Origin: Tetrapyrgos nigripes
Taxonomy: Eukaryota > Basidiomycota > Agaricomycetes > Agaricales > Campanellaceae
Direction: 5' to 3'
DNA: 64,000 bases
Assembly: GCA_013368315.1 (NCBI GenBank)
Contig: JAACJM010000006.1
Coordinates: 434,001 to 498,000 of the forward strand
Of the stretch, positions 1 through 64,000 are shown in pieces (position 1 is the stretch's first letter; the number at the start of each line of letters is the position of its first letter). Both the position numbers and the translations under genes were made by a program. The notes under the pieces were generated by a model, which saw nothing but the letters and a program-made list of their open reading frames with translations, did not search any database and was not told where the DNA came from.

Positions 1-479
1 TTAACTGCCATTTGGTTTAGTGATACTATGCATCTACACTATCTGCATTAAGCTTGACTTGACTTGACTTGCTGAAGGAAATGTGTGTTCAACTCTTGCA
101 ACAACCACATGGTCAAAACCAACCCCAACCTTCAATTAAGCAAGGGTTGTTATTTGCATCTTCTCTTTCTAGGTTTTTTTTTTTTTTTGGCTCTCCACCA
201 TTGTTCTACACAGACTGTCAACCCATACGACAACATGTGTGATGGCAGTCATCACATGACTACCCTAATTGAGATGCAAAGTAGATGCAATTGCATGTTT
301 GGGCCTCATATGTATTTCTTTAGTACATTTCTCATTTCCTGGGCACAAGGACTTTCTAGGTTTCCATTTAAATTTAAAAGTGATACTGTAGCTACTCTAC
401 AGCAAAACTTACACTTCACTTTTTGTTCGAGCATCCATATATGCGTATTGGCTCATAAGTGTATATCAGCCTATTCATG

Positions 480-735
480 TAGGTAGGAGCTGTTGAATTG
501 GCGAATTAGTAAGCAGCCATCAACATTAGATTAGATGTAGATTAGATAGTAATCTAGTTAGTTACGCTTACTTACATCAGTAGTTCTTAGATAAGTAGTC
601 ACATGTACCATCTAGAACAGTATATAAGGGCTCGTAGATTGCCCTACAAGAATAAGGATTTCCCTTAACACTCATCGCTCTTAACCTCTAACAAATCGCT
701 CTAACAAGCACTTTTACATCCCCAGGTAAGTATGC
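480..735 (+). promoter_or_regulatory. Possible solo LTR or promoter-like segment
   Basis: The segment begins near a TGTTG at 491, holds a TATA-box-like TATATAAGG at 621-629, and ends in a pyrimidine-rich, ACA-containing stretch followed by a GTAAGT at 725-730. This is the usual look of a fungal LTR U3-R-U5 or of a promoter plus leader. No flanking 5-bp duplication was found, so the LTR reading is only a suggestion. Confidence 0.25.
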
Positions 736-1321
736 AGTTGCCGCTACGTATATAGAACATAGCCTGCTCAACAGGAGCTTGTTGGCCATCACTATCCAGG
801 ATGAGAACAGCATCTTGGCCTTGCAGATTGGAGTCTCTCTGGGGGCTGACAGTTTAGGATTCAAGGATCAAAGCAATACTCATCGCTGAGGATATAAGTA
901 TGTTGCATCATATACATATACTGGTGGCATATAGTGGGCTGGCCCACTCATGTAGTCAGGAGCTCATCAGTCATCACTATCTAGCTTGAGTTTGCTATTC
1001 TGGTGTCTCTGAGGGCTGAAAGTTGAGGATTCAAGGATTGAGGCAATCTACTGATTGTTCAGGATATATCTATGTCATATCCTATAGTGGGATATTATTA
1101 ATGGTGATGCCGCCCACATATAAATTTTTCCCCCCTATGCAGTTAGCATCTTCTGAACTCAATTGCTAAGCATCCATATACACGTATTGGCCCATAGATG
1201 TATATCAGTCCATTCAGGTAGGTGGTAGCTCATTGGCCTTCACTATCCTGGTGTGTCTCCAGGGGTTGTGAGTTTAAGCTTTTAGGACATCTACTCCTCC
1301 TAGACAATATATATATATTGC

Positions 1322-1704
1322 CTGCACTGCATCAACCCAATACAAGAATGCCATGTCTCAAACAATCCGTCAAACAAGGGCGATGATTAACCACTGCATA
1401 GAAGGAAGAACAGGACCAGGGTCTGCCTGGAGACCACACACATATTGCCCCATATCTATATACCAACCAATGACTTCATAGTTTAGGGTACTCACTTAGG
1501 AGAAAGGACTCGTTCCAATATATACATGGAATCATATATGTATATTCAGCACTGATGCATGACCCTGATACAAGATTATTGTGTCTCAAGCAATCCATCA
1601 AACAAGGGCACCCATGATTAACCACTGCATAGAAGGCTGACCAGGACTAGGGTCTGCCTGGAGACCACACACATATTGCCCCATATCTATATACCGAGCA
1701 ATGG
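1322..1704. repeat. Direct repeat pair, about 155 bp each
   Basis: Copy 1 (about 1322-1474) and copy 2 (about 1546-1704) lie in the same orientation about 230 bp apart. They share long nearly identical runs, including 'gattaaccactgcatagaag' and 'gtctgcctggagaccacaca'. They flank a short unrelated stretch that carries ATATATAC motifs. No coding potential was recognised. Confidence 0.75.
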
Positions 1705-2640
1705 CATCGAGAGAATGCTTGAAGGACGTCATGCTGGCAAACAGCTCATGGCACAATAATATGAGAATCATCATCTGAAACCACATGGATGAGGGGCCAG
1801 CTGCCTCTGAGCCTGGTATACATACACACACAGCCATCCCCTTAGGGAGCCAATTGTATAACCCTGCAGACAATTCTGAATTACGTTGCAAGTAATGAGC
1901 ATTGTCAGTATGCTTCTATAGTCAGAATCATGAGCTCCCTTGACAGGCTTGTAGCAGACCTTGCTGTATATATAAGGTACCACCAAAGGGCACCATACTA
2001 GGGGACAGACACAGGTGCTCTTTTACCAATGAGCCCGGTATGGCAGTCAGTCAATCGCATCTGGTGTGGATCTTGGTTGTAGGTGCAATATCACCAGGCC
2101 TGATCTATACCCCATGCTGATGTTTGCTGAGAAAGGTATGCCATGTGTCACTTAAGCAGGGCAAAGCATTGGGTAGCTGCCCTGCCATATACCTATACCA
2201 CCCCTTTTACTCCAGGCTGGAAATATTCCACCAGTATTCAAATCTGGATTGTGGAGTCTGTTCGCCCATATAGGGATACTGGTACCTCATAGGGTGCTTG
2301 GTAAGTTCCTTTGTCATTTATCATCAACCTACAAGACTAATCAACAATTTTTGGTCCCAGTTTACGACAGTTGGCTTGTGGTTGGCCAGGGAAAGGCAAC
2401 CGTGCAACAGGCTTTCAATTTATTCATGAGGATTGGAAAGAAATATGATCACTTCCATTGTATACAGAAGATATTCCAGCTAGTTCTATTTGTTTGGTTG
2501 GCTATACAGCTGGGTACTACACTGGGAGTGGAGATGCCATGCTTGCATGGAATCTGAAATTGGTAATACTCTCATCTGACCCAGTGAAGAAAGAAAAGAC
2601 AATGAAATTTTGATGGCAGATACAAATGAAGTTCAAAAAA

Positions 2641-3430
2641 AATAATTTATGTTTTGGCATTTTAGAGACCTCTGGTCTCGTACTCACCACGCCTCAGTGC
2701 TGGGGCACACCCCTTTCATATGACCTGTAAGAAATATGACCGTAACTGTATACAGACGGTTGAGAGCCCTACAGATTTGTTTGTAGATTCTACATGTTTT
2801 GATATATACATCTTGTACACTTCCAGCTTTGCACCATATCTTTACAGAGGAGAATCCATGTACTGTAGATTTAGTGGCGGTAAAATTTTCGATGTACTAT
2901 TTTTGGACACTCGAAAGTCAGGCAGCAGGACAGAGTCATGGACCACCTCCAATGCAAAGAGTCTCCTGCCAAAGGTCAGTACTAGCCGTGGCAGTGTTTG
3001 TGGTTACAGTGTGGTTATTTACGTGGGTACATTAGAGTTTGCAATTTCAGTCACGTACGAAATCTGCGTTGCAGTTTTCAGACCGGTCTGAAATTTATGT
3101 TGTGGGTTTCTAACACTGCCACGTCTGTCCTCTTCACCATTTCCTCATCCATCAGCCTAGATGCCCCAGACATGCACTCAGTGTTTAAGAGCTGACCCAA
3201 ATAATGAAGCTGGCTCTAGCCAGACATCATCGCGCAGACTAGCGAGGTCGACTCGGTCTCTCCTTTGGCTTGCTGGAGCTCCGAGTTCAGCTTCATCAAA
3301 TGCTTTGAGAAGTGCCAGAAGGTGCTGAAATTTAAGCTGCTGCTCGAGTAAGAGAGTCTCCATGCACTACAAGATGTATGAGGAGGAACAACGTAGTGAA
3401 GAAAGGTCAAGGACTGGATAACACACGGCT
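2641..3430. other. No gene seen; dispersed repeat fragments
   Basis: Nothing recognisable is coded here. A fragment at about 2671-2725 (TCGTACTCACCACGCC followed by a 'gctgg...cacacccctttcat' run) resembles a fragment at about 8967-9030, and its second half resembles 4345-4372. It is therefore part of a dispersed repeat. Confidence 0.4.
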
Positions 3431-3434
3431 AACA

Positions 3435-3565
3435 CACACTGAAAATACAAATATGTCTGCTCAGCAGAAAGGTGTACAGAAACACACTTTTTTACAGATA
3501 TATCTTATATCAGTAATAGTGATGTGATCTATCCATCAAGCGGATATTTTTGTCTTTTCAGCGTG
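3435..3565 (-). mobile_element. MITE family 1, copy A (131 bp, TSD ACA)
   Basis: This is a short palindromic element with imperfect inverted ends of about 29 bp (outer bases CACACTGAAAATACAAA, matching the reverse complement of CTTTTCAGCGTG on the right). It is flanked by the 3-bp direct repeat ACA (3432-3434 and 3566-3568). It is the reverse complement of the copies at 4005 and 11915, which fixes both ends. It has no coding capacity and would need a transposase in trans. The 3-bp target duplication and ends beginning CAC suggest mobilisation by a CACTA/CMC-type or Harbinger-type enzyme; this is inference. Confidence 0.85.
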
Positions 3566-4004
3566 ACATGCGCAACAGGATTTTCGGACATGGCCAAAAT
3601 TGCAACGCGGATTTTTCACGTGACCGTAATCGCAAACTCTCTATTCACCTTGGGTGGCATTGCATATTTCTAAAGATCTCTGTGCAAACTTAAATTTCGG
3701 ATTTTTCAGTGCCATTTTTGCTCGCCCGGGTCTACTCCATATGGGACCAATTTGAGGCCGAACAGTCATATGGAGTAGCTCCAGCGCCGAGCATAAATTT
3801 GTCAGTTATGTTTGCCCAAAAGATCTTTCCAAATATGCATTGCTGCCCAAGGCGATTACGAGGCTGAAGAATGAGGACGAGTTCTTTATACTGCGTTTCC
3901 GTGTGTGGCTATGTTGAGTTTGTCCTGATTTCCTCCGTCTGTCTTGATCAAATTTCTTTCCGATTTTCTCCGGTAATAGAGAATATGCACCCCTATTCTT
4001 GTAA
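3566..4004. repeat. Spacer with dispersed repeat 'ttacgaggc'
   Basis: No gene was seen. From about 3855 a block begins with ATTACGAGGC and continues with 'atgaggacgag', a run of T and A, and 'gtgtggctatgtt'. The same block is found near 8518 and 8748. An inverted pair 'ctccatatgg...catatggag' sits at 3735-3778 and could form a hairpin. Confidence 0.5.
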
Positions 4005-4135
4005 CACGCCGAAAAGACAAAAATATCCACTCAATGGATAGATCACATCACTACTACTGATATAAGATATATCTGTAAAAAAGTGTGTTTCTGTACGCCT
4101 TTCTGCCGAGCGGATATTTTTGTATTTTTGGCGTG
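4005..4135 (+). mobile_element. MITE family 1, copy B (131 bp, TSD TAA)
   Basis: Ends are CACGCCGAAAAGACAAAAAT and the reverse complement of TTTTTGTATTTTTGGCGTG, with the 3-bp duplication TAA at 4002-4004 and 4136-4138. It is nearly identical, end to end, to the copy at 11915-12047 and in the opposite orientation to copy A. The centre carries 'atcacatcactactactgat', shared by all copies. Confidence 0.88.
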
Positions 4136-4498
4136 TAAGTATTCCCTTTTCAAGAGCTCGAGGGCTGTATCTTCTTCTCATGTATATTGATTATAGCTCT
4201 GAGCCTCTGATTCTACACAATGATCTACACTCTAGTACTTTTCTCAGAAATTGAACCAGCAATATCCGTTTTTTGTTGAATATCTTCACTGGAGTGTGGT
4301 CTAGCATCTTAAATTTGAACTCACCAGACTCATTTCCGCCATGCTCAGTGCTGGCCCACACCCCTTCATTTATAAAAGTGGTCAGGTTCAGCCACAGGTT
4401 TTATAAGATTACTTTTGTGGTTGAACCTTACTTTTTATAAGATCCCTGCGTCATGGGGTGCAGTAATAGCTATCTGCACTCGTACCTGTACCTATCTA
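4136..4498. other. No gene seen
   Basis: This stretch lies between MITE copy B and the Tc1 element. It holds fragments of the dispersed repeat that also appears near 2700 and 9000. No coding region was recognised. Confidence 0.4.
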
Positions 4499-6124
4499 CA
4501 GTGGGCAAAAAAATTGTCCACATGTTTCATACTTTTGCAGAGATTGTCAATTATAGAGCTACTGAATAGAGATGAGACAAAATGGTCAATGATGGCCTGA
4601 AAGCCCTTGATAAGTGCTATGATAATCTCCTTGTTTTGTGTTATTTGGTCAAATACCCATGGAGATATACTCAATTTAAAATGGTAAGTCATTTGGACAA
4701 TTTTTTGACATATGCCTTAAAATACAGAAAGTGCTTGCTCAGTACTTGGTATGCCCTCCTTTAGCCTTCAAAACAGCTTTGATCCTTCTAGGCATACTCC
4801 GGATGAATTTCTGACAATCCTCTTCTGTGATTTTCACCCACTTTTCTGCTGCTCTATCCCATATTTCCCAAACTCCAGATGGTGCTGTATCATACTCGTT
4901 GAGTTTGCGTTTGAGGGTTGTCCAGAGGTGTTCAATGGGGTTTAGGTCAGGAGACTGAGCAGGCCAGCTCATGCAATGGATTTTGTTCTCCTCAAACCAT
5001 TTGGTGGCTAGTTTTGACTTGTGTTTTGGATCGTTATCCTGCTGAAAAATGGCCATCTCCAGATCAACACCCAAACGATCCATGCTCTCCAGAAGATTGT
5101 TCTCCAAAATGTCCACATACTGCTCTGCATCCATCCTTCCCTCAACCTCTGCCATGTTTCCAGGTCCATCCCATCCCATACACCCCCACACCATGATATT
5201 TCCTCCTCCAAATTTGACTGTTTCCACCACATCTCTCTCTCCCATGGATTCACCTGTCCTACCCCACACAAACTGCTGCCCATCTGACCCAAACCGATTG
5301 ATTTTAGTCTCATCTGACCATATAACCTGTTTCCAGTCATCCACAGTCCAGTCCTTGTACTTCTCTGCAAATTTTAAACGAGCCTTCCTGTGAGCTGCAG
5401 TGAGTTTGGGCTTTTTCTGTGGTTTCTTGGTGTCTACACCATGTTTGTGAAGGGAATTTCACATGGTTTGGGTGGAGATAGCTTGGTCAAGAAGGGGATT
5501 GATGTTTCTGGCCACCTCTGCAGCGTTCCTGGCTTTCCCAGTGTTGATTTGTTTGATAGCAGCCCGTTCATCAGTGGTAGAGAGCTTCTTAGGGTGCCCT
5601 GCCTTATGGTTCTCCTTGTCAGGATACATCTCTTTGGCCAGAGAGGCAACCGTTGACTTGGATACTCCAGTTTGAGCAGAGATTTCCCTGGATGAAGCGC
5701 TAGTTTGGAGATGAAAGAGGACATTGTCTTTCTGAGTGGAGGTGATGGGTCTCATGATTTTATGGGGGCAATAGATGATCTGGATGTCCTTATATATGGT
5801 CTAGCTGACAGCTATGACATCATTATGATGTATAAATTGCATCACTGTACAGCTCCACTTATGATGTCATCTATGAGGCATCACATTGTGCCAATAGTAT
5901 TGATAAAGTAGCAACTCAAAAAATTGTCCAATGACTTACCATTTTAAATTTGGTATATCTCCATGGGTATTTGACCAAATAACACAAAAGAAGAAGATTA
6001 TCATAGCACTTATCAAGGGCATTCAGGCCATCACTGACTATTTTGTCTCATCTCTATTCAGTAGCTCTATAATTGACAATCTTTGCAAAAGTGTGAAACA
6101 TGCGGACAATTTTTTTGCCCACTG
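4499..6124 (-). mobile_element. Tc1/mariner transposon with long inverted ends
   Basis: A complete element of 1,626 bp. Its ends are inverted copies starting CAGTGGGCAAAAAAATTGTCC, and homology between the ends runs for about 205 bp (4499-4703 against 5917-6124). It is flanked by TA on both sides (4497-4498 and 6125-6126), the Tc1/mariner target. One minus-strand transposase frame occupies the middle. The two ends differ at several positions and the transposase has a stop, so the copy is probably inactive alone but still mobilisable. Confidence 0.95.
4739..5755 (-). pseudogene. Tc1-family transposase with one in-frame stop
   Basis: The minus-strand frame from the ATG at 5755 to the stop at 4739 is 339 codons, the usual Tc1 length. 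The N-terminal part has the paired helix-turn-helix region (S-REISAQTGVSKSTVASLA). The C-terminal part is the DDE_3 catalytic domain, with WSDETKINRF (first Asp), QQDNDPKHKS (second Asp) and NPIEHLW (Glu). Thirty-four residues separate the second Asp from the Glu, so it is DD34E. The only defect is a TGA at 5459-5461, between the two domains and in frame with both. An Arg CGA codon changed at a CpG would explain it. The enzyme would cut and paste the element at TA sites. Confidence 0.93.
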
Positions 6125-6289
6125 TATACCTTTGCGTTGAATGGAGAAGCCTGATCGAAACCTTCCACAGTCATATAAAAACTCGATGTCTTAGTCTCAG
6201 CTATCGACACTATACAGTGTCTTATCGCCAGGGTACCGATCTCTCTTCCTCCTCATTGATTCACTCGAAATTCCCCATTCCCAATTCCA

Positions 6290-7514
6290 ATGTCTACTCA
6301 GTCTGATTCTAATCCTCCCTACAAATCTATCCAATTCCGTGGTTCACCCTCTGGTCAAATCGTCCAAAAAACCTTCACTTACTCCCTGGACGACCTCGCC
6401 TCCAACGAGGTCATCATCAAAGTGACGGATAGTGGACTCTGTTTTACGGATATCCATATGTTGAAGAAGGATATGTGTTTGGGGCATGAAGGTGCGTGGT
6501 CTATGTGTTGTTCTGATAGCGTCTTCATAGTGTACACCCTTATAACTGGATTCATTAATGACTTGAATCCTTGAATCCTTCCAGGAGTCGGTATCGTTCA
6601 GGCTATAGGATCCGACTGTAAGAATGTCAAAGTTGGTGATCGACACCAACAGTAAGCCTTACTTTACTTCGCCAGCGCCATTGCTTCACTCATACACATT
6701 ATACAGGTTGCTGCGAAAAATGTAAATTCTGCCTCGGCCAAGACAACCACTACTGTAAAGGCGTCGAATGGTATGGCTCACACAACACCGACTCCGGTTC
6801 CCTTAGCACCTTCACCAAGCGCAAAGAAGCCTGGCTCTTCAAAATCCCTGCTTCCATGCCCGACACTGACGCAGCTCCTCTCATGTGTGGAGGTGCATCA
6901 GTATGGTCTCCCATTATCCAAAACTGCCATCCTTTCGATCGAGTAGGCATAATCAGAATCAGAGGCCTAGGTCACCTCGCTATACAGACCCTTAGGAAAA
7001 TGGGATGCGACATTGTGGTGTTTTCGACGGATGAGTTGAAATGCGAGGAAGCGCTTTCGTTGGGGGCAAACGAGTTTCATTCTGTAAGGGGTTTGAAGAA
7101 GGATTATGGGGAGTTGGGTATTGAGCCGGTTGATATGATGTTTATTTCTACGTCGGCGAAGATTCCGATGGGGCAGTTGTATCCTGTTATGAACCCGAGG
7201 TCGACGATTGTTTTGCTTACGGTGGATGAGGGAGATTTGACGTTGCCGTATACTCAGCTGGTGGAGACAGGTATGACTATTCTGGGGAGTTCTATTGCGC
7301 CTAGGTTGGAACAGTGTGTTTGAATTCTTTTTTTTATCAGGATTTTATTACTGAAAATCGTCTTTGTTTTTATTTATAGACAGAGAATGCACGTAATGAG
7401 GTCCATGTTATGGCGGAAACGTTCCCTTTGACCTTGGAAGATGTAAATGAGGCTGTCGAGAAGTTGAAGAGCGGAAAGATGCGATATTGTGGTGTGCTTG
7501 TCCCAAAGATCTAG
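6290..7514 (+). pseudogene. Zinc-dependent alcohol dehydrogenase (ADH6/CAD-like), damaged
   Basis: Exons read approximately 6290-6491, 6585-6651, 6707-7313 and 7381-7514. The protein follows the medium-chain, NADP-type ADH family: GLCFTDIHML carries the catalytic Cys, LGHEG the zinc-binding HE, GCCEKCKFCLGQDNHYC the structural-zinc cysteines, then APLMCGGASVW, the nucleotide-binding fold, and ETFPLTLEDVNEAVEKL near the end. Three things are wrong. Exon 2 ends at GDR-H-Q and does not join exon 3 in frame, with about eight residues missing. The Rossmann GxGGxG reads IRIRGLG. The last intron has no good donor at the position that keeps frame. The reaction, if it worked, would be NADPH-dependent aldehyde reduction. 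Most likely a recent pseudogene; an assembly error is possible. Confidence 0.75.
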
Positions 7515-8517
7515 GACTGAAGCCCGAAAAAAAAAGCTTAGGAATGTTACAAACCCGATTTTTAGTCACTGTACTATATATTCCCATATAGGTATACACG
7601 CTGAATCTGAATAGGGATTTTCGCATTTCATCCACCAGAGACTACTGTGACCAGCTATAGAACCTTATGTCTGCTCCTGAATTCAATGCTTGCAATATCT
7701 GAAGGAATATATGTGATTTTTAAGAATAGCTCAATAAATAATATCGGTGCTGCCACTTCTCGTGTCTCTTGGTTACCAGCCTCAGGCATCAGGATGCTTG
7801 AAGCTTCAACAACGGCTGGCGGTTTTACGGGATCGACTCACCAAGTCCAGGTCTAACGCCATATAAAACATTACTCTTCTAGAGAAGTCGATGAACAGGA
7901 GAGCTGGAAACGGAGAGAGGAGTGATGCTGCGTAACTTGACACATGCCAGGAATGACGGTGTGATAAAGCGAGTCCATAAGGACTAGAAAAGCAGAAGTT
8001 AGAGACTAGACGACAATAAAAACTGTGTCAATCCACATACCTGCACCTATCTGACTACTGGCACACTACTGCTGCAAGTCCTGCTAGCTGAGAGGAACAC
8101 GTCAGAACGGTCAAATACACGGATATTGCAACATAGTACTCACTTGCATGCCCAATACGAGTCTTTCTGGGAGAGAAAACACGTCAGACCTGCCAAATAC
8201 ACGTACAGTTCAACACACCACTCACCTACATACCAACAGATCCAAATTACGTGTAGTCGACAGGACAGCGGGTGAAAGCGAATGAGGAAGTGGATGAGGT
8301 GTAAAGGGATGAATTGTTTGGGAAGGAAAGCTAGCTTTGCAATATGGTATGGTCCCATCAAGTCTAAAGGTAACACTTTAAGCGCATATATGCTGTAAAA
8401 CGTGGCGGTGAAAATAGTCAAAACATACCTCTCTTCATTGTTGTAGATCTCTGCCACCTCCAATTGCACCTCTCAGCAGTTTGACTTTGCCTGCCGAAAT
8501 ACTAACGAGAACAGTGA
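7515..8517. repeat. Spacer with a short tandem repeat
   Basis: No gene was seen. Two copies of a unit of about 60 bp lie at about 8096-8153 and 8177-8236, sharing AACACGTCAG, 'tcaaatacacg/ccaaatacacg' and 'actcac'. They contain GTGAGT on the minus strand, so they could be duplicated exon borders of a lost minus-strand gene. That is a guess. Confidence 0.4.
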
Positions 8518-8586
8518 TATTACGAGGCCGAATGAAATGAGGTTGAGTTTATTACACTCAACTTCTGCTTGTGGCTATGCTTAAAC
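8518..8586. repeat. Dispersed repeat 'ttacgaggc', copy 2
   Basis: Begins TATTACGAGGCCGAATGAAA and ends in 'gtggctatgcttaaa'. It matches 8748-8828 and, less well, 3855-3925. It has no coding content or recognisable ends. Confidence 0.6.
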
Positions 8587-8747
8587 GGTCCTGTCTATCC
8601 GTCCAATAAACGGGTTTGGACCGGAGTGATCCATGGGGCTGTATTTCTAGCTTTGTCCTGGTGTGATCCGACGGAAAGAAATATTAGTTCCGACGCAACA
8701 GGCAGCCGCGCCTACTGCCGGCAAATTCTGTTCGTGCCACGCGATGT

Positions 8748-8828
8748 ATTACGAGGCCGAATAAAATGAGGACGAGTTTTCTACACTCGGTTTCTGCGTG
8801 TGGGCCGTGGCTATGTTTAAAGCCTCCC
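8748..8828. repeat. Dispersed repeat 'ttacgaggc', copy 3
   Basis: Begins TATTACGAGGCCGAATAAAA, the same first 15 bases as copy 2, then 'cggtttctgcgtgtgg' and 'gtggctatgtttaaa'. It lies about 230 bp from copy 2 in the same orientation. Confidence 0.6.
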
Positions 8829-10189
8829 AATTTTCCCCGTCCGTCTTTTTCCGTCACTTGCCCCTATTATTAAGCTCCGGGCCGCAACTCTCACTGCCTT
8901 TTTTCATCCTCTTCGCAAGTTAGAAAACCTACATGATTCATTTTTATTCTCATTTCTTGTATTTTCAACATTACCTTCTGGCCTCGTACTCGCCACGCCT
9001 GGGCGCTGGCCCACAACTCTTTCATCTTGGTGACATCTTCGCGAGGTCCAGTTGTACTGTACTTGGTGGTAAAAGACACGTCCATTGAGAGTAGACATCG
9101 TAAGATACAAATTTCGTCCTAGCAGAGGAAGGGTGGTGCATGGGCTTCAGGTTGAGAGGAGGAGAAGGGAAGAGACGATGTAGTTAGAATTTTCAAACTC
9201 TGCTAATCTGCGGGCGGAAACAGGGCGACACGTCTTCTTTCTTCGACGACTCACACCACCACCACCACCTCTCCCTCTCTTTCCTCCTTCTCCTGCTCCT
9301 TATCTGGATCCCCGGGTCTTATTCCTCAACTACTGAATGCCTCGCCCAGCTCCTGCCCTTGAGGAGTCCGACTCAATGCGTGGTGGGTTTTCCCCTTCTT
9401 TTGCACCACCGGTTTTGTCCTTTTTGGCTTTCAGCACTCGAAATTCGCCACTATGGATGTCAAAAGCAAAGGCGGAGATAGCATAGGAACAAAGGCGGTT
9501 CTTGGAGTACAGGGTACGTCTTCATCAAACCTCTGTTTTCTACGACGACGAGTTGCCCCTTCTCTACTGCTTTTCTCTTTGTCTTCTCTTCTCCCTTGTG
9601 CGACGAAGCGTGTAACTTTGGTAAATTCCTTTTGTTATACACACAGGAGCTTTGACCCGCCATGAAGAGGGTAACAAGAACAACACAGCCATTGCAGTTG
9701 ATGAATGAACAGGGTGAACGTCTAAGACTAGAAGTGCATATACACTGTTCGTTCCGTTCTTCCGGTTTCTTACATCACGACGAATGGCACTTCAGTACAC
9801 CCTTAACGACCTTAGAATCACTGTCAAGTACGCATATATGTACGCCTCTTGATGTCTGTCTTCATTCTTCTTCCAGCTCAGCCTTCTCTTTAGTCTGGTG
9901 AGTCTTTCTTTCCTTTTTCCCGGTATTATTGTGTCTGACACATCACTTTCATGGTTATTCCCTAGTTTTTTTCAGTCTTCTTCTCTAAGTATTCCTTTAG
10001 ATTTCTCTTTGATTTATTTCACTGACTGAAACTCGTTATAGACGGCCGTGTTTCCCACTCCCTCCCATTCCCTATCCTTGTTCTTTGAAGTTCTTTGAAG
10101 GTGAGTTCATCATTGATGTAGTGCTACTGTCATCTATTCGTAGTGTGTTTGCTTTCTATGATTGGTATATACACTGTGTTGTACTAGTA
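8829..10189. other. Unresolved; perhaps remains of an intron-rich gene
   Basis: There are several short open stretches bounded by plausible splice sites, for example around 9340-9520 after an ATG in 'tgaatgcctcgcccagc'. No combination gave a protein I recognise. The stretch is pyrimidine-rich on the plus strand. I do not call a gene. Confidence 0.3.
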
Positions 10190-11583
10190 CATCAGCAAAC
10201 TCGCAACTGTATGGAAGGTATGGAGGGTATGGAGGGTATGGGGCCCATACCTTTTCATACACATTTTGCCAAAATCTCGTCAAAATGTTCCATACATATT
10301 TTGTATGGAAGTATGGGTCAGTATGGGTTAGTATGGGTGTATAGACAAGGTAAGGACATTCTCAGTCTGACAAACCCTTGCCTTTGTGAAGCACGTAGTA
10401 GCTCTGCAGCGACCAAGCAGCAACTGATACGGATGTCATTGTCATTAGTAACAGGAAGTTGTTGATGACTCGCCATCACCATTGGAGGTTACAAGACTTA
10501 AATGATTCAGTAAGTTGAGTGCAGGAACGAGGAAGTACAAGAAATCAATATCTGAATTGTAATCAAGAAAGTTGTACCTGTCGACGACGTTCATGATGAG
10601 CACTGGGCCTGGAGAGCCTTGTAGTTGTAGTGCCCGCAGTCGATGACTGTGAAGCGAGCGCCAAGAGGTGACGTGTCGTGGTCACAGGACTGATTTTAAT
10701 CAGAGCTGGAAAATTTTCATGATCAAATCGACACGAAAACGTTGGTTTCTCGCACCCTTTCTTTCCTCAACGACATCGTTACTCAGCGTTTCTTTTGCCC
10801 TCCACCTCTATCTCGTCCGCTATACTGCACGTTCTGGGGCTGCGTCAAGTCTCTTCGTCAATCATTGTTGATCCTCAAGGGAAGTATGAAATGGAATGAT
10901 TGAGGTTGTCTGCCGGTGTCCGTCTTCATGGTGAGTCGTCACATCTCAATTCGTCCGCATCTTTAGCTGACCTGCTATGTGTTCTTGCAGTATTTCATCT
11001 CTTTATAGCCCAGGTGTGTCATTCATCCTCATCTCTGTCCAGTTTATGACTGATGCTGTCCCCTCTTAAGCTCTAGTTGTCATCTCGGGTTCTATCGTTG
11101 TATCTAGGTTCGTATTTTTTCGCTTTCGTGTTTTTCGCTACTGAAACATGTTCTTCCCTTAGCCTTTTGTCTATAGGAGCTGCATGACTGTGATTGGATG
11201 TCGGAATGTAGGAAGGTTGTGAGCGGTATTAGGCTTGACAGCGGGTTAGTCAGTGGCTTGGTGTTCTGGAGGCATTCAGTTGATACATAGATGTTATGTT
11301 ATGTACATAGTCTACTGCTGAATATATTTTTTTATCCCTCCTTCGCTTTAGTATTGAGTGAGCAACAACAATGGCAATGCCGACGACGAAGGAACAGCAG
11401 TGGTGCATAGATCAGGTATGGATGTGGGTATGGCTGTGGGTATGGATGTGTATGGAATACCCTCATACCAGTTCCATATGCATGTATGGGATTTATGTAC
11501 CCCCCCCTCTGCTCCATACACGTATAATTTGGTATGGGAGGTATGGTCCCATACCTTCCATACCCGTTGAGAATTTGCTGATG
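10190..11583. mobile_element. Non-autonomous DNA transposon with GTATGG arrays (1,394 bp)
   Basis: The two ends are inverted copies. The left reads CATCAGCAAACTCGCAACTG and the right, reversed, CATCAGCAAATTCTCAACGG; both continue into GTATGGAAGGTATGG. Subterminal arrays of (G)GTATGG and its reverse CCATACC fill about 10200-10345 and 11405-11575. A TA dinucleotide flanks each side (10188-10189, 11584-11585), but so short a duplication is weak evidence for the exact ends. No transposase is seen inside. Dense subterminal hexamer arrays usually bind a transposase supplied in trans. Confidence 0.7.
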
Positions 11584-11914
11584 TACACTTCAATAATATG
11601 TTTTCTTTCTTCTTTTGAGCCACATTACAAGCATTGAGACCAGTGGTAGGTAGGAGGATCGAACCAGTAGGCCCAAATCATAGCTAAACGTATGTATACC
11701 TAGTGTTATCACGGCTGTCACATGCAATAACCTCAGTCATTTGTTATAATCAACCCTCATTGTGATGAACATGACCACGCATGATGGGGTATTGTGAACC
11801 CCCATACACCTGATATATCCTGTGCCCAACTCGAGCCACAATGACGAAGGCTCACAGCGCATGGTAGGTATTATTTAGTTGTTATATCATTGGGGCTGTT
11901 TTGGTGATGCAAGA
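11584..11914. other. No gene seen
   Basis: Spacer between the GTATGG element and MITE copy C. Nothing recognised. Confidence 0.4.
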
Positions 11915-12047
11915 CACGCCGAAAAGACAAAAATATCCGCTCGACGGATAGATCACATCACTACTACTGATATAAGATATATCTGTAAAAAAAAGTGTGT
12001 TTCTGTACGCCTTTCTGCCGAGCGGATATTTTTGTATTTTCAGCGTG
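11915..12047 (+). mobile_element. MITE family 1, copy C (133 bp, TSD AGA)
   Basis: Starts CACGCCGAAAAGACAAAAAT and ends TTTGTATTTTCAGCGTG, flanked by AGA at 11912-11914 and 12048-12050. It is almost identical to copy B about 7.8 kb away apart from a run of two extra A residues, which suggests recent spread of the family. Confidence 0.9.
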
Positions 12048-12450
12048 AGACTCAGATGGCATGACAGTGGCATGATGTGCAGCAGCAATTCCCACGGAAG
12101 GACTTAGTAACTTTTCGTTTATATCTTTCTCATATAACCGCCTAACCCTAAACCTCAATTTTCATGTGTTTGTCTTGTCTTTATCTACACCCTGGTTCAT
12201 TTGATATATTCTGTAGGTTACGCAGAGTAGATACAAGATTGCGTAGATACTACTTTCCCCATTAGCATAGCCACTGGAGGTATAAGTACCACACGTCTTG
12301 TATTTAGTCGATAGCTATAGCTTTCTTGAATTACACACGACTTACCCCAGTCACTTGAGATCAACTCTCAGCCTTTAACAGCTTCGAAACCAACCTCTAT
12401 CTCTTTGCTTGCGTGTCCATTGTTCCTCCAGCGACTGACCGCTGCATGAT
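12048..12450. other. No gene seen
   Basis: Spacer. It contains ACCGCCTAACCCTAAACCTCAA, a chance telomere-like word without repetition. No gene is recognised. Confidence 0.4.
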
Positions 12451-12836
12451 CAAGGGGTCCGAAAAAAAAAATTAACGACCGGGGGTCGGAAAAAAATTTA
12501 GTGCCTCGGTCGAGGAACCTACCTACCTTACCTTCTATATAAGGTAAGTTCACACGAATTTACCTGCCAAATTTAGTATGTGCACATGACCTCAAGTCTC
12601 GTGCTTTGCCGGACAGTCGGAACCTTACCCGGCTCGCGCTCAGAGATACTGCGTAATTGTCATAAAACATCTGGTGAGCATATATTTATGTGTTTAACTT
12701 CACAGCTCACCAGATTGACACCCGCCAGCATGCTTGCCAGCTCCAAATGAGTCGGTAAAAAAAAAAATTTAAGGGCTTCGCCAGGGAACCTACCTACCTA
12801 GCCCCGGTACAGGATTCTCCGGCCCGGACCCCCTTG
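12451..12836. mobile_element. hAT-type MITE (386 bp, 8-bp TSD TGCATGAT)
   Basis: Ends are CAAGGGGTCCG and its near-inverse CGGACCCCCTTG. The 8-bp duplication TGCATGAT lies at 12443-12450 and 12837-12844, the signature of hAT transposition. Inside each end is a poly-A block and a shared inner word GGAACCTACCTACC. No reading frame is kept, so it is a non-autonomous copy. Confidence 0.88.
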
Positions 12837-13483
12837 TGCATGATGCTTGACGGATGGTGGTTTCAGAGAAGTCTTGAGAGGGTCATCATAGAAAGAAGAA
12901 AGGAAGAAGACGGAGTCAAGGAAACGGAGAGATAGGGGCTAGAGTGTAGGTCATTGGCAATTGCTGTGCCGGTTTGTTTGCCAAACAAATCTGCGTATAT
13001 TACTGACAAATCTCGTGCTCAACTACGACGTTGAAGCCTTCCCCCAGCTGAGAAATGGCCTCACCTCGTAACAGAGTGCCTTGGCTGCCGTCTGCTGGTA
13101 TCCGCTGTTAAATAGGTGACCGCAGCATTAATTGTCAGCTTATGAATGGGTGCACTAAGTTCTTGTTGGTTGCCAGTGGTTTCTGTCTGATCAGCTTAGT
13201 TACGCATCATGATTGTGACTTCTGTTAATTGGCTAGCGCATCAAAGAACTGCATCGACCCTGGGATCCTCATTGACGCCACACCAGTTTGAATATCTTCA
13301 TAATTTGTGCCATATGTTCTCTTCTCGTCATGGAAGGCAAGGTTAGAAATCCTGATCATCGAGATTTCGGGAATGATGGGATTTGAGCGTTGAATGGTAC
13401 AAAGACTACCCCCCCATGCTTTATGACCCCATCCCACTTGTACCCCTCATTTGGCTCTTCTCTCACTCTTCCCTCTCCCCCGT
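12837..13483. other. Upstream region of the 13.5-kb gene
   Basis: Apart from the TSD there is no gene. The stretch just before the start (13405-13483) is pyrimidine-rich, as fungal promoters and leaders often are. Confidence 0.4.
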
Positions 13484-15183
13484 ATGTCGGAATCTGGTCA
13501 AGAGACTGTTTTCGTATGGATAGATGACTCCGACAGTCGTATCAAATATGATAGGGATTGGAATGCCACGACTCCAGATGACATAGTCCTCTCCCAAGAG
13601 GACCCAGTCGACTCAGCCTTTGTCAGGCTACTTCCCGACGAAAGCGTCTTGAGGATATCCAATGATACTATGCATGGGGCTACTGCTGATGGTGCTACTC
13701 TGAAGTTCCGATACAATGGTGAGTATCGTTATTCACTTTTTCAGTTTTTCCCTCAACGATAGATATCATTTCCTCTTTTTCTGCTTCTAGGTACCGGACC
13801 AGCCCACCTCTACGGCACGGTGATCGAACTCTTGGACAAAACTGGCAGCTCACAACAAAGCACCCTGAAGCTATCATGCTCTACGGATGGAAACCCCATC
13901 TTCGATGTATCGTATACCATAAATGTCACAGGTCGCTTGTTCGACCCTCCACCTCTTGATGGATATTGCGCTTCCGGAAATCCGATGACACCAGGGGAGC
14001 ATGAGGTTGTCTTGCGGGTCGAGAAGACGACCAATTCAATGTTCTATTTTGATTACATGGTTTACCAGCCTCTCCCTAACGCAACGGTCGATGGCGATAC
14101 ACTGCAGATAGGGAACGGTGCAGTAGTAGACGATCTGCACTTTAATCCTTCGCAGGATTCTGCCATCTCCTACAGCTCTGGCTGGAACTTTTCGAGCCTC
14201 GCCTTTCCGAGTACAACTATACCCAGTGCTTCAGCGACCCTCAAATTTAACGGTTGGTAAATCTACCTTGACAGATAGAGCCTTTATCTTACTACCTGCG
14301 AATAGGTACTGCGATCCAGCTCTTCGGCGTATTGGATTCTACATCGTTGAGCAACGCGGCCACGTATCAGTTGGATGACCAAACCCCTCAAGACTTCCAA
14401 CTGGTACCTTTTAACAGTGGAGGGAGACAGGTTAATCAGCTCTTGTTTAATCTTTCTACACTATCTCCTGGCGAGCATCAAGTGGTCGTCACTCACAATG
14501 GCACAGAACAAGGGATGCCCTTGGCCATCAATTTCTTCCTCACAACGGCTCTGACTCAAGAAGAGCAGACCTCACTATCAATGCCCTCCCCATCCCCATC
14601 CCCGTCACCATCAGCAACTCAATCATCTACACATCAGTCCACTTCCAAAATTATTGGTGGTGTCATCGGCGGTGTCGTCATTCTTGCATTGGCAGCATCT
14701 GCTGCATTTTTATGCATCAAAAGACGCCGTACACAGAGACATCAAGACCGTACGCTGATCCACACTGTGACAGCATTCCACGAAACGTCCCAAGTGCATC
14801 TCGTTAATCGAGACTTTGATCCGTACAGCGTGAACCTAAATCGCAGCGTCGTCTCCAGTCCCAAAGCATCCACAGTCCGGAATGGACACGCACAACAACG
14901 AGATGTTCCAGAAGAAACACCGGCTGCAGAGGGTTTGCGAGAGGATCAAGCTGACGGGCGGTTCAAGGGTTCAAACCTTCAGCAACGTCCAGTGATTTTG
15001 CGTCACACAGATCAAACCCAGAGACAGGAGCAAAGACTTGAAGCTTCAACAGTACCGGAACCAGAGGCGTATGTGGATAGCGGTTGGAGGATGCCATCTA
15101 TGAGACAGGATGAGAATGGAGAAGGGACGCTGGGTTCTAGTGACGTGGGAGCAAGACCTCCTCCTCATTACACGGAAGTGTGA
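13484..15183 (+). CDS. Single-pass membrane protein with two related extracellular domains
   Basis: Exons 13484-13718, 13791-14252 and 14306-15183 join in frame to 524 aa. The outer part holds two related segments of about 150-170 residues. They share the theme 'W-x-DD.DSRI-YD/ LKFRYNGTGPAHLYG' and 'LKFNGTAIQLFG', and both introns fall at the same place, within the Gly codon of the NGT motif. Repeated PGEHEVV / PGEHQVV motifs close each segment. Asn glycosylation sites are frequent. After a Ser/Pro linker, residues near 14650-14715 form one helix (GGVIGGVVILALAASAAFLC) followed by KRRR, then a long polar cytoplasmic tail ending in PPPHY. A Met 33 bases upstream (13451) is also in frame. Many Agaricomycetes encode such proteins; the function is unknown, and surface sensing or adhesion is only a guess. 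Confidence 0.87.
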
Positions 15184-15784
15184 AGTCGGTTGAAAATGTG
15201 GAATTGGACGTTATAGAGACATTGTCATGAGGTAGTTTTGCATGGGTACTAGGTAGGAGATTTGAATATACCCGCGATTCCAGGGAAAGGACCACAACTG
15301 TAGAATCAAGCCTCTCCTGCCGCCCTTGGCGGCGTACCCATATTCAAACTCCGCTCAGGCATTTTCTACCAACCGGCTAGGAGTCTGATACCCTTGGCAA
15401 CTGTACCTTGGTCGACTTTGAGTGGACTTTCCACAGAAGCGCAGGAATATCTCGGAAGAGAAATAGGAAAATATGAGAGGTTTGTTGTTCTTCACAACTC
15501 AGAGACATTCCCGGTTTACTCACCTCGTTATCGTTCCTTTTCGTTCTACTTTTTGCCTTCGCTTATTATCTTATTTCCTTCATTTCATCGTTCCTTTCCT
15601 TCTCTTCTCTTTCTCAGAGCCACCTACCTTACCGGATAATGATCGTGTAGCGTGGTCTCGCCGCTGCTACAGACCTTGAGTAGACCGACGAAGCCCGTTT
15701 ACAAGATAGGCCGAGAAGCGTCAAACCAGCTTTCACGGATCATGGGACCCGAAGGTGAGTTGTTGCGTCATCTTTTGCCTCGGC
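15184..15784 (+). other. Possible exons of an unresolved host gene
   Basis: From about 15395 a frame reads WSTLSGLSTEAQEYLGREIG, and another near 15652-15760 reads SRPTKPVYKIGREASNQLSR and ends at a GTGAGT. These look like exons, but no ATG or joined model was secure. The hAT copy starting at 15785 sits just after the GTGAGT, so it would lie in an intron. Confidence 0.3.
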
Positions 15785-16690
15785 TAGGGAACAGTACGGG
15801 TACCCCCCGGGTAAAATTTTCAGACCCGTACCCGTACCCGTCAGAACCCTTACCCGTGAAGACGGGTTAAGGGTCATGACGGGATGGGCGGGTTGAGGCC
15901 AGAACCCGCGGGGTACGGGTTTATATAGAGGGGGGAAAGAAAAGTACATAGTCTACGCTACATATCACTTAGAGTACCTAGAATATCATCAAACCCCACC
16001 GGCATTTCGATATCCTCTGCGTCCTTGTTCTCAACCTCAATCTCAGGAAGTTTCGACACTTCTACAACATCGTTATCGTCAATAAGTCCCAGCAAACTCC
16101 ACTGACCGAGGCACATTAGTGCACGAGTGGTCTCGGCAGAAAGACGGTTGCGAACGTATGGCAGTAAAAAACGGCCTCGACTGAATTTTTGGAGTAGGCT
16201 TGGCCTTCTTTGGAGCTTCCGAGCCACTGGCTTTCTGTGGCCGAGTCACGGTGAGTACGCAGCTTCTGTAGAATTAATGTAATTGACATACACCTGATGT
16301 CTTTGCCTTTTTTGTGGGAAGCGCAGACTCTATTGGATCTTCACCGTTGGCTTTTGCCGTTGAAATGGATTTGCGTTTTTTCTCTTTGGTTTGGAGCTGT
16401 TCAGGAATAGGTGGCTCGGGACGAGGAGGCATTGAAAGATACAGGAATTTTTTTTTTTTGTTTCGAGATTAAAGCAATACATCTAGGTCTGGCTACGGGT
16501 CTGGTATAACTATACAGCTATAAGTTATTCGAAAGTTATGCCAACGGCGGCCTCCACGGATGGCGGGTCTATTTACCCGTTTGGCGGGTGGCGGGTTTGG
16601 AGCGGGGTGAGATAAGCCAACCCGTACCCGTACCCGTCAACCCCGTACCCCCTAACCCGTCACTTACCCGCAACCCCGTGCTATTCCCTA
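15785..16690 (-). mobile_element. hAT element, internal-deletion derivative (906 bp)
   Basis: Ends read TAGGGAACAGTACGGG and, reversed from the right, TAGGGAATAGCACGGG. The 8-bp duplication GCCTCGGC lies at 15777-15784 and 16691-16698. Both subterminal regions are packed with ACCCGT/ACGGGT hexamers in both orientations, as is usual for hAT transposase binding. The minus-strand frame joins the beginning and end of a transposase, so this is a Ds-like deletion product that can move only with a full-length partner. Confidence 0.92.
15958..16432 (-). pseudogene. hAT transposase remnant: N-terminus fused to C-terminal dimerisation region
   Basis: On the minus strand an ATG at 16432 starts a basic, Lys-rich leader (MPPRPEPPIPEQLQTKEKKR...KKAKTSG). 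An intron of about 60 bp follows (GTGTATG...CACAG). The second exon ends with FSRGRFLLPYVRNRLS and TTRALMCLGQWSLLG, the conserved end of the hAT C-terminal dimerisation domain, and stops at 15958. The zinc finger, the catalytic triad and most of the helical domain are missing. The leader frame and the tail frame do not match across the deletion junction, so no transposase can be made. Confidence 0.8.
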
Positions 16691-19600
16691 GCCTCGGCCC
16701 TTCTAGGCCCTTCAAAATGCCTCTTGCACCCCTCTTCCACTAGCACCATTTGACACTGTCTAATCCAACGATGTTTTCTTTGCAGACACGTCCACACGTG
16801 GAACGTACTCAGAAAATCGCCATTCGCTCCATCTCCAAGACGGTTTCTCTGCGCAGTGTGCTAACGAATACGAATAATGCTACTGCATGGTTCCCTTTCA
16901 CGACACTTCGATTCGGTAAGTCGGTTCCTTTCTGCGTTCTGCACCAACGTTCTGCTGACTCTACTCATGACTCATCGTCTTGGCTCAGACCTCAACTTCG
17001 CAGTGCGTAGTCCCAATTCTCAACGACGACAAGAAATCTCATTCTGACTCGGCATCCTACTCTAGCACTTCTTTGTCCTCGTCTTCCCAGCTAAACCATG
17101 ACTGTTCTTTTACTCATGGCTCCGCTGGTAGCACCTGGCGTTGTCCCAGTCTGAAGGATACGCAGGACTTCGGAGGATGGAGAAGATGGCGCCAGATGCG
17201 TGGATGTGGATGTTGGAAGGGATACTATGAGCTAGGGTCCTGGGACTGGAATCTGCCCATATCGACGGTTCAACTCGAGAAAGGAAATTTTGCTGTCTGA
17301 TTTCTGCTGGGGTTTACGGATACACAGGTGGGCGATTCGTGCATTTTCTTGTTCTTTTCTTTTCTTTCTTTGTCTCTCTTTTTCGTCTTTCCTCCGTTTT
17401 CCGTTGTCGTGCTTGTGTTTCTTGGAAGGAGAGTCTTTTGTGTTTCCTCGCAGCCCTTCCTGCCTTCAATGTGACGTTCTCGTTCTTCATTCCTGTTCTT
17501 CATCACGTTCCGTTCTTGAGGACACCGCCTAACTCAGTCTTTTCATCATCTAGGTGGGACATTGTGTTGGACGTAGTGATGCCAACTGTGAAGGCTGGAA
17601 AGGAAAAGAGACGTCAGAGGTGTGTTACTGTTGCTATTTCGTTTCTGGCTCAGGTTTACTGACTTCATCGCTTTGCCTCGACCTTTCTCTTTCCAGACAT
17701 ATGGATGTATGCTGTTTTCCACCGCGCGGTAGTGCAAGGCTAGCGAGGATATTTCGCGGAAAGGCAGAACGCGCTCATGGGGCTGGTTTTGGTCTTGGAG
17801 TTGAATGGGAGACAAGGCTACAGAACGGCCAGAACGACGACCTTGACGCTGACCAGTGAGTAATGGCATTCCTTCCGCGTCATTCTGTGCATATGTACAT
17901 TCTTCATTGTTCCATCTAAGCTTTCTCTTTACCTCCCGTGTCCTACGTTCTTGCACGGCAGTTTGGCCTAATACAGTCTTTTCATTGCAGGTTTCACCCC
18001 AACCCGACCCGACCCAACCCAAACCTGCAATCAGGCTGTCTGGCTACAGCCTACACCTCGATGAAGCTGAAGCCTGTCCATAACACGCGTCGAGAAAGGA
18101 CGCCAATGCAGTTCTCGCTCAACGTGTCCGATCTTCGCCGTCGTCAAGCAGACATCTCATATGGTGTGACCGCCGCTACAGCCGCACTGACACCTATGAG
18201 CTGGCAAGGGAGGGTCCATTGTAGGATCAGACGAGTGGAAGTTAGAGGGGACTGCGAGGTAGGAACTGGAATGTATAGATGCAATATTGCTCTGCTCTGC
18301 ACAGTTGGGATCAAGTCGGTGAGTCACATTTTCTGCTGTTTTTTTTTCCCCCTGCCTCTCGCTCTCTTTCCAATCCCCTTCTTCCTGGCCTGGCGCCGTT
18401 CTTATGTTTCTGTCTCATGGAGGATTAGGTAGTGGTAACTCATCCTCTTCCTTCGTTGGAACAGGCCGAGGGCAGGCTATTGCTATGCCAGAGCCAAACG
18501 CTGTGGAACGTTGTAAAGTGCTAGATGTACATACACGCAAGTTGTAGAGCAAGCACGATCACGTGACTAAACCAGGGCCTAGACCTTCCCATCGTCAATG
18601 TCGTTGGCTGAAGAGTTCATCGTAGCCTTTCTGCCTTCTATGTACCTTCTGGACTTTTTCTCTTCATTACTGGACTTTTATTCCGTCATTTCGGAGATTG
18701 CCTAACTTCACGTTGTCTAGGTTGCCCAACGATTTCATCAACAAGCTGATCACCTATCTCCCATTCCATCTCATCCCAATCCTTTCATCCCCGTCTTCGT
18801 GGTCTCCTCATCGACATCCTCGCGTTCCGTATCGTATTTCTCCTGCCCATTGAGTTGTCATGTGGACCAACGCCAGCATCTGAGGTCACCGGCTCGGAGA
18901 GTGTGGTATGGGTGTGAAATACCGGGAGCACCTCAATAGCGAAAGCTACGATCATGATGCTCCGAATACTACCTCTCGGTTTCCTTATGGTCTGGCTTCT
19001 CCAACTCCCAAACCTCCTAAACCTCCCACTCTCCTTTTGCTTCTCTCCTTCTCCCCTTCCCCTCCCCTTCTCCCTGTCCTCTTCTGCCTCACTGTGACCT
19101 CGTGTCTTCCTATCATTTTCCTCCTCCAAACGTCACTGCTCCAATTTGCCTGGTCGGTTTCGTTTTCGTCGTTTTAGTCAGAACGAGAACCAAACTTTGT
19201 GGATGTTGATGCTGGCCCAGGCATGTGGCCTTGGGAGTCCATGTAGCTCACAACTCACACTCAGTGTATGAGTACAGAGCGCTGGGGGTAGGACGAAGAC
19301 CGAAAGAGGGCGGGAAGAGTGCTCTGATTGTTGGAGCTGTAGAGCGGGAGAAGTGGCAAAGTTATCTGTCAACGACTCCGAAGAAGGGATTCATAATAGA
19401 GAGACAAAATGAACAGCAATGGAACCTGTTTTCATCTCTACGGCAAGGGCCCGGAGGGGGTATAGTCCGGTACAGAGATGGCTCTACCGACAGGTAGAGT
19501 GGTTTTGGGGGTGCCAACTCTACGGATGAGGGAAAAGTGAAAAGTCTTTGGGAAATCACTTGTACTGTTACGGGTGACCGGTCATTTGACGTCAGGTTGA

Positions 19601-19740
19601 TGCCCTTACTTGTTATCCTCGTCTTTAATATCACAGAAGTTCTTTCTGCGTTGATACGTGTACGGTGCATGAGAACAGAATAAGTCAACACTTGATGGCA
19701 ATCGAGATGATCAAAATGACTGCGGTGTCCAACAGACCAG
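16691..19740 (+). other. Unresolved, pyrimidine-rich, possibly intron-rich gene remains
   Basis: Short open stretches bounded by GTAAGT and CAG occur, for example 16790-16918, 16989-17280, 17696-17858 and 18000-18310. The last includes a Lys/Arg-rich part (RRERTPMQFSLNVSDLRRRQ). No chain gives a recognisable protein. The words 'ggagacaaggctaca..' with 'ccagaacg' recur near 58275, and a related stretch lies near 55490, so some of this is dispersed repeat rather than unique host gene. Confidence 0.3.
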
Positions 19741-20145
19741 TGGAAGATGCGTGCGAAGTAAAAGGAACTTAGTTTTCAATAGATAGCAGTCCTCCTGGCC
19801 AAATCATCTCAGCTCCATCATCTCAGCTCGTTGATGCCAGGCCGTTCCTGGTTTCATGATGGTAGTATCGTGGACCATCACTGGTAGAGCCAACCGCAGT
19901 CAATGCGATAGATGATATCTGCAGCATTGGTAACAGTGTTCTTCTCGATATGATGGATCAGAATTGATGGCCCTCATAACCCAACCCGAGGGCCTTTATA
20001 GCGGATTTATATCTACGCTGACCTGCGACATAATCTCTTTCTTTCACGTTCTTCATCCCACTTCCACTTCACCATCGAGCTCGCCATTCGCTTAGCCTCT
20101 TATTGCGTCAATTAAGGAATCACATCTTTGGAATGTAATTCGAAC
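19741..20145 (+). promoter_or_regulatory. Promoter region of the KNH-like gene
   Basis: A TATA-like TTTATATC lies at about 20005-20012, about 135 bases before the start codon at 20146. Pyrimidine-rich tracts (CTCTTTCTTTCACG) follow, typical of basidiomycete core promoters. No repeat or other gene was seen in this stretch. Confidence 0.4.
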
Positions 20146-22032
20146 ATGACATTCTTGACGATATCGTGAGTCACAATTGCGATGAGATAGTTAGCCCGTC
20201 GGTTCTTCTCAGTCTACTCAGCCCAGGATGTCGAATAACACTCTTTCTGGCTATTACTCTTACTCACTCGCTCAAAATTGACACCCTCCCGCCGTCATTT
20301 ACACCTGGAGAACAATTCATCGTTACGTGGCATCGGGATACCAATGGACCCCAACCTGATCCACCAAACTGGAATTTCGAGTTTGTACAGGATCAGAGTC
20401 CAATAGGCGGTACTATCAGTGTCCCAAGCTCTAGACAGCTGGACGCAACGATGGTACTTACTATACCTACTAGCCCGGAACAGAGGTGACGACCTTCGTC
20501 AAATATCTTACTCCTAGCTATTTCACTGAGGGAATTTCTACCCACTAGTCACCTGCTACAGTTGGTGGCTATCAATGCGGATCGGTGAGTCCCATCCCTC
20601 ACAAACTTGATTCCCAATTCAAGTGCTAAACAGAAGAAATCTAGAGGCACGAGTTTCACGAACCTAGCAGAACTCACAGTCGTACCAGCCAACGTGGTGA
20701 CCCAATCCAATCCGCACCCATCTCAGACCACGGAAGGTACTTCGTAGGTGATATTCAACAGTCGTTATGAATAAATCGATTATAGAATTTGTTCATTAGG
20801 CAGACTTCAAGTTCGTTTTCACCCTCTGCAATGACCGGCACGCCCACAGCGCGGACTACTTTGGATAATTCGTACGTACTACGCTACGTGTACTAGTGAG
20901 GCTTCGAATATATACTCAACTCTAGTGAGGCTTCGAATATATACTCAACTCTAGTGAGGCTTCGAATATATACTCAACTCTAGTGAGGCTTCGAATATAT
21001 ACTCAACTTTGCACCTAGATTGGCTCCCCAGACCTCGGCGGCAGCCTCTACTAGTACTACTCAGGAATTTCATAGTCCCTCTAAATCAACTGCCATGACT
21101 ACTTTGGACAATTCGTACGTACTACGCTACGTGTACTAGTGAGGCTTCGAATATATACACTGAACTTTGCACCTAGATTGGCTCCCCAGACCTCGGCGGC
21201 AGCCTCTACTAGTACTACTCAGGAAATTTACAGTCCCTCTGAATCAACTGCCATCCAAGCCACTTCACCTCCCCTTTCATCTGACGGAGGTTCTGGTACC
21301 CAAGGAGCTCGGCCTGCTATTATAGTGCCTTCCGTCCTCGGCACTTTCTTCATTTTCCTTGTTCTCATCGTGCTGCTTTGGCGGTATCGTCGCAAGCAAC
21401 GATCCACGCATGTGTTCAGCAGTGACAACGTGGAGGACCATCCTGGGTCTGATTCTCATCCTCCACCATCGGGAACGATCTATACCTACAATTTAAAACC
21501 GAAATTTACTACCATCAACCCATTGGATATAGAGGAATCTTTTCTAGGGGAACGAGAGTCCACGACTCTAAGCTCGCCGTATTCAGCCAGCAGCACTACC
21601 CTCCTCGGTAGATTATTTCCATGGAATCGAGCTGCCAATGATTCCGAGCATCTTCGTCCATACGACCCTCGTTCATTGGCTACAGTCAACCGGTCTTTGG
21701 ACGAACACATTTCCACCACCGAGAGCCGCCATATATCCAACAGTCGTCATTCGTCTCTTATTTCTCCAGCTCTTCCACCTACTCGTCCTCGCTCTTCCTC
21801 CGAATTCTCCATTCGTCGTTCTTCGACTCCGCCAGAATCCACCTCCCGTCAAATACAGCTCCAAGTCGAAGCAGATGAACTACGCACGCGTGTCTCGGCT
21901 CTTGAAAGGGATGCTGTTCTGTCGGATGAGGTACGTCGTATGAGGGATCATATCCAAAGATTAGAGATGCTGGTCACATCAAATTGGGCTATGGGACTTA
22001 CGAATGAACCTCCGCCTACGTATCACGCTTAA
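20146..22032 (+). CDS. Kre9/KNH-like Ser/Thr-rich single-pass membrane protein
   Basis: Seven exons join in frame to 480 aa: 20146-20165, 20222-20485, 20549-20584, 20645-20743, 20800-20871, 21019-21114 and 21177-22032. Every intron is phase 2. The first two exons give a signal peptide (CRITLFLAITLTHS). A domain with LPPSFTPGEQFIVTW...NWNFEFVQ follows, which fits the Ser-Thr-rich Kre9/KNH family of cell-wall and membrane proteins. Then comes a Ser/Thr-rich stalk made partly of two near-identical exon-coded modules, one helix (ARPAIIVPSVLGTFFIFLVL) followed by RYRRK, and a cytoplasmic tail with a coiled-coil-like end (QVEADELRTRVSALERDAVL) and PPPTYH at the C-terminus. The acceptor at 20213 would add three residues. 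The role is probably at the cell surface; the exact function is unknown. Confidence 0.85.
20855..21243 (+). repeat. Tandem duplication of an exon plus intron inside the KNH-like gene
   Basis: The unit 'ACTACTTTGGATAATTC | intron | exon starting TTGGCTCCCCAGACC' occurs twice, at about 20855-21097 and 21098-21243. The copies are almost identical across both coding and intronic sequence. Because the introns share phase 2, the extra exon (21019-21114, 96 nt) adds 32 residues without breaking the frame. The near identity of intronic sequence means the duplication is recent. Confidence 0.92.
20893..21008 (+). repeat. Intronic minisatellite, 29-bp unit, four copies
   Basis: The unit, beginning CTAGTGAGGCTTCGAATATA and ending CTCAACT, is repeated exactly four times (20893, 20922, 20951, 20980). 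The homologous intron at 21115-21176 has a single copy with two inserted bases. The array lies wholly within the intron, and splice sites are unaffected. Confidence 0.97.
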
Positions 22033-23170
22033 GATACCAGGAAGGAACAGTTTGGGAACAGTTTATTTGACAATTGAACCTGTATGAGAGAGGTGTCAAA
22101 AAAGAGGAAAGGATACAAAAAGGATATGTCATGTACTATTTGGATTAGGGCAACAGCCAATACGTATGGCGGCAGAAAAACCAATGCTCAAAAGGTTCAC
22201 TACTTAGTTTCTTGAAATATACAGCATGGTGGTGGCCTAAGGAGGCCTGCTCTTGACAAGCAGGCATAATATGAATAGTACACTATAAGCAGAGTGGCAA
22301 CTCCATACTTACCTGGGGATGTTAGTTGCTTGTTAAAGCTGGTTATAGAGTTAAGTTGGGAAACTTATCATTTGGAGGGCTATCTATGAGCCCTTTTATA
22401 CCTTTGAGAGGGGCAAATACATGTGGCTACATATGACTACTGTAACAATGAGAATGATGTATTTACATAACAATAGAACAATGATGGTAGTATATTCTAT
22501 TGTACTACGTATTATCTATTGTTCTATATATTACTTATTGTTCTACATAGAATGTATTGATGGCTGCATATGGATGTGCCAATTCAACAGCTCTTTGCCC
22601 ACTCTCATACATCACCCAGATTGTATAACCCGTATCAGAAAAGGTGGGCCCACATTGGGCCCACAGGATAGATACATGCTGTAGTCCTATTGAGGAACTA
22701 CTGGTACACAAGGAGAAAATAAAGTTAATAACTTGTTAACTAGTCTCTCCTAGATAGACAACGATCTACTAAAGTAGATACTCGTTCAACCCCAATTCTA
22801 CCTTACTGCAGGGCAGGATTCAGGAAGATTCCTCCTTATGCCTTCAACCAAGCCAATCTTCCTTCAACACGGTGAGAGGGTTCAGATCTGAATAATTGAC
22901 TATGCCAGGGGATCTGATGCAGTGTTCAGATTTGTTCAGATTGGGTTCAGATACCTGTCAGGCCACTGGCTTCATGGCAATACTTAGCAAAGAGTACATG
23001 GAAATCAAGCAGAATAGAAGCAAGTCATGACATGTGGAATCAATTTGACCTCTCCTTCCTACCATAACATCCATTCCAAGGAATATGTCTGGCCCACTAT
23101 ACTGTGATGATTCATTCCTTCCAGCCCAGTGCTCTTGTGATTCTTTTGGTTTCCCTCTGTTCTGCACTGG
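22033..23170. other. No gene seen
   Basis: A short AT-rich stretch at about 22490-22555 alternates TATTGTACTA-like and TATTGTTCTA words and could fold. Otherwise nothing was recognised between the KNH-like gene and the P450 relic. Confidence 0.4.
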
Positions 23171-23239
23171 TTATTCACCACGTTGTCCCTAAGAACTCAA
23201 CTCCACTTTGAGGTCCACCAAAAATCAGTCTTGTATGGG

Positions 23240-23450
23240 ATCAAAACCAGTTTCTCTGTTACGTGGATGATGTTGGTCAGGTCTACGAGAAATGGGCAAA
23301 AGAATACAGTTCTGTGTTCAGAATACTGGTGGTTTTAGGCTGGAATTGTGTGGTGCTATGTGATCCTCACACAATAAGCAGTTTCTATTCCAAAGAAACA
23401 TTCGTCTACATCAGGACACCTCTTGCAAAGCAGTTTATAGGAAGCATTGT
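23240..23450 (+). pseudogene. Cytochrome P450 fragment (one N-terminal exon)
   Basis: The plus frame from about 23254 reads DDVGQVYEKWAKEYSSVFRI, then VVLCDPHTISSFYSKETFVY and IRTPLAKQFIGSIV. This is the region just after the membrane anchor of fungal P450s, where a 'KYGPVY...VADPKA...' pattern is followed by 'G..L...EG..H+RQR+..' in the next exon. A GTGAGT follows directly (23449), but no further exon, I-helix, ExxR or haem-binding Cys motif was found downstream. It is a relic or a fragment carried by a transposon. Confidence 0.6.
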
Positions 23451-23620
23451 GAGTTGCTATCTCTTTGAATGGACTCAGTGTACTGTTTGCTGCTTGGGCC
23501 TTCTGTTATTACTATTCTGCAATCCCAATGACCCATTCATCATAAAATGTCAAGAGACTGGATATGCCAATGGACCAATAAACAAGACACCTAGTACCTG
23601 AATGTGTCTATCCAGGCACA

Positions 23621-23789
23621 CACTGGGTGCAAACACTTGTAATTCCTTAGATATACCAAGGAATTACATAAGACTTACACTGGTACACTCAATATGTAAG
23701 TCAAGTGGACTTACATATTGAGTGTACCAGTGTAAGTCTTATGTAATTCCTCTGTATATCCGAGGAATTACAAGTGTTTGCACCCAGTG
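23621..23789. mobile_element. CACTG-ended fold-back MITE, copy 1 (169 bp, TSD ACA)
   Basis: A nearly perfect hairpin: the left arm starts CACTGGGTGCAAACACTTGT and the right arm is its reverse complement almost to the centre. It is flanked by ACA at 23618-23620 and 23790-23792. CACTG ends with a 3-bp duplication are the mark of CACTA/EnSpm elements. A longer relative is at 52429-52707. Confidence 0.92.
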
Positions 23790-24353
23790 ACATAGCTAAT
23801 TGGGTTTGTGAAGCCTGCAGAACCCAATAAAGTTCAAACAAAACAAACACACCTAGGTATTGATATACAATGTAGATACATAGATAACAACACATCTTAC
23901 TTATATGATGCTACTCTGAAGAATTTGGGCATATATCAGTTGATGGTCATGATGGTTCAAGCCAAAGCTGTAATAATTACAAGGCTTCACTCCAGCTTCC
24001 TAGTAGTGGCAGGAGAAGAGGGGTCAGCCAAATACTTTTCCTAAAAGGGAACAATCAGACTAAAAAAGGCAATTGGAAATGCGTTTATAGAGTTTGACAC
24101 GCCGCCAGCACATGGGAATTACTAAATTAGGTAAAATTACATAAGTGATTGGTCAGTTGGTTGGCCAGTCAGGCCTTTAAAAAAATCGACCCTATGTCCC
24201 TCCTTGACATCCCTTTCATAGAAAGTATGTGACTAATAAGATGGTTGATATCAATGAGAGAGACTGACATAGACAGTATTGTGTGCACACTGACAGGATG
24301 CCACCTATCTCTTGGAGATGAAGGAGATGTGAGCCACCACTGTGTGTGGCAAT
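23790..24353. other. No gene seen
   Basis: Spacer between the CACTG MITE and the Harbinger relic. Nothing recognised. Confidence 0.4.
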
Positions 24354-24589
24354 AGAGAGTTTGTGCATGTGCCACCAGATGCTGTACATGGCTAATCTGG
24401 CGTGTGCACGTGGGTGGCTGCCAGCAAATCTTCTGTAGCATAGACTTCGCATTGTACCTCTACTATGCCTTGTACTAAGGGCAAAAAACATAACCGTCCT
24501 ACCAAGACCTCTACCCGAACTTCACAAAGGCTTCGTACCAAGGCAACAGCTACCCGCAATGCCAGTCAAACCATTGCGCAGTGAGTCGA

Positions 24590-24850
24590 GTAATACGAGA
24601 TACACGGGAGGATTCCCATCCAAACTGCTGCTCCATATCTACAAGCCGATTAGGATAGGTGAGGCGTCATAAAAGCATGCAAAGAGCGGTGAATGAATCC
24701 TGTTTGATATGGGTCTGTGGGCAGTGTATATACTCTGGCATTTGCATTGCTTGTACCATTTCTTGTACTTCAGCCTGTCGAAAACTTGGGACGACATAAG
24801 TGCAAATGCAAATAGCACAGTTATTGGCCACGTACCGGAACTGGGCCAGC
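24590..24850 (-). pseudogene. Harbinger-type transposase, 3' fragment
   Basis: This is the continuation, on the far side of the LTR element, of the frame at 29143-29299. It reads AEVQEMVQAMQMPEYIH, then FTALCMLL, an in-frame TGA, and RLTYPNRLVDMEQQFGWESS followed by VSRITRLTAQWF. The 'AL-LLRRL-YP.R..D....FG.S...VS.I' pattern is the region before the DDE domain in basidiomycete Harbinger (DDE_Tnp_4) transposases. The stop fits a CGA to TGA change. No catalytic residues remain. Confidence 0.7.
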
Positions 24851-25344
24851 TGTTACGATCTGAACAAGTTCTAGACCAGCCCAGACACATTATCCAGACC
24901 CAAGCCTGTGCATAGAACATAACTACATACATAGCATTACTTATTTATTTCTCGGATGACTCATTACATAGCACTGCACAGGATTACTCCAGATGAGTCC
25001 TTATGACTCATCTGCACAGCCTAGCATAGCACTACTTAGGTATATAAGATGTAGATACTCACTCATGTACCCCATCGCGTTATTTTGCACAATAGGACCT
25101 TGGCTTTAGCTTATCAGTTTAATGGTCAACCAGTCAATGTTGACCCCCGCTGATTAACTATTCAATTCTATTCACTCGTACCTACATCACTACGAGCACA
25201 CGCGGCTATACAACACTACTTACAACTATCTACACCACTTCAAAAGACCTTCGCTGCAGCTTCTGCCCACTAGCGGCCCCTTGCTAAGGTCCAGGCATCA
25301 TACCAGTTCAAGCAAACCAGCCCGAACTTGGTTGATTCCTAACA
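24851..25344 (+). repeat. 5' LTR (494 bp)
   Basis: Starts TGTTACGATCTGAACAAG and ends TTGATTCCTAACA. It has a TATA-like TATATAAG at 25041-25048. That segment is deleted from the 3' LTR, so only this copy would keep the normal promoter. A palindromic pair 'gatgagtccttatgactcatc' lies at about 24993-25013. Confidence 0.93.
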
Positions 25345-25541
25345 TAATAACACGATCTCACCGCTAGCAGTTGTTACAGCATAGACAACGATATCATTGC
25401 ACCAACAACACATCAAAACACCCATCACTCAGACACATCAGAACAATCATCACATTACAAGATACAACTTTACAGGACATCAGTATCTACTACCTATACT
25501 ACGACGACCAGACAGCGACATAACATCACTCCCAATACACC

Positions 25542-27254
25542 ATGGACATCAATAATCCTACAGAGTCAATCAGCGACTCGCTCGAGGTCATGAAGCTATA
25601 CGCAACACTTACCTCTCTACACTTGGACCAACTACTCTTGAATGCGTTATCGGCCAACGACTTACAAACCATTCGCCGTCACGTCGGCCAGATACGGAAA
25701 GTGTTATCCAACACTCGTGAAGGACAACAGAAAGCTGCTGCGCAGCCACCAGGAATTGATGAGGTTGGACAACGATGTAAGGAGTTTGTGAGGAAACTTG
25801 GAGTTGGCGATCTGAGAAGTTGTGAAATATTGGACTACATCAGGTTGACGCAAGAATTGGCGGAGACAGATCGAAGGAACTTACCACAAAGGATAGCAGA
25901 TCGTCTGCTCAACGCCGACACGCAAAGAGACCTTGCACACCTCTACCCGTTAATTCTGCAACATCACGTAGCATTGACCACTTCTCGTACTATACTGGAA
26001 AAATCTGTAAACAACTCACCCACCAACACCAGTAACGCACCTGCTCTTGGCAAATCACTGCCTTCCAAAACACCGGACGTGAACCACTCAATGACTCCTT
26101 GTGTTCCCGCTATTCAAGACCTCGGTCAACGCTGTCGGTACTTTGCGGAACAGTTAGGAGTTCGAGGTTGGTCTGTAATGACTGATGAAGAACACATTAG
26201 CGTGTTCCGTGATTTCACAGAAGAACCTAGAAACGACGCACTTTTGGGCGCAATCAACAAAAGCGAGGTCGTTGATCTGTATGAACTTGTGAGAGCCCGA
26301 AAGGTGATCAAGGTAGCACCATGGCTTGATGATAGAGCGAAGGGATGGGTTCTTGAGGACAAAACGAGCTGCGCAAGGAGGAAATCATCACCTATGGCTC
26401 ACAGTAGGAACGTCTACACTGGCAGTACCTACTATTACTCTGACAATAGCCTTGACGATAACGTTGCAGTCAGCAATACACAGACACCTAGGAACGACTA
26501 CGTACCTCAGTCACATATCGAGAATTCGGCAACACAATGTTTACTTGACTCTCGAGAACAGTGGAATGCTGGAGAAGTCAAGACGGGACCTGTGAGTCTG
26601 CACGACAACAATGAAAGCCATCAATCAGCAAGAAATTCGCCAGTGCCAGATTGGGATGATTTACCACAGGACAACTACAACGGTACCTTTCAACAGGAAT
26701 GGGAAGACTACGACATGAAGTCTCCTAGTCTGTATGAATACAACAGAGATAATCAATCCGTGAGATACTCACCGATACAATCCGAAAGAAATAACTTACC
26801 AGAGGAGTACATTGTTGACAACATCACTAACAATGAAGAGCGGTATGATCTCTCCATATGCGAAGATGCGCATGTCAGCATTGAAGGAGACCTTCACCGG
26901 AATTATGAAGACGAGAGGTGTAATTGGGACATGGACAGCAACCAGGTTTATAACAATGAAGGATATTGGGATAATGGGCCGAATAGAAAGACCACGTTGA
27001 AGGATACAATGTCGAAGGCGAATACGAGGTCGACGAGGGATACAATGAAGAAGGATGTGAGGTTGATGAGGTATATGAAAGAGAAGAGGAGGAATGCGGG
27101 GTCGACAATGGGTACAACAAAGAAGGATATGAGATTGAAGAAGAATACTAGTTTAAAGGTGAACAGTAGAGCGTGGAGGAGGGCAGTATTGAAGAAGTGG
27201 AACGGAAGGAACAAGGAAGCAGAGATAAACGGGAAAGGAGGGAATGATCAGTAA
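25542..27254 (+). CDS. 570-aa protein of the LTR element, Gag-position, with an internal repeat
   Basis: A single uninterrupted frame from the ATG at 25542, about 200 bp after the 5' LTR, where Gag is expected. I do not recognise the sequence. It contains two related segments of about 70 residues: one begins IDEVGQRCKEFVRKLGVGD (about aa 70) and the other IQDLGQRCRYFAEQLGVRG (about aa 190). Each is followed by an acidic/amphipathic helix and a hydrophobic 'LYPLI / LYELV' stretch. The middle is Ser/Asn/Asp-rich and low in complexity. The C-terminal 100 residues are strongly basic (Lys/Arg/Met-rich), which could bind RNA. No zinc knuckle is seen. The intact frame in a young element suggests it is used, as a Gag or as a captured gene. 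Confidence 0.7.
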   Translation: MDINNPTESISDSLEVMKLYATLTSLHLDQLLLNALSANDLQTIRRHVGQIRKVLSNTREGQQKAAAQPPGIDEVGQRCKEFVRKLGVGDLRSCEILDYIRLTQELAETDRRNLPQRIADRLLNADTQRDLAHLYPLILQHHVALTTSRTILEKSVNNSPTNTSNAPALGKSLPSKTPDVNHSMTPCVPAIQDLGQRCRYFAEQLGVRGWSVMTDEEHISVFRDFTEEPRNDALLGAINKSEVVDLYELVRARKVIKVAPWLDDRAKGWVLEDKTSCARRKSSPMAHSRNVYTGSTYYYSDNSLDDNVAVSNTQTPRNDYVPQSHIENSATQCLLDSREQWNAGEVKTGPVSLHDNNESHQSARNSPVPDWDDLPQDNYNGTFQQEWEDYDMKSPSLYEYNRDNQSVRYSPIQSERNNLPEEYIVDNITNNEERYDLSICEDAHVSIEGDLHRNYEDERCNWDMDSNQVYNNEGYWDNGPNRKTTLKDTMSKANTRSTRDTMKKDVRLMRYMKEKRRNAGSTMGTTKKDMRLKKNTSLKVNSRAWRRAVLKKWNGRNKEAEINGKGGNDQ

Positions 27255-28666
27255 AATCCAAAAAACAAAAACAGCGAAATAGATGAACGTACCTGGTGGT
27301 ATCAATACCCTGATGAGAAGGCACCTCGACGAGAGGAAATTCCCTAAGGAGGGGGAAGAAATCCCTCAGACAACCACCCAAACAAATTTCCATCCTAACA
27401 GTGTTGCAAAGCCAAATTTTGCATCCACCTGAAAACGAATCACAATCGTTTTCACCATCAATAGCACCGAACCGAATTCGGATGCTCAATTACTACACTA
27501 CACCACACCACAGACGACGACAACAATGATGTAACCCGCTCGCACCAATGGACAATGATAACGGAATGAAGAAGAACGACAAGAGACAGAAACGGGAAAC
27601 CAATCAAAACATCGCAATAGCCACATTTGGCGAGACGTTTTGGCGTGGTCAGAAGAGTGGAGCGGATAGGAAGATAAAGAGGAATATTGAATGGTAGAAG
27701 TGAAGGAAGGAATAGAAGTAGCGATGGACAGTAGGAGAATGGAGTGTTTGGGGATCGATATACAGAGAAAGGAGGAAAAGACGATGAAAGGAAATGGTCA
27801 GTAAACCTGAAATCAACAAGACATACCTGGCGTATTGAACAAGGGAGGGCAGAAACCACTCGAAAAGTCCACCCAATCAAATTTCCATCGTCTCCGGGTG
27901 CTGCAAAAACGAATTCTGCATGCACTGAAAGTGAACCACATTCACTTTGACCTCAACAGCATCGAAACGAATTCGGATGCTCACCCGAACCGCACTCAAA
28001 CTCATCTCCACATCGAGACCGGTCGAAAACGTCGCAATGGGAAGAGCTACAAGCCAAAAACAATGTAGATGTTCGTATAAATGCTTTACAAAAAGAAATC
28101 GACGCACCTACACGCATCGGACAGCAAAACAGCTCTAAAACTCATCCACACCACCAACAAACCCGCTCCTACCCATATACAACGGAAATCCATCGCGGAA
28201 GACATCTTGAGGAGGTAGAGTCGAGTAAATGCTCATAGAAATGAGCCCGATAGGAATATGAGGCGTCTTGAGGGCCTGAGGAAGCGAAGAGACCAAGAAG
28301 GAGGTGGTGGTAGCGGAAAGAAAGGCGAAATGGTGGCTGTACATGCGACGCGTGTACCCTACGCCACTAAGTCGGAACGGATTTTGAAGATACCGCGCAC
28401 ACAGACCAGTCACGTGAAATTTCCGTGGCCACTTCAACTGTGGCTGAACACATTTTGGACGTTTTCAAGGATTTCTTTGGCCACGAAAAATCACAAAGAT
28501 ATTTGCAGCATGTTGCCTTATTTATCCGGCATTGAAAAGTGTATTTAACCGATATTTGGACGACAAAGCACCTATTTATAACCAAGAAAACACAAAAAAT
28601 CTCAGGAAAATCACCACTTTCACCACAAATTCAAGCCTTCGAGGGCTCAGGCTTAAAGGGGGGTAA
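27255..28666 (+). repeat. Internal non-coding part of the LTR element with a diverged duplication
   Basis: Two stretches about 545 bp apart (near 27235-27490 and 27780-27985) share an order of words: 'atggtcagtaaa', 'acctggcg/acctggtg', 'caaatttccatc', a dyad 'gaatcacaatcgttttc / gaaccacattcactttg', and 'cgaattcggatgctca'. No pol sequence was recognised. Confidence 0.65.
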
Positions 28667-29142
28667 TGTTACGATCTGAACAAGTTCTAGACCAGCCCAG
28701 ACACATTATCCAGACCCAAGCCTGTGCATAGAACATAACTACATACATAGCATTACTTATTTATTTCTCGGATGACTCATTACATAGCATTGCACAGGAT
28801 TACTCCAGATGAGTCCTTATGACTCATCTGCACAGCCTAGCATAAGATGTAGATACTCACTCATGTACCCCATCGCGTTATTTTGCACAATAGGACCTTG
28901 GCTTTAGCTTATCAGTTTAATGGTCAACCAGTCAATGTTGACCCCCGCTGATTAACTATTCAATTCTATTCACTCGTACCTACATCACTACGAGCACACG
29001 CAGCTATACAACACTACTTACAACTATCTACACCACTTCAAAAGACCTTCGCTGCAGCTTCTGCCCACTAGCGGCCCCTTGCTAAGGTCCAGGCGTCATA
29101 CCAGTTCAAGCAAACCAGCCCAAACTTGGTTGATTCCTAACA
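28667..29142 (+). repeat. 3' LTR (476 bp)
   Basis: Preceded by the polypurine tract GCTTAAAGGGGGGTAA. It differs from the 5' LTR by a deletion of 18 bp around the TATA-like box and a few single bases (for example CAGCTATA for CGGCTATA). Confidence 0.93.
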
Positions 29143-29299
29143 CCAGCCAAGCCTCATCCCCCCATTCAAAAATGTTTGCTGGACCACCCTCACGAATTTT
29201 ACCCGCTTTATCTGCCTCTAACTCTTTGTCAACAGCGTCTAAAAGTTTCTGAATGAGTTCTTGATATGCGATGGACTCAATAAGAGCTCTCTGCTCCAT
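29143..29299 (-). pseudogene. Harbinger-type transposase, 5' fragment
   Basis: The minus-strand frame from an ATG at 29299 reads LIESIAYQELIQKLLDAVDK and then NIFEWGDEAWL, ending at the LTR element's target duplication. The frame continues without a shift at 24850. It is the extreme N-terminus of a transposase and has no domain of its own. Confidence 0.65.
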
Positions 29300-29431
29300 G
29301 CCAGTAAGTCAAGATTGACCAGAGGACGAAAGGAGAGAAGCAGCAGGGAAACATGCAGCGTATGGCTGCCACCACGTGCACACGCCAAATTAGCCATGTA
29401 CGGCATCTGGTGGCACGTGCACAAACTCTCT

Positions 29432-30959
29432 AATGATGAGGCCCAAAAGGAGTGAGTGTGAGCGCTAAATGAGTGCTGTCAATGGCTTCTTAGTATCAAA
29501 TTCCAAGCTGGAGATTAGTAAGAAAATAATGTTGTAACCTTTGGATGGTGAGCACTGATGAGCAAGTGTGAAGGATAGATAGATAGATAGTATTATGCTG
29601 CTCTGGACTAGCTACCTAATACTTTTACATCAATACAGGATGATGGGTGTCAAATGGGCGTTACTGACCACATGTTTTTGTGGCAACAGCCAGTATACCT
29701 GTTGAGCACAGCCACACATGGGAGTGTCAGATTATAAGAAACCAGTAACCCCCCCTCCCCCCCCCCCAACTCCAATCAGGTTTTGTGGTTGATGGAGAGT
29801 AGATGGAGGATATTTGTTCATGCAGAGAGGATGTATGATGGCTTAAAACAAAATCTTCAATGTGCAATCAACATTTTTCAATAAATCCAAAGATGTGATC
29901 TCATCTAGTGGATACATACATCCAGAATGGTACTGATCTTTGCATGCACAGCACAAGTGAAGGATACATATATGGAAAGACAAGTGAGGATAGTGGACAG
30001 TGGTATGTATTCAGGCCACGTACTAGTTGTCTCTGGCTCAGGGTGCAGATATTTTTCCATGTAGAAGCAGGGGAACTCTATGTTCAATGCATATGAGACT
30101 GTGTTTTAGATGTGTTTTCCAACTGAAAATCTTCTCAACGATAGCTTCAAAAGTTGCAGAGTATTTAATGAGTTACCACGTAATGATCTAAAGAGTTAAA
30201 GATTGTGCATGGAGTACTAGGAAAATGATACAGGAACAACTGAGTGAGATCGTCATCAGATAAACCTAGAAGTGTGGTTGGGCAAACTTGAAAAAATGAG
30301 GTAAAAGCATCAGCAAAGAGTGACACTTGCTGTGGAAATCATGCTCAGAAATAAACCTGCTCATTCTGACTGATATGAGCTGTACTAGGTTGAGTCCATA
30401 TGTGCTGTGCACTCTTCTAGGTGAGACTGAAAAGAATTTTGAATGACTGTAGCAGCCTCAATGCCTAAGAGCCAATGTGTTGCCTCGCGCTTGGGCTCTG
30501 GGACAAAAGTTCTAAACAAAACATATTCAGTCTCAATTGTTGGCAGAATTTGTGTAATTCACATTGGATGAGGTTATGTAGAGCATGGCATATATGTGCA
30601 AAATAGTCTTGCATAACCATGGTAGAGAGTAGAGCAACTTTGTCCAGTAAGAGTTGAGCAATAGGATTTATTTTTATTTTGCTTTTTGGCACAAAGTGGT
30701 CTAAACAGTGAGGTATTTGGTACAGACCCAATGCAGACAGCTGTTGAAGGATGTCAATGCAGCTTTCAATTGATAGTGAGGGAAAGTACTTGCAGTGTGA
30801 TGAAGGGAGTCAGTGATAGTCATGGAATGACATAGAAGTTCCACACTCAGAACTGGCCGTCAAAATTCAAACTCCCACTAGTGACACTGCATGATGTCAT
30901 TTGGTTGGACACTCCCTCCTCCTCCCTTCAGTTGGAATCAGGGACAAGTCCCTAAAGGG
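29432..30959. other. No gene seen; simple repeats
   Basis: A (GATA)n microsatellite lies at about 29574-29590 and a C-rich tract at about 29749-29768. A minus-strand frame at 30465-30731 was not recognised. Nothing else was supported. Confidence 0.4.
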
Positions 30960-33645
30960 CCTTGTAACTAAGGCTCATCAGCCCATGTGGTCAGGTAAAA
31001 TTTTTGTCATCACAGTGCTTCTCCTGGCTGTGGACACTGTGAAATTGAAAGAGCAAGGAAACACCCATTTCAAAAATGGTCAGCTTGCAGAGTAAGTACT
31101 GTTACTTCTTTCACAGTTTCATTGTCTGCTGACATCCGACTTTGTGTTTTTCACGTCTATCCAGCAGGTGAAGTTTTCAGATTAGACTTCTTTTGTTGCA
31201 GTGCTTATGTGCAATATTTCTAGGCTGAAGAAATGGCCCCAGATGATACTCAGTGCAGCACTGTATGAGCTGGGCGACTACCTGGCATGTTTTCAAGCCA
31301 TTTGTTGATGTGCAGAAAGCCTCAGGCTCTGAAGATGTCAACACTTCCTTATTGACATGACTATCTACCAGAATGGCAAAGACTTTGAGTCATGGTGTAC
31401 AGAGTGACACCATTGACAAATTGGTCATTGAAGACCCAACCTCAAAGGATGTGATGGAAACTCTGTCCCTAGGCTGATCAAAAGCCTAAAGTACTGGCTC
31501 AATGTGCAATTGTCTCAAAAACCAAAACAACTTTCAAATATCATGACCCTGCTGTTCTAGGGGCCAGCATCAAAAATATGGCATCAAACTTGTCCATGTC
31601 TAGTTCTTTCACAGATCTCACCAAGGAGGGTAATCAAGATAAGGCTGCTGCTGCTGAAGAAACACTTGCATCCTTCTCTGAAGATCAGATCATCAAACTA
31701 GGGGAAATGTTTATGTGGACAAAATGCCCAGGTTCAGATGCATGGGCTGCAAGAGCAAAATGGTTGAGGAAAGTGAAGGAGCTTCTCAGTAAAATGATCA
31801 GCGACCACCAAGATAAAGGGATTGCTAAAGGGGTGGAGATTGAGGCAATGTTCTATGAGCAGTTTAGAGCTTTTGTCCCTCCTGCAAGTTTGCATGGGGA
31901 GGGATTGCTGAATGATTTCTGGATGGGGTCCCAGCAGGTTGAAAATGGTAGTAAAATCACGAAGAAGCCCCCAAAGGACGCTGTTATCAGGGTCAATCAT
32001 TCTGAATTCTTATAAACACTTTTGCTCATGTTGACTTATCCTCATCTAGGCTCGTAATTTGATCAACAGCAAGTGGAAACTGAACATATTGCAATTCATC
32101 AGTCCTCAATGTGTTTTTCTCTGGCAGTTCTCTCATTTCTTGCTTTCAGGACTCCTTTTTTGAAGAATCTCTGGGAGCAGCTGAGTGGGGTTACCCATGA
32201 GCCTAATCCAGCAATTTGACAACTTCAGCCATATCTCAGAGTTTGTCTATAATGATAAACAAAAGCTTGACAAAGATTGCCCATTGTATTCAATTGTAAC
32301 TTCCTTTTTCGGCACATTGAAAGCAATGGATAGCAGAATCCAGCTAGAGATTCTAGAGGGTGACATGTGCAAGATGCTGTTGGGTATGCAGTTGGGAGTG
32401 GAGGTGGATAAACTAAGGCCTGCACATTGGCAGAGTAACATACAATGAGTGTATCAGCTAATACCTATCAATCAACATTAACATCTCGTTGCATGTAGTG
32501 ATTACACACATGGTCCTCTCAACTCCACTATCTACATAGCACCTACACTGGAGAGGAGTGTGCCATACACTGGGGCATCTTCAAAATGCCTCCTTAACTC
32601 AGGGTCTTGGAGCTCTGGTGAAGAATTTTGTCATAAGTGAGTGTCTTCTCAACTGGATATATCTTCATATGCTCTGTACTTGTACAGTTACTCTCTTTTG
32701 TCTCCCAAGGATCTCCATCACTTCCTTGGATGTTGAGTCAAAGAGATGAAACCCATGTTCAGTCTTATCACCTTGATTCCTTCTTCTCCTTCATTGCCTA
32801 TTCCCCTCTTGCAACTCACATCACATCCAGAGCTGATCCACTGGTTGACAAGAATCCTCCTCTACACCATTTCCCCAGCTACACCTCAGTCTCCTCCTCA
32901 ATCTTACTGACCTTGATATCCCAACAACATTGTTCCTTTTTTCCACTTACTCTTACATCTCCATTCCATGGTTTCCCAGGTCACTGGCTCTCCACCTTTG
33001 TGGGTGAAGTTGTCCATGATGACCTTATCTTGGGGATATGCCTGTACCCTTGTCAGAGAAAGGATGGACTGTTGTGAGCAGGAAGCTTTTCCGCTTGTCC
33101 TGAGCTCAGTGTACCAGACTTTGCCATTCCCTGTGCCTTCACCAGCCCCTTCTGAGGATGATGCTTCTACTCTGAGCTTCTGTATTATGCTGATGGACAA
33201 AATAGGTCATTATAACAGGTCAAGGATTGGTCCTCAACAAGTTTAGGATGGATGTCATTGATATTCGATGTCAACACAAATCTCTCCATTCTATTCCACA
33301 GTCCTGGTGCTCCAGACACTGATATGATTGCAACAAGGATTGGTGATGTTGTAGAAGGAAAGATGTTAAAGAAAGAGCAGGTGTACATGCAGACCATTGT
33401 TGAGGCATGTGATTCTAAGTCTGGGGAAATTGTTTGGAAGATGAGGAAAGACAGAGTTGATCAGAAGATGAAGAAGGAGGAGTGGACATTGGAACCAATC
33501 AGATCTGATTTGAGGGAATCTGGTGAGTGCTCTTTGCCCTCCTTCACTGTAAATTGCAGTGATACTAATCCTTCATCTCATTTAGTGATTGCAGAATGTG
33601 TTCCTGCCAGTGCTTGGGAAGAAATCTCTGGCTCTGTGGTGTAAT
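30960..33645 (+). pseudogene. Decayed TPR-domain gene of a basidiomycete family
   Basis: The segment starting about 31028 reads VDTVKLKEQGNTHFKNGQLA, the first helix of a tetratricopeptide repeat, and ends at a GTAAGT. After an intron, 31205-31310 reads 'AYVQYF*AEEMAPDD' and CSAALYELGDYLACFQAI, the next TPR helices, with in-frame stops on both sides. Downstream open pieces at 31578-32015, 32185-32448 and 33252-33530 contain Lys-rich helical text but are out of frame with one another. The N-terminal order matches large Agaricomycete TPR proteins of unknown function. Many stops and shifts show it is dead. The extent of the gene to 33645 is uncertain. Confidence 0.45.
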
Positions 33646-34242
33646 GGTGTAAAGAGAGAATTATCTAAAGCTTTGGTGAGCTATGCATTCATCTAAGTGG
33701 TAATTTGCTGCTGTATGGCAACATGCACTTGACATGCCAAGAACATGTCTCCCTCTCCATCGTGACTGTCTCAGGAGTGCAATGATGAGATGGATGACAT
33801 ACACCTAGCAACAACTCATTGGCAATGTAAGAGCTCATTCAAGAAGCCAACAACTGCCAACAAGCCTCTGGAATAAGGAATCCTCCTCAAGCAGTGACTA
33901 AGTGCTGTGTACCATACTACATAGTAGTGAAACACTTCTTAGCAGTCCAAATCTGTGGAGCATTTTTGCATTGAGTTTTAGCACCATGGCGAATACCAGT
34001 CAAACTACTTGACTAAATACCACTGATATCTCAGATCATTGGAAATTATTCAGGTGTCCAACAGTTCAAACTTCAAGGAACAGCAACTCTTTTCAGCTTA
34101 CAAGCTGGTGCAGACAATTGTGATTTAAGCTAGCACTCCCCCCGCCATGACCTACCCCACAAAATGGCTACCAAGTATGTCTGTACCTGTTTTTTGAGCC
34201 CTAAGAGAGCATCATTCAAGCTCAGCTAGGTCTCTTGCTTCA
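33646..34242. other. No gene seen
   Basis: Spacer between the TPR relic and the HIT pseudogene. Nothing recognised. Confidence 0.4.
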
Positions 34243-34436
34243 TGCATCTTCTGTAAAATCATCAAAGGTGCATCTTCAACTCCAGGAGGAAGAGGGGGAT
34301 CAGGAAATCTTGGAATTTTTGCTCAGGCTTCTGAAGGTGAAATACTGAGCTTTTGTGAGTCTGTTGAATAACCCTCAACACAGTACCTGATAATGTGGAT
34401 AGATACTCTTTCATGGATATCAGACCACTCACAAAG
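34243..34436 (+). pseudogene. HIT-family nucleotide hydrolase/transferase, 5' half
   Basis: Splicing 34243-34267, 34337-34354 and 34384-34436 gives SCIFCKIIKGEILSF and then YSFMDIRPLTK, the conserved N-terminal half of HIT/HINT proteins with its zinc-type CxxC. The second intron is only 29 nt and no start ATG is visible, so the gene was already decaying. The last codons are cut by the LTR element, and the sequence resumes in frame at 37710-37715 as KGHALIIPK. HIT proteins hydrolyse nucleoside phosphoramidates or dinucleotides; this one cannot be functional. Confidence 0.78.
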
Positions 34437-34609
34437 TGTAAAGCAGCTTGCCCTTGTAGATACCTGTATAGAGGCCCTATGGCCAATGTAGCACTTTAAC
34501 CATATAGATTAGAATGTTAATGAGTAGGAACAAAGACAAATGAGGTAAGTATCTACACGAGGCATGCTATATACTGGGAACAAGATAAGATAAGGACATG
34601 TTCTCTACA
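34437..34609 (-). repeat. 3' LTR of the Gag-only element (173 bp)
   Basis: On the plus strand begins TGTAAAGCAGCTTGCCC and ends GTTCTCTACA. It pairs with 37537-37709. On the minus strand it is preceded by the polypurine tract. Confidence 0.9.
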
Positions 34610-34989
34610 CTCTCCCTGTTAAGATTGAGCCTCGGGCTCGATTTTCATGGACATTAAGAAAAGATAGTAGGTCTAATAGTGCGAGTAGTAGGAGATGAGC
34701 ATATGGTAGAATAATGCATAGCCTGTGGTCTAGTCCAGATTGTAGGGTAGGTGCAAGGACTAGATTGGGAGCAATAGTTGAGGGAGTCAGGGATTAACTC
34801 CCTGGGCAAAGGTGATGATGTCATATGATGAGCTGATGAGATCTTGCAAGAGAGTAGTTGTTCCTTGTAGCAGAGTCCAAACAGGGAGGTTGGGTATATG
34901 AAAACTATATGCATTTGCCAATGAGAGGCATTGAGTGAACACATATTTGAAACTGTGGGGCCACCCTAATAGACTCAGCTACTAGGAGT

Positions 34990-37346
34990 CCATCACTCAG
35001 GAATGATTGCCTTGTCACCATTGATCATCATTGTATGGGTCTCCCCCTGAGTTGCATTGTTAGGCACATTGATCATCTTCATCAGGAGTGATGGGCACAA
35101 CAGCTGGATTACTTGACACAGCCAATCTGGGAATCCTTGAAGAAGGCGTAGTTTGAACCGGTATTCATCTGGGGTGTTGGCATACACTCAGTGTAGTACC
35201 CCAAATCTCTGAAGAACTTGTCATTATACTTGACTTCACTGTACCAAGTAGCCAGTTGGTAGACAGCAGTGGGAGTAATAAAGCGAAAATATAAACCCTT
35301 GAATACTTCAATGAAAGTTCAGTGGTAGGCATTGGGGTTGGAGTATTCCATAAATCCCTGATGGGGCTGGTCAATATTCTTTTGATACCATTGTCTCACT
35401 GATCAGTTGAGGTGGCTGGCAAGGACTGCAGTGTGCAGTCTATCTTCCTCAGTGACTTCCCATTCTCCCCACTCATTTTGTACCTTAGGTTCTCCATACA
35501 TTCCTTGGGTATCAAGAAGCCCAACTACTGAGATAGTCCATGTCTCAATGGTGATGATACTGCTTTCACCCTCATAGGCTTCAAAATTGGGTAAAGCAGC
35601 TACAAGGTTCTTGCAGGTCTTCTCATTTGTGGCAGGTCCTTTTGCATATAGTTTCCACCTTATCATTCTGGCAATGTGCTCAAAGACTCAGTATTGGAGG
35701 TTATGGATGGGACTTGAATGGGGGTCATAGAAGAAAGTTTGCTTGTCATTCACATTTTGAGGTATGTCATTAAATGGAGTTGCACTATGGCATCGATTCC
35801 TTTGACGTTCTTCGTCATCGTCCGAGTCAGAACCTTTGTCGTCCTCATTATTGTCGTCTGGTGGTCCTCCCCCTGGTGGACCCAATGGTCTACCAGGATT
35901 CCTATCACTATCCATAGGTGGTACATCGAACTCAGTTCACTGATTTGGGTCCAGTGCTGGATCATGTCCATCTCCACATCCTCTTCCTTCACCTCCTTGT
36001 CTACCACTACCATGGTTGCAGCTGTCCCTCCCATCCAGTGGTCCAGCACCTCCTTCCTGTCCTCTTCCTTGATCTCCCCTTCCACCACTACTGTTGTTAC
36101 TTCTCCTACCACTTGCAGATCCCCTTCGCTCATCTGGCAGTCTTGGATCTCCTTCTGTTGGTCTCAGTGGGATATGCTTGGTGATGGTGCATTGGACCAG
36201 TGTTGGTGATTGTCTTTGCATTGTTGTGGTGAGGTTCGTTGGGGTAGTCTCACTTGTAGTAATGGTTGTACCATTTCCTCCAGACTGGGAAACTGTCAGT
36301 GACATTGACAGTTGAGTTCTCTGTTGGGTAGGAGTTGGTTCTGGTGGGAGTGGAGGTGGTGCCTCAGGTTGAGGTATTGGCTGTTGCATTGGCACAGGGT
36401 ACTGCACTTGTATTCTATCATAGGCACAATTGTCAATGAGTGGTAAGGTAATGGGCAGCCCTGGGTTGTCTGAATCTCTTGCATGTCCATCATTGTCAAA
36501 GGCAATTCGTTGGGGTGGAATGTTGGACCCACCATACACTGCTATGTCATGAATGCATAGGGTCTCCATCATTGCTTGGTAGTGGAGTGCTGCTTCTTCC
36601 TCTAGACAAGTCTCTTGAGGCCTTGGGTTCCACTGTTGAGGTACTTGCTGTATTCATCCTTCTGCCTCTTTTTGTGATTCCTCCAGTTGTCAGTCTGCAC
36701 CCAGCTGGGACATAGCAGCATCAATGTTTGGATCTACTGTCACTACAAATACTTCTTCTGGTCTGCAGGGTCATGGTGCAAAGGGAGTATGGGCTGGGAT
36801 TTGGATATGGGGTATGCTGGTCTGTCATTGGGATGAGATTTGGATATGGGGTATGCTGGTCTGTCATTGGGATGAGGTTGGAATACATATAGGTTCCTGT
36901 TGTTCTTCTGACAGTCCATCTGTATATTCCAGTGAGATGTTGGATCCTGAAGTATTCCTACGACATTCCAGTGATCTCTCCTGAGGGGTAGTGGACTCAC
37001 TTTCATGGTCCTCTTGCACATCTTGGAGTTGTAGTTCCACTAAAGCTTCCACAACCTCGAGCTTCTTCTGTTCCAATTCTAACCATAGTTCTATTCTCCT
37101 TTGCTCTATTTCTAACCTTTGGTGTTGGAGGTCTTGTAGGCATTGTTGGGTATTTGAAGACTTTGACAAACTTGAGGATCTGGATGACTGGTTCAATGCA
37201 TGCAATTCCGTCCTACTTTTCTCCTGCTGCACTGATCCAGTCGGGGTGGTAGGGAACAGTGTATCTTGCTGGGGTATTTCTGTTGAGTTGGTAGTCATAG
37301 TGGGTGAGTGATCTTGTTGAGGGATTGCCATATCCGCTGTCTTCAT
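34990..37346 (-). pseudogene. Decayed Ty3/gypsy-type Gag
   Basis: The minus-strand frame is broken into pieces. From an ATG near 37346: a Gln/Ser-rich start and a coiled coil (QQCLQDLQHQRLEIEQRRIE, LWLELEQKKLEVVEALVELQ). Next, 36572-35937: a Pro-rich and Gly/Arg-rich linker. Then 35915-35688: acidic PPGGGPPDDNNEDDKGSDSD. Last, 35666-34993: RLHTAVLASHL, KGLYFRFITPTA and EYRFKLRLLQGFPDWLCQVI, in shifted frames. This is the order seen in basidiomycete Ty3 Gag proteins, where the last part is the capsid-like retrotransposon gag domain. Stops and frameshifts separate the pieces. Confidence 0.65.
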
Positions 37347-37536
37347 GGCAGAGCATGGGGTTGTTGTTATTGTGTATCTTGCTAATGGCACGTTGATATT
37401 CCTAGGGATCCATTGCGGAGACTTAGGGAGTGCACTCGGGGTGTAGCAATGTACGCTTCCATTATAGAAGACACTACATGGCAATTGGTTGAAAATTCGA
37501 AGCACTTCCAATCTAATGTTGGTGCTAAAAAAAAAG

Positions 37537-37709
37537 TGTAAGGTGGCTTGCCCTTGTAGATACCCGTATAGAGGCCCTATGGCCAATGTAGCACTTTAAC
37601 CGTATAGATTAGAATGTTAATGAGTAGGAATAAAGACAAGTGAGGTAAGTATCTACGCGAGGCATGCTATGTACTGGGAACGAGATAAGATAAGGACATG
37701 TTCTCTACA
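37537..37709 (-). repeat. 5' LTR of the Gag-only element (173 bp)
   Basis: On the plus strand begins TGTAAGGTGGCTTGCCC and ends GTTCTCTACA, directly abutting the second CAAAG. It differs from the other LTR at several single bases. Confidence 0.9.
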
Positions 37710-38202
37710 CAAAGGGACATGCTTTGATTATCCCTAAGTGTATGCCCACTCTTTTATTCCTCCTCATTTTTCGTCTCACCAAGGCATACTCCCGTAGACC
37801 ACGCAACAAAGATGCATGAACTTTCGGACGAATACCTGGTGGATGCTATGCCCATTGCGAAGAAGATTGCGCTAGCACAGGGAGTCGAGAACTACAATAT
37901 TTTGCAGAATAACGGAAGATTGGCTTATCAGGTGCGTTTTCGGCTATTCTTGACTATTATCATTGTTCTGATTGTATTCCCGCTATCCTGCGCTCTGGTC
38001 GCCGTGTACTCCCAATGTGAACATCAACTTCCGCCTCGATTTCATTCCAACCACTTTTCAGCATGTAGACCACGTCCATTTCCACGTCATCGCAAAGCCC
38101 AACGAGGAAGAGGGTCTCTGATTTCATTTGCCTTCGCACAAGCTGAGTAAAGAGGTCTCGGAGTTGCAGAAGGCTTATGATGATTTGAAGGGCAAGCTAT
38201 AA
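37710..38202 (+). pseudogene. HIT-family nucleotide hydrolase/transferase, 3' half
   Basis: Continues the 5' half: 37713-37739 GHALIIPKY, then an intron to about 37797, MHELSDEYLVDAMPIAKKIA and NYNILQNNGRLAYQ to 37931, an intron to about 38061, and HVDHVHFHVIAKPNEEEGL. The HxHxHxx catalytic triad motif (HVHFHVI) is intact, but an in-frame TGA follows EEEGL. The normal tail (HKLSKEVSELQKAYDDLKGKL) lies beyond it, stopping at 38202. So the gene has two lesions: the LTR element in the N-terminal half and the nonsense codon before the C-terminal helix. Confidence 0.85.
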
Positions 38203-38663
38203 TAGACGGGCGTAGAAAACATGAGAACTGGCCGAAATATATGGACAAAAGGACGCATAGAGTCGCAACTTTTTACCACCATTATTTTTAGTGGGTTCCA
38301 TAAGTTTTGACCGCTAAATACGCCTCAGTGAGACATGCCGATATCCTCCCGAGCTCTCCTTATCCCCTATTTATTGAATCGATTGCAACCGGAGGAAACA
38401 TGTAAACCTATTCAACCCACTAATAAATACCCACTCCCCACTAAGCATGAATGGTGAACTCCATGAAGCATATGGACGTGGAGGGCGACATTTTCAGGAA
38501 CAACAAAGTCCACGGGAATGATTGAATGCATCAGAGGAGGAGGTTATGGGCCAAAAGGAAGCATAATATTGTATTTCTAGTAACCCATCATCATTCGCAA
38601 ATGTTTTCTACCTTTGTGCGTAAGGCTCCAATCTCCGCTTGACCCACAAAACGCAGACACGGC
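38203..38663. other. Intergenic spacer
   Basis: Lies between the HIT pseudogene (plus) and the 3' end of the seven-helix protein gene (minus). The genes converge. No terminator signal was identified. Confidence 0.5.
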
Positions 38664-41600
38664 TCATGGTCCTGTAACTGTCCGTGTACCAGCGTCGGAC
38701 GAAGAAGTTGTCGTAGCGACACTGACGGGGGTGCCTGCAAATCGTAAGGACTGACTTAACGAAAGATCAGCTGCAGATTTTAACTCGTCTCTCGACTTTT
38801 CCAGAGATACGATTAGGATGATAACAACTGGGTAAAGCGCCTACATGGAAATTTGAGCAGATTGTTCAGAACTTTTCGGAGAGGATGGCAGATGCATACG
38901 GTGTGACATAAGTACTTACCGAGATGAAAGGCATGGCTTCAGCGTAAGTCTGGAATGCTGCGCTTCCTCCTGTTGTCTTGAAATTTATGACCATGTACAC
39001 TATCTGTAAAAGGATGCGTCCATATAGAAGATCAGTAAACTTGAAGGGAATTTAGGAGAGACAATAGAGTCATAATGCTCGTGACGTTCTTACCGGGTAT
39101 CGGAAATCTGCGGGTACGTCATGCGGGTACACTGCGGGTACATGCGGGTCATGCGGGTCATGCGGGTCATGCGGGTACCCATTATCCTTTGCTTATCATG
39201 TACAATCTTAGTTGATTAAGCCTTATAATTACTCTTTTATTGTGTAGATAGTCTTTTAACAATGCAGAGCCTGTTATATAGCTATTTCACGAAGAATAGA
39301 ACGTGCTGTTGGTATTTACGTAAAATCATTCATACAAAATGATGGGATTAGGCGGTATATGTAAGGCTCAGCTTCACCCATTATTGACACTTTCTGACCT
39401 GCTCTGCGCTCGCCTTTGCCCGTCTCTGCAAATGGGACTCCTTGTAAGCATGAGTATCCAACGTTATGTAGCCTTAGTCACATAGAATATTCTTTTTGTA
39501 GAAATGGCTTGGTAAAAGCATCATACACCCCGCTGTTGATGCTATTTTCCCTGAGAGTGATTCAGAAAGTGACGATAGTTTTGATTTCACATTCAGTAAG
39601 TCAGTCCATTGATAGCAGGTTTATCACGCTACTCACAGCTGATATACAGGCAATACTGAAGATACACTTGTATTACATCAAGATGAAATTTCAAGACGTG
39701 AGTCTTATGTATTCACCACATCTGAATATATCCTTATACCATTTTGATTAAGATACAAATGTATCTACTTCTTTACCCCCTAATAATGACTGTTTTGTAC
39801 ACCGTGAGTGACACAAACACATTAAGTTGTAGGGACTAACCATGAATCCCCTATAGCGCCTGAAGAATACCTAGGAAATCCTGATTCAGGGGAAGAGAAA
39901 GATAATGGTATGTACTTCCCATTGGTAGTGGATATATCTTTCATGAATTTGTCCAGGGAATGCCTCAGACATGGATATAGACAATGGAGAGCTGGGTTGT
40001 CCAGAAGTTAGAACAAGTAAGAGTACCATTGTTTTGAAATCAGTTCAGCAGGATCTTACATGTTATCCTTGATTCCAGTGCCTCCCGTAAATGAATCATG
40101 CGAGGACAAGAGTGGTTAATTCTGATTTCTTTTCAAAATATTTATCTTTCTGACTTTCTTGTAATATAAGGCCTGCAACACCTACCTACACGTCGAGATG
40201 AAACCCAGGTCAGGTTGCCACAAGAGAATAGCATGCATATAGATTTTACAGCTACAAACGCTGAAGTTGTTCAATTTCAAGTCTATCGCGAAGGCAAGTA
40301 GGCCACATATTTGGATTCTCTCCAACCAATTTAAATACCTTCTATTCTGATACTTATAGGATACACATCCCAGATGCAATTCAATACACATGCACTACAG
40401 ACATATCAAAATTCAGTCCCTTCCATCAGTATGAGACTATCTTTTTGTACCATTGAGTTATTTGCTAACTACCTCTACAGTGCAGCCTAGTACCATTCCA
40501 ACAGATCCACAATCCAATGTGATACCAAGCAAATCTGCAGTTGTGCCCTCAGTGCAATCTACCAGTCACTCAGTTGGGAACTTACAAAAACCACTATGTC
40601 CACCAACCACAGTAGCTAGTCAAACTGTACCACCCTCTTCATCACACCCTCCAGCAGTTGTTCGAACTGCACCACTACCACCTCCAGCAACTAATCAAGC
40701 TGCTTGCCCTGTAGATCTCACTGATCCTGCCCGGCTTACTGCTTTTGTTCCTCTGGACCCTCAACCTGAACCACAGTGCCGACATGGGCATGATGTTAAT
40801 GTGCAATTTACTACTGTTGACAATTTGGAACAGGGTTTCTGGAATGGATGGCCAAATGGAAAATTTGCCATTGACCTTGATCATGCTACATACATGAAGC
40901 ATGGAATGCTAGCTGTTCAGTGGGCTACACGGAACTGCAAGGGAAACAATGGAAAGAAAAATCAAAAGGGTTCAATCCATGCTACTACAATAGCTGGGGG
41001 GAAGGAGAGCTACAAGAAGTGTCTTGGTGTCTTACGATGCACTAATCCTCAGTGTCAAGTCATTACTCGGCCAAAAATTGAGAAAAAGATTCTGGAAGCA
41101 CAGTGCTTAAATGAGTACTGTATATGTGGGTTCTCACTGGAACATTTTGACTGTGGAGCAATGTCTTTTCTTATTGAATATGCACAGGTGGGAGATGACA
41201 TCACCACACGGCTTTATCGTTACATCCATGCTGGTTGCCACAATCATCCTCGGATTCCATACACCAAACATCTCACTGCACAGGAGGCTAAAGACACTCG
41301 GCAGCATCTCGGGAACAACATGCACAAAAAGCACTTGGAGTCATATGAAGGAGGAGAGACTCTAGATGGTCCAACTCCACCAGCACCACAGTTGGCACAG
41401 AAATTTGCAAACATTGAAACCTACCGTTATGAAACTAAAAAAATGACAAAAGGAGCTACAGCAGAAGTTGGATGGTCATTCATCAACCAGTTTCACTCCT
41501 GGATCCAGCAACATGAAGATGAAGTCCAAATCAGAATCAATACTGTAGGAAGGGAGCCTGAATGTGTCATATCATTTCACTCAAAGTGGATGCAGGACCA

Positions 41601-44600
41601 ACTCTTGCCAAAAGCTGAGTTTGTTGAAGGCCCTTTGCCATTAGAGGGCATGCTGACTGATGGTGCACACAAGTATTGGGCAGATCCCAATGCTGTGTTG
41701 ATTTCCACTACTACATTCAATACTGTAATTGATAGATGGGTTCCCTCCATGTTCAGCTATGCAAATGGTGTTACAACTCAGCATTACCATTGGCATTTCA
41801 CTGCTGTCATTGAGGCTATTGCTGAAGCTGCACATGAACATAATGAGAAAATTACTGATGAGTTGTTTGCACTTGTGAGGGCACTAGATTTTCTATGGTT
41901 TTGAAAAAAGCTGATTTTTTTGATTAGGTTGTTGATTTCAGTGATGCTCAGCGCTTGGGATTTATCTCTGCATTCACCGACTATTTCATCCGCCAAGAGG
42001 ACAACACTCGGACACGCACTGAACTAGAGAATGCTGCTCAGTCACTGATCAAGGGATGCAGATATCACTTTGAAAAATCTGTAACACGTGTGGCTCGACT
42101 CAGTAACCATGTGCCACCTGACAGCAGAGCTGAGTTTGAAGAACTGTGCAGACAGATGGTTATAGCTGAGAATTCTGCTGTGTTTGATAGAGTTGTGAAG
42201 ATCATGAAGGAAACATGGCCAGGGCTGGAGGCATGGCTGAATTGGTGGTTGGCTCCAGAACATGCAAGTATGATTTTTCATAGCCAACGAAAAATGGACA
42301 GCAAACTTGCCTCAAAGCTTCCTGATACAACCAATGCAGAGGAATCTGTTCACTCTGTCATATACCAAATAGCAGGTTTGCAGTCATTTCTATACTTACA
42401 TTAATTATAATTCACTGATATTATTTGACAGGCAAAAACAAGGATATTATCCAAGGCTTTGATGGATTACTCAAGGTTATGCGACACTTTCAAAGAATGC
42501 ATGACTCATACATTCGTAAGTTGCAGTCTCAAGGACTTACCTTTGATTAATCTGTGAGACAGATGGACTTCCCATTCGATATGGTCGATCTCAACGCCAG
42601 CGTAAACTGGACCAGCTTGAGCGCTGTGAGGCAGAAACATTAACAGAAATTCCTCGACGTAGAAGACAGAGTTATAGCCACAAACCATCTCCCCGAAAAC
42701 GTGATCGATCTGCTCTCAGAGAAGGTCGAGCTCCTGACACTCAGTCTACACTGAAACGGCCCCGAAAACAAGTCAAGATTACAGTCCCCAATAGCTCTGA
42801 ATCAGAAGATGGATCACCTTCTCCTCCAGACATAGTTGACAAGCAGTTAACTCAGGGTCGCTACAAAGAGCTTTCTCCAGGGAAAACCAGACCAACTGAT
42901 TCATTCACATCCATAATAGTTAACCTTGCTGCTGCAAAGGAATTTGCTAGCTATCCATGGGCAAATAACTCTTGTTGGCTTGATGCATCATTGGAGATCA
43001 TTTATGTGACTTTGGCATGTCATGGACATTGGAAGGACTTCTCAAGTTTTGCTGCAGACATAACCTATCCAATTTCACACCTGCACAAAACCCTTAGCAA
43101 CCGCAGAGCTTGGCCTCTTTCCACTTTTCCAGGCTCTAAAGCTGGAAAATCAGTTATCCTTCAAAACATACGTGATACATTCAAACATGTCCTTGCAGGC
43201 CTTCCATTTTGCTTGTCAATAGCAGAGAACTCATATGCTATGGTAATTCAGTTTCACTCTGATCACAGTACAAATCAGAGATATTGATTGCTTATGAACA
43301 CAGGAACATGAATATCATTCTGCACTAGTAAGTCAAGGATAGTGCAATTTATCAAGCATGGCAACTGATTATTTACAGTATTGGCTATATTATCTCATTC
43401 GCCCACGAGGTGGACCAGTCAATCCAGAAGCTGTTAAGTTCTTTCTTCCTGTAGTACAAAGGCTCTCAAGCTGCAGTGAAGGCCATTACCAAGTTGAGAG
43501 TCCTTGGACCACATCTTCCACCTGGCAAGAGCCAGCAGCAAGATATCTCCAACTGTTTGGGGGGAAGATTGAGAACTGGTTCCAGTCAATTTTCAACCTA
43601 TCCTCAATGGAGGTTCCACAGGAAATCCAGGGTTGCTGGAGATGCCACACAAAGGAGGGCACCAATGATCCAGACATCTATTGCAATGGGCAGTGCCAGA
43701 AAATGGAGTTTATTAGCTGGATACCATCTGTACTCATCATCCGACCAGGTATGGATGAAAAAGGCAATCAACCAGATTGGGATTTCCCTCGTGAACTATA
43801 CCCAGGCTCAAAAGCCTCAGGTTCAAGAGATGGAGTGGTATACAAACTTGTGGCACGCATGTTCACAAACAAAGCACACTTTCGGTGTGTTACATTGATC
43901 CCAACAACAGGTGGGCAATCAGCAGTGTTTTCATATGATGGAATGGAGAATATGGGTTACAGTCAGCTTGTGAAAGGGAAGATTGGAGATTTACTTGCTG
44001 GAACAACAGGATACCAGCCTGATGGTTACCAAACAGTCTGTGCTGTCTATAGCCTCAAAGGTGGCATTGTAGCACAGGAAAAATTCCATGAAGATTGTGT
44101 GAAGATAGCCCTCCAGAAGCTGGACCTGCAGTTGGATGGGACCAGATCAACCACTCTGACAAAGCCAGGATATAGAGAAATGACCAGAGAGGAAACAGTG
44201 AACTGGAAACCACACATCTCTATCACAGAGTATCAACAAACCCACTCTGACTCCAGACAAGTGGTTAAACCTGAACCAGCACACTCCTACTCACCTTCCC
44301 CAGGCCCATCTCCAACTACACCTCTTCGGACAATTCCCTCAAGTTCCCCACCACCTTCAACACCCCTTCCCATTCTTTGTCGATGTGGTGTTGAGAATGA
44401 TGGCCATCGTGAGCTCATCAAACAGGTCACTGTCCAATGTGATAAATGTCACAGATGGTCACATTTGGCCTGCCTTGTCAACCGCATGGAACCAACAATC
44501 AAAGGGGAATTTCTATGCCATGTCTGTGATCCTGCATCAATGTTAGATACTTCAAGCTCACAAATCATAGAAAGTCTGAAGCAAGGTGTTCAATTGCGGG

Positions 44601-47600
44601 CTAATGTTGCTAAGCGTCTCTAGTAAGTAGTGTTGCATTGTCAGTTCTTCCATTTGACTAATTTGTGATAGTGCTGGCCGCACTGTCTTGGTTCAGATGG
44701 ATGCCAACACATTGTTTTATTATCCTGGCCGACTTCTTCATCAGGAAAAAGGCAAATGGACAATCAAAATGTGGCGAGGTATTAAGCATGAGAACGCTAA
44801 CAAGGTCTTGGAGAATATTTCTGTGAAAAGGCTGGTTGATGGATTGTATGGTGATCGTGAGGGTCGGCGATCAATCAGGGTATAAAAAATCTAGTACTTT
44901 AAGATCTTTTTTCATACTGATTATTTAAACAGTTGGGCAGGTTCATCCGAACACATGAGGAGCGTGATCCAGCAGATATTGCCTCTGATTGGCAAGTATA
45001 TCAGTACAACACAGAAGTAGACCGCGCTCTGTACAAGCACAAGGCTATGCTGCAAAAAATTTTGCATCATACCATCAATTCTGAATTTTCTGCACTTTCT
45101 GTGTCAAGTGTTCCAGCCCTTGCCTTGTACCTGAATGAAGGTAATCCTGGATATGCAATTTTTAGAAACCACCAATACATGACAGCAGTTACACTGTTTA
45201 GACGTCCTTGTTCTGCATACTTTACTGGTGGGATCACAACAGATGATCAGGCTCGCATTTTGAACTGGCTCCACATCAATGTGCAGTCATTTTTATCAGC
45301 CCCACCTAAAGACTTTGAACTATGCATTGCACATGCACGAACTCTCTTTTTGGCTCACTGTCACCGTGAGACTTTCTTGGGATGTATTGAAGCAGGGTTG
45401 TCAGAGCTGGAGAGAGAGCAGTCAGTTCTCCACCAAGCATGGCAACGATTGGTTGATTTTAGTGGGAAGACTGTGGATGGCAAAATGAAGAGATTGAAGG
45501 CAGATGTTGATAGAGAGGCTCTCCAAATTCTGGAAAAAGTCATGTTTGATAGATCACAGAAGGCTGGTGTGGCAGGAAGCGAACAATGGGGCCTGGATGT
45601 TGGTCCTCCTGAGGATTTGTGGTGGCCTTATGATGGTCCAGAGAAAAATGATCCAGATCTGCGTGTTGCTACAGAATCTGACCTTGAGGTGCAGTATTAT
45701 CTTGGCGTTATTAAATATTGTTCTTGCTAACTGTGGTTTAGGAGAGTGAATTTTGTAAAGCTGAAAGAGAGAAGATGGAGCAGAAGGTAAGGGAGAAGGA
45801 GGCAGAGAAGCAGAACCATGCACCTCCACGGCCAAAACCAAGGCCATTGACCAAGGAACAAGCAGCAGAACGTAGTAAAAAGGCTTTACAAGAAGCTGGA
45901 CTTACAGCTGAAAGGCCTGACCTTGCTAAAGAGAAAGTAGTTAAGACATTGCAGACAGTCCAGGAGAATGCACAGTTGCGTAGATCTAAGCGGGTGGCAG
46001 ATCAAACAAAAGAGACTGAGGAGACAGAGAATAATAAAAAATCCAAGAAACAAAGGAAACAATAATTTAGAATACTGATCTGGGAGGCATACTAAGTAGT
46101 TCAGAGTCATAAATGTAGATACAGAGTCCTTGTTATCAGCCTGCTGAAATTTTGATCATGAGATCCATGAGAATGATACTGAATATTACTACAGCAGGCA
46201 GGTTACTGTCTCAGCATGAATAAGAGTTCAGTCACACATCACAGCCAAAAGAAGCTAAGGCCAGATTTGACATTTTCTATTTTTTTCAGATTTTTTTGGA
46301 TTTTTTTTTTGTCAGAAAGACTGAACTTTCGTTCATGCCAGGACAGTAGTATATATGTGCAAATACCATTAGTTCCTTCCAACGGACTCTCATACAACAT
46401 AAAGGCGAGAAACACAGTATCCGCTAGGTACCCGCATAGGTGCCCGCATGGTACCCGCATGGTGCCCGCATGGTGCCCGCATGGGTACCCGCATGTGCAC
46501 AGCCACTGCGGGTACCATGCGGGTACCATGCGGGTGCATTACCAGCATCCACACAACATCTAAATCACTTCTAATGGATTGAAAATAAGGAATGCTGTAG
46601 CTCCTGTACTAATAGCCAGTACCTTGACATATTCAATGTGTAGAAATGAATTTCTATCATAAATTCTACTAAATCTTAGGCTAAATTCACATTGATCTCG
46701 ACTTTTCTAGGAATTGGATCTACAAATTGCCTTAGTAAACACTTGAAACATTAGCTCAGTGATGTATTAGAATGAGTAGACTGCATTTACAATGCGAATT
46801 ATGAAGAGTTTTATTCATGTGCAGGCTTCATTTCGAGTCTAAGGGTAATTTTGGTACATAACTCATAGAATATTGGCATGCAAAGAATGAAAATAGTCTC
46901 TACTGCATGCAATAGGCTTTTAGCAATAATATCCAGGCTGTTTTGTGGAGAAATACTTGAGTTATCAATGAGACTCTAATGTGAATGGGAGTAAGTGGCT
47001 GTGCTTATCCATGTACATTTGAGTTTCACTACACTTCGTTGAAGTCCATTTACAAGCTTTATGTACACTTTTACGCCTCTCTACTATGTTACAAATGCTC
47101 GTATGTATGTCATACATTGGTGAACTCAAATGATTACTGGTACCCGGGCCGTACCCGCAGCCCCGCAGGGGGTACCCGCAGATTTACCTATACCGCGTTC
47201 TTACCCATAGAGCACAATAGATAGACCCAAATTCGACCAATAGCAAGAGAACCTTCTGAACCTTGCTAACAGAACTCCCACTGGAACGGAGGATGATCTT
47301 GATATCTCGATAATGAAGCCTACGGCACGTTAAATGATTTGTTCTATTCGTAAGTCCGTGCCTCCACTGTGGCAAAAACAAATCCTCGACTCACCAAGCT
47401 CGATACCCAATGAAAGACGTAGAAATGAAATTCGTCGTAAGAAGTGGAACATTGACCACTAATCCATCATTGGGAGTCCCTATATCTGTTGGATCGCGTC
47501 GGATTCGGATGGCTAGCATCCCTGCATCGACGAAAGTTCCAACAGTAGACCCAATCATACAAAGTGATAGGACGCCTCTGACGAATAGGCTATGGGAGAA

Positions 47601-48190
47601 CATGATCCAGGCCCTCCACACGACTATACCGTCGCTTATGAGGAACTACTTGCCGTGAATATTACTGTAACACTCTACATCCATGAGACGAGATTGGACA
47701 GACTTTGTACGTACGTTCAGCCGATCCAAAAACCCATGCCCAATCAAGATATTCTTCGAAAGCTGCAATGCAGCGTCAAAATCAACGTTATATCCCGTTG
47801 TCGAGATTTGCAGGAGAGCATACTGGATATTGAGGATGAGAGATCCGGTGGAAATGGATAGCATGAGGATTATGAGGATGAGGAGAAGTATTTGAGGGCC
47901 TGATAGGTTCAAATTGAAGGGAAAGCAGGAGCGGGGTTGGGCATGTGGCGACTCGGAGGTTGAGGGCAAACCTTGAGGAGGTTTTGTTCTGTTGAGAAAG
48001 TCAAGATGTGGAGGAATGTCCCAAGCAGAAATTTTGCAAAAACTTACAGAAACACCCATATAGCAGTCAGGAAAAACGTGGCGTCTACACCGTAGAGTAC
48101 AGAACAAACTGCCACACCCAAGATTAAATCCATAATGGCCTCAAGATCACCGGAAGAGAGAGGAAGACTCGGTTGAGTGCTGCTGTCCAT
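38664..48190 (-). CDS. Seven-helix integral membrane protein with an 8.1-kb transposon in intron 5
   Basis: Minus-strand exons 48190-48048, 47988-47972, 47899-47715, 47645-47395, 47361-47205, 39003-38920 and 38840-38664 join in frame to 337 aa. Exon 2 is only 17 nt, and reading through the 72-nt intron after it would also stay open. The protein shows a short outer N-terminus (MDSSTQPSLPLSSGDLE), a first helix (LILGVAVCSVLYGVDATFF), a second (LLLILIILMLSISTGSLIL), WRAWIMFSHSLFVRGVLSLC, PLLTTNFISTSFIGYRAW, LLLLVEFGSIYCALW and further helices, then a Ser/Thr-rich tail. This is a widespread Agaricomycete 7-TM family without known function; a receptor role is only suspected. The transposon 39093-47195 begins one base inside intron 5, yet the donor G|TAAGAACG is kept, so the gene may still be expressed if an 8.2-kb intron can be spliced. 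Confidence 0.88.
39118..39182 (+). repeat. Left subterminal array (GCGGGTAC / ATGCGGGTC)
   Basis: Starts 25 bp inside the left end. GCGGGTAC occurs several times and ATGCGGGTC is repeated in tandem three times. It is the probable transposase binding region and matches the right-hand arrays in inverted orientation. Confidence 0.85.
39183..39431 (+). promoter_or_regulatory. Promoter region of the transposon gene
   Basis: AT-rich, about 250 bp between the subterminal array and the first ATG. TATATAGC at 39275-39282 and TATATGTAAG near 39355 are possible TATA boxes. A CT-rich stretch lies just before the start. No other frame is present. Confidence 0.4.
39432..46065 (+). CDS. 1,901-aa transposase: GCM-like zinc finger, DDE core, USP-like peptidase, PHD finger
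   Basis: Exons 39432-39443, 39502-39595, 39650-39697, 39753-39803, 39857-39907, 39957-40016, 40079-40114, 40171-40293, 40360-40428, 40481-41874, 41928-42375, 42432-42515, 42563-43242, 43304-43327, 43379-44622, 44672-44879, 44933-45688 and 45742-46065 sum to 5,706 nt, all in frame. Order: an acidic N-terminus; a GCM/WRKY-like zinc finger, about aa 285-440 (KCLGVLRC..C, CICGFSLEHFDC, HAGCHNH); the DDE core with candidate residues D574 (LTDGAHKYW), D649 (VVDFSDAQ) and E783 (TTNAEESVH), helix-rich between the last two; a basic linker (RRRRQSYSHKPSPRKRDR); a C19-like domain with Cys961 (NNSCWLDASLE), a CxxC pair (CWRCH, CNGQC) and a His box near H1225 (AHFRC...VFSYDGMENMGY); a PHD finger, about 1392-1442 (CRCG...CDKCHRWSHLAC...CHVC); a Tudor/BAH-like stretch (FYYPGRLLHQEKGKWTIKMW); and a Lys/Glu-rich tail. 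Residue choices are by eye. Confidence 0.87.
46066..46424 (+). terminator. 3' flank of the transposon gene
   Basis: Follows the TAA at 46063-46065. There is no further gene. AATAAT and T-rich stretches (46285-46315) are present, where cleavage and polyadenylation might occur. No strict AATAAA was seen close to the stop. Confidence 0.3.
46425..46545 (-). repeat. Inner right array of GTACCCGC repeats
   Basis: (G)GTACCCGCAT and GTGCCCGCAT occur in tandem and are followed by the inverse CATGCGGGTACC, so the array is itself palindromic. It lies about 650 bp inside the right end and resembles the left array at 39118. Confidence 0.85.
46546..47139. other. Non-coding right part of the transposon
   Basis: AT-rich, no gene seen. 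It lies between the inner and terminal arrays. Confidence 0.5.
47140..47195 (-). repeat. Right terminal array and inverted end of the large transposon
   Basis: GGTACCCGGGCCGTACCCGC, CCCCGCAGGGGG and GGTACCCGCAGATTTACC lead to the end at 47195 (..TATACCG), which is followed by the CGTTCTTA duplication. Confidence 0.88.
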
Positions 48191-48548
48191 AATCGATAAT
48201 ACTGGAGCGCTTCTGTCAATATGCTGCTTTTTCGCAATCCAATGTAATGGTTATATGCATGTAAAGATGCTAGAGCTCCCAATTAATCGAGGACGACGAG
48301 GACGACAGAGTACCTGATTGAAACGGAAGTCGTTGTGGTCGATTTGTAGTTGGACGAACTCGTACTTAGCGAGCTGATTACGAGTCAAATATGCTCTTTT
48401 ATAGAGCCATCATCTCGGTGAAGGCAAGGCCCATGGTAATCGGAATATCCTATGTTTTCTATGCAGCTACCACTGATGGGTAAGCGCGACTAACTCGTAT
48501 TGGACTGGCGCTGATCCCACTGAGCAGCCTTGAGTGCATCTCGGGCGG
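48191..48548. promoter_or_regulatory. Upstream region of the 7-TM gene
   Basis: Contains GGACGACGAGGACGAC and an AGTCAAATATGCTCTTTTATAG stretch, the latter possibly TATA-like on the minus strand. No gene was recognised. Confidence 0.3.
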
Positions 48549-49075
48549 TCATGGGAATTGGAGATCTGCTTCGTACAGAAATAACTCAGAATCAAATTTC
48601 AGCTTTGATAGCAACTTGATAGTACCTTGAAGTTGCAAAGGATTGGCAAAGAAAGCCAAAAGAGGATAACCATGGACGTACATTAATAGACACAGTACTC
48701 GGGTCTGACTTCGGCCATTAGCGGACGCGTCTATAAATGATATCATCGAAAGAGCTTTGTAAAATCCGCTCCTTATTATAGTACTTACGCGACGAAAAAT
48801 TCATTCGGACGGACGTCGGGTGCACGCGCCGTGAGGATAGGGGATAAGGGTATAAAAGTTCCCAGGGTTTGAATTCGAGGTTGCGGCATTAAGAAAGATT
48901 TGCGCTTGTGCACCCACACGCCATCAAAATGCTGTAGAATTCTGAGAACCTCCAATGATACATGAGGGAGACTTGTCCAATATTTGCAGGGAAGGCCATG
49001 TCCAACGGTCATTTCAGACCGCTGCGGAGAAAGATGAGAATTTGTCTTGATATCGTTTATGGGAGGACATTGCAC
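48549..49075 (-). CDS. Hypothetical spliced minus-strand gene
   Basis: A minus-strand frame from the ATG at 49075 (SLEVLRILQHFDGVWVHKRK in the middle) is open for 95 codons and ends at a good GTAAGT donor (48788). It is followed by an acceptor TTTATAG (48730) and a second frame (NGRSQTRVLCLLM). A third piece, after GTACGT...CTTCAAG, ends at 48549. The phases do not join cleanly in my hands and I recognise nothing. It could be a small real gene or chance. Its 5' end is about 235 bp from the F-box-like gene, so the two would be divergent. Confidence 0.3.
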
Positions 49076-49310
49076 TGCAGTGGGATTAAGACTTTAGCCA
49101 AGGCTATAGGATATGGAGCTTGGCGACTGCGGATCATCTATTCTCAGACCGTCAGGAGTCAGGAAGATTTTTATAGAAACGGAAGACCGGGGACATGGTC
49201 GACAGAGACCAGAAATAGAGAGCGGAAGTCAATAAGTAGAAATTTCGTCGCCTGTTTCAGACACTTTACACGCCCACCTTTCTTTCCCGACCCACGACGA
49301 AGCGGTGAAG

Positions 49311-50557
49311 ATGGACAGCCCTCAGATCGTCCAACACATCGCCCGTAAAGTCCTACACGACTCCTCTCTTGCAGACCTTGCATCCTTCCGTCGAACTTCC
49401 CGACTAATCAACTCTATCGTCGAGCCTCTCTTATTCGAGACTGTGGAAATCGCTTTGCAGGGAAGGGTTGTGGGAAGTCGCAGCGTAAGATTGTTGGATG
49501 TGTTGGCCAAGAAAAAACGCCTATGTCTGTTGGTCAAACGAGTGAAGATACATTCCCTCAATGCGAGTGCTCACCATAAAGTGGGTCCTTTAAATCGACG
49601 AGTGCAAAGACAAATGCGAAGCCTGGATGAATCCCTAGCGATGATAGGGATGTTTAGTAATACCAGAGAAGTTGTGTACGTCTTCCATCGCTTTTCTTCG
49701 CTGTCCGTTATTCACTTCGTTCTGCGTCCTTTTCGACATGCTACGGATTGCGCAGTTGGCACATCTGGTCCCACTCGACTCTATACGAAACGTACTCGTC
49801 CCTTCTCTTCTCTATCCTGAGTTCAAGTTCTTCACTACTCTTCCTATCTTCTCTTACCCTATCTCTCCTCGGCTCGGGCTCGCAAGCTCAGCTGATCCTT
49901 CCACCAGAAGCTGCGAGGCTGGGAAGCCTCAGCGTTTTGAAAATACAATGCCCTACCCCTACCCCTACTCCTACCCTCGAAACGTCTCCGCCAGCTAATC
50001 CAGGTCAAGATGTCGACGAAGATGCCTCCGACTCTCATTCCCATTTCTGTCCCTACCCGACAGTCCATTTGGAACAAACTCTTTTCGAGCCCATCCTCGG
50101 AATAATCGACAATTCACCTGATTTGCGATTGTTGCAGGTCGATTTCAGACCTCCTCCGCTTCCCGGCCAGCCAGAAATGCGTGTTCTCAAGCGCCCGAAA
50201 GCGGCTCAGAGGAATCCGAAGATGTGTCCCGCGATGTTTATGGTGGATAGGTACTTGGAGGATCAAATTGAAGTTGCGGTTGAGATCCTGTATCAACAGA
50301 GAGTAGATGCGTTTGTGGACGAGATACAGAGGAGGAAGGAACTTGTACGCACGCGGGTCAAGCAGATACAGAGGATGGAGGTTTATACTCCTCCGGCCCA
50401 TCCTCCAAAGGCGCGGATTGCGAGTTTGGAGATGACGATCACGAGAATTACTAGGGTGCCAACTCAGGCTGGGGTTGGGACGAAGGTGATTGAGAGATGG
50501 ACGGAGTGGCCGTGGGCACGTTCAAGCTGGGAGGCTCATCAGGGGACGGCACATTGA
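49311..50557 (+). CDS. F-box-like protein (388 aa)
   Basis: Exons 49311-49675 and 49756-50557 join in phase 2 (..REVV|WHIW..). The N-terminus (IVQHIARKVLHDSSLADLAS, FRRTSRLINSIVEPLLFETV) has the hydrophobic and Ser/Arg pattern of the short F-box-like motif common in Agaricomycetes. The rest carries Leu-rich and Ser-rich helices (LLFLSSLTLSLLGSGS), a Pro/Thr/Asp-rich loop and a basic, helical C-terminal part (EIQRRKELVRTRVKQIQRME). F-box proteins recruit substrates to SCF ubiquitin ligases through Skp1; which substrate cannot be said. The family is very large and fast evolving in these fungi. A start two codons upstream would need a GTG, so the ATG at 49311 is chosen. Confidence 0.7.
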
Positions 50558-51049
50558 TAGAAGTGGAGTGTCTGGCGAAAAAAATGGACATGAATTAGGA
50601 CCATGATACAATGATAATTGATAGACTTTGTATCAAGACTTGGACTTTTTTCTCAGGACTTTTATCACGAATAAGTACTTTGACTGTGATGTAATTTGCA
50701 CGTAATTTTCTGTAGAGTAAGTAAGTGTACAAGGAGTCTTCAGACGTTTTCCCGAACTTAGTACGTCTTCTCTTGACTCTAGTCACTCGACTTAGTGACG
50801 TCTCTTCCAGCCAGACCAGAGCAAGTGTTTGATAGCCAGCTTATAGAGATGCTAGACACTGCTATATACTCTCTTCATTGCTAAGTAGTCGCATTTGCTA
50901 TTTGGGGGATGAAACCTTTGCTAGACGCTGAATCCCGTCAACAAAATATTGTGAAGCTTCATATGGGAGTTCCTACGACTGATCTGATTCGTATCCAGCC
51001 TCAATCCAGCCTTTTCCCGGGTCAAACCCTGAGTGTTGTGCCTTTGTAC
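50558..51049. other. No gene seen
   Basis: 3' flank of the F-box-like gene and spacer. Nothing recognised. Confidence 0.4.
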
Positions 51050-52204
51050 GCACTACATGGTGTAGAAATTCTGCAGAATTCACGGTAGTTAGCAGTGTGC
51101 CTGTCTGCAGAATCTATGGTAGTTACCAGGGCCTCCAAAGCATAGACTTGCCTGTATAGTGTACTGAATATTATGCTGCATCTCTCTCAGGCCATTACCA
51201 CCGGTGTACTCCACATTGAACACAATGAGCATGCTCATTGCACACAATGATGAGCATAGGCCTTGGACACCGTCCCTTGGGATTCAATGTCCTCAAGGCA
51301 GGATTTCCTATGAGCTTGAAAATCCCATAGAATCTAGGATCAATCAATTTCTTTGGATGCAGGAGATTTTTCCGAGGAGGGTTGGTTTCGGATCAATCCC
51401 AACTTTCCGCTTTGCCTTACCTGTTATTACTTCACCTTATTTATCGCATACTTCCAAATTCACATTTTCCAAACCTCAAACATGTGCTCGAACATAAAAC
51501 ATAGATAAGTAGAGGGTTTATTCAATGTAAGCTGCGAGGACATCAATTAGTATCAGTACTGTTCAAGCTTCTACAAGTAATTACATTGTATATAATGATA
51601 CATTTTTGTTGGACACTCAACTCGGACAGCCTTTTTCCTGAAGCCGCCTGGAAAGGAACACTTTCTCATAAAACAAAAAAAAAGGAGACTTCTCAGACAC
51701 CCATTCCTGCAATCAGCAGATCCAGCACAAGATCCAGCACGTATTGGAGAAATCCATTGAGGATAGACAATCGCCACATTCTGTAAATTTTGCTGGATTT
51801 GTCCCGGTACCTGCAGGTAGCCGGGTATGGATATCCAGTACCTGTAAGTAGCTGCAGATTCTTCATCCATTTTGGTCAATGCTCCGGAATCTTTTTTCTC
51901 AAAGCCAGATAATGCCCGGAATGAACCACTATCACTTTCTCCTGACACAACCAAAAAAAATGACGAGTTTCAGCCAGCTATATGGCATAGTGCAATTCAA
52001 TGGCAGATACAGCATGGTATCCAGCGAGGATATCAGCTCTGCTGGACAATTGCTTGGTCTCCTTTGCTGGATTTTGTCCTGATTCCTGTTTTGGGTCTGA
52101 ATATCCAGCAAAGGTATTTGGTTTGCTGGATAATAGATCGCAGTTAGACTGCAATGATGACGCACTGTCATCGGAATTTCAATTGTGTCGAATTACGGTC
52201 TAAT

Positions 52205-52290
52205 TACGGTTGTTTCGGTCTTACAGACTTTTTGATCTTGCAGACTTTTTTGGTCTTAGACTTTTTGATCTTACAGACTTTTGGTCTTAC
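52205..52290 (+). repeat. Short tandem repeat, GGTCTTACAGACTTTTTGAT-like
   Basis: Four imperfect units of about 20 bp: ggtcttacagactttttgat, cttgcagacttttttggtct, tagactttttgatct, tacagacttttggtcttaca. No coding. Confidence 0.8.
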
Positions 52291-52428
52291 AGCGCTCGAC
52301 CGTCGTTGTACCATGCACACTCCTGTGCTCAGTCCATTATTCAAAGTTGATGCAGTTCTTGATACACTGTTTGAGGTAAAGTATCACTCCCAGAAGCCTC
52401 TCTGAAGCCCAAATGTTCAAAGAGAATA

Positions 52429-52707
52429 CACTGGGTGCAAACACTTGTAATTCCTTGGATATACAGAGGAATTACATAAGACTTACACTGATACACTCAA
52501 TATGTAAGTCCACTTGACTTACTGAAGTATTACCAGAGACCAAAAAAAATAGAACAATTATATACGACCATTGTAAGGCATGAAGTCTCACAGTGGTCCC
52601 TGGTAATACTTCAGTAATTCAAGTGGACTTACATATTGAGTGTACCAGTGTAAGTCTTATATAATTCCTCAGTATATCCAAGGAATTACAAGTGTTTGCA
52701 CCCAGTG
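52429..52707. mobile_element. CACTG-ended fold-back MITE, copy 2 (279 bp, TSD ATA)
   Basis: Ends CACTGGGTGCAAACACTTGT and reverse complement, flanked by ATA at 52426-52428 and 52708-52710. Its arms match the copy at 23621-23789 almost base for base. They then extend into a second palindrome (CTGAAGTATTACCAG..CTGGTAATACTTCAG) and a 50-bp loop absent from copy 1. Copy 1 looks like an internal deletion of this longer form. Confidence 0.92.
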
Positions 52708-52851
52708 ATAAAAAATCGAATAAAAGTCGTACACCTCACGATAAGATTCCCACGCATTTTGTGGGCGCTTAGCGCACCATCTCGGTCTTCGTGACGACTC
52801 GTGGTTGTATCAGCAAGGCATTTTCGACCTCGGAGAAGTTCGGTAAAGTCT

Positions 52852-53157
52852 TCAGATATGTATTAGTATACGTTGAATATTTCTTGGGGTGCTATACTTC
52901 ATTTTGCGAGAGATATTTGCCTGTTGACACAAAACTCTCGGAAAATGGCCAATCTGGGACGTTCGTCTTGGATTCGAGGTACCATTCGGTTCTTTAAAAT
53001 TCATCAAAAAATGTAAAATTGTTCTTAGTAACATACTAAATAACGATTCCAGGTTATCCAGATGATTCGTAGACTCACGAAAGCACTTGTGATCCATAAA
53101 CTTCAAAAGTGCTTCACCCAAATACTCAAACACGGAGTATACTGAAACTTCGCACAT
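52852..53157 (-). pseudogene. FunK1-like protein kinase C-lobe fragment (tentative)
   Basis: The minus frame reads EALLKFMDHKCFRESTNHLD, NLESLFSMLLRTILHFL. It resembles the 'FMS..LL........DDLESF..VL.W...HY' block of fungal FunK1 kinases, found after the activation loop. No HRD or DFG motif was seen nearby. It is a fragment at best. Confidence 0.35.
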
Positions 53158-54286
53158 AGATGGATAGTTGAGTTCATTTTCATATCCAGCTCTTATTTTT
53201 AGGCTCTGGCAGTAATCTTAGTAGTTCAAGCCAGATCATAGTATTGAGAAATCATGCGAATGTTGAATCAACGACAAGCACTATAGATGTAGCAGGTTGG
53301 CGCTACTTATCTTCATCCAAAGGTCAGCCAAAAGACTGTTTTACGCAGGGTAAATATGCCTACCGCTGGGCGGAAAAGGTCATACGCGTTCTAGAATTAA
53401 TAACACATGGTCGCCACTTTCAGCCACAATGGCTGCTGATTCACTGCAAATTAGCATTTGGTGCCCAAAAAATATTCCGAATTCGGACGAGAGATTCTTA
53501 TTCTCTTTATAACACTCGCAACGACTGAATACATCACTTGTATTCTTGTATATATACCAAACGGTATCAAGCGGGAAGAATGGCTAGAGAATGGCGCTGC
53601 AAGCTCAACCCGCCCAATTGGTTTTGATGTAATAATTCATGTAATTTGGGCTCAATCATGGCATAATGTTTTATGCAAGCATATGCATCCATTTGAACGA
53701 ATACGAACGGATGCATAAGACCGCAACCCAAAATGACTGCGCCCGGCCCCGAATTCCGATTGATGCGACGCGGTGGCATTTTCCGAAGACCGACGCAAGC
53801 TATTACCCATGCTGGAGATGGGCAACTTGCAGTCCCTGAGGGAAATGTAAACCTCATGCTACTTATCCTAGGCAGAATCATATTTTCATAAAAGTGTACC
53901 ATATGGCCACATGAGGAAGCCAAAAATTGGAAGCAGTGCGGCGCACCGCTGCATGGCAAAAAGTCGGCTGATTCTAGATCCCAGGATGCAGAATCCTAAC
54001 CGACGTCCAGTAAAATTAGAAACGCCGACTAACGATGAGCGCATGTTATTCTTCAACAAAGGGCACAGGTGAGTGAGGCATTAATCAACAGAATGATTAG
54101 CTGAACAAGGCTGGATATCGTACTGCATACCGCTGGAAAACATTCTGGTTCAATCAGATCCAGCACTCTGCCTATAATATCCAGCATTCAGCACTCCTGG
54201 TCTCACTGGTGACTACCGCAAATTCTGCAGACAGGCACAACGGTAATTACCAGGAGTAAAGTCCAGAAAATCTACATGGTGGTGTC

Positions 54287-55632
54287 ACGAACTGCTACAG
54301 TTCTTTGCCCTCCTTCCTCTTTTACTTCACTATCGAACCCTTTCTCTGATCATTCGTCCATTGCATTTCCTCGATAAAACCCTTTAACCTTATATTTCTG
54401 ACTTTGAACTTTATAAAACCTGTTGAACTCTATAATAACTGTCAATCAATCTTCCCATCTTTCTTGTCTCTTATCCATTCTTCCTATCTTTAACTTGATT
54501 GATCTGATCTTCCTATCTTTCTCAACCATATGGCACCATTCTATTTTTACTTACTTTTCTCATCCCTTTGCATTTCTCATATATACTTGAGATCTCTTGT
54601 AACTGATTCCCCAGTTCGTTCACTTCATCTCCGCTCCGTACTACTACTATGCAGTGTAGAGCCTAGTCAGCTTACTCTTTTCCCTCTACTCATATCTCTC
54701 CCTCTCATCTCTCCCTCTCAATCTATCGTCTTGTATCTGCTCTTGATTGTGTGACTTGGGTGGTTATTTGAGTGTACCAGCAACCTTGACAGGTGGACTC
54801 TTGTACGCAGCAAACGAGGTGGAAGTGATAACAAAGTTGCTTCAAACTCTGCGTGGTGCCTTGGGCTGCTTTTGAAAGAGGGTCACACCTGTGATGTCAA
54901 CATCTCTGTCAATACGCTGTCCCTTGTCTTGCCCTTGTCTGCCCTCAACCCTCTAAGTTCAATAACCTAAAAGTTTATATCACGGACTTTGAGATTGGAT
55001 ATTACCTTGGGCAAAGTTGACTATGAAGGTTAGGAAGGAAATGTCAGATGGTGTGTTTCTTGGTCTTTCATTTCTGTTTTATGTTTACTGACGATTCACT
55101 TTGACCTTTTTCTTCCCAGATCTTGTCAGACATGATGTATGCAGTCTCGCACTACATGCTATTGGCTCGAAAGCTACTAGCGAGAACATTTTAGTCCAGC
55201 AGGACAAACACACTCATCAAAGTTTCCCCCCTCCTTTTTCCCTTCCATATCCACAGCCCAATGTCTCCCCTGCTTTCTCTCTCAACATCATTTCCTGCAA
55301 CCCAGGGGCTGATCTACTTCACTATCCAGAACTCACATGGTGTATTACAGCTATCAACTTAACAAAATGCACAGAGTCAACTTGACCACTAACCAGGACA
55401 CAGGCAAACCTAGCAAACCTATACCCATACACATACTTCCATTGAGCTCGAGGACATGTCAAGGGTACTACTGAAGGATGCTCAAGAGTGAGGATGGGCT
55501 TGTGAGGCTGGGTTTTGTTTTGGAGTTTGATTACGAATCTGAATGTAATGAGGTTCGTACTTTATTGGACAATTATTGGACCTTTTTCGCCATTTAAGCG
55601 GTGGTTTGGCTTTGTTTGGTGCCTCCCATTAA
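54287..55632. other. Unresolved, pyrimidine-rich
   Basis: 54300-54760 is CT-rich and AT-poor in Gs, with short frames only. A stretch near 55490 (GGGTTTTGTTTTGGAGTTTG) resembles 17790. No gene is called. Confidence 0.35.
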
Positions 55633-56246
55633 GAGCCTGTTCAGTAGAAAGTAAAGACACGTGTACATTTTTAACGGATTACTCGAAATGGCAGGTGTCT
55701 GAAATTTTCTCTGAAAGCGTGACAGAGCTGTAAGAGCATCAAGGACGTCATCTCCAGCAAGCGGTATGCATCCTCAGTGATCTCTGGATGCTCTACGGCC
55801 AATTATACTCGCTGCTGGGTGGCTGGTGAATGTAATTGCCCTTGTCATTGCCATCTACGCATCTCCTCACTACTGAAAGCAACCTTACCACACCTCCGCC
55901 CTGACAGGTGCACAGTGGGTTCAGGAACTCATCAAAGGCCATCTGTTCTTTGTAGAGCAGTTGAGGGCACTGGGAGTGGAGGATAGTCAGCATCTTACAG
56001 TGGAAGAAAAGGGCATTTCCACCAGGTTTCAGTGCCCTCTTGTGTCTCCTGCTCTTGGGTCCAGCTGTCTCGGTGTCATTCTGAGCCATTAAGGATATCG
56101 TAGGCGGTATATAGGCTATCGAGCGACGCAATGAGGTTTTTTTCCCACAAGTCACAGAAGGGTCACAATAGAATTATAAACAGAACTACCATATGCAGTA
56201 ATGTGTTAAAAATTTTAAGCGTCTTTACTTTCTACTGAACAGGCTC
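55633..56246. mobile_element. PIF/Harbinger-type MITE (614 bp, TSD TAA)
   Basis: Perfect inverted ends of 26 bp starting GAGCCTGTTCAGTAGAAAGT, flanked by TAA at 55630-55632 and 56247-56249. The GxGCCTGTT start and TAA target are typical of Harbinger. A minus-strand frame of 120 codons lies inside (55793-56155; MLTILHSQCPQLLYKEQMAF) and was not recognised. Confidence 0.9.
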
Positions 56247-56464
56247 TAAGGAGTGGTTTGGCTTTGTTTGACACTACCCTCTTTGGCTCTGGTGTTGAGT
56301 CAGGACTCAGACTCCTCAGTTTAGAACTAATCTCTGTAATCTCTGTAGCCTCTGAGTCTTGTACTTGTATTTATTTTGCTGCATCAAATCAATTGTTTTG
56401 TGGCCCTCTAGCTTATCTAACAGTTCAACAAGGTCTCTATCATCCTGTTGAACTATGACATCAT

Positions 56465-57993
56465 TAAGGCTGCAACCTGTTAAATACTGTTATGCTTTGG
56501 AGCATAATTAACAGGTAACAGGTTTTAATATGTTATAACCAGTTATAACTAGTCACTAACTAGTTCCTTATGGCACTTTTTTTTGACTCACATTTCCATC
56601 TGCTGATAATCTTCACAGAGCCCATTTTCAGCTGAATCTGTTTTTATACTTTACAATAGTCTTGTTTCTGACTTAACCACTCATCTACAGTGCACACACA
56701 GAGTTTTCCTTTCACATAACCATTTCCCCTTTCCCTCATTTCAGATAGTATTTACGTAGGCTCCTTCTGTTCTGAAAATCCATCTTTTTCAGGAGTGTCA
56801 CTGTTACCACCCCATGCTTGCCTGTCGATATGTCCTCAGTGCAATCCACAACTACATACCATGAAAAAGCAAGATTCTTTATTTACATACTTAGCATTGA
56901 TACAACTGCACATCATACACCCCTGTAAAATTGTGATGACTATAATAAAACCACTTACTTGAATCTGACCTGAAGAGGCTATCCACGTAAGATTCCTTGG
57001 TCAGGACTATCTAAAGAACAGAGCTGTGGCTCCAGGCTAGTCATAACAGATTAAACAATGGAAAGCTTAAACCTTGATCCTGACTCTCGGAAACCTGTTA
57101 CTAAGGAAATGAATGCTGTGGCAATGGAGAACTGAAGAACAATTGAAATACAAGCTCAGGGAGACTCGGTCGCAGAGAAAGAAGAGAACCAAAGAACAGA
57201 AAGGCATATGCTTGGCCTCCAAGCCACCGCCACAGATACACTATCCATTCGCGCCTGCAATTATATACCTATTCATCTTTTACTTTAATTCATTGGACAT
57301 GTATATAAGTACAGTAGATGTAGATACTTAGATATACAACCCACCTTAGACACTAGAGACCTCATCTTTGGGTGACAACAGAGACAGAGTTTTAGAGTTT
57401 ATTTTGATCAGGGAAATCCTGCCTGCGGACTCACAGTTAGTGCACTGAGGAATCTCAGTTAGTGATTAGGGGAATCCTGACCTACAGACTCGCAGTATTA
57501 CAGAGGAATCTCTGTCTGATTGAATAAAAACACTATACACCACATTACCCACCTTTGAGACCATCTTAGAGAGTTGTTGAGTATCACTCATCAATACTCT
57601 TATCATTCGAGACCCCTTCAAACTTAAGGAGTCTTATAGAGTGGATTATTGATTTCTATCTACTACACTCGAGACCCCTATCAGCATGCTCAGACCTAGC
57701 TTAGGGCACCCTCACTGCAATAAGTTGGCAGAAGGTGAAGGAAGAGTCTTTGTAAGCTTTCCAAGACCAGCTCTTGATGGTGGAATATTCTTGCAGGTTA
57801 GTAATTGGTACTCTGACAAGTGAGGTTGTCTTTATTCAGGTACTGGAGAGGTATGAATATGTCTGAAACAGCTTATTTTCAGCTTCCTGGGCCACCAATT
57901 GAGACTAAGCAGTTATAACAGGTTACTGGACTCAGGCATAACATGTTATTAACCTGTTATAACAGTAATTAATAGTATTTGGTTGCAACCTTA
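56465..57993. mobile_element. hAT-like element (1,529 bp, TSD GACATCAT)
   Basis: Ends TAAGGCTGCAACC and its near-inverse GGTTGCAACCTTA, with 8-bp GACATCAT at 56457-56464 and 57994-58001. CAGGTTA / TAACAGG / GTTATAAC words crowd both sides as subterminal repeats. Inside, 57300-57700 holds short direct repeats (GGGAATCCTGACCT-like and GAGACCCC). No transposase was seen, so it is non-autonomous. Confidence 0.88.
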
Positions 57994-60900
57994 GACATCA
58001 TTAATCTAATTTTGGACTCTCTGCCTCCTTCATCTCTTTTCTCTCTCTTGTTTTTCCTTTCACATTTTCAGCAAAGTTCCCTCAGAAGAATATGATGACA
58101 CATACTTTTACTATATCCTCTTACTAGTAACTACTAACACATGAGGAGTCAGCCACAGGCTGGATGACAAGTGTGTTAAATTCTGTACTTTTACTTTTTC
58201 TAATGAGGAATGAAAAAATAATACCTGTCAGATTTGTAGTTGCCAGCGAGAGCTTCGTTGGCCCACTTAAGGCAAGTGGGAGACAAGGCTACACAATGAC
58301 CAGAACGGTCAGAACATCAACCTTGACCCGACATGTTCATTACATTATATTGGTACTCATCATGGTGTTCCTCATTCCCTTCCTGCATCCAATTCCTCAC
58401 CTTGTGCTTGTGATAGTGATACTTAACCCTCAACTTCTCTTTCACTTCAGCAGCTCCTCGATACACCCCTCCCAAGCTTCTTGTTTCTAATCCACCTGTC
58501 TTCAGAGTATGCGAGCTTCTCCTCAAATGTTTTAAGGGTTCATGTATAACCAGTATTGGTGCATCACCTTTTCTAACTGACATTGATGTGATACATGTTT
58601 TGATGGGGTGGAAATGTGAGACGATTGTATCGTATAGTTGGATCGTTCTACACTAGGTATAGATCTGTATGAAATCCATGGATCATGGTGTTATATTGTA
58701 GTGCACAGTCTGTGGTTCGTTCCTGTTACAAGTGTTCTAAGCTGAGCTGGATTGCAAGTGGTCTACTGGCATGTGGTAGTGGGCTCTGCCACCCTGCAGG
58801 GGCCAGCGCTTCACCAGTTATTGGTCTGAAAGTTGGTAGAATGGTCGACTTGAACTAGCCATGTGGAGCCTGGAGCCGATTGACCAGTTCGGCTCACTCT
58901 AAATGTGGCTCAACTCCGTGGCTAGCCAGAGCTGAGTCGAGCCATTTACAACACTAAGTTGCTGTGGACAAAAAACATCCTGCAGGGCAGAGGGTACACA
59001 TGCTGAAAGGACGTTTCTATCAGCTCAACAGATAGATGAGCTGATAGATGCATGAAAGTATGATATATTTGTAACCTAGATATATGTACAAATAAATTAT
59101 ATATCCAGAAAGAGCATACATTTGGAGACCTTTAATTACACTTAAAAAGTAAATAAAAAGATGGTGTATGTAATCTATGTAAAGAAGTACAAAAAGACCG
59201 TCTAATTTGTACAAAAAGACCGTCTAATTTGTACAATTATTGAAGCAAAAGAAAGACGGTCTATTGCTCATGCAGATAGGTACAGATAGGAGTCTGAATG
59301 GACCATCTATCTAAAGTTTAGATAGATCTGTGGATAGATGATATTTTGGGAAACAGAATAGGACACAGGTGTGTCAGTGGCTTGACACAGTCGCGTCTCC
59401 AATGCATCCACTGCGAGACGCATCTGTGTGAAAGAGGTATAGAGCTAAATGATCTCATAAATTCCAACAAGCATTCTCTCCCCTTGCTCGTGAGGCCACA
59501 TTATTGTGAGAGACTCTTTTCACCAGCACCAATACAACATGTACAAGACTCCAGAGTTCCAAAGTCTGGAAGTACACACATCCTGATATCCACAGCAGCA
59601 GCAACAGTAATGGCAAGGCCAAGATCAATTCCAGCACAAGACCATGGCATGTTGAAGACACTGACATGGATAATGACTACCCCAACGACAACGACATCAA
59701 GAAACGAATGTGAGTACTGATCTGCAGACTGCAGGGTTTGAGTAGCGAATCAATGAGCTGTGAAGCACATGCCAGTCAGTCTCTCCCAATGCAAGAGGCA
59801 AAAGGAATTGTTAAAGACACACCTCATTCTGTCTGTTCTGATACTGAACAACTTGCCTGCCATTCTTTCTATGGCGTAGCTCCACTCACTCCTTCACTAA
59901 GTCCATAAGGGTCAAGTGCATTGGTGCTTCCAGTGCTTTGTCATCACTTTTAGGATTATCAGAGGTGGTTGCAAGGGTAGTTGAGGTGCTAGGCTGTTGA
60001 TCCTATCTGTTGTGATGACAAGGTTCAGTTAAACAATGACATTGGAAGTGGAGGTACTCACAACTGGTAGAGCCTTCTTAGAGGAAGACAGAGGAGTAGC
60101 AGTCAACATTGAGGTATCATTGGATGACATGGTGGGATTCAAGTTCTTGGCAACCCAGAACAATTGTGAAAGGATGGAGAAGAGATATGAGTATGGGGAA
60201 TGGGAGAGAAAGAAAGAGACAGGTCAGTATGATACGAAAAATGATAAGAAAGGTAAGGCTTACCTTCTTTGTGCCCTTGAAGATGACTTTGGAACATAAC
60301 GTCTTAATGGATTTCTTCTTCTTCAACAATGGTTTCGAGGCCTGAGTTACTGGGAAGGCGAAGGTGAATCGGTGGATGTGGAAGGTGGTGCAGATGTCAA
60401 GGTCAAGGTAGACATGGCAGTTGATGTGGTCCCATTCCTTTTCCAAGTCTCCCTTGGTCTCAGTCCCATCTCCATCTTCTCCTTCAGCACTCTTACCCTC
60501 TTCGTCCTCCCCCTCTAAATCCCATATGCATGTTTGTGAGCTCAGTTGACACTGTCATCACCCCCAGTGTCTAGACCCCACATTCCCATCCAACTAGCTC
60601 ATAATTTGGAGATGACTTCAGGCAGAGAAGATGAACCTGAGCCCCAACATGCTTCGTCAGAGAGGAATCATTTGGGGAGCATTAAGGAAGGTGGTACAGG
60701 ATCTGCCAGGAGGTCAAGGTGAGGGAGAAAAATGAGTGTTAGCAACTGGATTGATGGGTTTGGCCATACACTCTGAGACAGGGACACTAGAGTGAGCTCT
60801 ATGAGTATGCAACCTCAAAAGTTCAGAGGTAGCTGGTTGTTCTCCTTGTAACCCCAACCTCCATAATGTCATTCAACTTGTTCTGAGTGATCAACTCCAT

Positions 60901-62469
60901 CCTGCAGAAGCCCTTCTGAGGGGCACCTCCCCCAGGCACGAAGACGAAAGCTTGAAGCACAAAGATGTACATGTCTGTTCGAGTATTAGTGCCATGTCAT
61001 ACACGTTGAATACAAGTACTCACCTATGCATTTCTGAGACCTTTTGAGACAGTGTACCAAAAGATGATGAGATGGTATTGAATATGTATTGAAACATTGC
61101 TATCTTCAGACACATGTAGCATCATATGTGAGCAAAAGTCCATACCTGTTGTAGACCCTCATCGCTCAAGGCTTTCCAGCTGGTCCAAAGCTTCCCTATG
61201 AAATTGTCTACCTTTCTGACACCCCATAACCTCATCTAAGAACTCTGTGTCAAGGGCAATTCATGTGTACAGTGTGTTATAAGTCGACACTTGTTCAAAT
61301 TGTGCATGAGGAAACGGGGTTGGGAATAGCACTATAGGTGTGTGAATTGCAGACGTCGGTATTGCAATTTGAGTTCCGGGGGGGAAGGTAAAGCAGTCAA
61401 TGTAAATTTGGTTAGCTTCACGCAGTGAAATGAAGTGGTAATGCAGAAAAGGAAACAGAGCTGTGTTTCCACAAGAAGAGCCAAACCACAAAAGAAAAAG
61501 AAAAAGAGAGTCAACTCACTTGCTTGTCCTTGATCAGTAGCACCATTGGCTACAATTTTAGTTATACATACAATGGCAGCAAGTTGATGGTGAAATAGCA
61601 AAATGACAGCAGGCAAATCAAAGTCAAAAGTGAGATAGCACCAAAAGCAAAAAAAGTGTCCAGTTTACACTCCCCTCATTTCTACAATTCGCTTTGCCAC
61701 GTTGATGGCGAGACAAAGCTCCTCAAACCCTAAGTCTGTCTCCATGCAAAATGCTTCTTGATGGACCACATGACAATCTGGGCATGATTGCACAATTCTA
61801 GTGGCATACCGCAGTATTTGGAAGTAACAGTTAGGGCATATAACCTAGAATGCCCTAAAGACCCACTGACAGCATATGCTGTTCCCCTTCCAAGCACTTC
61901 TACTGAGTGCACGAGCCTAAACCCCTTGGACTCATGTCGGCTTCTCCATTCCCTCAGTCAGTCAAGCCAATTTTGTACTCTAATCTGCCTCTGTCTTCGT
62001 TGAGTGCAAAGACGTATATCCATGAAACGGTCTGATTTGGATGGACTTCTAGGAGCCATACATGGAAGACAGAAAACTGGCAGATGTTGGAATAGGAAGA
62101 TATCTGCAAGGGAGGCCGACATACCATAAGTTTAGCATGGGAGTGACCTTGATCCACTGGTTAGTCGAGATTGTGGGAGCCGGCATTAGCAGAAGGCAAG
62201 AAGTCACATCAGTGTTTGTAGTTGCATCGTGTTGTTGCAGACATGTCTCCTTCAGCTCAACCACACCATACCCTTCCCTCACCCAATCCCATCCCTACCC
62301 AAAACCTAATGATGAAGATAGAATGATTTTCTTTTTCTGGACGTTGAAAGGCCAAGCACTGTGTTGAAGCACCATGACCATCAGATTGTCCTGCTTATTC
62401 TGCTCCCACTCAGTATACTCCCTCTGCCATGCCATGCTTGTCCTGTTCCGGCTTCTTATACTTTGCCTT
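57994..62469. other. Unresolved degenerate region
   Basis: No gene was supported. Noted pieces: a two-copy tandem 'GACGGTCTAATTTGTACAAA' at about 59198-59240, with runs of 'gatagat' nearby (59010-59060, 59300-59340); a minus-strand frame near 60340-60560 (LEKEWDHINCHVYLDLDICT) that looks protein-like but is unknown; and a short copy of the 17.8-kb words at about 58275. The density of stops suggests dead transposon or gene sequence. Confidence 0.3.
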
Positions 62470-63242
62470 CAATTCCTGAGAAGAGGCAGAGTCAACGAAA
62501 CAGGTGTTGATGGCGTCTTCAGTGAGAGTTCTGAGATCAAGGAGAAGTTGAACCATATTGTAGTCTTGAGATGGGTCTTTGACAATAGATTTGACTTTTT
62601 CCTGAAAGCAAATGAAAACAGGTAAACATGAAGTTGATATAGGAAATGGGCCACACTCACAGTAACATGAACTTGGAAGGCGTCACAGAGTACTTCTGTC
62701 TACTCTTCCAAAGAGCGTATACATTTCTGAAAGCTTGACGAAATCCTTGGCAGTCATGTATGGTCCCAGATCTGCGTTATGACATTAGCACAGCTGAAAG
62801 AGCAAGCAGAATACCAGGAACTCACTTGAGTTAGCTAACCACTCCAGCCTTCCATCCAACAATGCCTGCTCTGTAGTCTCTCTAATGATAGACCAATAGT
62901 TTGCAGGTTCTTGTCGCTTGGGATATAAACTTGATTCAGATGTGTCAAGAGGAACTGGAGAGTTTGCTAGATAACAGACGTGTCAGCTTTATAGACAGAA
63001 AAGTAATGCCAAGTTGCACTCACCACTGTATCCTGGAACCAGTCACAAATCTCCACAAAAAATGATATCCAGTCTACATCCTTCTTATCTGAACTGATGA
63101 GTTCCTTTGAGAGGGCTGCATTGATGAACTGCTCGAGAAGTTGGCTCAGTGCATCATACAACCTTTTGCCGTAGTCATTGACAGTGACAAGACTTCGGCA
63201 CTTGCTATATGGTCTTGTAGGTTTTGTTGGGAGTTGCTTCAT
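62470..63242 (-). pseudogene. Cullin N-terminal region, decayed
   Basis: Minus-strand exons, approximately 63242-63025, 62968-62823, 62766-62659 and 62600-62470. The first has VNDYGKRLYDAL (compare the cullin pattern 'M.L...G..LY..L'). The next has TTEQALLDGRLEWLANS. The third has MTAKDFVKLSEMYTLFGRV, the 'DL.RMY.LF.RV' block of cullin repeats, then a one-base shift before DAFQVHV. The fourth has EKVKSIVKD and YNMVQLLLDLRTLTEDAINT. Cullins scaffold SCF/CRL ubiquitin ligases. The frameshift and the absence of the C-terminal RBX1-binding half make this a pseudogene or transposon-carried fragment. Confidence 0.6.
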
Positions 63243-63539
63243 CTTTGTGGGAAAGAATCTATCTGATGTATGCCCTTACAAGAGCGAAATCATTTGCAGA
63301 GTTTGCAGTCTGTGAAGTACTAGACTTGGAGCAAATAAGAGCAGAGGTCGGAGAAAGTAGGGAATAGCCAGAGTAAAATACATACATGTGTAGCAGCTTC
63401 ACTGCCTTTCACAGCGCTGGTGGGTAGAAACAATAAATATTCAGATCCACACAATTGGAGGCATTAGTCACTCACATCAAAAAAGGTCCTGTCGAGGTGT
63501 CGAGATTTGAATTGGCAGGGATAGATCTGGCAGACATAA
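63243..63539. other. No gene seen
   Basis: Short spacer between the cullin and PTR2 relics. Confidence 0.4.
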
Positions 63540-64000
63540 TCATACATAAATTGGATGTAGGCATGAGCCAACTTTTAAGAGGGAACCTCTTATGATAAGG
63601 TCAAAGATAGGAATGAAGATAATCAAAGCCAGAGGGTCCAAGTTTGATAAAACATTGTTTGGTACACCATGTAAAGACATGGTGGCAGCCTGAGACGTTA
63701 TATTGTTCGTCTGGCTGTAAGGGAGCCCTGAACATTGGTCAGAACCATAAAAATGCAAATGCGATGGGTCCTCAGCTGGAATCAGACAGAGATGACTCAG
63801 ACTCACAAAAACTGAACACACCTTAATCCCCCTCCTCACTCCATCTACCAAATTATCATCAAATGTCATCCATGACAGTTGTTGCCCTGGCTTTTGCTTG
63901 CTTGGTTTAGCATTCTCCCAAAAATCATCAGCTCAAAAGTTTTTGTACAGTCAGATTGGATTAGCTGTCCACCGGCTCTTGGCAGTGAATTGCCAAAGAT
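63540..64000 (-). pseudogene. PTR2/POT-family peptide transporter fragment, running out of the window
   Basis: On the minus strand the sequence enters at 64000 and reads ENAKPSKQKPGQQLSWMTFD, then DNLVDGVRRGIKV, an intron of uncertain ends, TSQAATMSLHGVPNNVLSNL and DPLALIIFIPIFDLIIRGSL, losing similarity near 63560. In fungal PTR2 proteins this is the cytoplasmic loop and the following transmembrane helix of the proton-coupled di/tripeptide carrier. The part that should hold the helix after GIKV (normally 'CSVFL..PLYW...Q.NNNL') is broken and no downstream helices follow, so it is dead. Its 5' part is outside the window. Confidence 0.65.

Follow-up and report, generated by a model that had tools for sequence, protein, structure and literature searches.

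An 8.1-kb transposon and its target-site duplication

The window, the whole 64-kb stretch of DNA that was analysed, carries a transposable element of 8,102 bp with one long gene on the plus strand. The boundaries of its copies, together with the target-site duplications (TSDs) around them, place the element and its terminal inverted repeats (TIRs) as follows.

39085..39093, no strand: left TSD CGTTCTTAC, 9 bp (comparison of 21 rows)
39094..47195, plus strand: whole element, 8,102 bp (boundaries and TSDs of copies)
39094..39117, plus strand: left TIR CGGGTATCGGAAATCTGCGGGTAC (copy boundaries)
39432..46065, plus strand: transposase gene of 1,909 codons in 18 exons, the first nine of them provisional (splice model, spliced relatives, copies)
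47172..47195, minus strand: right TIR CGGTATAGGTAAATCTGCGGGTAC (copy boundaries)
47196..47204, no strand: right TSD CGTTCTTAC, 9 bp (comparison of 21 rows)

The first-pass annotation of this DNA had set the element at 39093..47195, with inverted ends and an 8-bp duplication. Its right end stands, while the left end starts one base further in, at 39094. The inverted repeats were located at both termini, which read CGG...CCG, and the duplication proved to be 9 bp long. Comparing the window with 20 fetched loci (21 rows), we found a TSD of 9 bp in 17 rows, of 10 bp in two (L015 and L019) and none in two, namely L017, whose right flank is identical to that of L012, and L024, for which the element ends are only guessed. 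The flanks of L022 and L023 are identical, and these are therefore a single insertion present on two contigs. A 9-bp TSD also surrounds L030, a subfamily C copy, and none was seen when one was looked for at the subfamily B copy L029. No element-free site was seen, the 600-base left flank matching the genome once, at this locus.

Judged by eye, the insertion lies within a gene on the minus strand whose product resembles a membrane protein. The element, oriented oppositely, sits in an intron of 54 nt, and its TSD duplicates the 5' splice site of that intron (GTAAGAACG). Likeness to a splice site was not apparent in the TSDs of the other copies examined.

Copies and recent mobility

That the locus is a transposon, as first proposed, is supported by dispersed near-identical copies in addition to the TIRs and TSDs. 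We aligned 15 of these, a subset of the near-identical copies listed in the 98.5-Mb genome, and found identities of 99.4-99.98% with gaps excluded. The whole frame and all splice dinucleotides are intact in five of the 15, beside the window copy, which also has the whole frame; three have frame breaks and seven have internal deletions. The peptidase part has been lost from some derivatives. The left end, about 450 bp, heads at least 19 further matches of 87-93% identity, and the four of them that were fetched (L025-L028) measure about 1.4 kb and are flanked by 9-bp duplications. From the identity of the copies, their intact frames, the TSDs and the short derivatives, the family therefore looks autonomous and recently mobile, and appears to feed short derivatives.

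Gene model and domain order

The exon count of the 18-exon frame reported earlier holds, and its length changes from 1,901 to 1,909 codons. All 17 introns of the splice model are GT-AG except for one GC-AG. Exons 1-9 are provisional because intron 4 is just 29 nt long and because the annotated copy P0001 (Tetrapyrgos nigripes) is spliced otherwise at its N-terminus. The best local alignment with P0001, which covers 55% of the query region, shows 100% identity, and the DDE part shows 99.2%; the annotation of P0001 uses a different frame within the peptidase part.

When L029 was aligned with splicing to the window protein, a procedure biased towards similar splicing, 1,731 residues were free of stops and frameshifts, with introns placed as in the window at 654, 804, 832, 1058, 1066, 1481, 1550 and 1802 and three further modelled introns absent from the window. 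The more distant L030, L031 and L032 all retain the GCM, DDE and USP-like parts, over which L030 is open and the other two contain stops; the relative L024 is decayed, its frame being broken by 8 stops and 3 frameshifts. Judging by the frame, the GCM, DDE, USP-like and PHD parts most likely form one chain, presumably made from a single transcript. The protein can be divided as follows.

40900..41307, plus strand: GCM-type zinc finger, about aa 330-465 (profile A4 against MGCM1 1odh_A, E=2.6e-7)
41515..42618, plus strand: DDE transposase domain, about aa 535-850, introns included (RNase-H model, alignments)
42889..44155, plus strand: USP-fold peptidase-like domain, about aa 941-1325, introns included (Foldseek, VIA-align, alignment)
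44378..44527, plus strand: PHD finger, C4HC3, aa 1400-1449 (Pfam and profile comparison)
44606..45652, plus strand: conserved C-terminal region, about aa 1476-1790, introns included (alignment, profile matches)

Profiles and predicted folds bear out the proposed order of a GCM-like finger, a DDE transposase, a ubiquitin-peptidase-like domain and a PHD finger. The Pfam search that had been suggested to confirm it succeeded in part: the PHD finger matched at E=4.9e-5 and 23.7 bits, just under the cut-off of 24, whereas the window protein and four relatives gave no match (up to E=1 and E=5) to KDZ, UCH or MULE, the last being a usual marker of Mutator elements, and the GCM finger was found by profile comparison with MGCM1. 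Structure prediction, run on pieces of close relatives, gave both an RNase-H fold for the DDE domain, with ISCth4 as the closest solved fold, and a USP fold for the peptidase-like domain. The DDE residues are D583, D657 and E793, with C698xxH701 among them; CxxH is a mark of MULE transposases, and the predicted RNase-H fold carrying D, D, CxxH and E agrees with membership in the Mutator superfamily. In the PHD finger all C4HC3 ligands are present, the match to the Set3 PHD has E=5e-6, and W1426 aligns with the Trp of Set3 and Bye1, its place being taken by Tyr in P0004, P0006 and P0009; reading of methylated H3K4 is putative.

The conserved C-terminal region, which the first-pass annotation had not mentioned, gave a weak Tudor_2 match (E=0.15) in one of six members.

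Probable assignment to the Mutator-like elements

We hold with high confidence that the element is a Mutator-like element of the MuDRF type, autonomous and recently active, whose one protein has GCM, DDE, USP-fold peptidase-like, PHD and C-terminal parts. MuDRF is described as a branch of MuDR with a GCM DNA-binding domain and a DDE transposase in one protein and a 9-bp TSD, and its recognition took four rounds of PSI-BLAST (Cantu et al. 2011, PMC3164196). The element shares with it the fusion of GCM to DDE, in a chain judged single by its frame, the 9-bp TSD (17 of 21 rows) and a host in the Basidiomycota. It differs in adding the USP-like, PHD and C-terminal parts: the words "ubiquitin" and "PHD" occur nowhere in the main text of PMC3164196, on which the absence of such a tail is judged, and Repbase entries may hold one unreported. 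The earlier remark that no described family with this order was known to its author thus fails for GCM, DDE and the 9-bp TSD, which together are MuDRF, and stands for the fused tail, since searches of open-access papers found no GCM-type MULE with a tail of USP-like domain and PHD finger. By the literature searches made, the tail is the new part.

KDZ transposons had been named beside some MULEs as makers of 8-bp duplications, and KDZ matches are abundant in this genome (at least 173). However, KDZ elements have TSDs of 8 bp, not 9, they do not account for the GCM finger, and neither the window protein nor four relatives match the KDZ profile; we give this class next to no probability. Comparison by hhalign with seven MULE fragments and eight KDZ fragments of the same genome was significant for neither.

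Arrays of a GCM octamer in the ends

Both ends of the MuDRF-type element carry arrays of an octamer, to which the first-pass annotation had made no reference.

39121..39176, plus strand: left array, five ATGCGGGT (GCM-binding octamer; word count)
46430..46535, both strands: right array, five ATGCGGGT, three on minus and two on plus (word count)

In the 64-kb window ATGCGGGT occurs 10 times against 0.89 expected, and all 10 occurrences lie inside the element's ends. Across 19 copies examined it is found 2-6 times in the left end and 3-6 times in the right. PMC8859918 gives this word as the optimal binding site for both GCM1 and GCM2. The GCM finger most likely binds these arrays and the inner TIR (CTGCGGGTAC), a putative role that we read from the sequence.

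Alternatively, the arrays could be an unrelated tandem repeat whose match to the GCM octamer is coincidental. Tandem copies are non-independent events, and the link of finger to word depends on a single exact match and on three subfamilies. We nevertheless consider coincidence improbable: the word equals the published optimal octamer exactly, ranks fourth by count among the 1,296 distinct 8-mers of the ends, and is absent from the element's gene and from 55.9 kb of flanks.

The words differ between subfamilies. Subfamily B has TGCGGACAC 13 times and ATGCGGGT once. Subfamily C has no ATGCGGGT but CCGTGYC eight times, a degenerate 7-mer for which chance alone, by a hand estimate, would give about two in that length. 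In A, B and C alike the words begin at base 16, within the TIR; the following ones start at 29, 40 and 50 (A), 30, 41 and 52 (B), and 40 and 51 (C), in steps of 9-14 bp with a single exception of 24. Finger and array may thus change together between subfamilies, although proof would take more than three subfamilies, one of which (C) has a weak word. The named GCM contacts are described as phosphate contacts, and they alone therefore do not determine which word is bound.

The USP-like domain and its relatives

The USP-like domain has C969, H1233 and D1253 in the window protein. Its fold was modelled on a piece of the paralogue P0003, not on the window chain, with a mean pLDDT of 67, a Foldseek E of 2.5e-10 and TM values of 0.35-0.44. 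Against PDB sequences, the USP profile ranked USPs first to fourth at non-significant E values of 0.13-0.25, with a lysozyme-labelled chain fifth, and a query with the Cys box gave no match. Of the marks of USP enzymes (peptidase C19), the fold is thus found on the P0003 piece and the Cys and His are present, while a Pfam UCH match is absent. We do not claim C19 membership as an enzyme, and cleavage of ubiquitin is putative.

The domain might instead be an inactive scaffold that helps the transpososome to assemble, as PAN2 or the inactive USP54 would suggest: PAN2 is among the close folds of the model, USP54 is among the weak sequence matches of the profile, and the Cys box reads NNSCWLDA where the usual one is NTCYMN. 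Yet Cys and His are invariant in all eight aligned rows, P0012 and P0013 included, and the region is constrained as much as the DDE domain, so that a scaffold seems unlikely, if far from negligible. A SUMO protease like USPL1, as opposed to a deubiquitinase, is a possibility we also place on the unlikely side; against it, the Z score lies within about 1.5 of those of the ubiquitin-specific enzymes shown.

Constraint is similar all along the chain between the window and L029, whose dS is close to saturation. Against the younger copy L024 the comparison uses few changes; on these, dN/dS is 0.28 in the peptidase part and 1.0, showing no constraint, in the GCM part.

We searched the genome with exon 15, for the peptidase part, and exon 10, for the DDE part. 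The former gave at least 59 matches merging to at least 51 loci, and the latter at least 94 merging to at least 71. For at least 42 of the 51 peptidase loci, a GCM-DDE locus lies 1.4-1.9 kb upstream in the same orientation; at least 9 peptidase loci are unpaired, and at least 29 of the 71 DDE loci have no USP-like match downstream. Searching beyond this genome, as had been advised, turned up full-length relatives in Collybiopsis and Rhodocollybia, each annotated as one protein. It also turned up P0012 of Mycena metata and P0013, both of which are matched by the DDE and USP-like profiles (for P0013 at E of 3e-33 and 4e-16) and in neither of which a PHD finger was found.

These relatives bear on whether one lineage of the element recently captured a host USP. 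PMC6446971 describes a tendency of Mutator elements to acquire host gene fragments. The USP-like part, however, is found in every spliced subfamily, including the four divergent loci L029-L032, and in three other genera, and the 26 UCH-profile matches of the genome all lie elsewhere; recent capture is thus very improbable.

The PHD finger is present in P0001-P0010 (partial in P0005) and in L029. It was not found in P0011, where the C-terminal region is present, nor in L030 (searched with L034 to the right end) or in L031 and L032 (searched in the fetched DNA, whose element ends were not located). Neither the PHD finger nor the C-terminal region occurs in P0012, P0013 or the loci fetched for subfamilies C, D and E; both are confined to one branch made up of subfamilies A and B, Collybiopsis and Rhodocollybia. 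They are therefore dispensable for the family at large, and from these distributions the USP-like domain looks to be the older partner, with the PHD finger and C-terminal region marking one branch. In L030 and L032 another region stands in the place of the PHD finger, 29% identical between the two in hand-spliced pieces. In subfamilies C and E this region had looked Ulp1-like, an identity that we do not claim, as Pfam gave no match for it.

Proposed mechanism and known systems

In the mechanism that we propose, the GCM finger would bind the end arrays and the DDE domain would do the cutting and joining, staggered by 9 bp, which would yield the 9-bp duplications. This part is likely, and we strongly favour both end binding by the finger, from sequence, and catalysis by the DDE domain, from its predicted fold. 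The USP-like domain would, more likely than not, actively deconjugate ubiquitin or a ubiquitin-like protein such as SUMO near the transpososome. More tentatively, it might act on the transposase or on local chromatin, and the PHD finger might tether the complex to histone H3. Our confidence in peptidase activity and its substrate, and in histone reading, is weak to moderate.

A more far-reaching reading would take ATGCGGGT as the end-recognition code of a transposase lineage that predates or founded the animal GCM transcription factors, which read the same word, with finger and array changing together, and would have the USP-like/PHD arm deconjugate ubiquitin or SUMO at methylated H3 for insertion there. 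We think this rather unlikely; joining the end code to a chromatin arm is weakened because the PHD finger is limited to one branch and because the named GCM contacts are phosphate contacts.

Parts of the tail have counterparts in other elements. Ginger1 transposases have a C-terminal Ulp1 or OTU protease, and Ginger1-9_HM has Ulp1 and PHD, but the transposase is of integrase type, the protease class differs and the hosts in the table of PMC2836005 are animals. A Trichomonas vaginalis protein joins a transposase to Peptidase C19 as here; its transposase is of the transposase_11 type, and neither GCM nor PHD appears in the passage on it in PMC2836005. That paper also mentions Mutator elements in which a MULE is paired with a peptidase acting on a ubiquitin-like protein; theirs is Ulp1, and ours has the USP fold. 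Rehavkus is MULE-like with a 9-bp TSD and a PHD finger, but comes from insects and annelids, and the relevant passages of PMC6446971 contain neither GCM nor USP. The VTD deubiquitinases of Helitrons are transposon-encoded and papain-like, with reported activity, but form a separate family with another active-site layout in a rolling-circle element (PMC9741609, in the portion concerned).

The family described here is recently mobile and has whole-frame copies with transposase, USP-fold peptidase-like domain and PHD finger in one chain. Transposons have been suggested to use ubiquitin or SUMO signalling (PMC2836005, in the passage on this point), and the one-chain architecture and whole-frame copies make that suggestion testable with single-residue mutants. 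The ATGCGGGT arrays allow a direct test of the kinship of GCM transcription factors and transposases, which share finger and word, and the differences in words and tails between subfamilies offer a natural series in which to follow changes in fingers, sites and accessory domains.

Among viruses, a search of IMG/VR with the DDE domain gave no relative. A search of BFVD produced a single clear match (E=4.8e-10), the bracovirus entry O92526, which we take to be a Phantom MULE.

Insertion sites of the element and its relatives

Read by eye, the insertion point of the window element falls in a 54-nt intron of a gene resembling those for multi-pass membrane proteins, which holds the element between its two parts:

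window 38992-39093 and 47196-48140, minus strand, multi-pass membrane-protein-like gene (read by eye)

On the same reading, the target-site duplication copies the 5' splice site of this intron, GTAAGAACG, so that a donor is retained on either side of the element. A cellobiohydrolase gene may also hold a copy inside it, because the annotated T. nigripes paralogue P0003 fuses the start of a cellobiohydrolase (PF00840) to a subfamily-B element.

Right-end sequence of the same family, 87% identical, lies on either side of one full-length copy, which is thus placed within another derivative:

contig C187, 57301-65900, locus L010 with the full-length copy

Copies L012 and L017 have identical right flanks and different left flanks, and L017 is without a target-site duplication, a pattern that suggests recombination between copies or an effect of assembly.

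Retained and variable parts of the protein

The peptidase and PHD parts are missing from the internal-deletion copies (L018, L019, L020, L021 and the single insertion L022/L023). Exon 10, which encodes the GCM finger and the first catalytic Asp, is retained in five of the six rows (L018-L023) and is almost entirely gone from L020.

Two regions outside these domains are conserved:

window 44606-45652, C-terminal region, YYPGRL...MWRG stretch
L030 (subfamily C), about 5740-6610, and L032 (subfamily E), about 6020-6930, region after the USP-like part (hand-spliced pieces)

The YYPGRL...MWRG stretch could form a Tudor-like barrel; the C-terminal region matches Tudor_2 weakly (E=0.15) in one of six members. 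Subfamilies C and E have no PHD finger and share instead the second region, with 29% identity between the hand-spliced L030 and L032 pieces. The way this region is laid out is reminiscent of an Ulp1-type peptidase in which Ser stands where the Cys would be, but a Pfam search of it gave no match.

Across the genome, KDZ profile matches are abundant (at least 173), compared with 26 for MULE.
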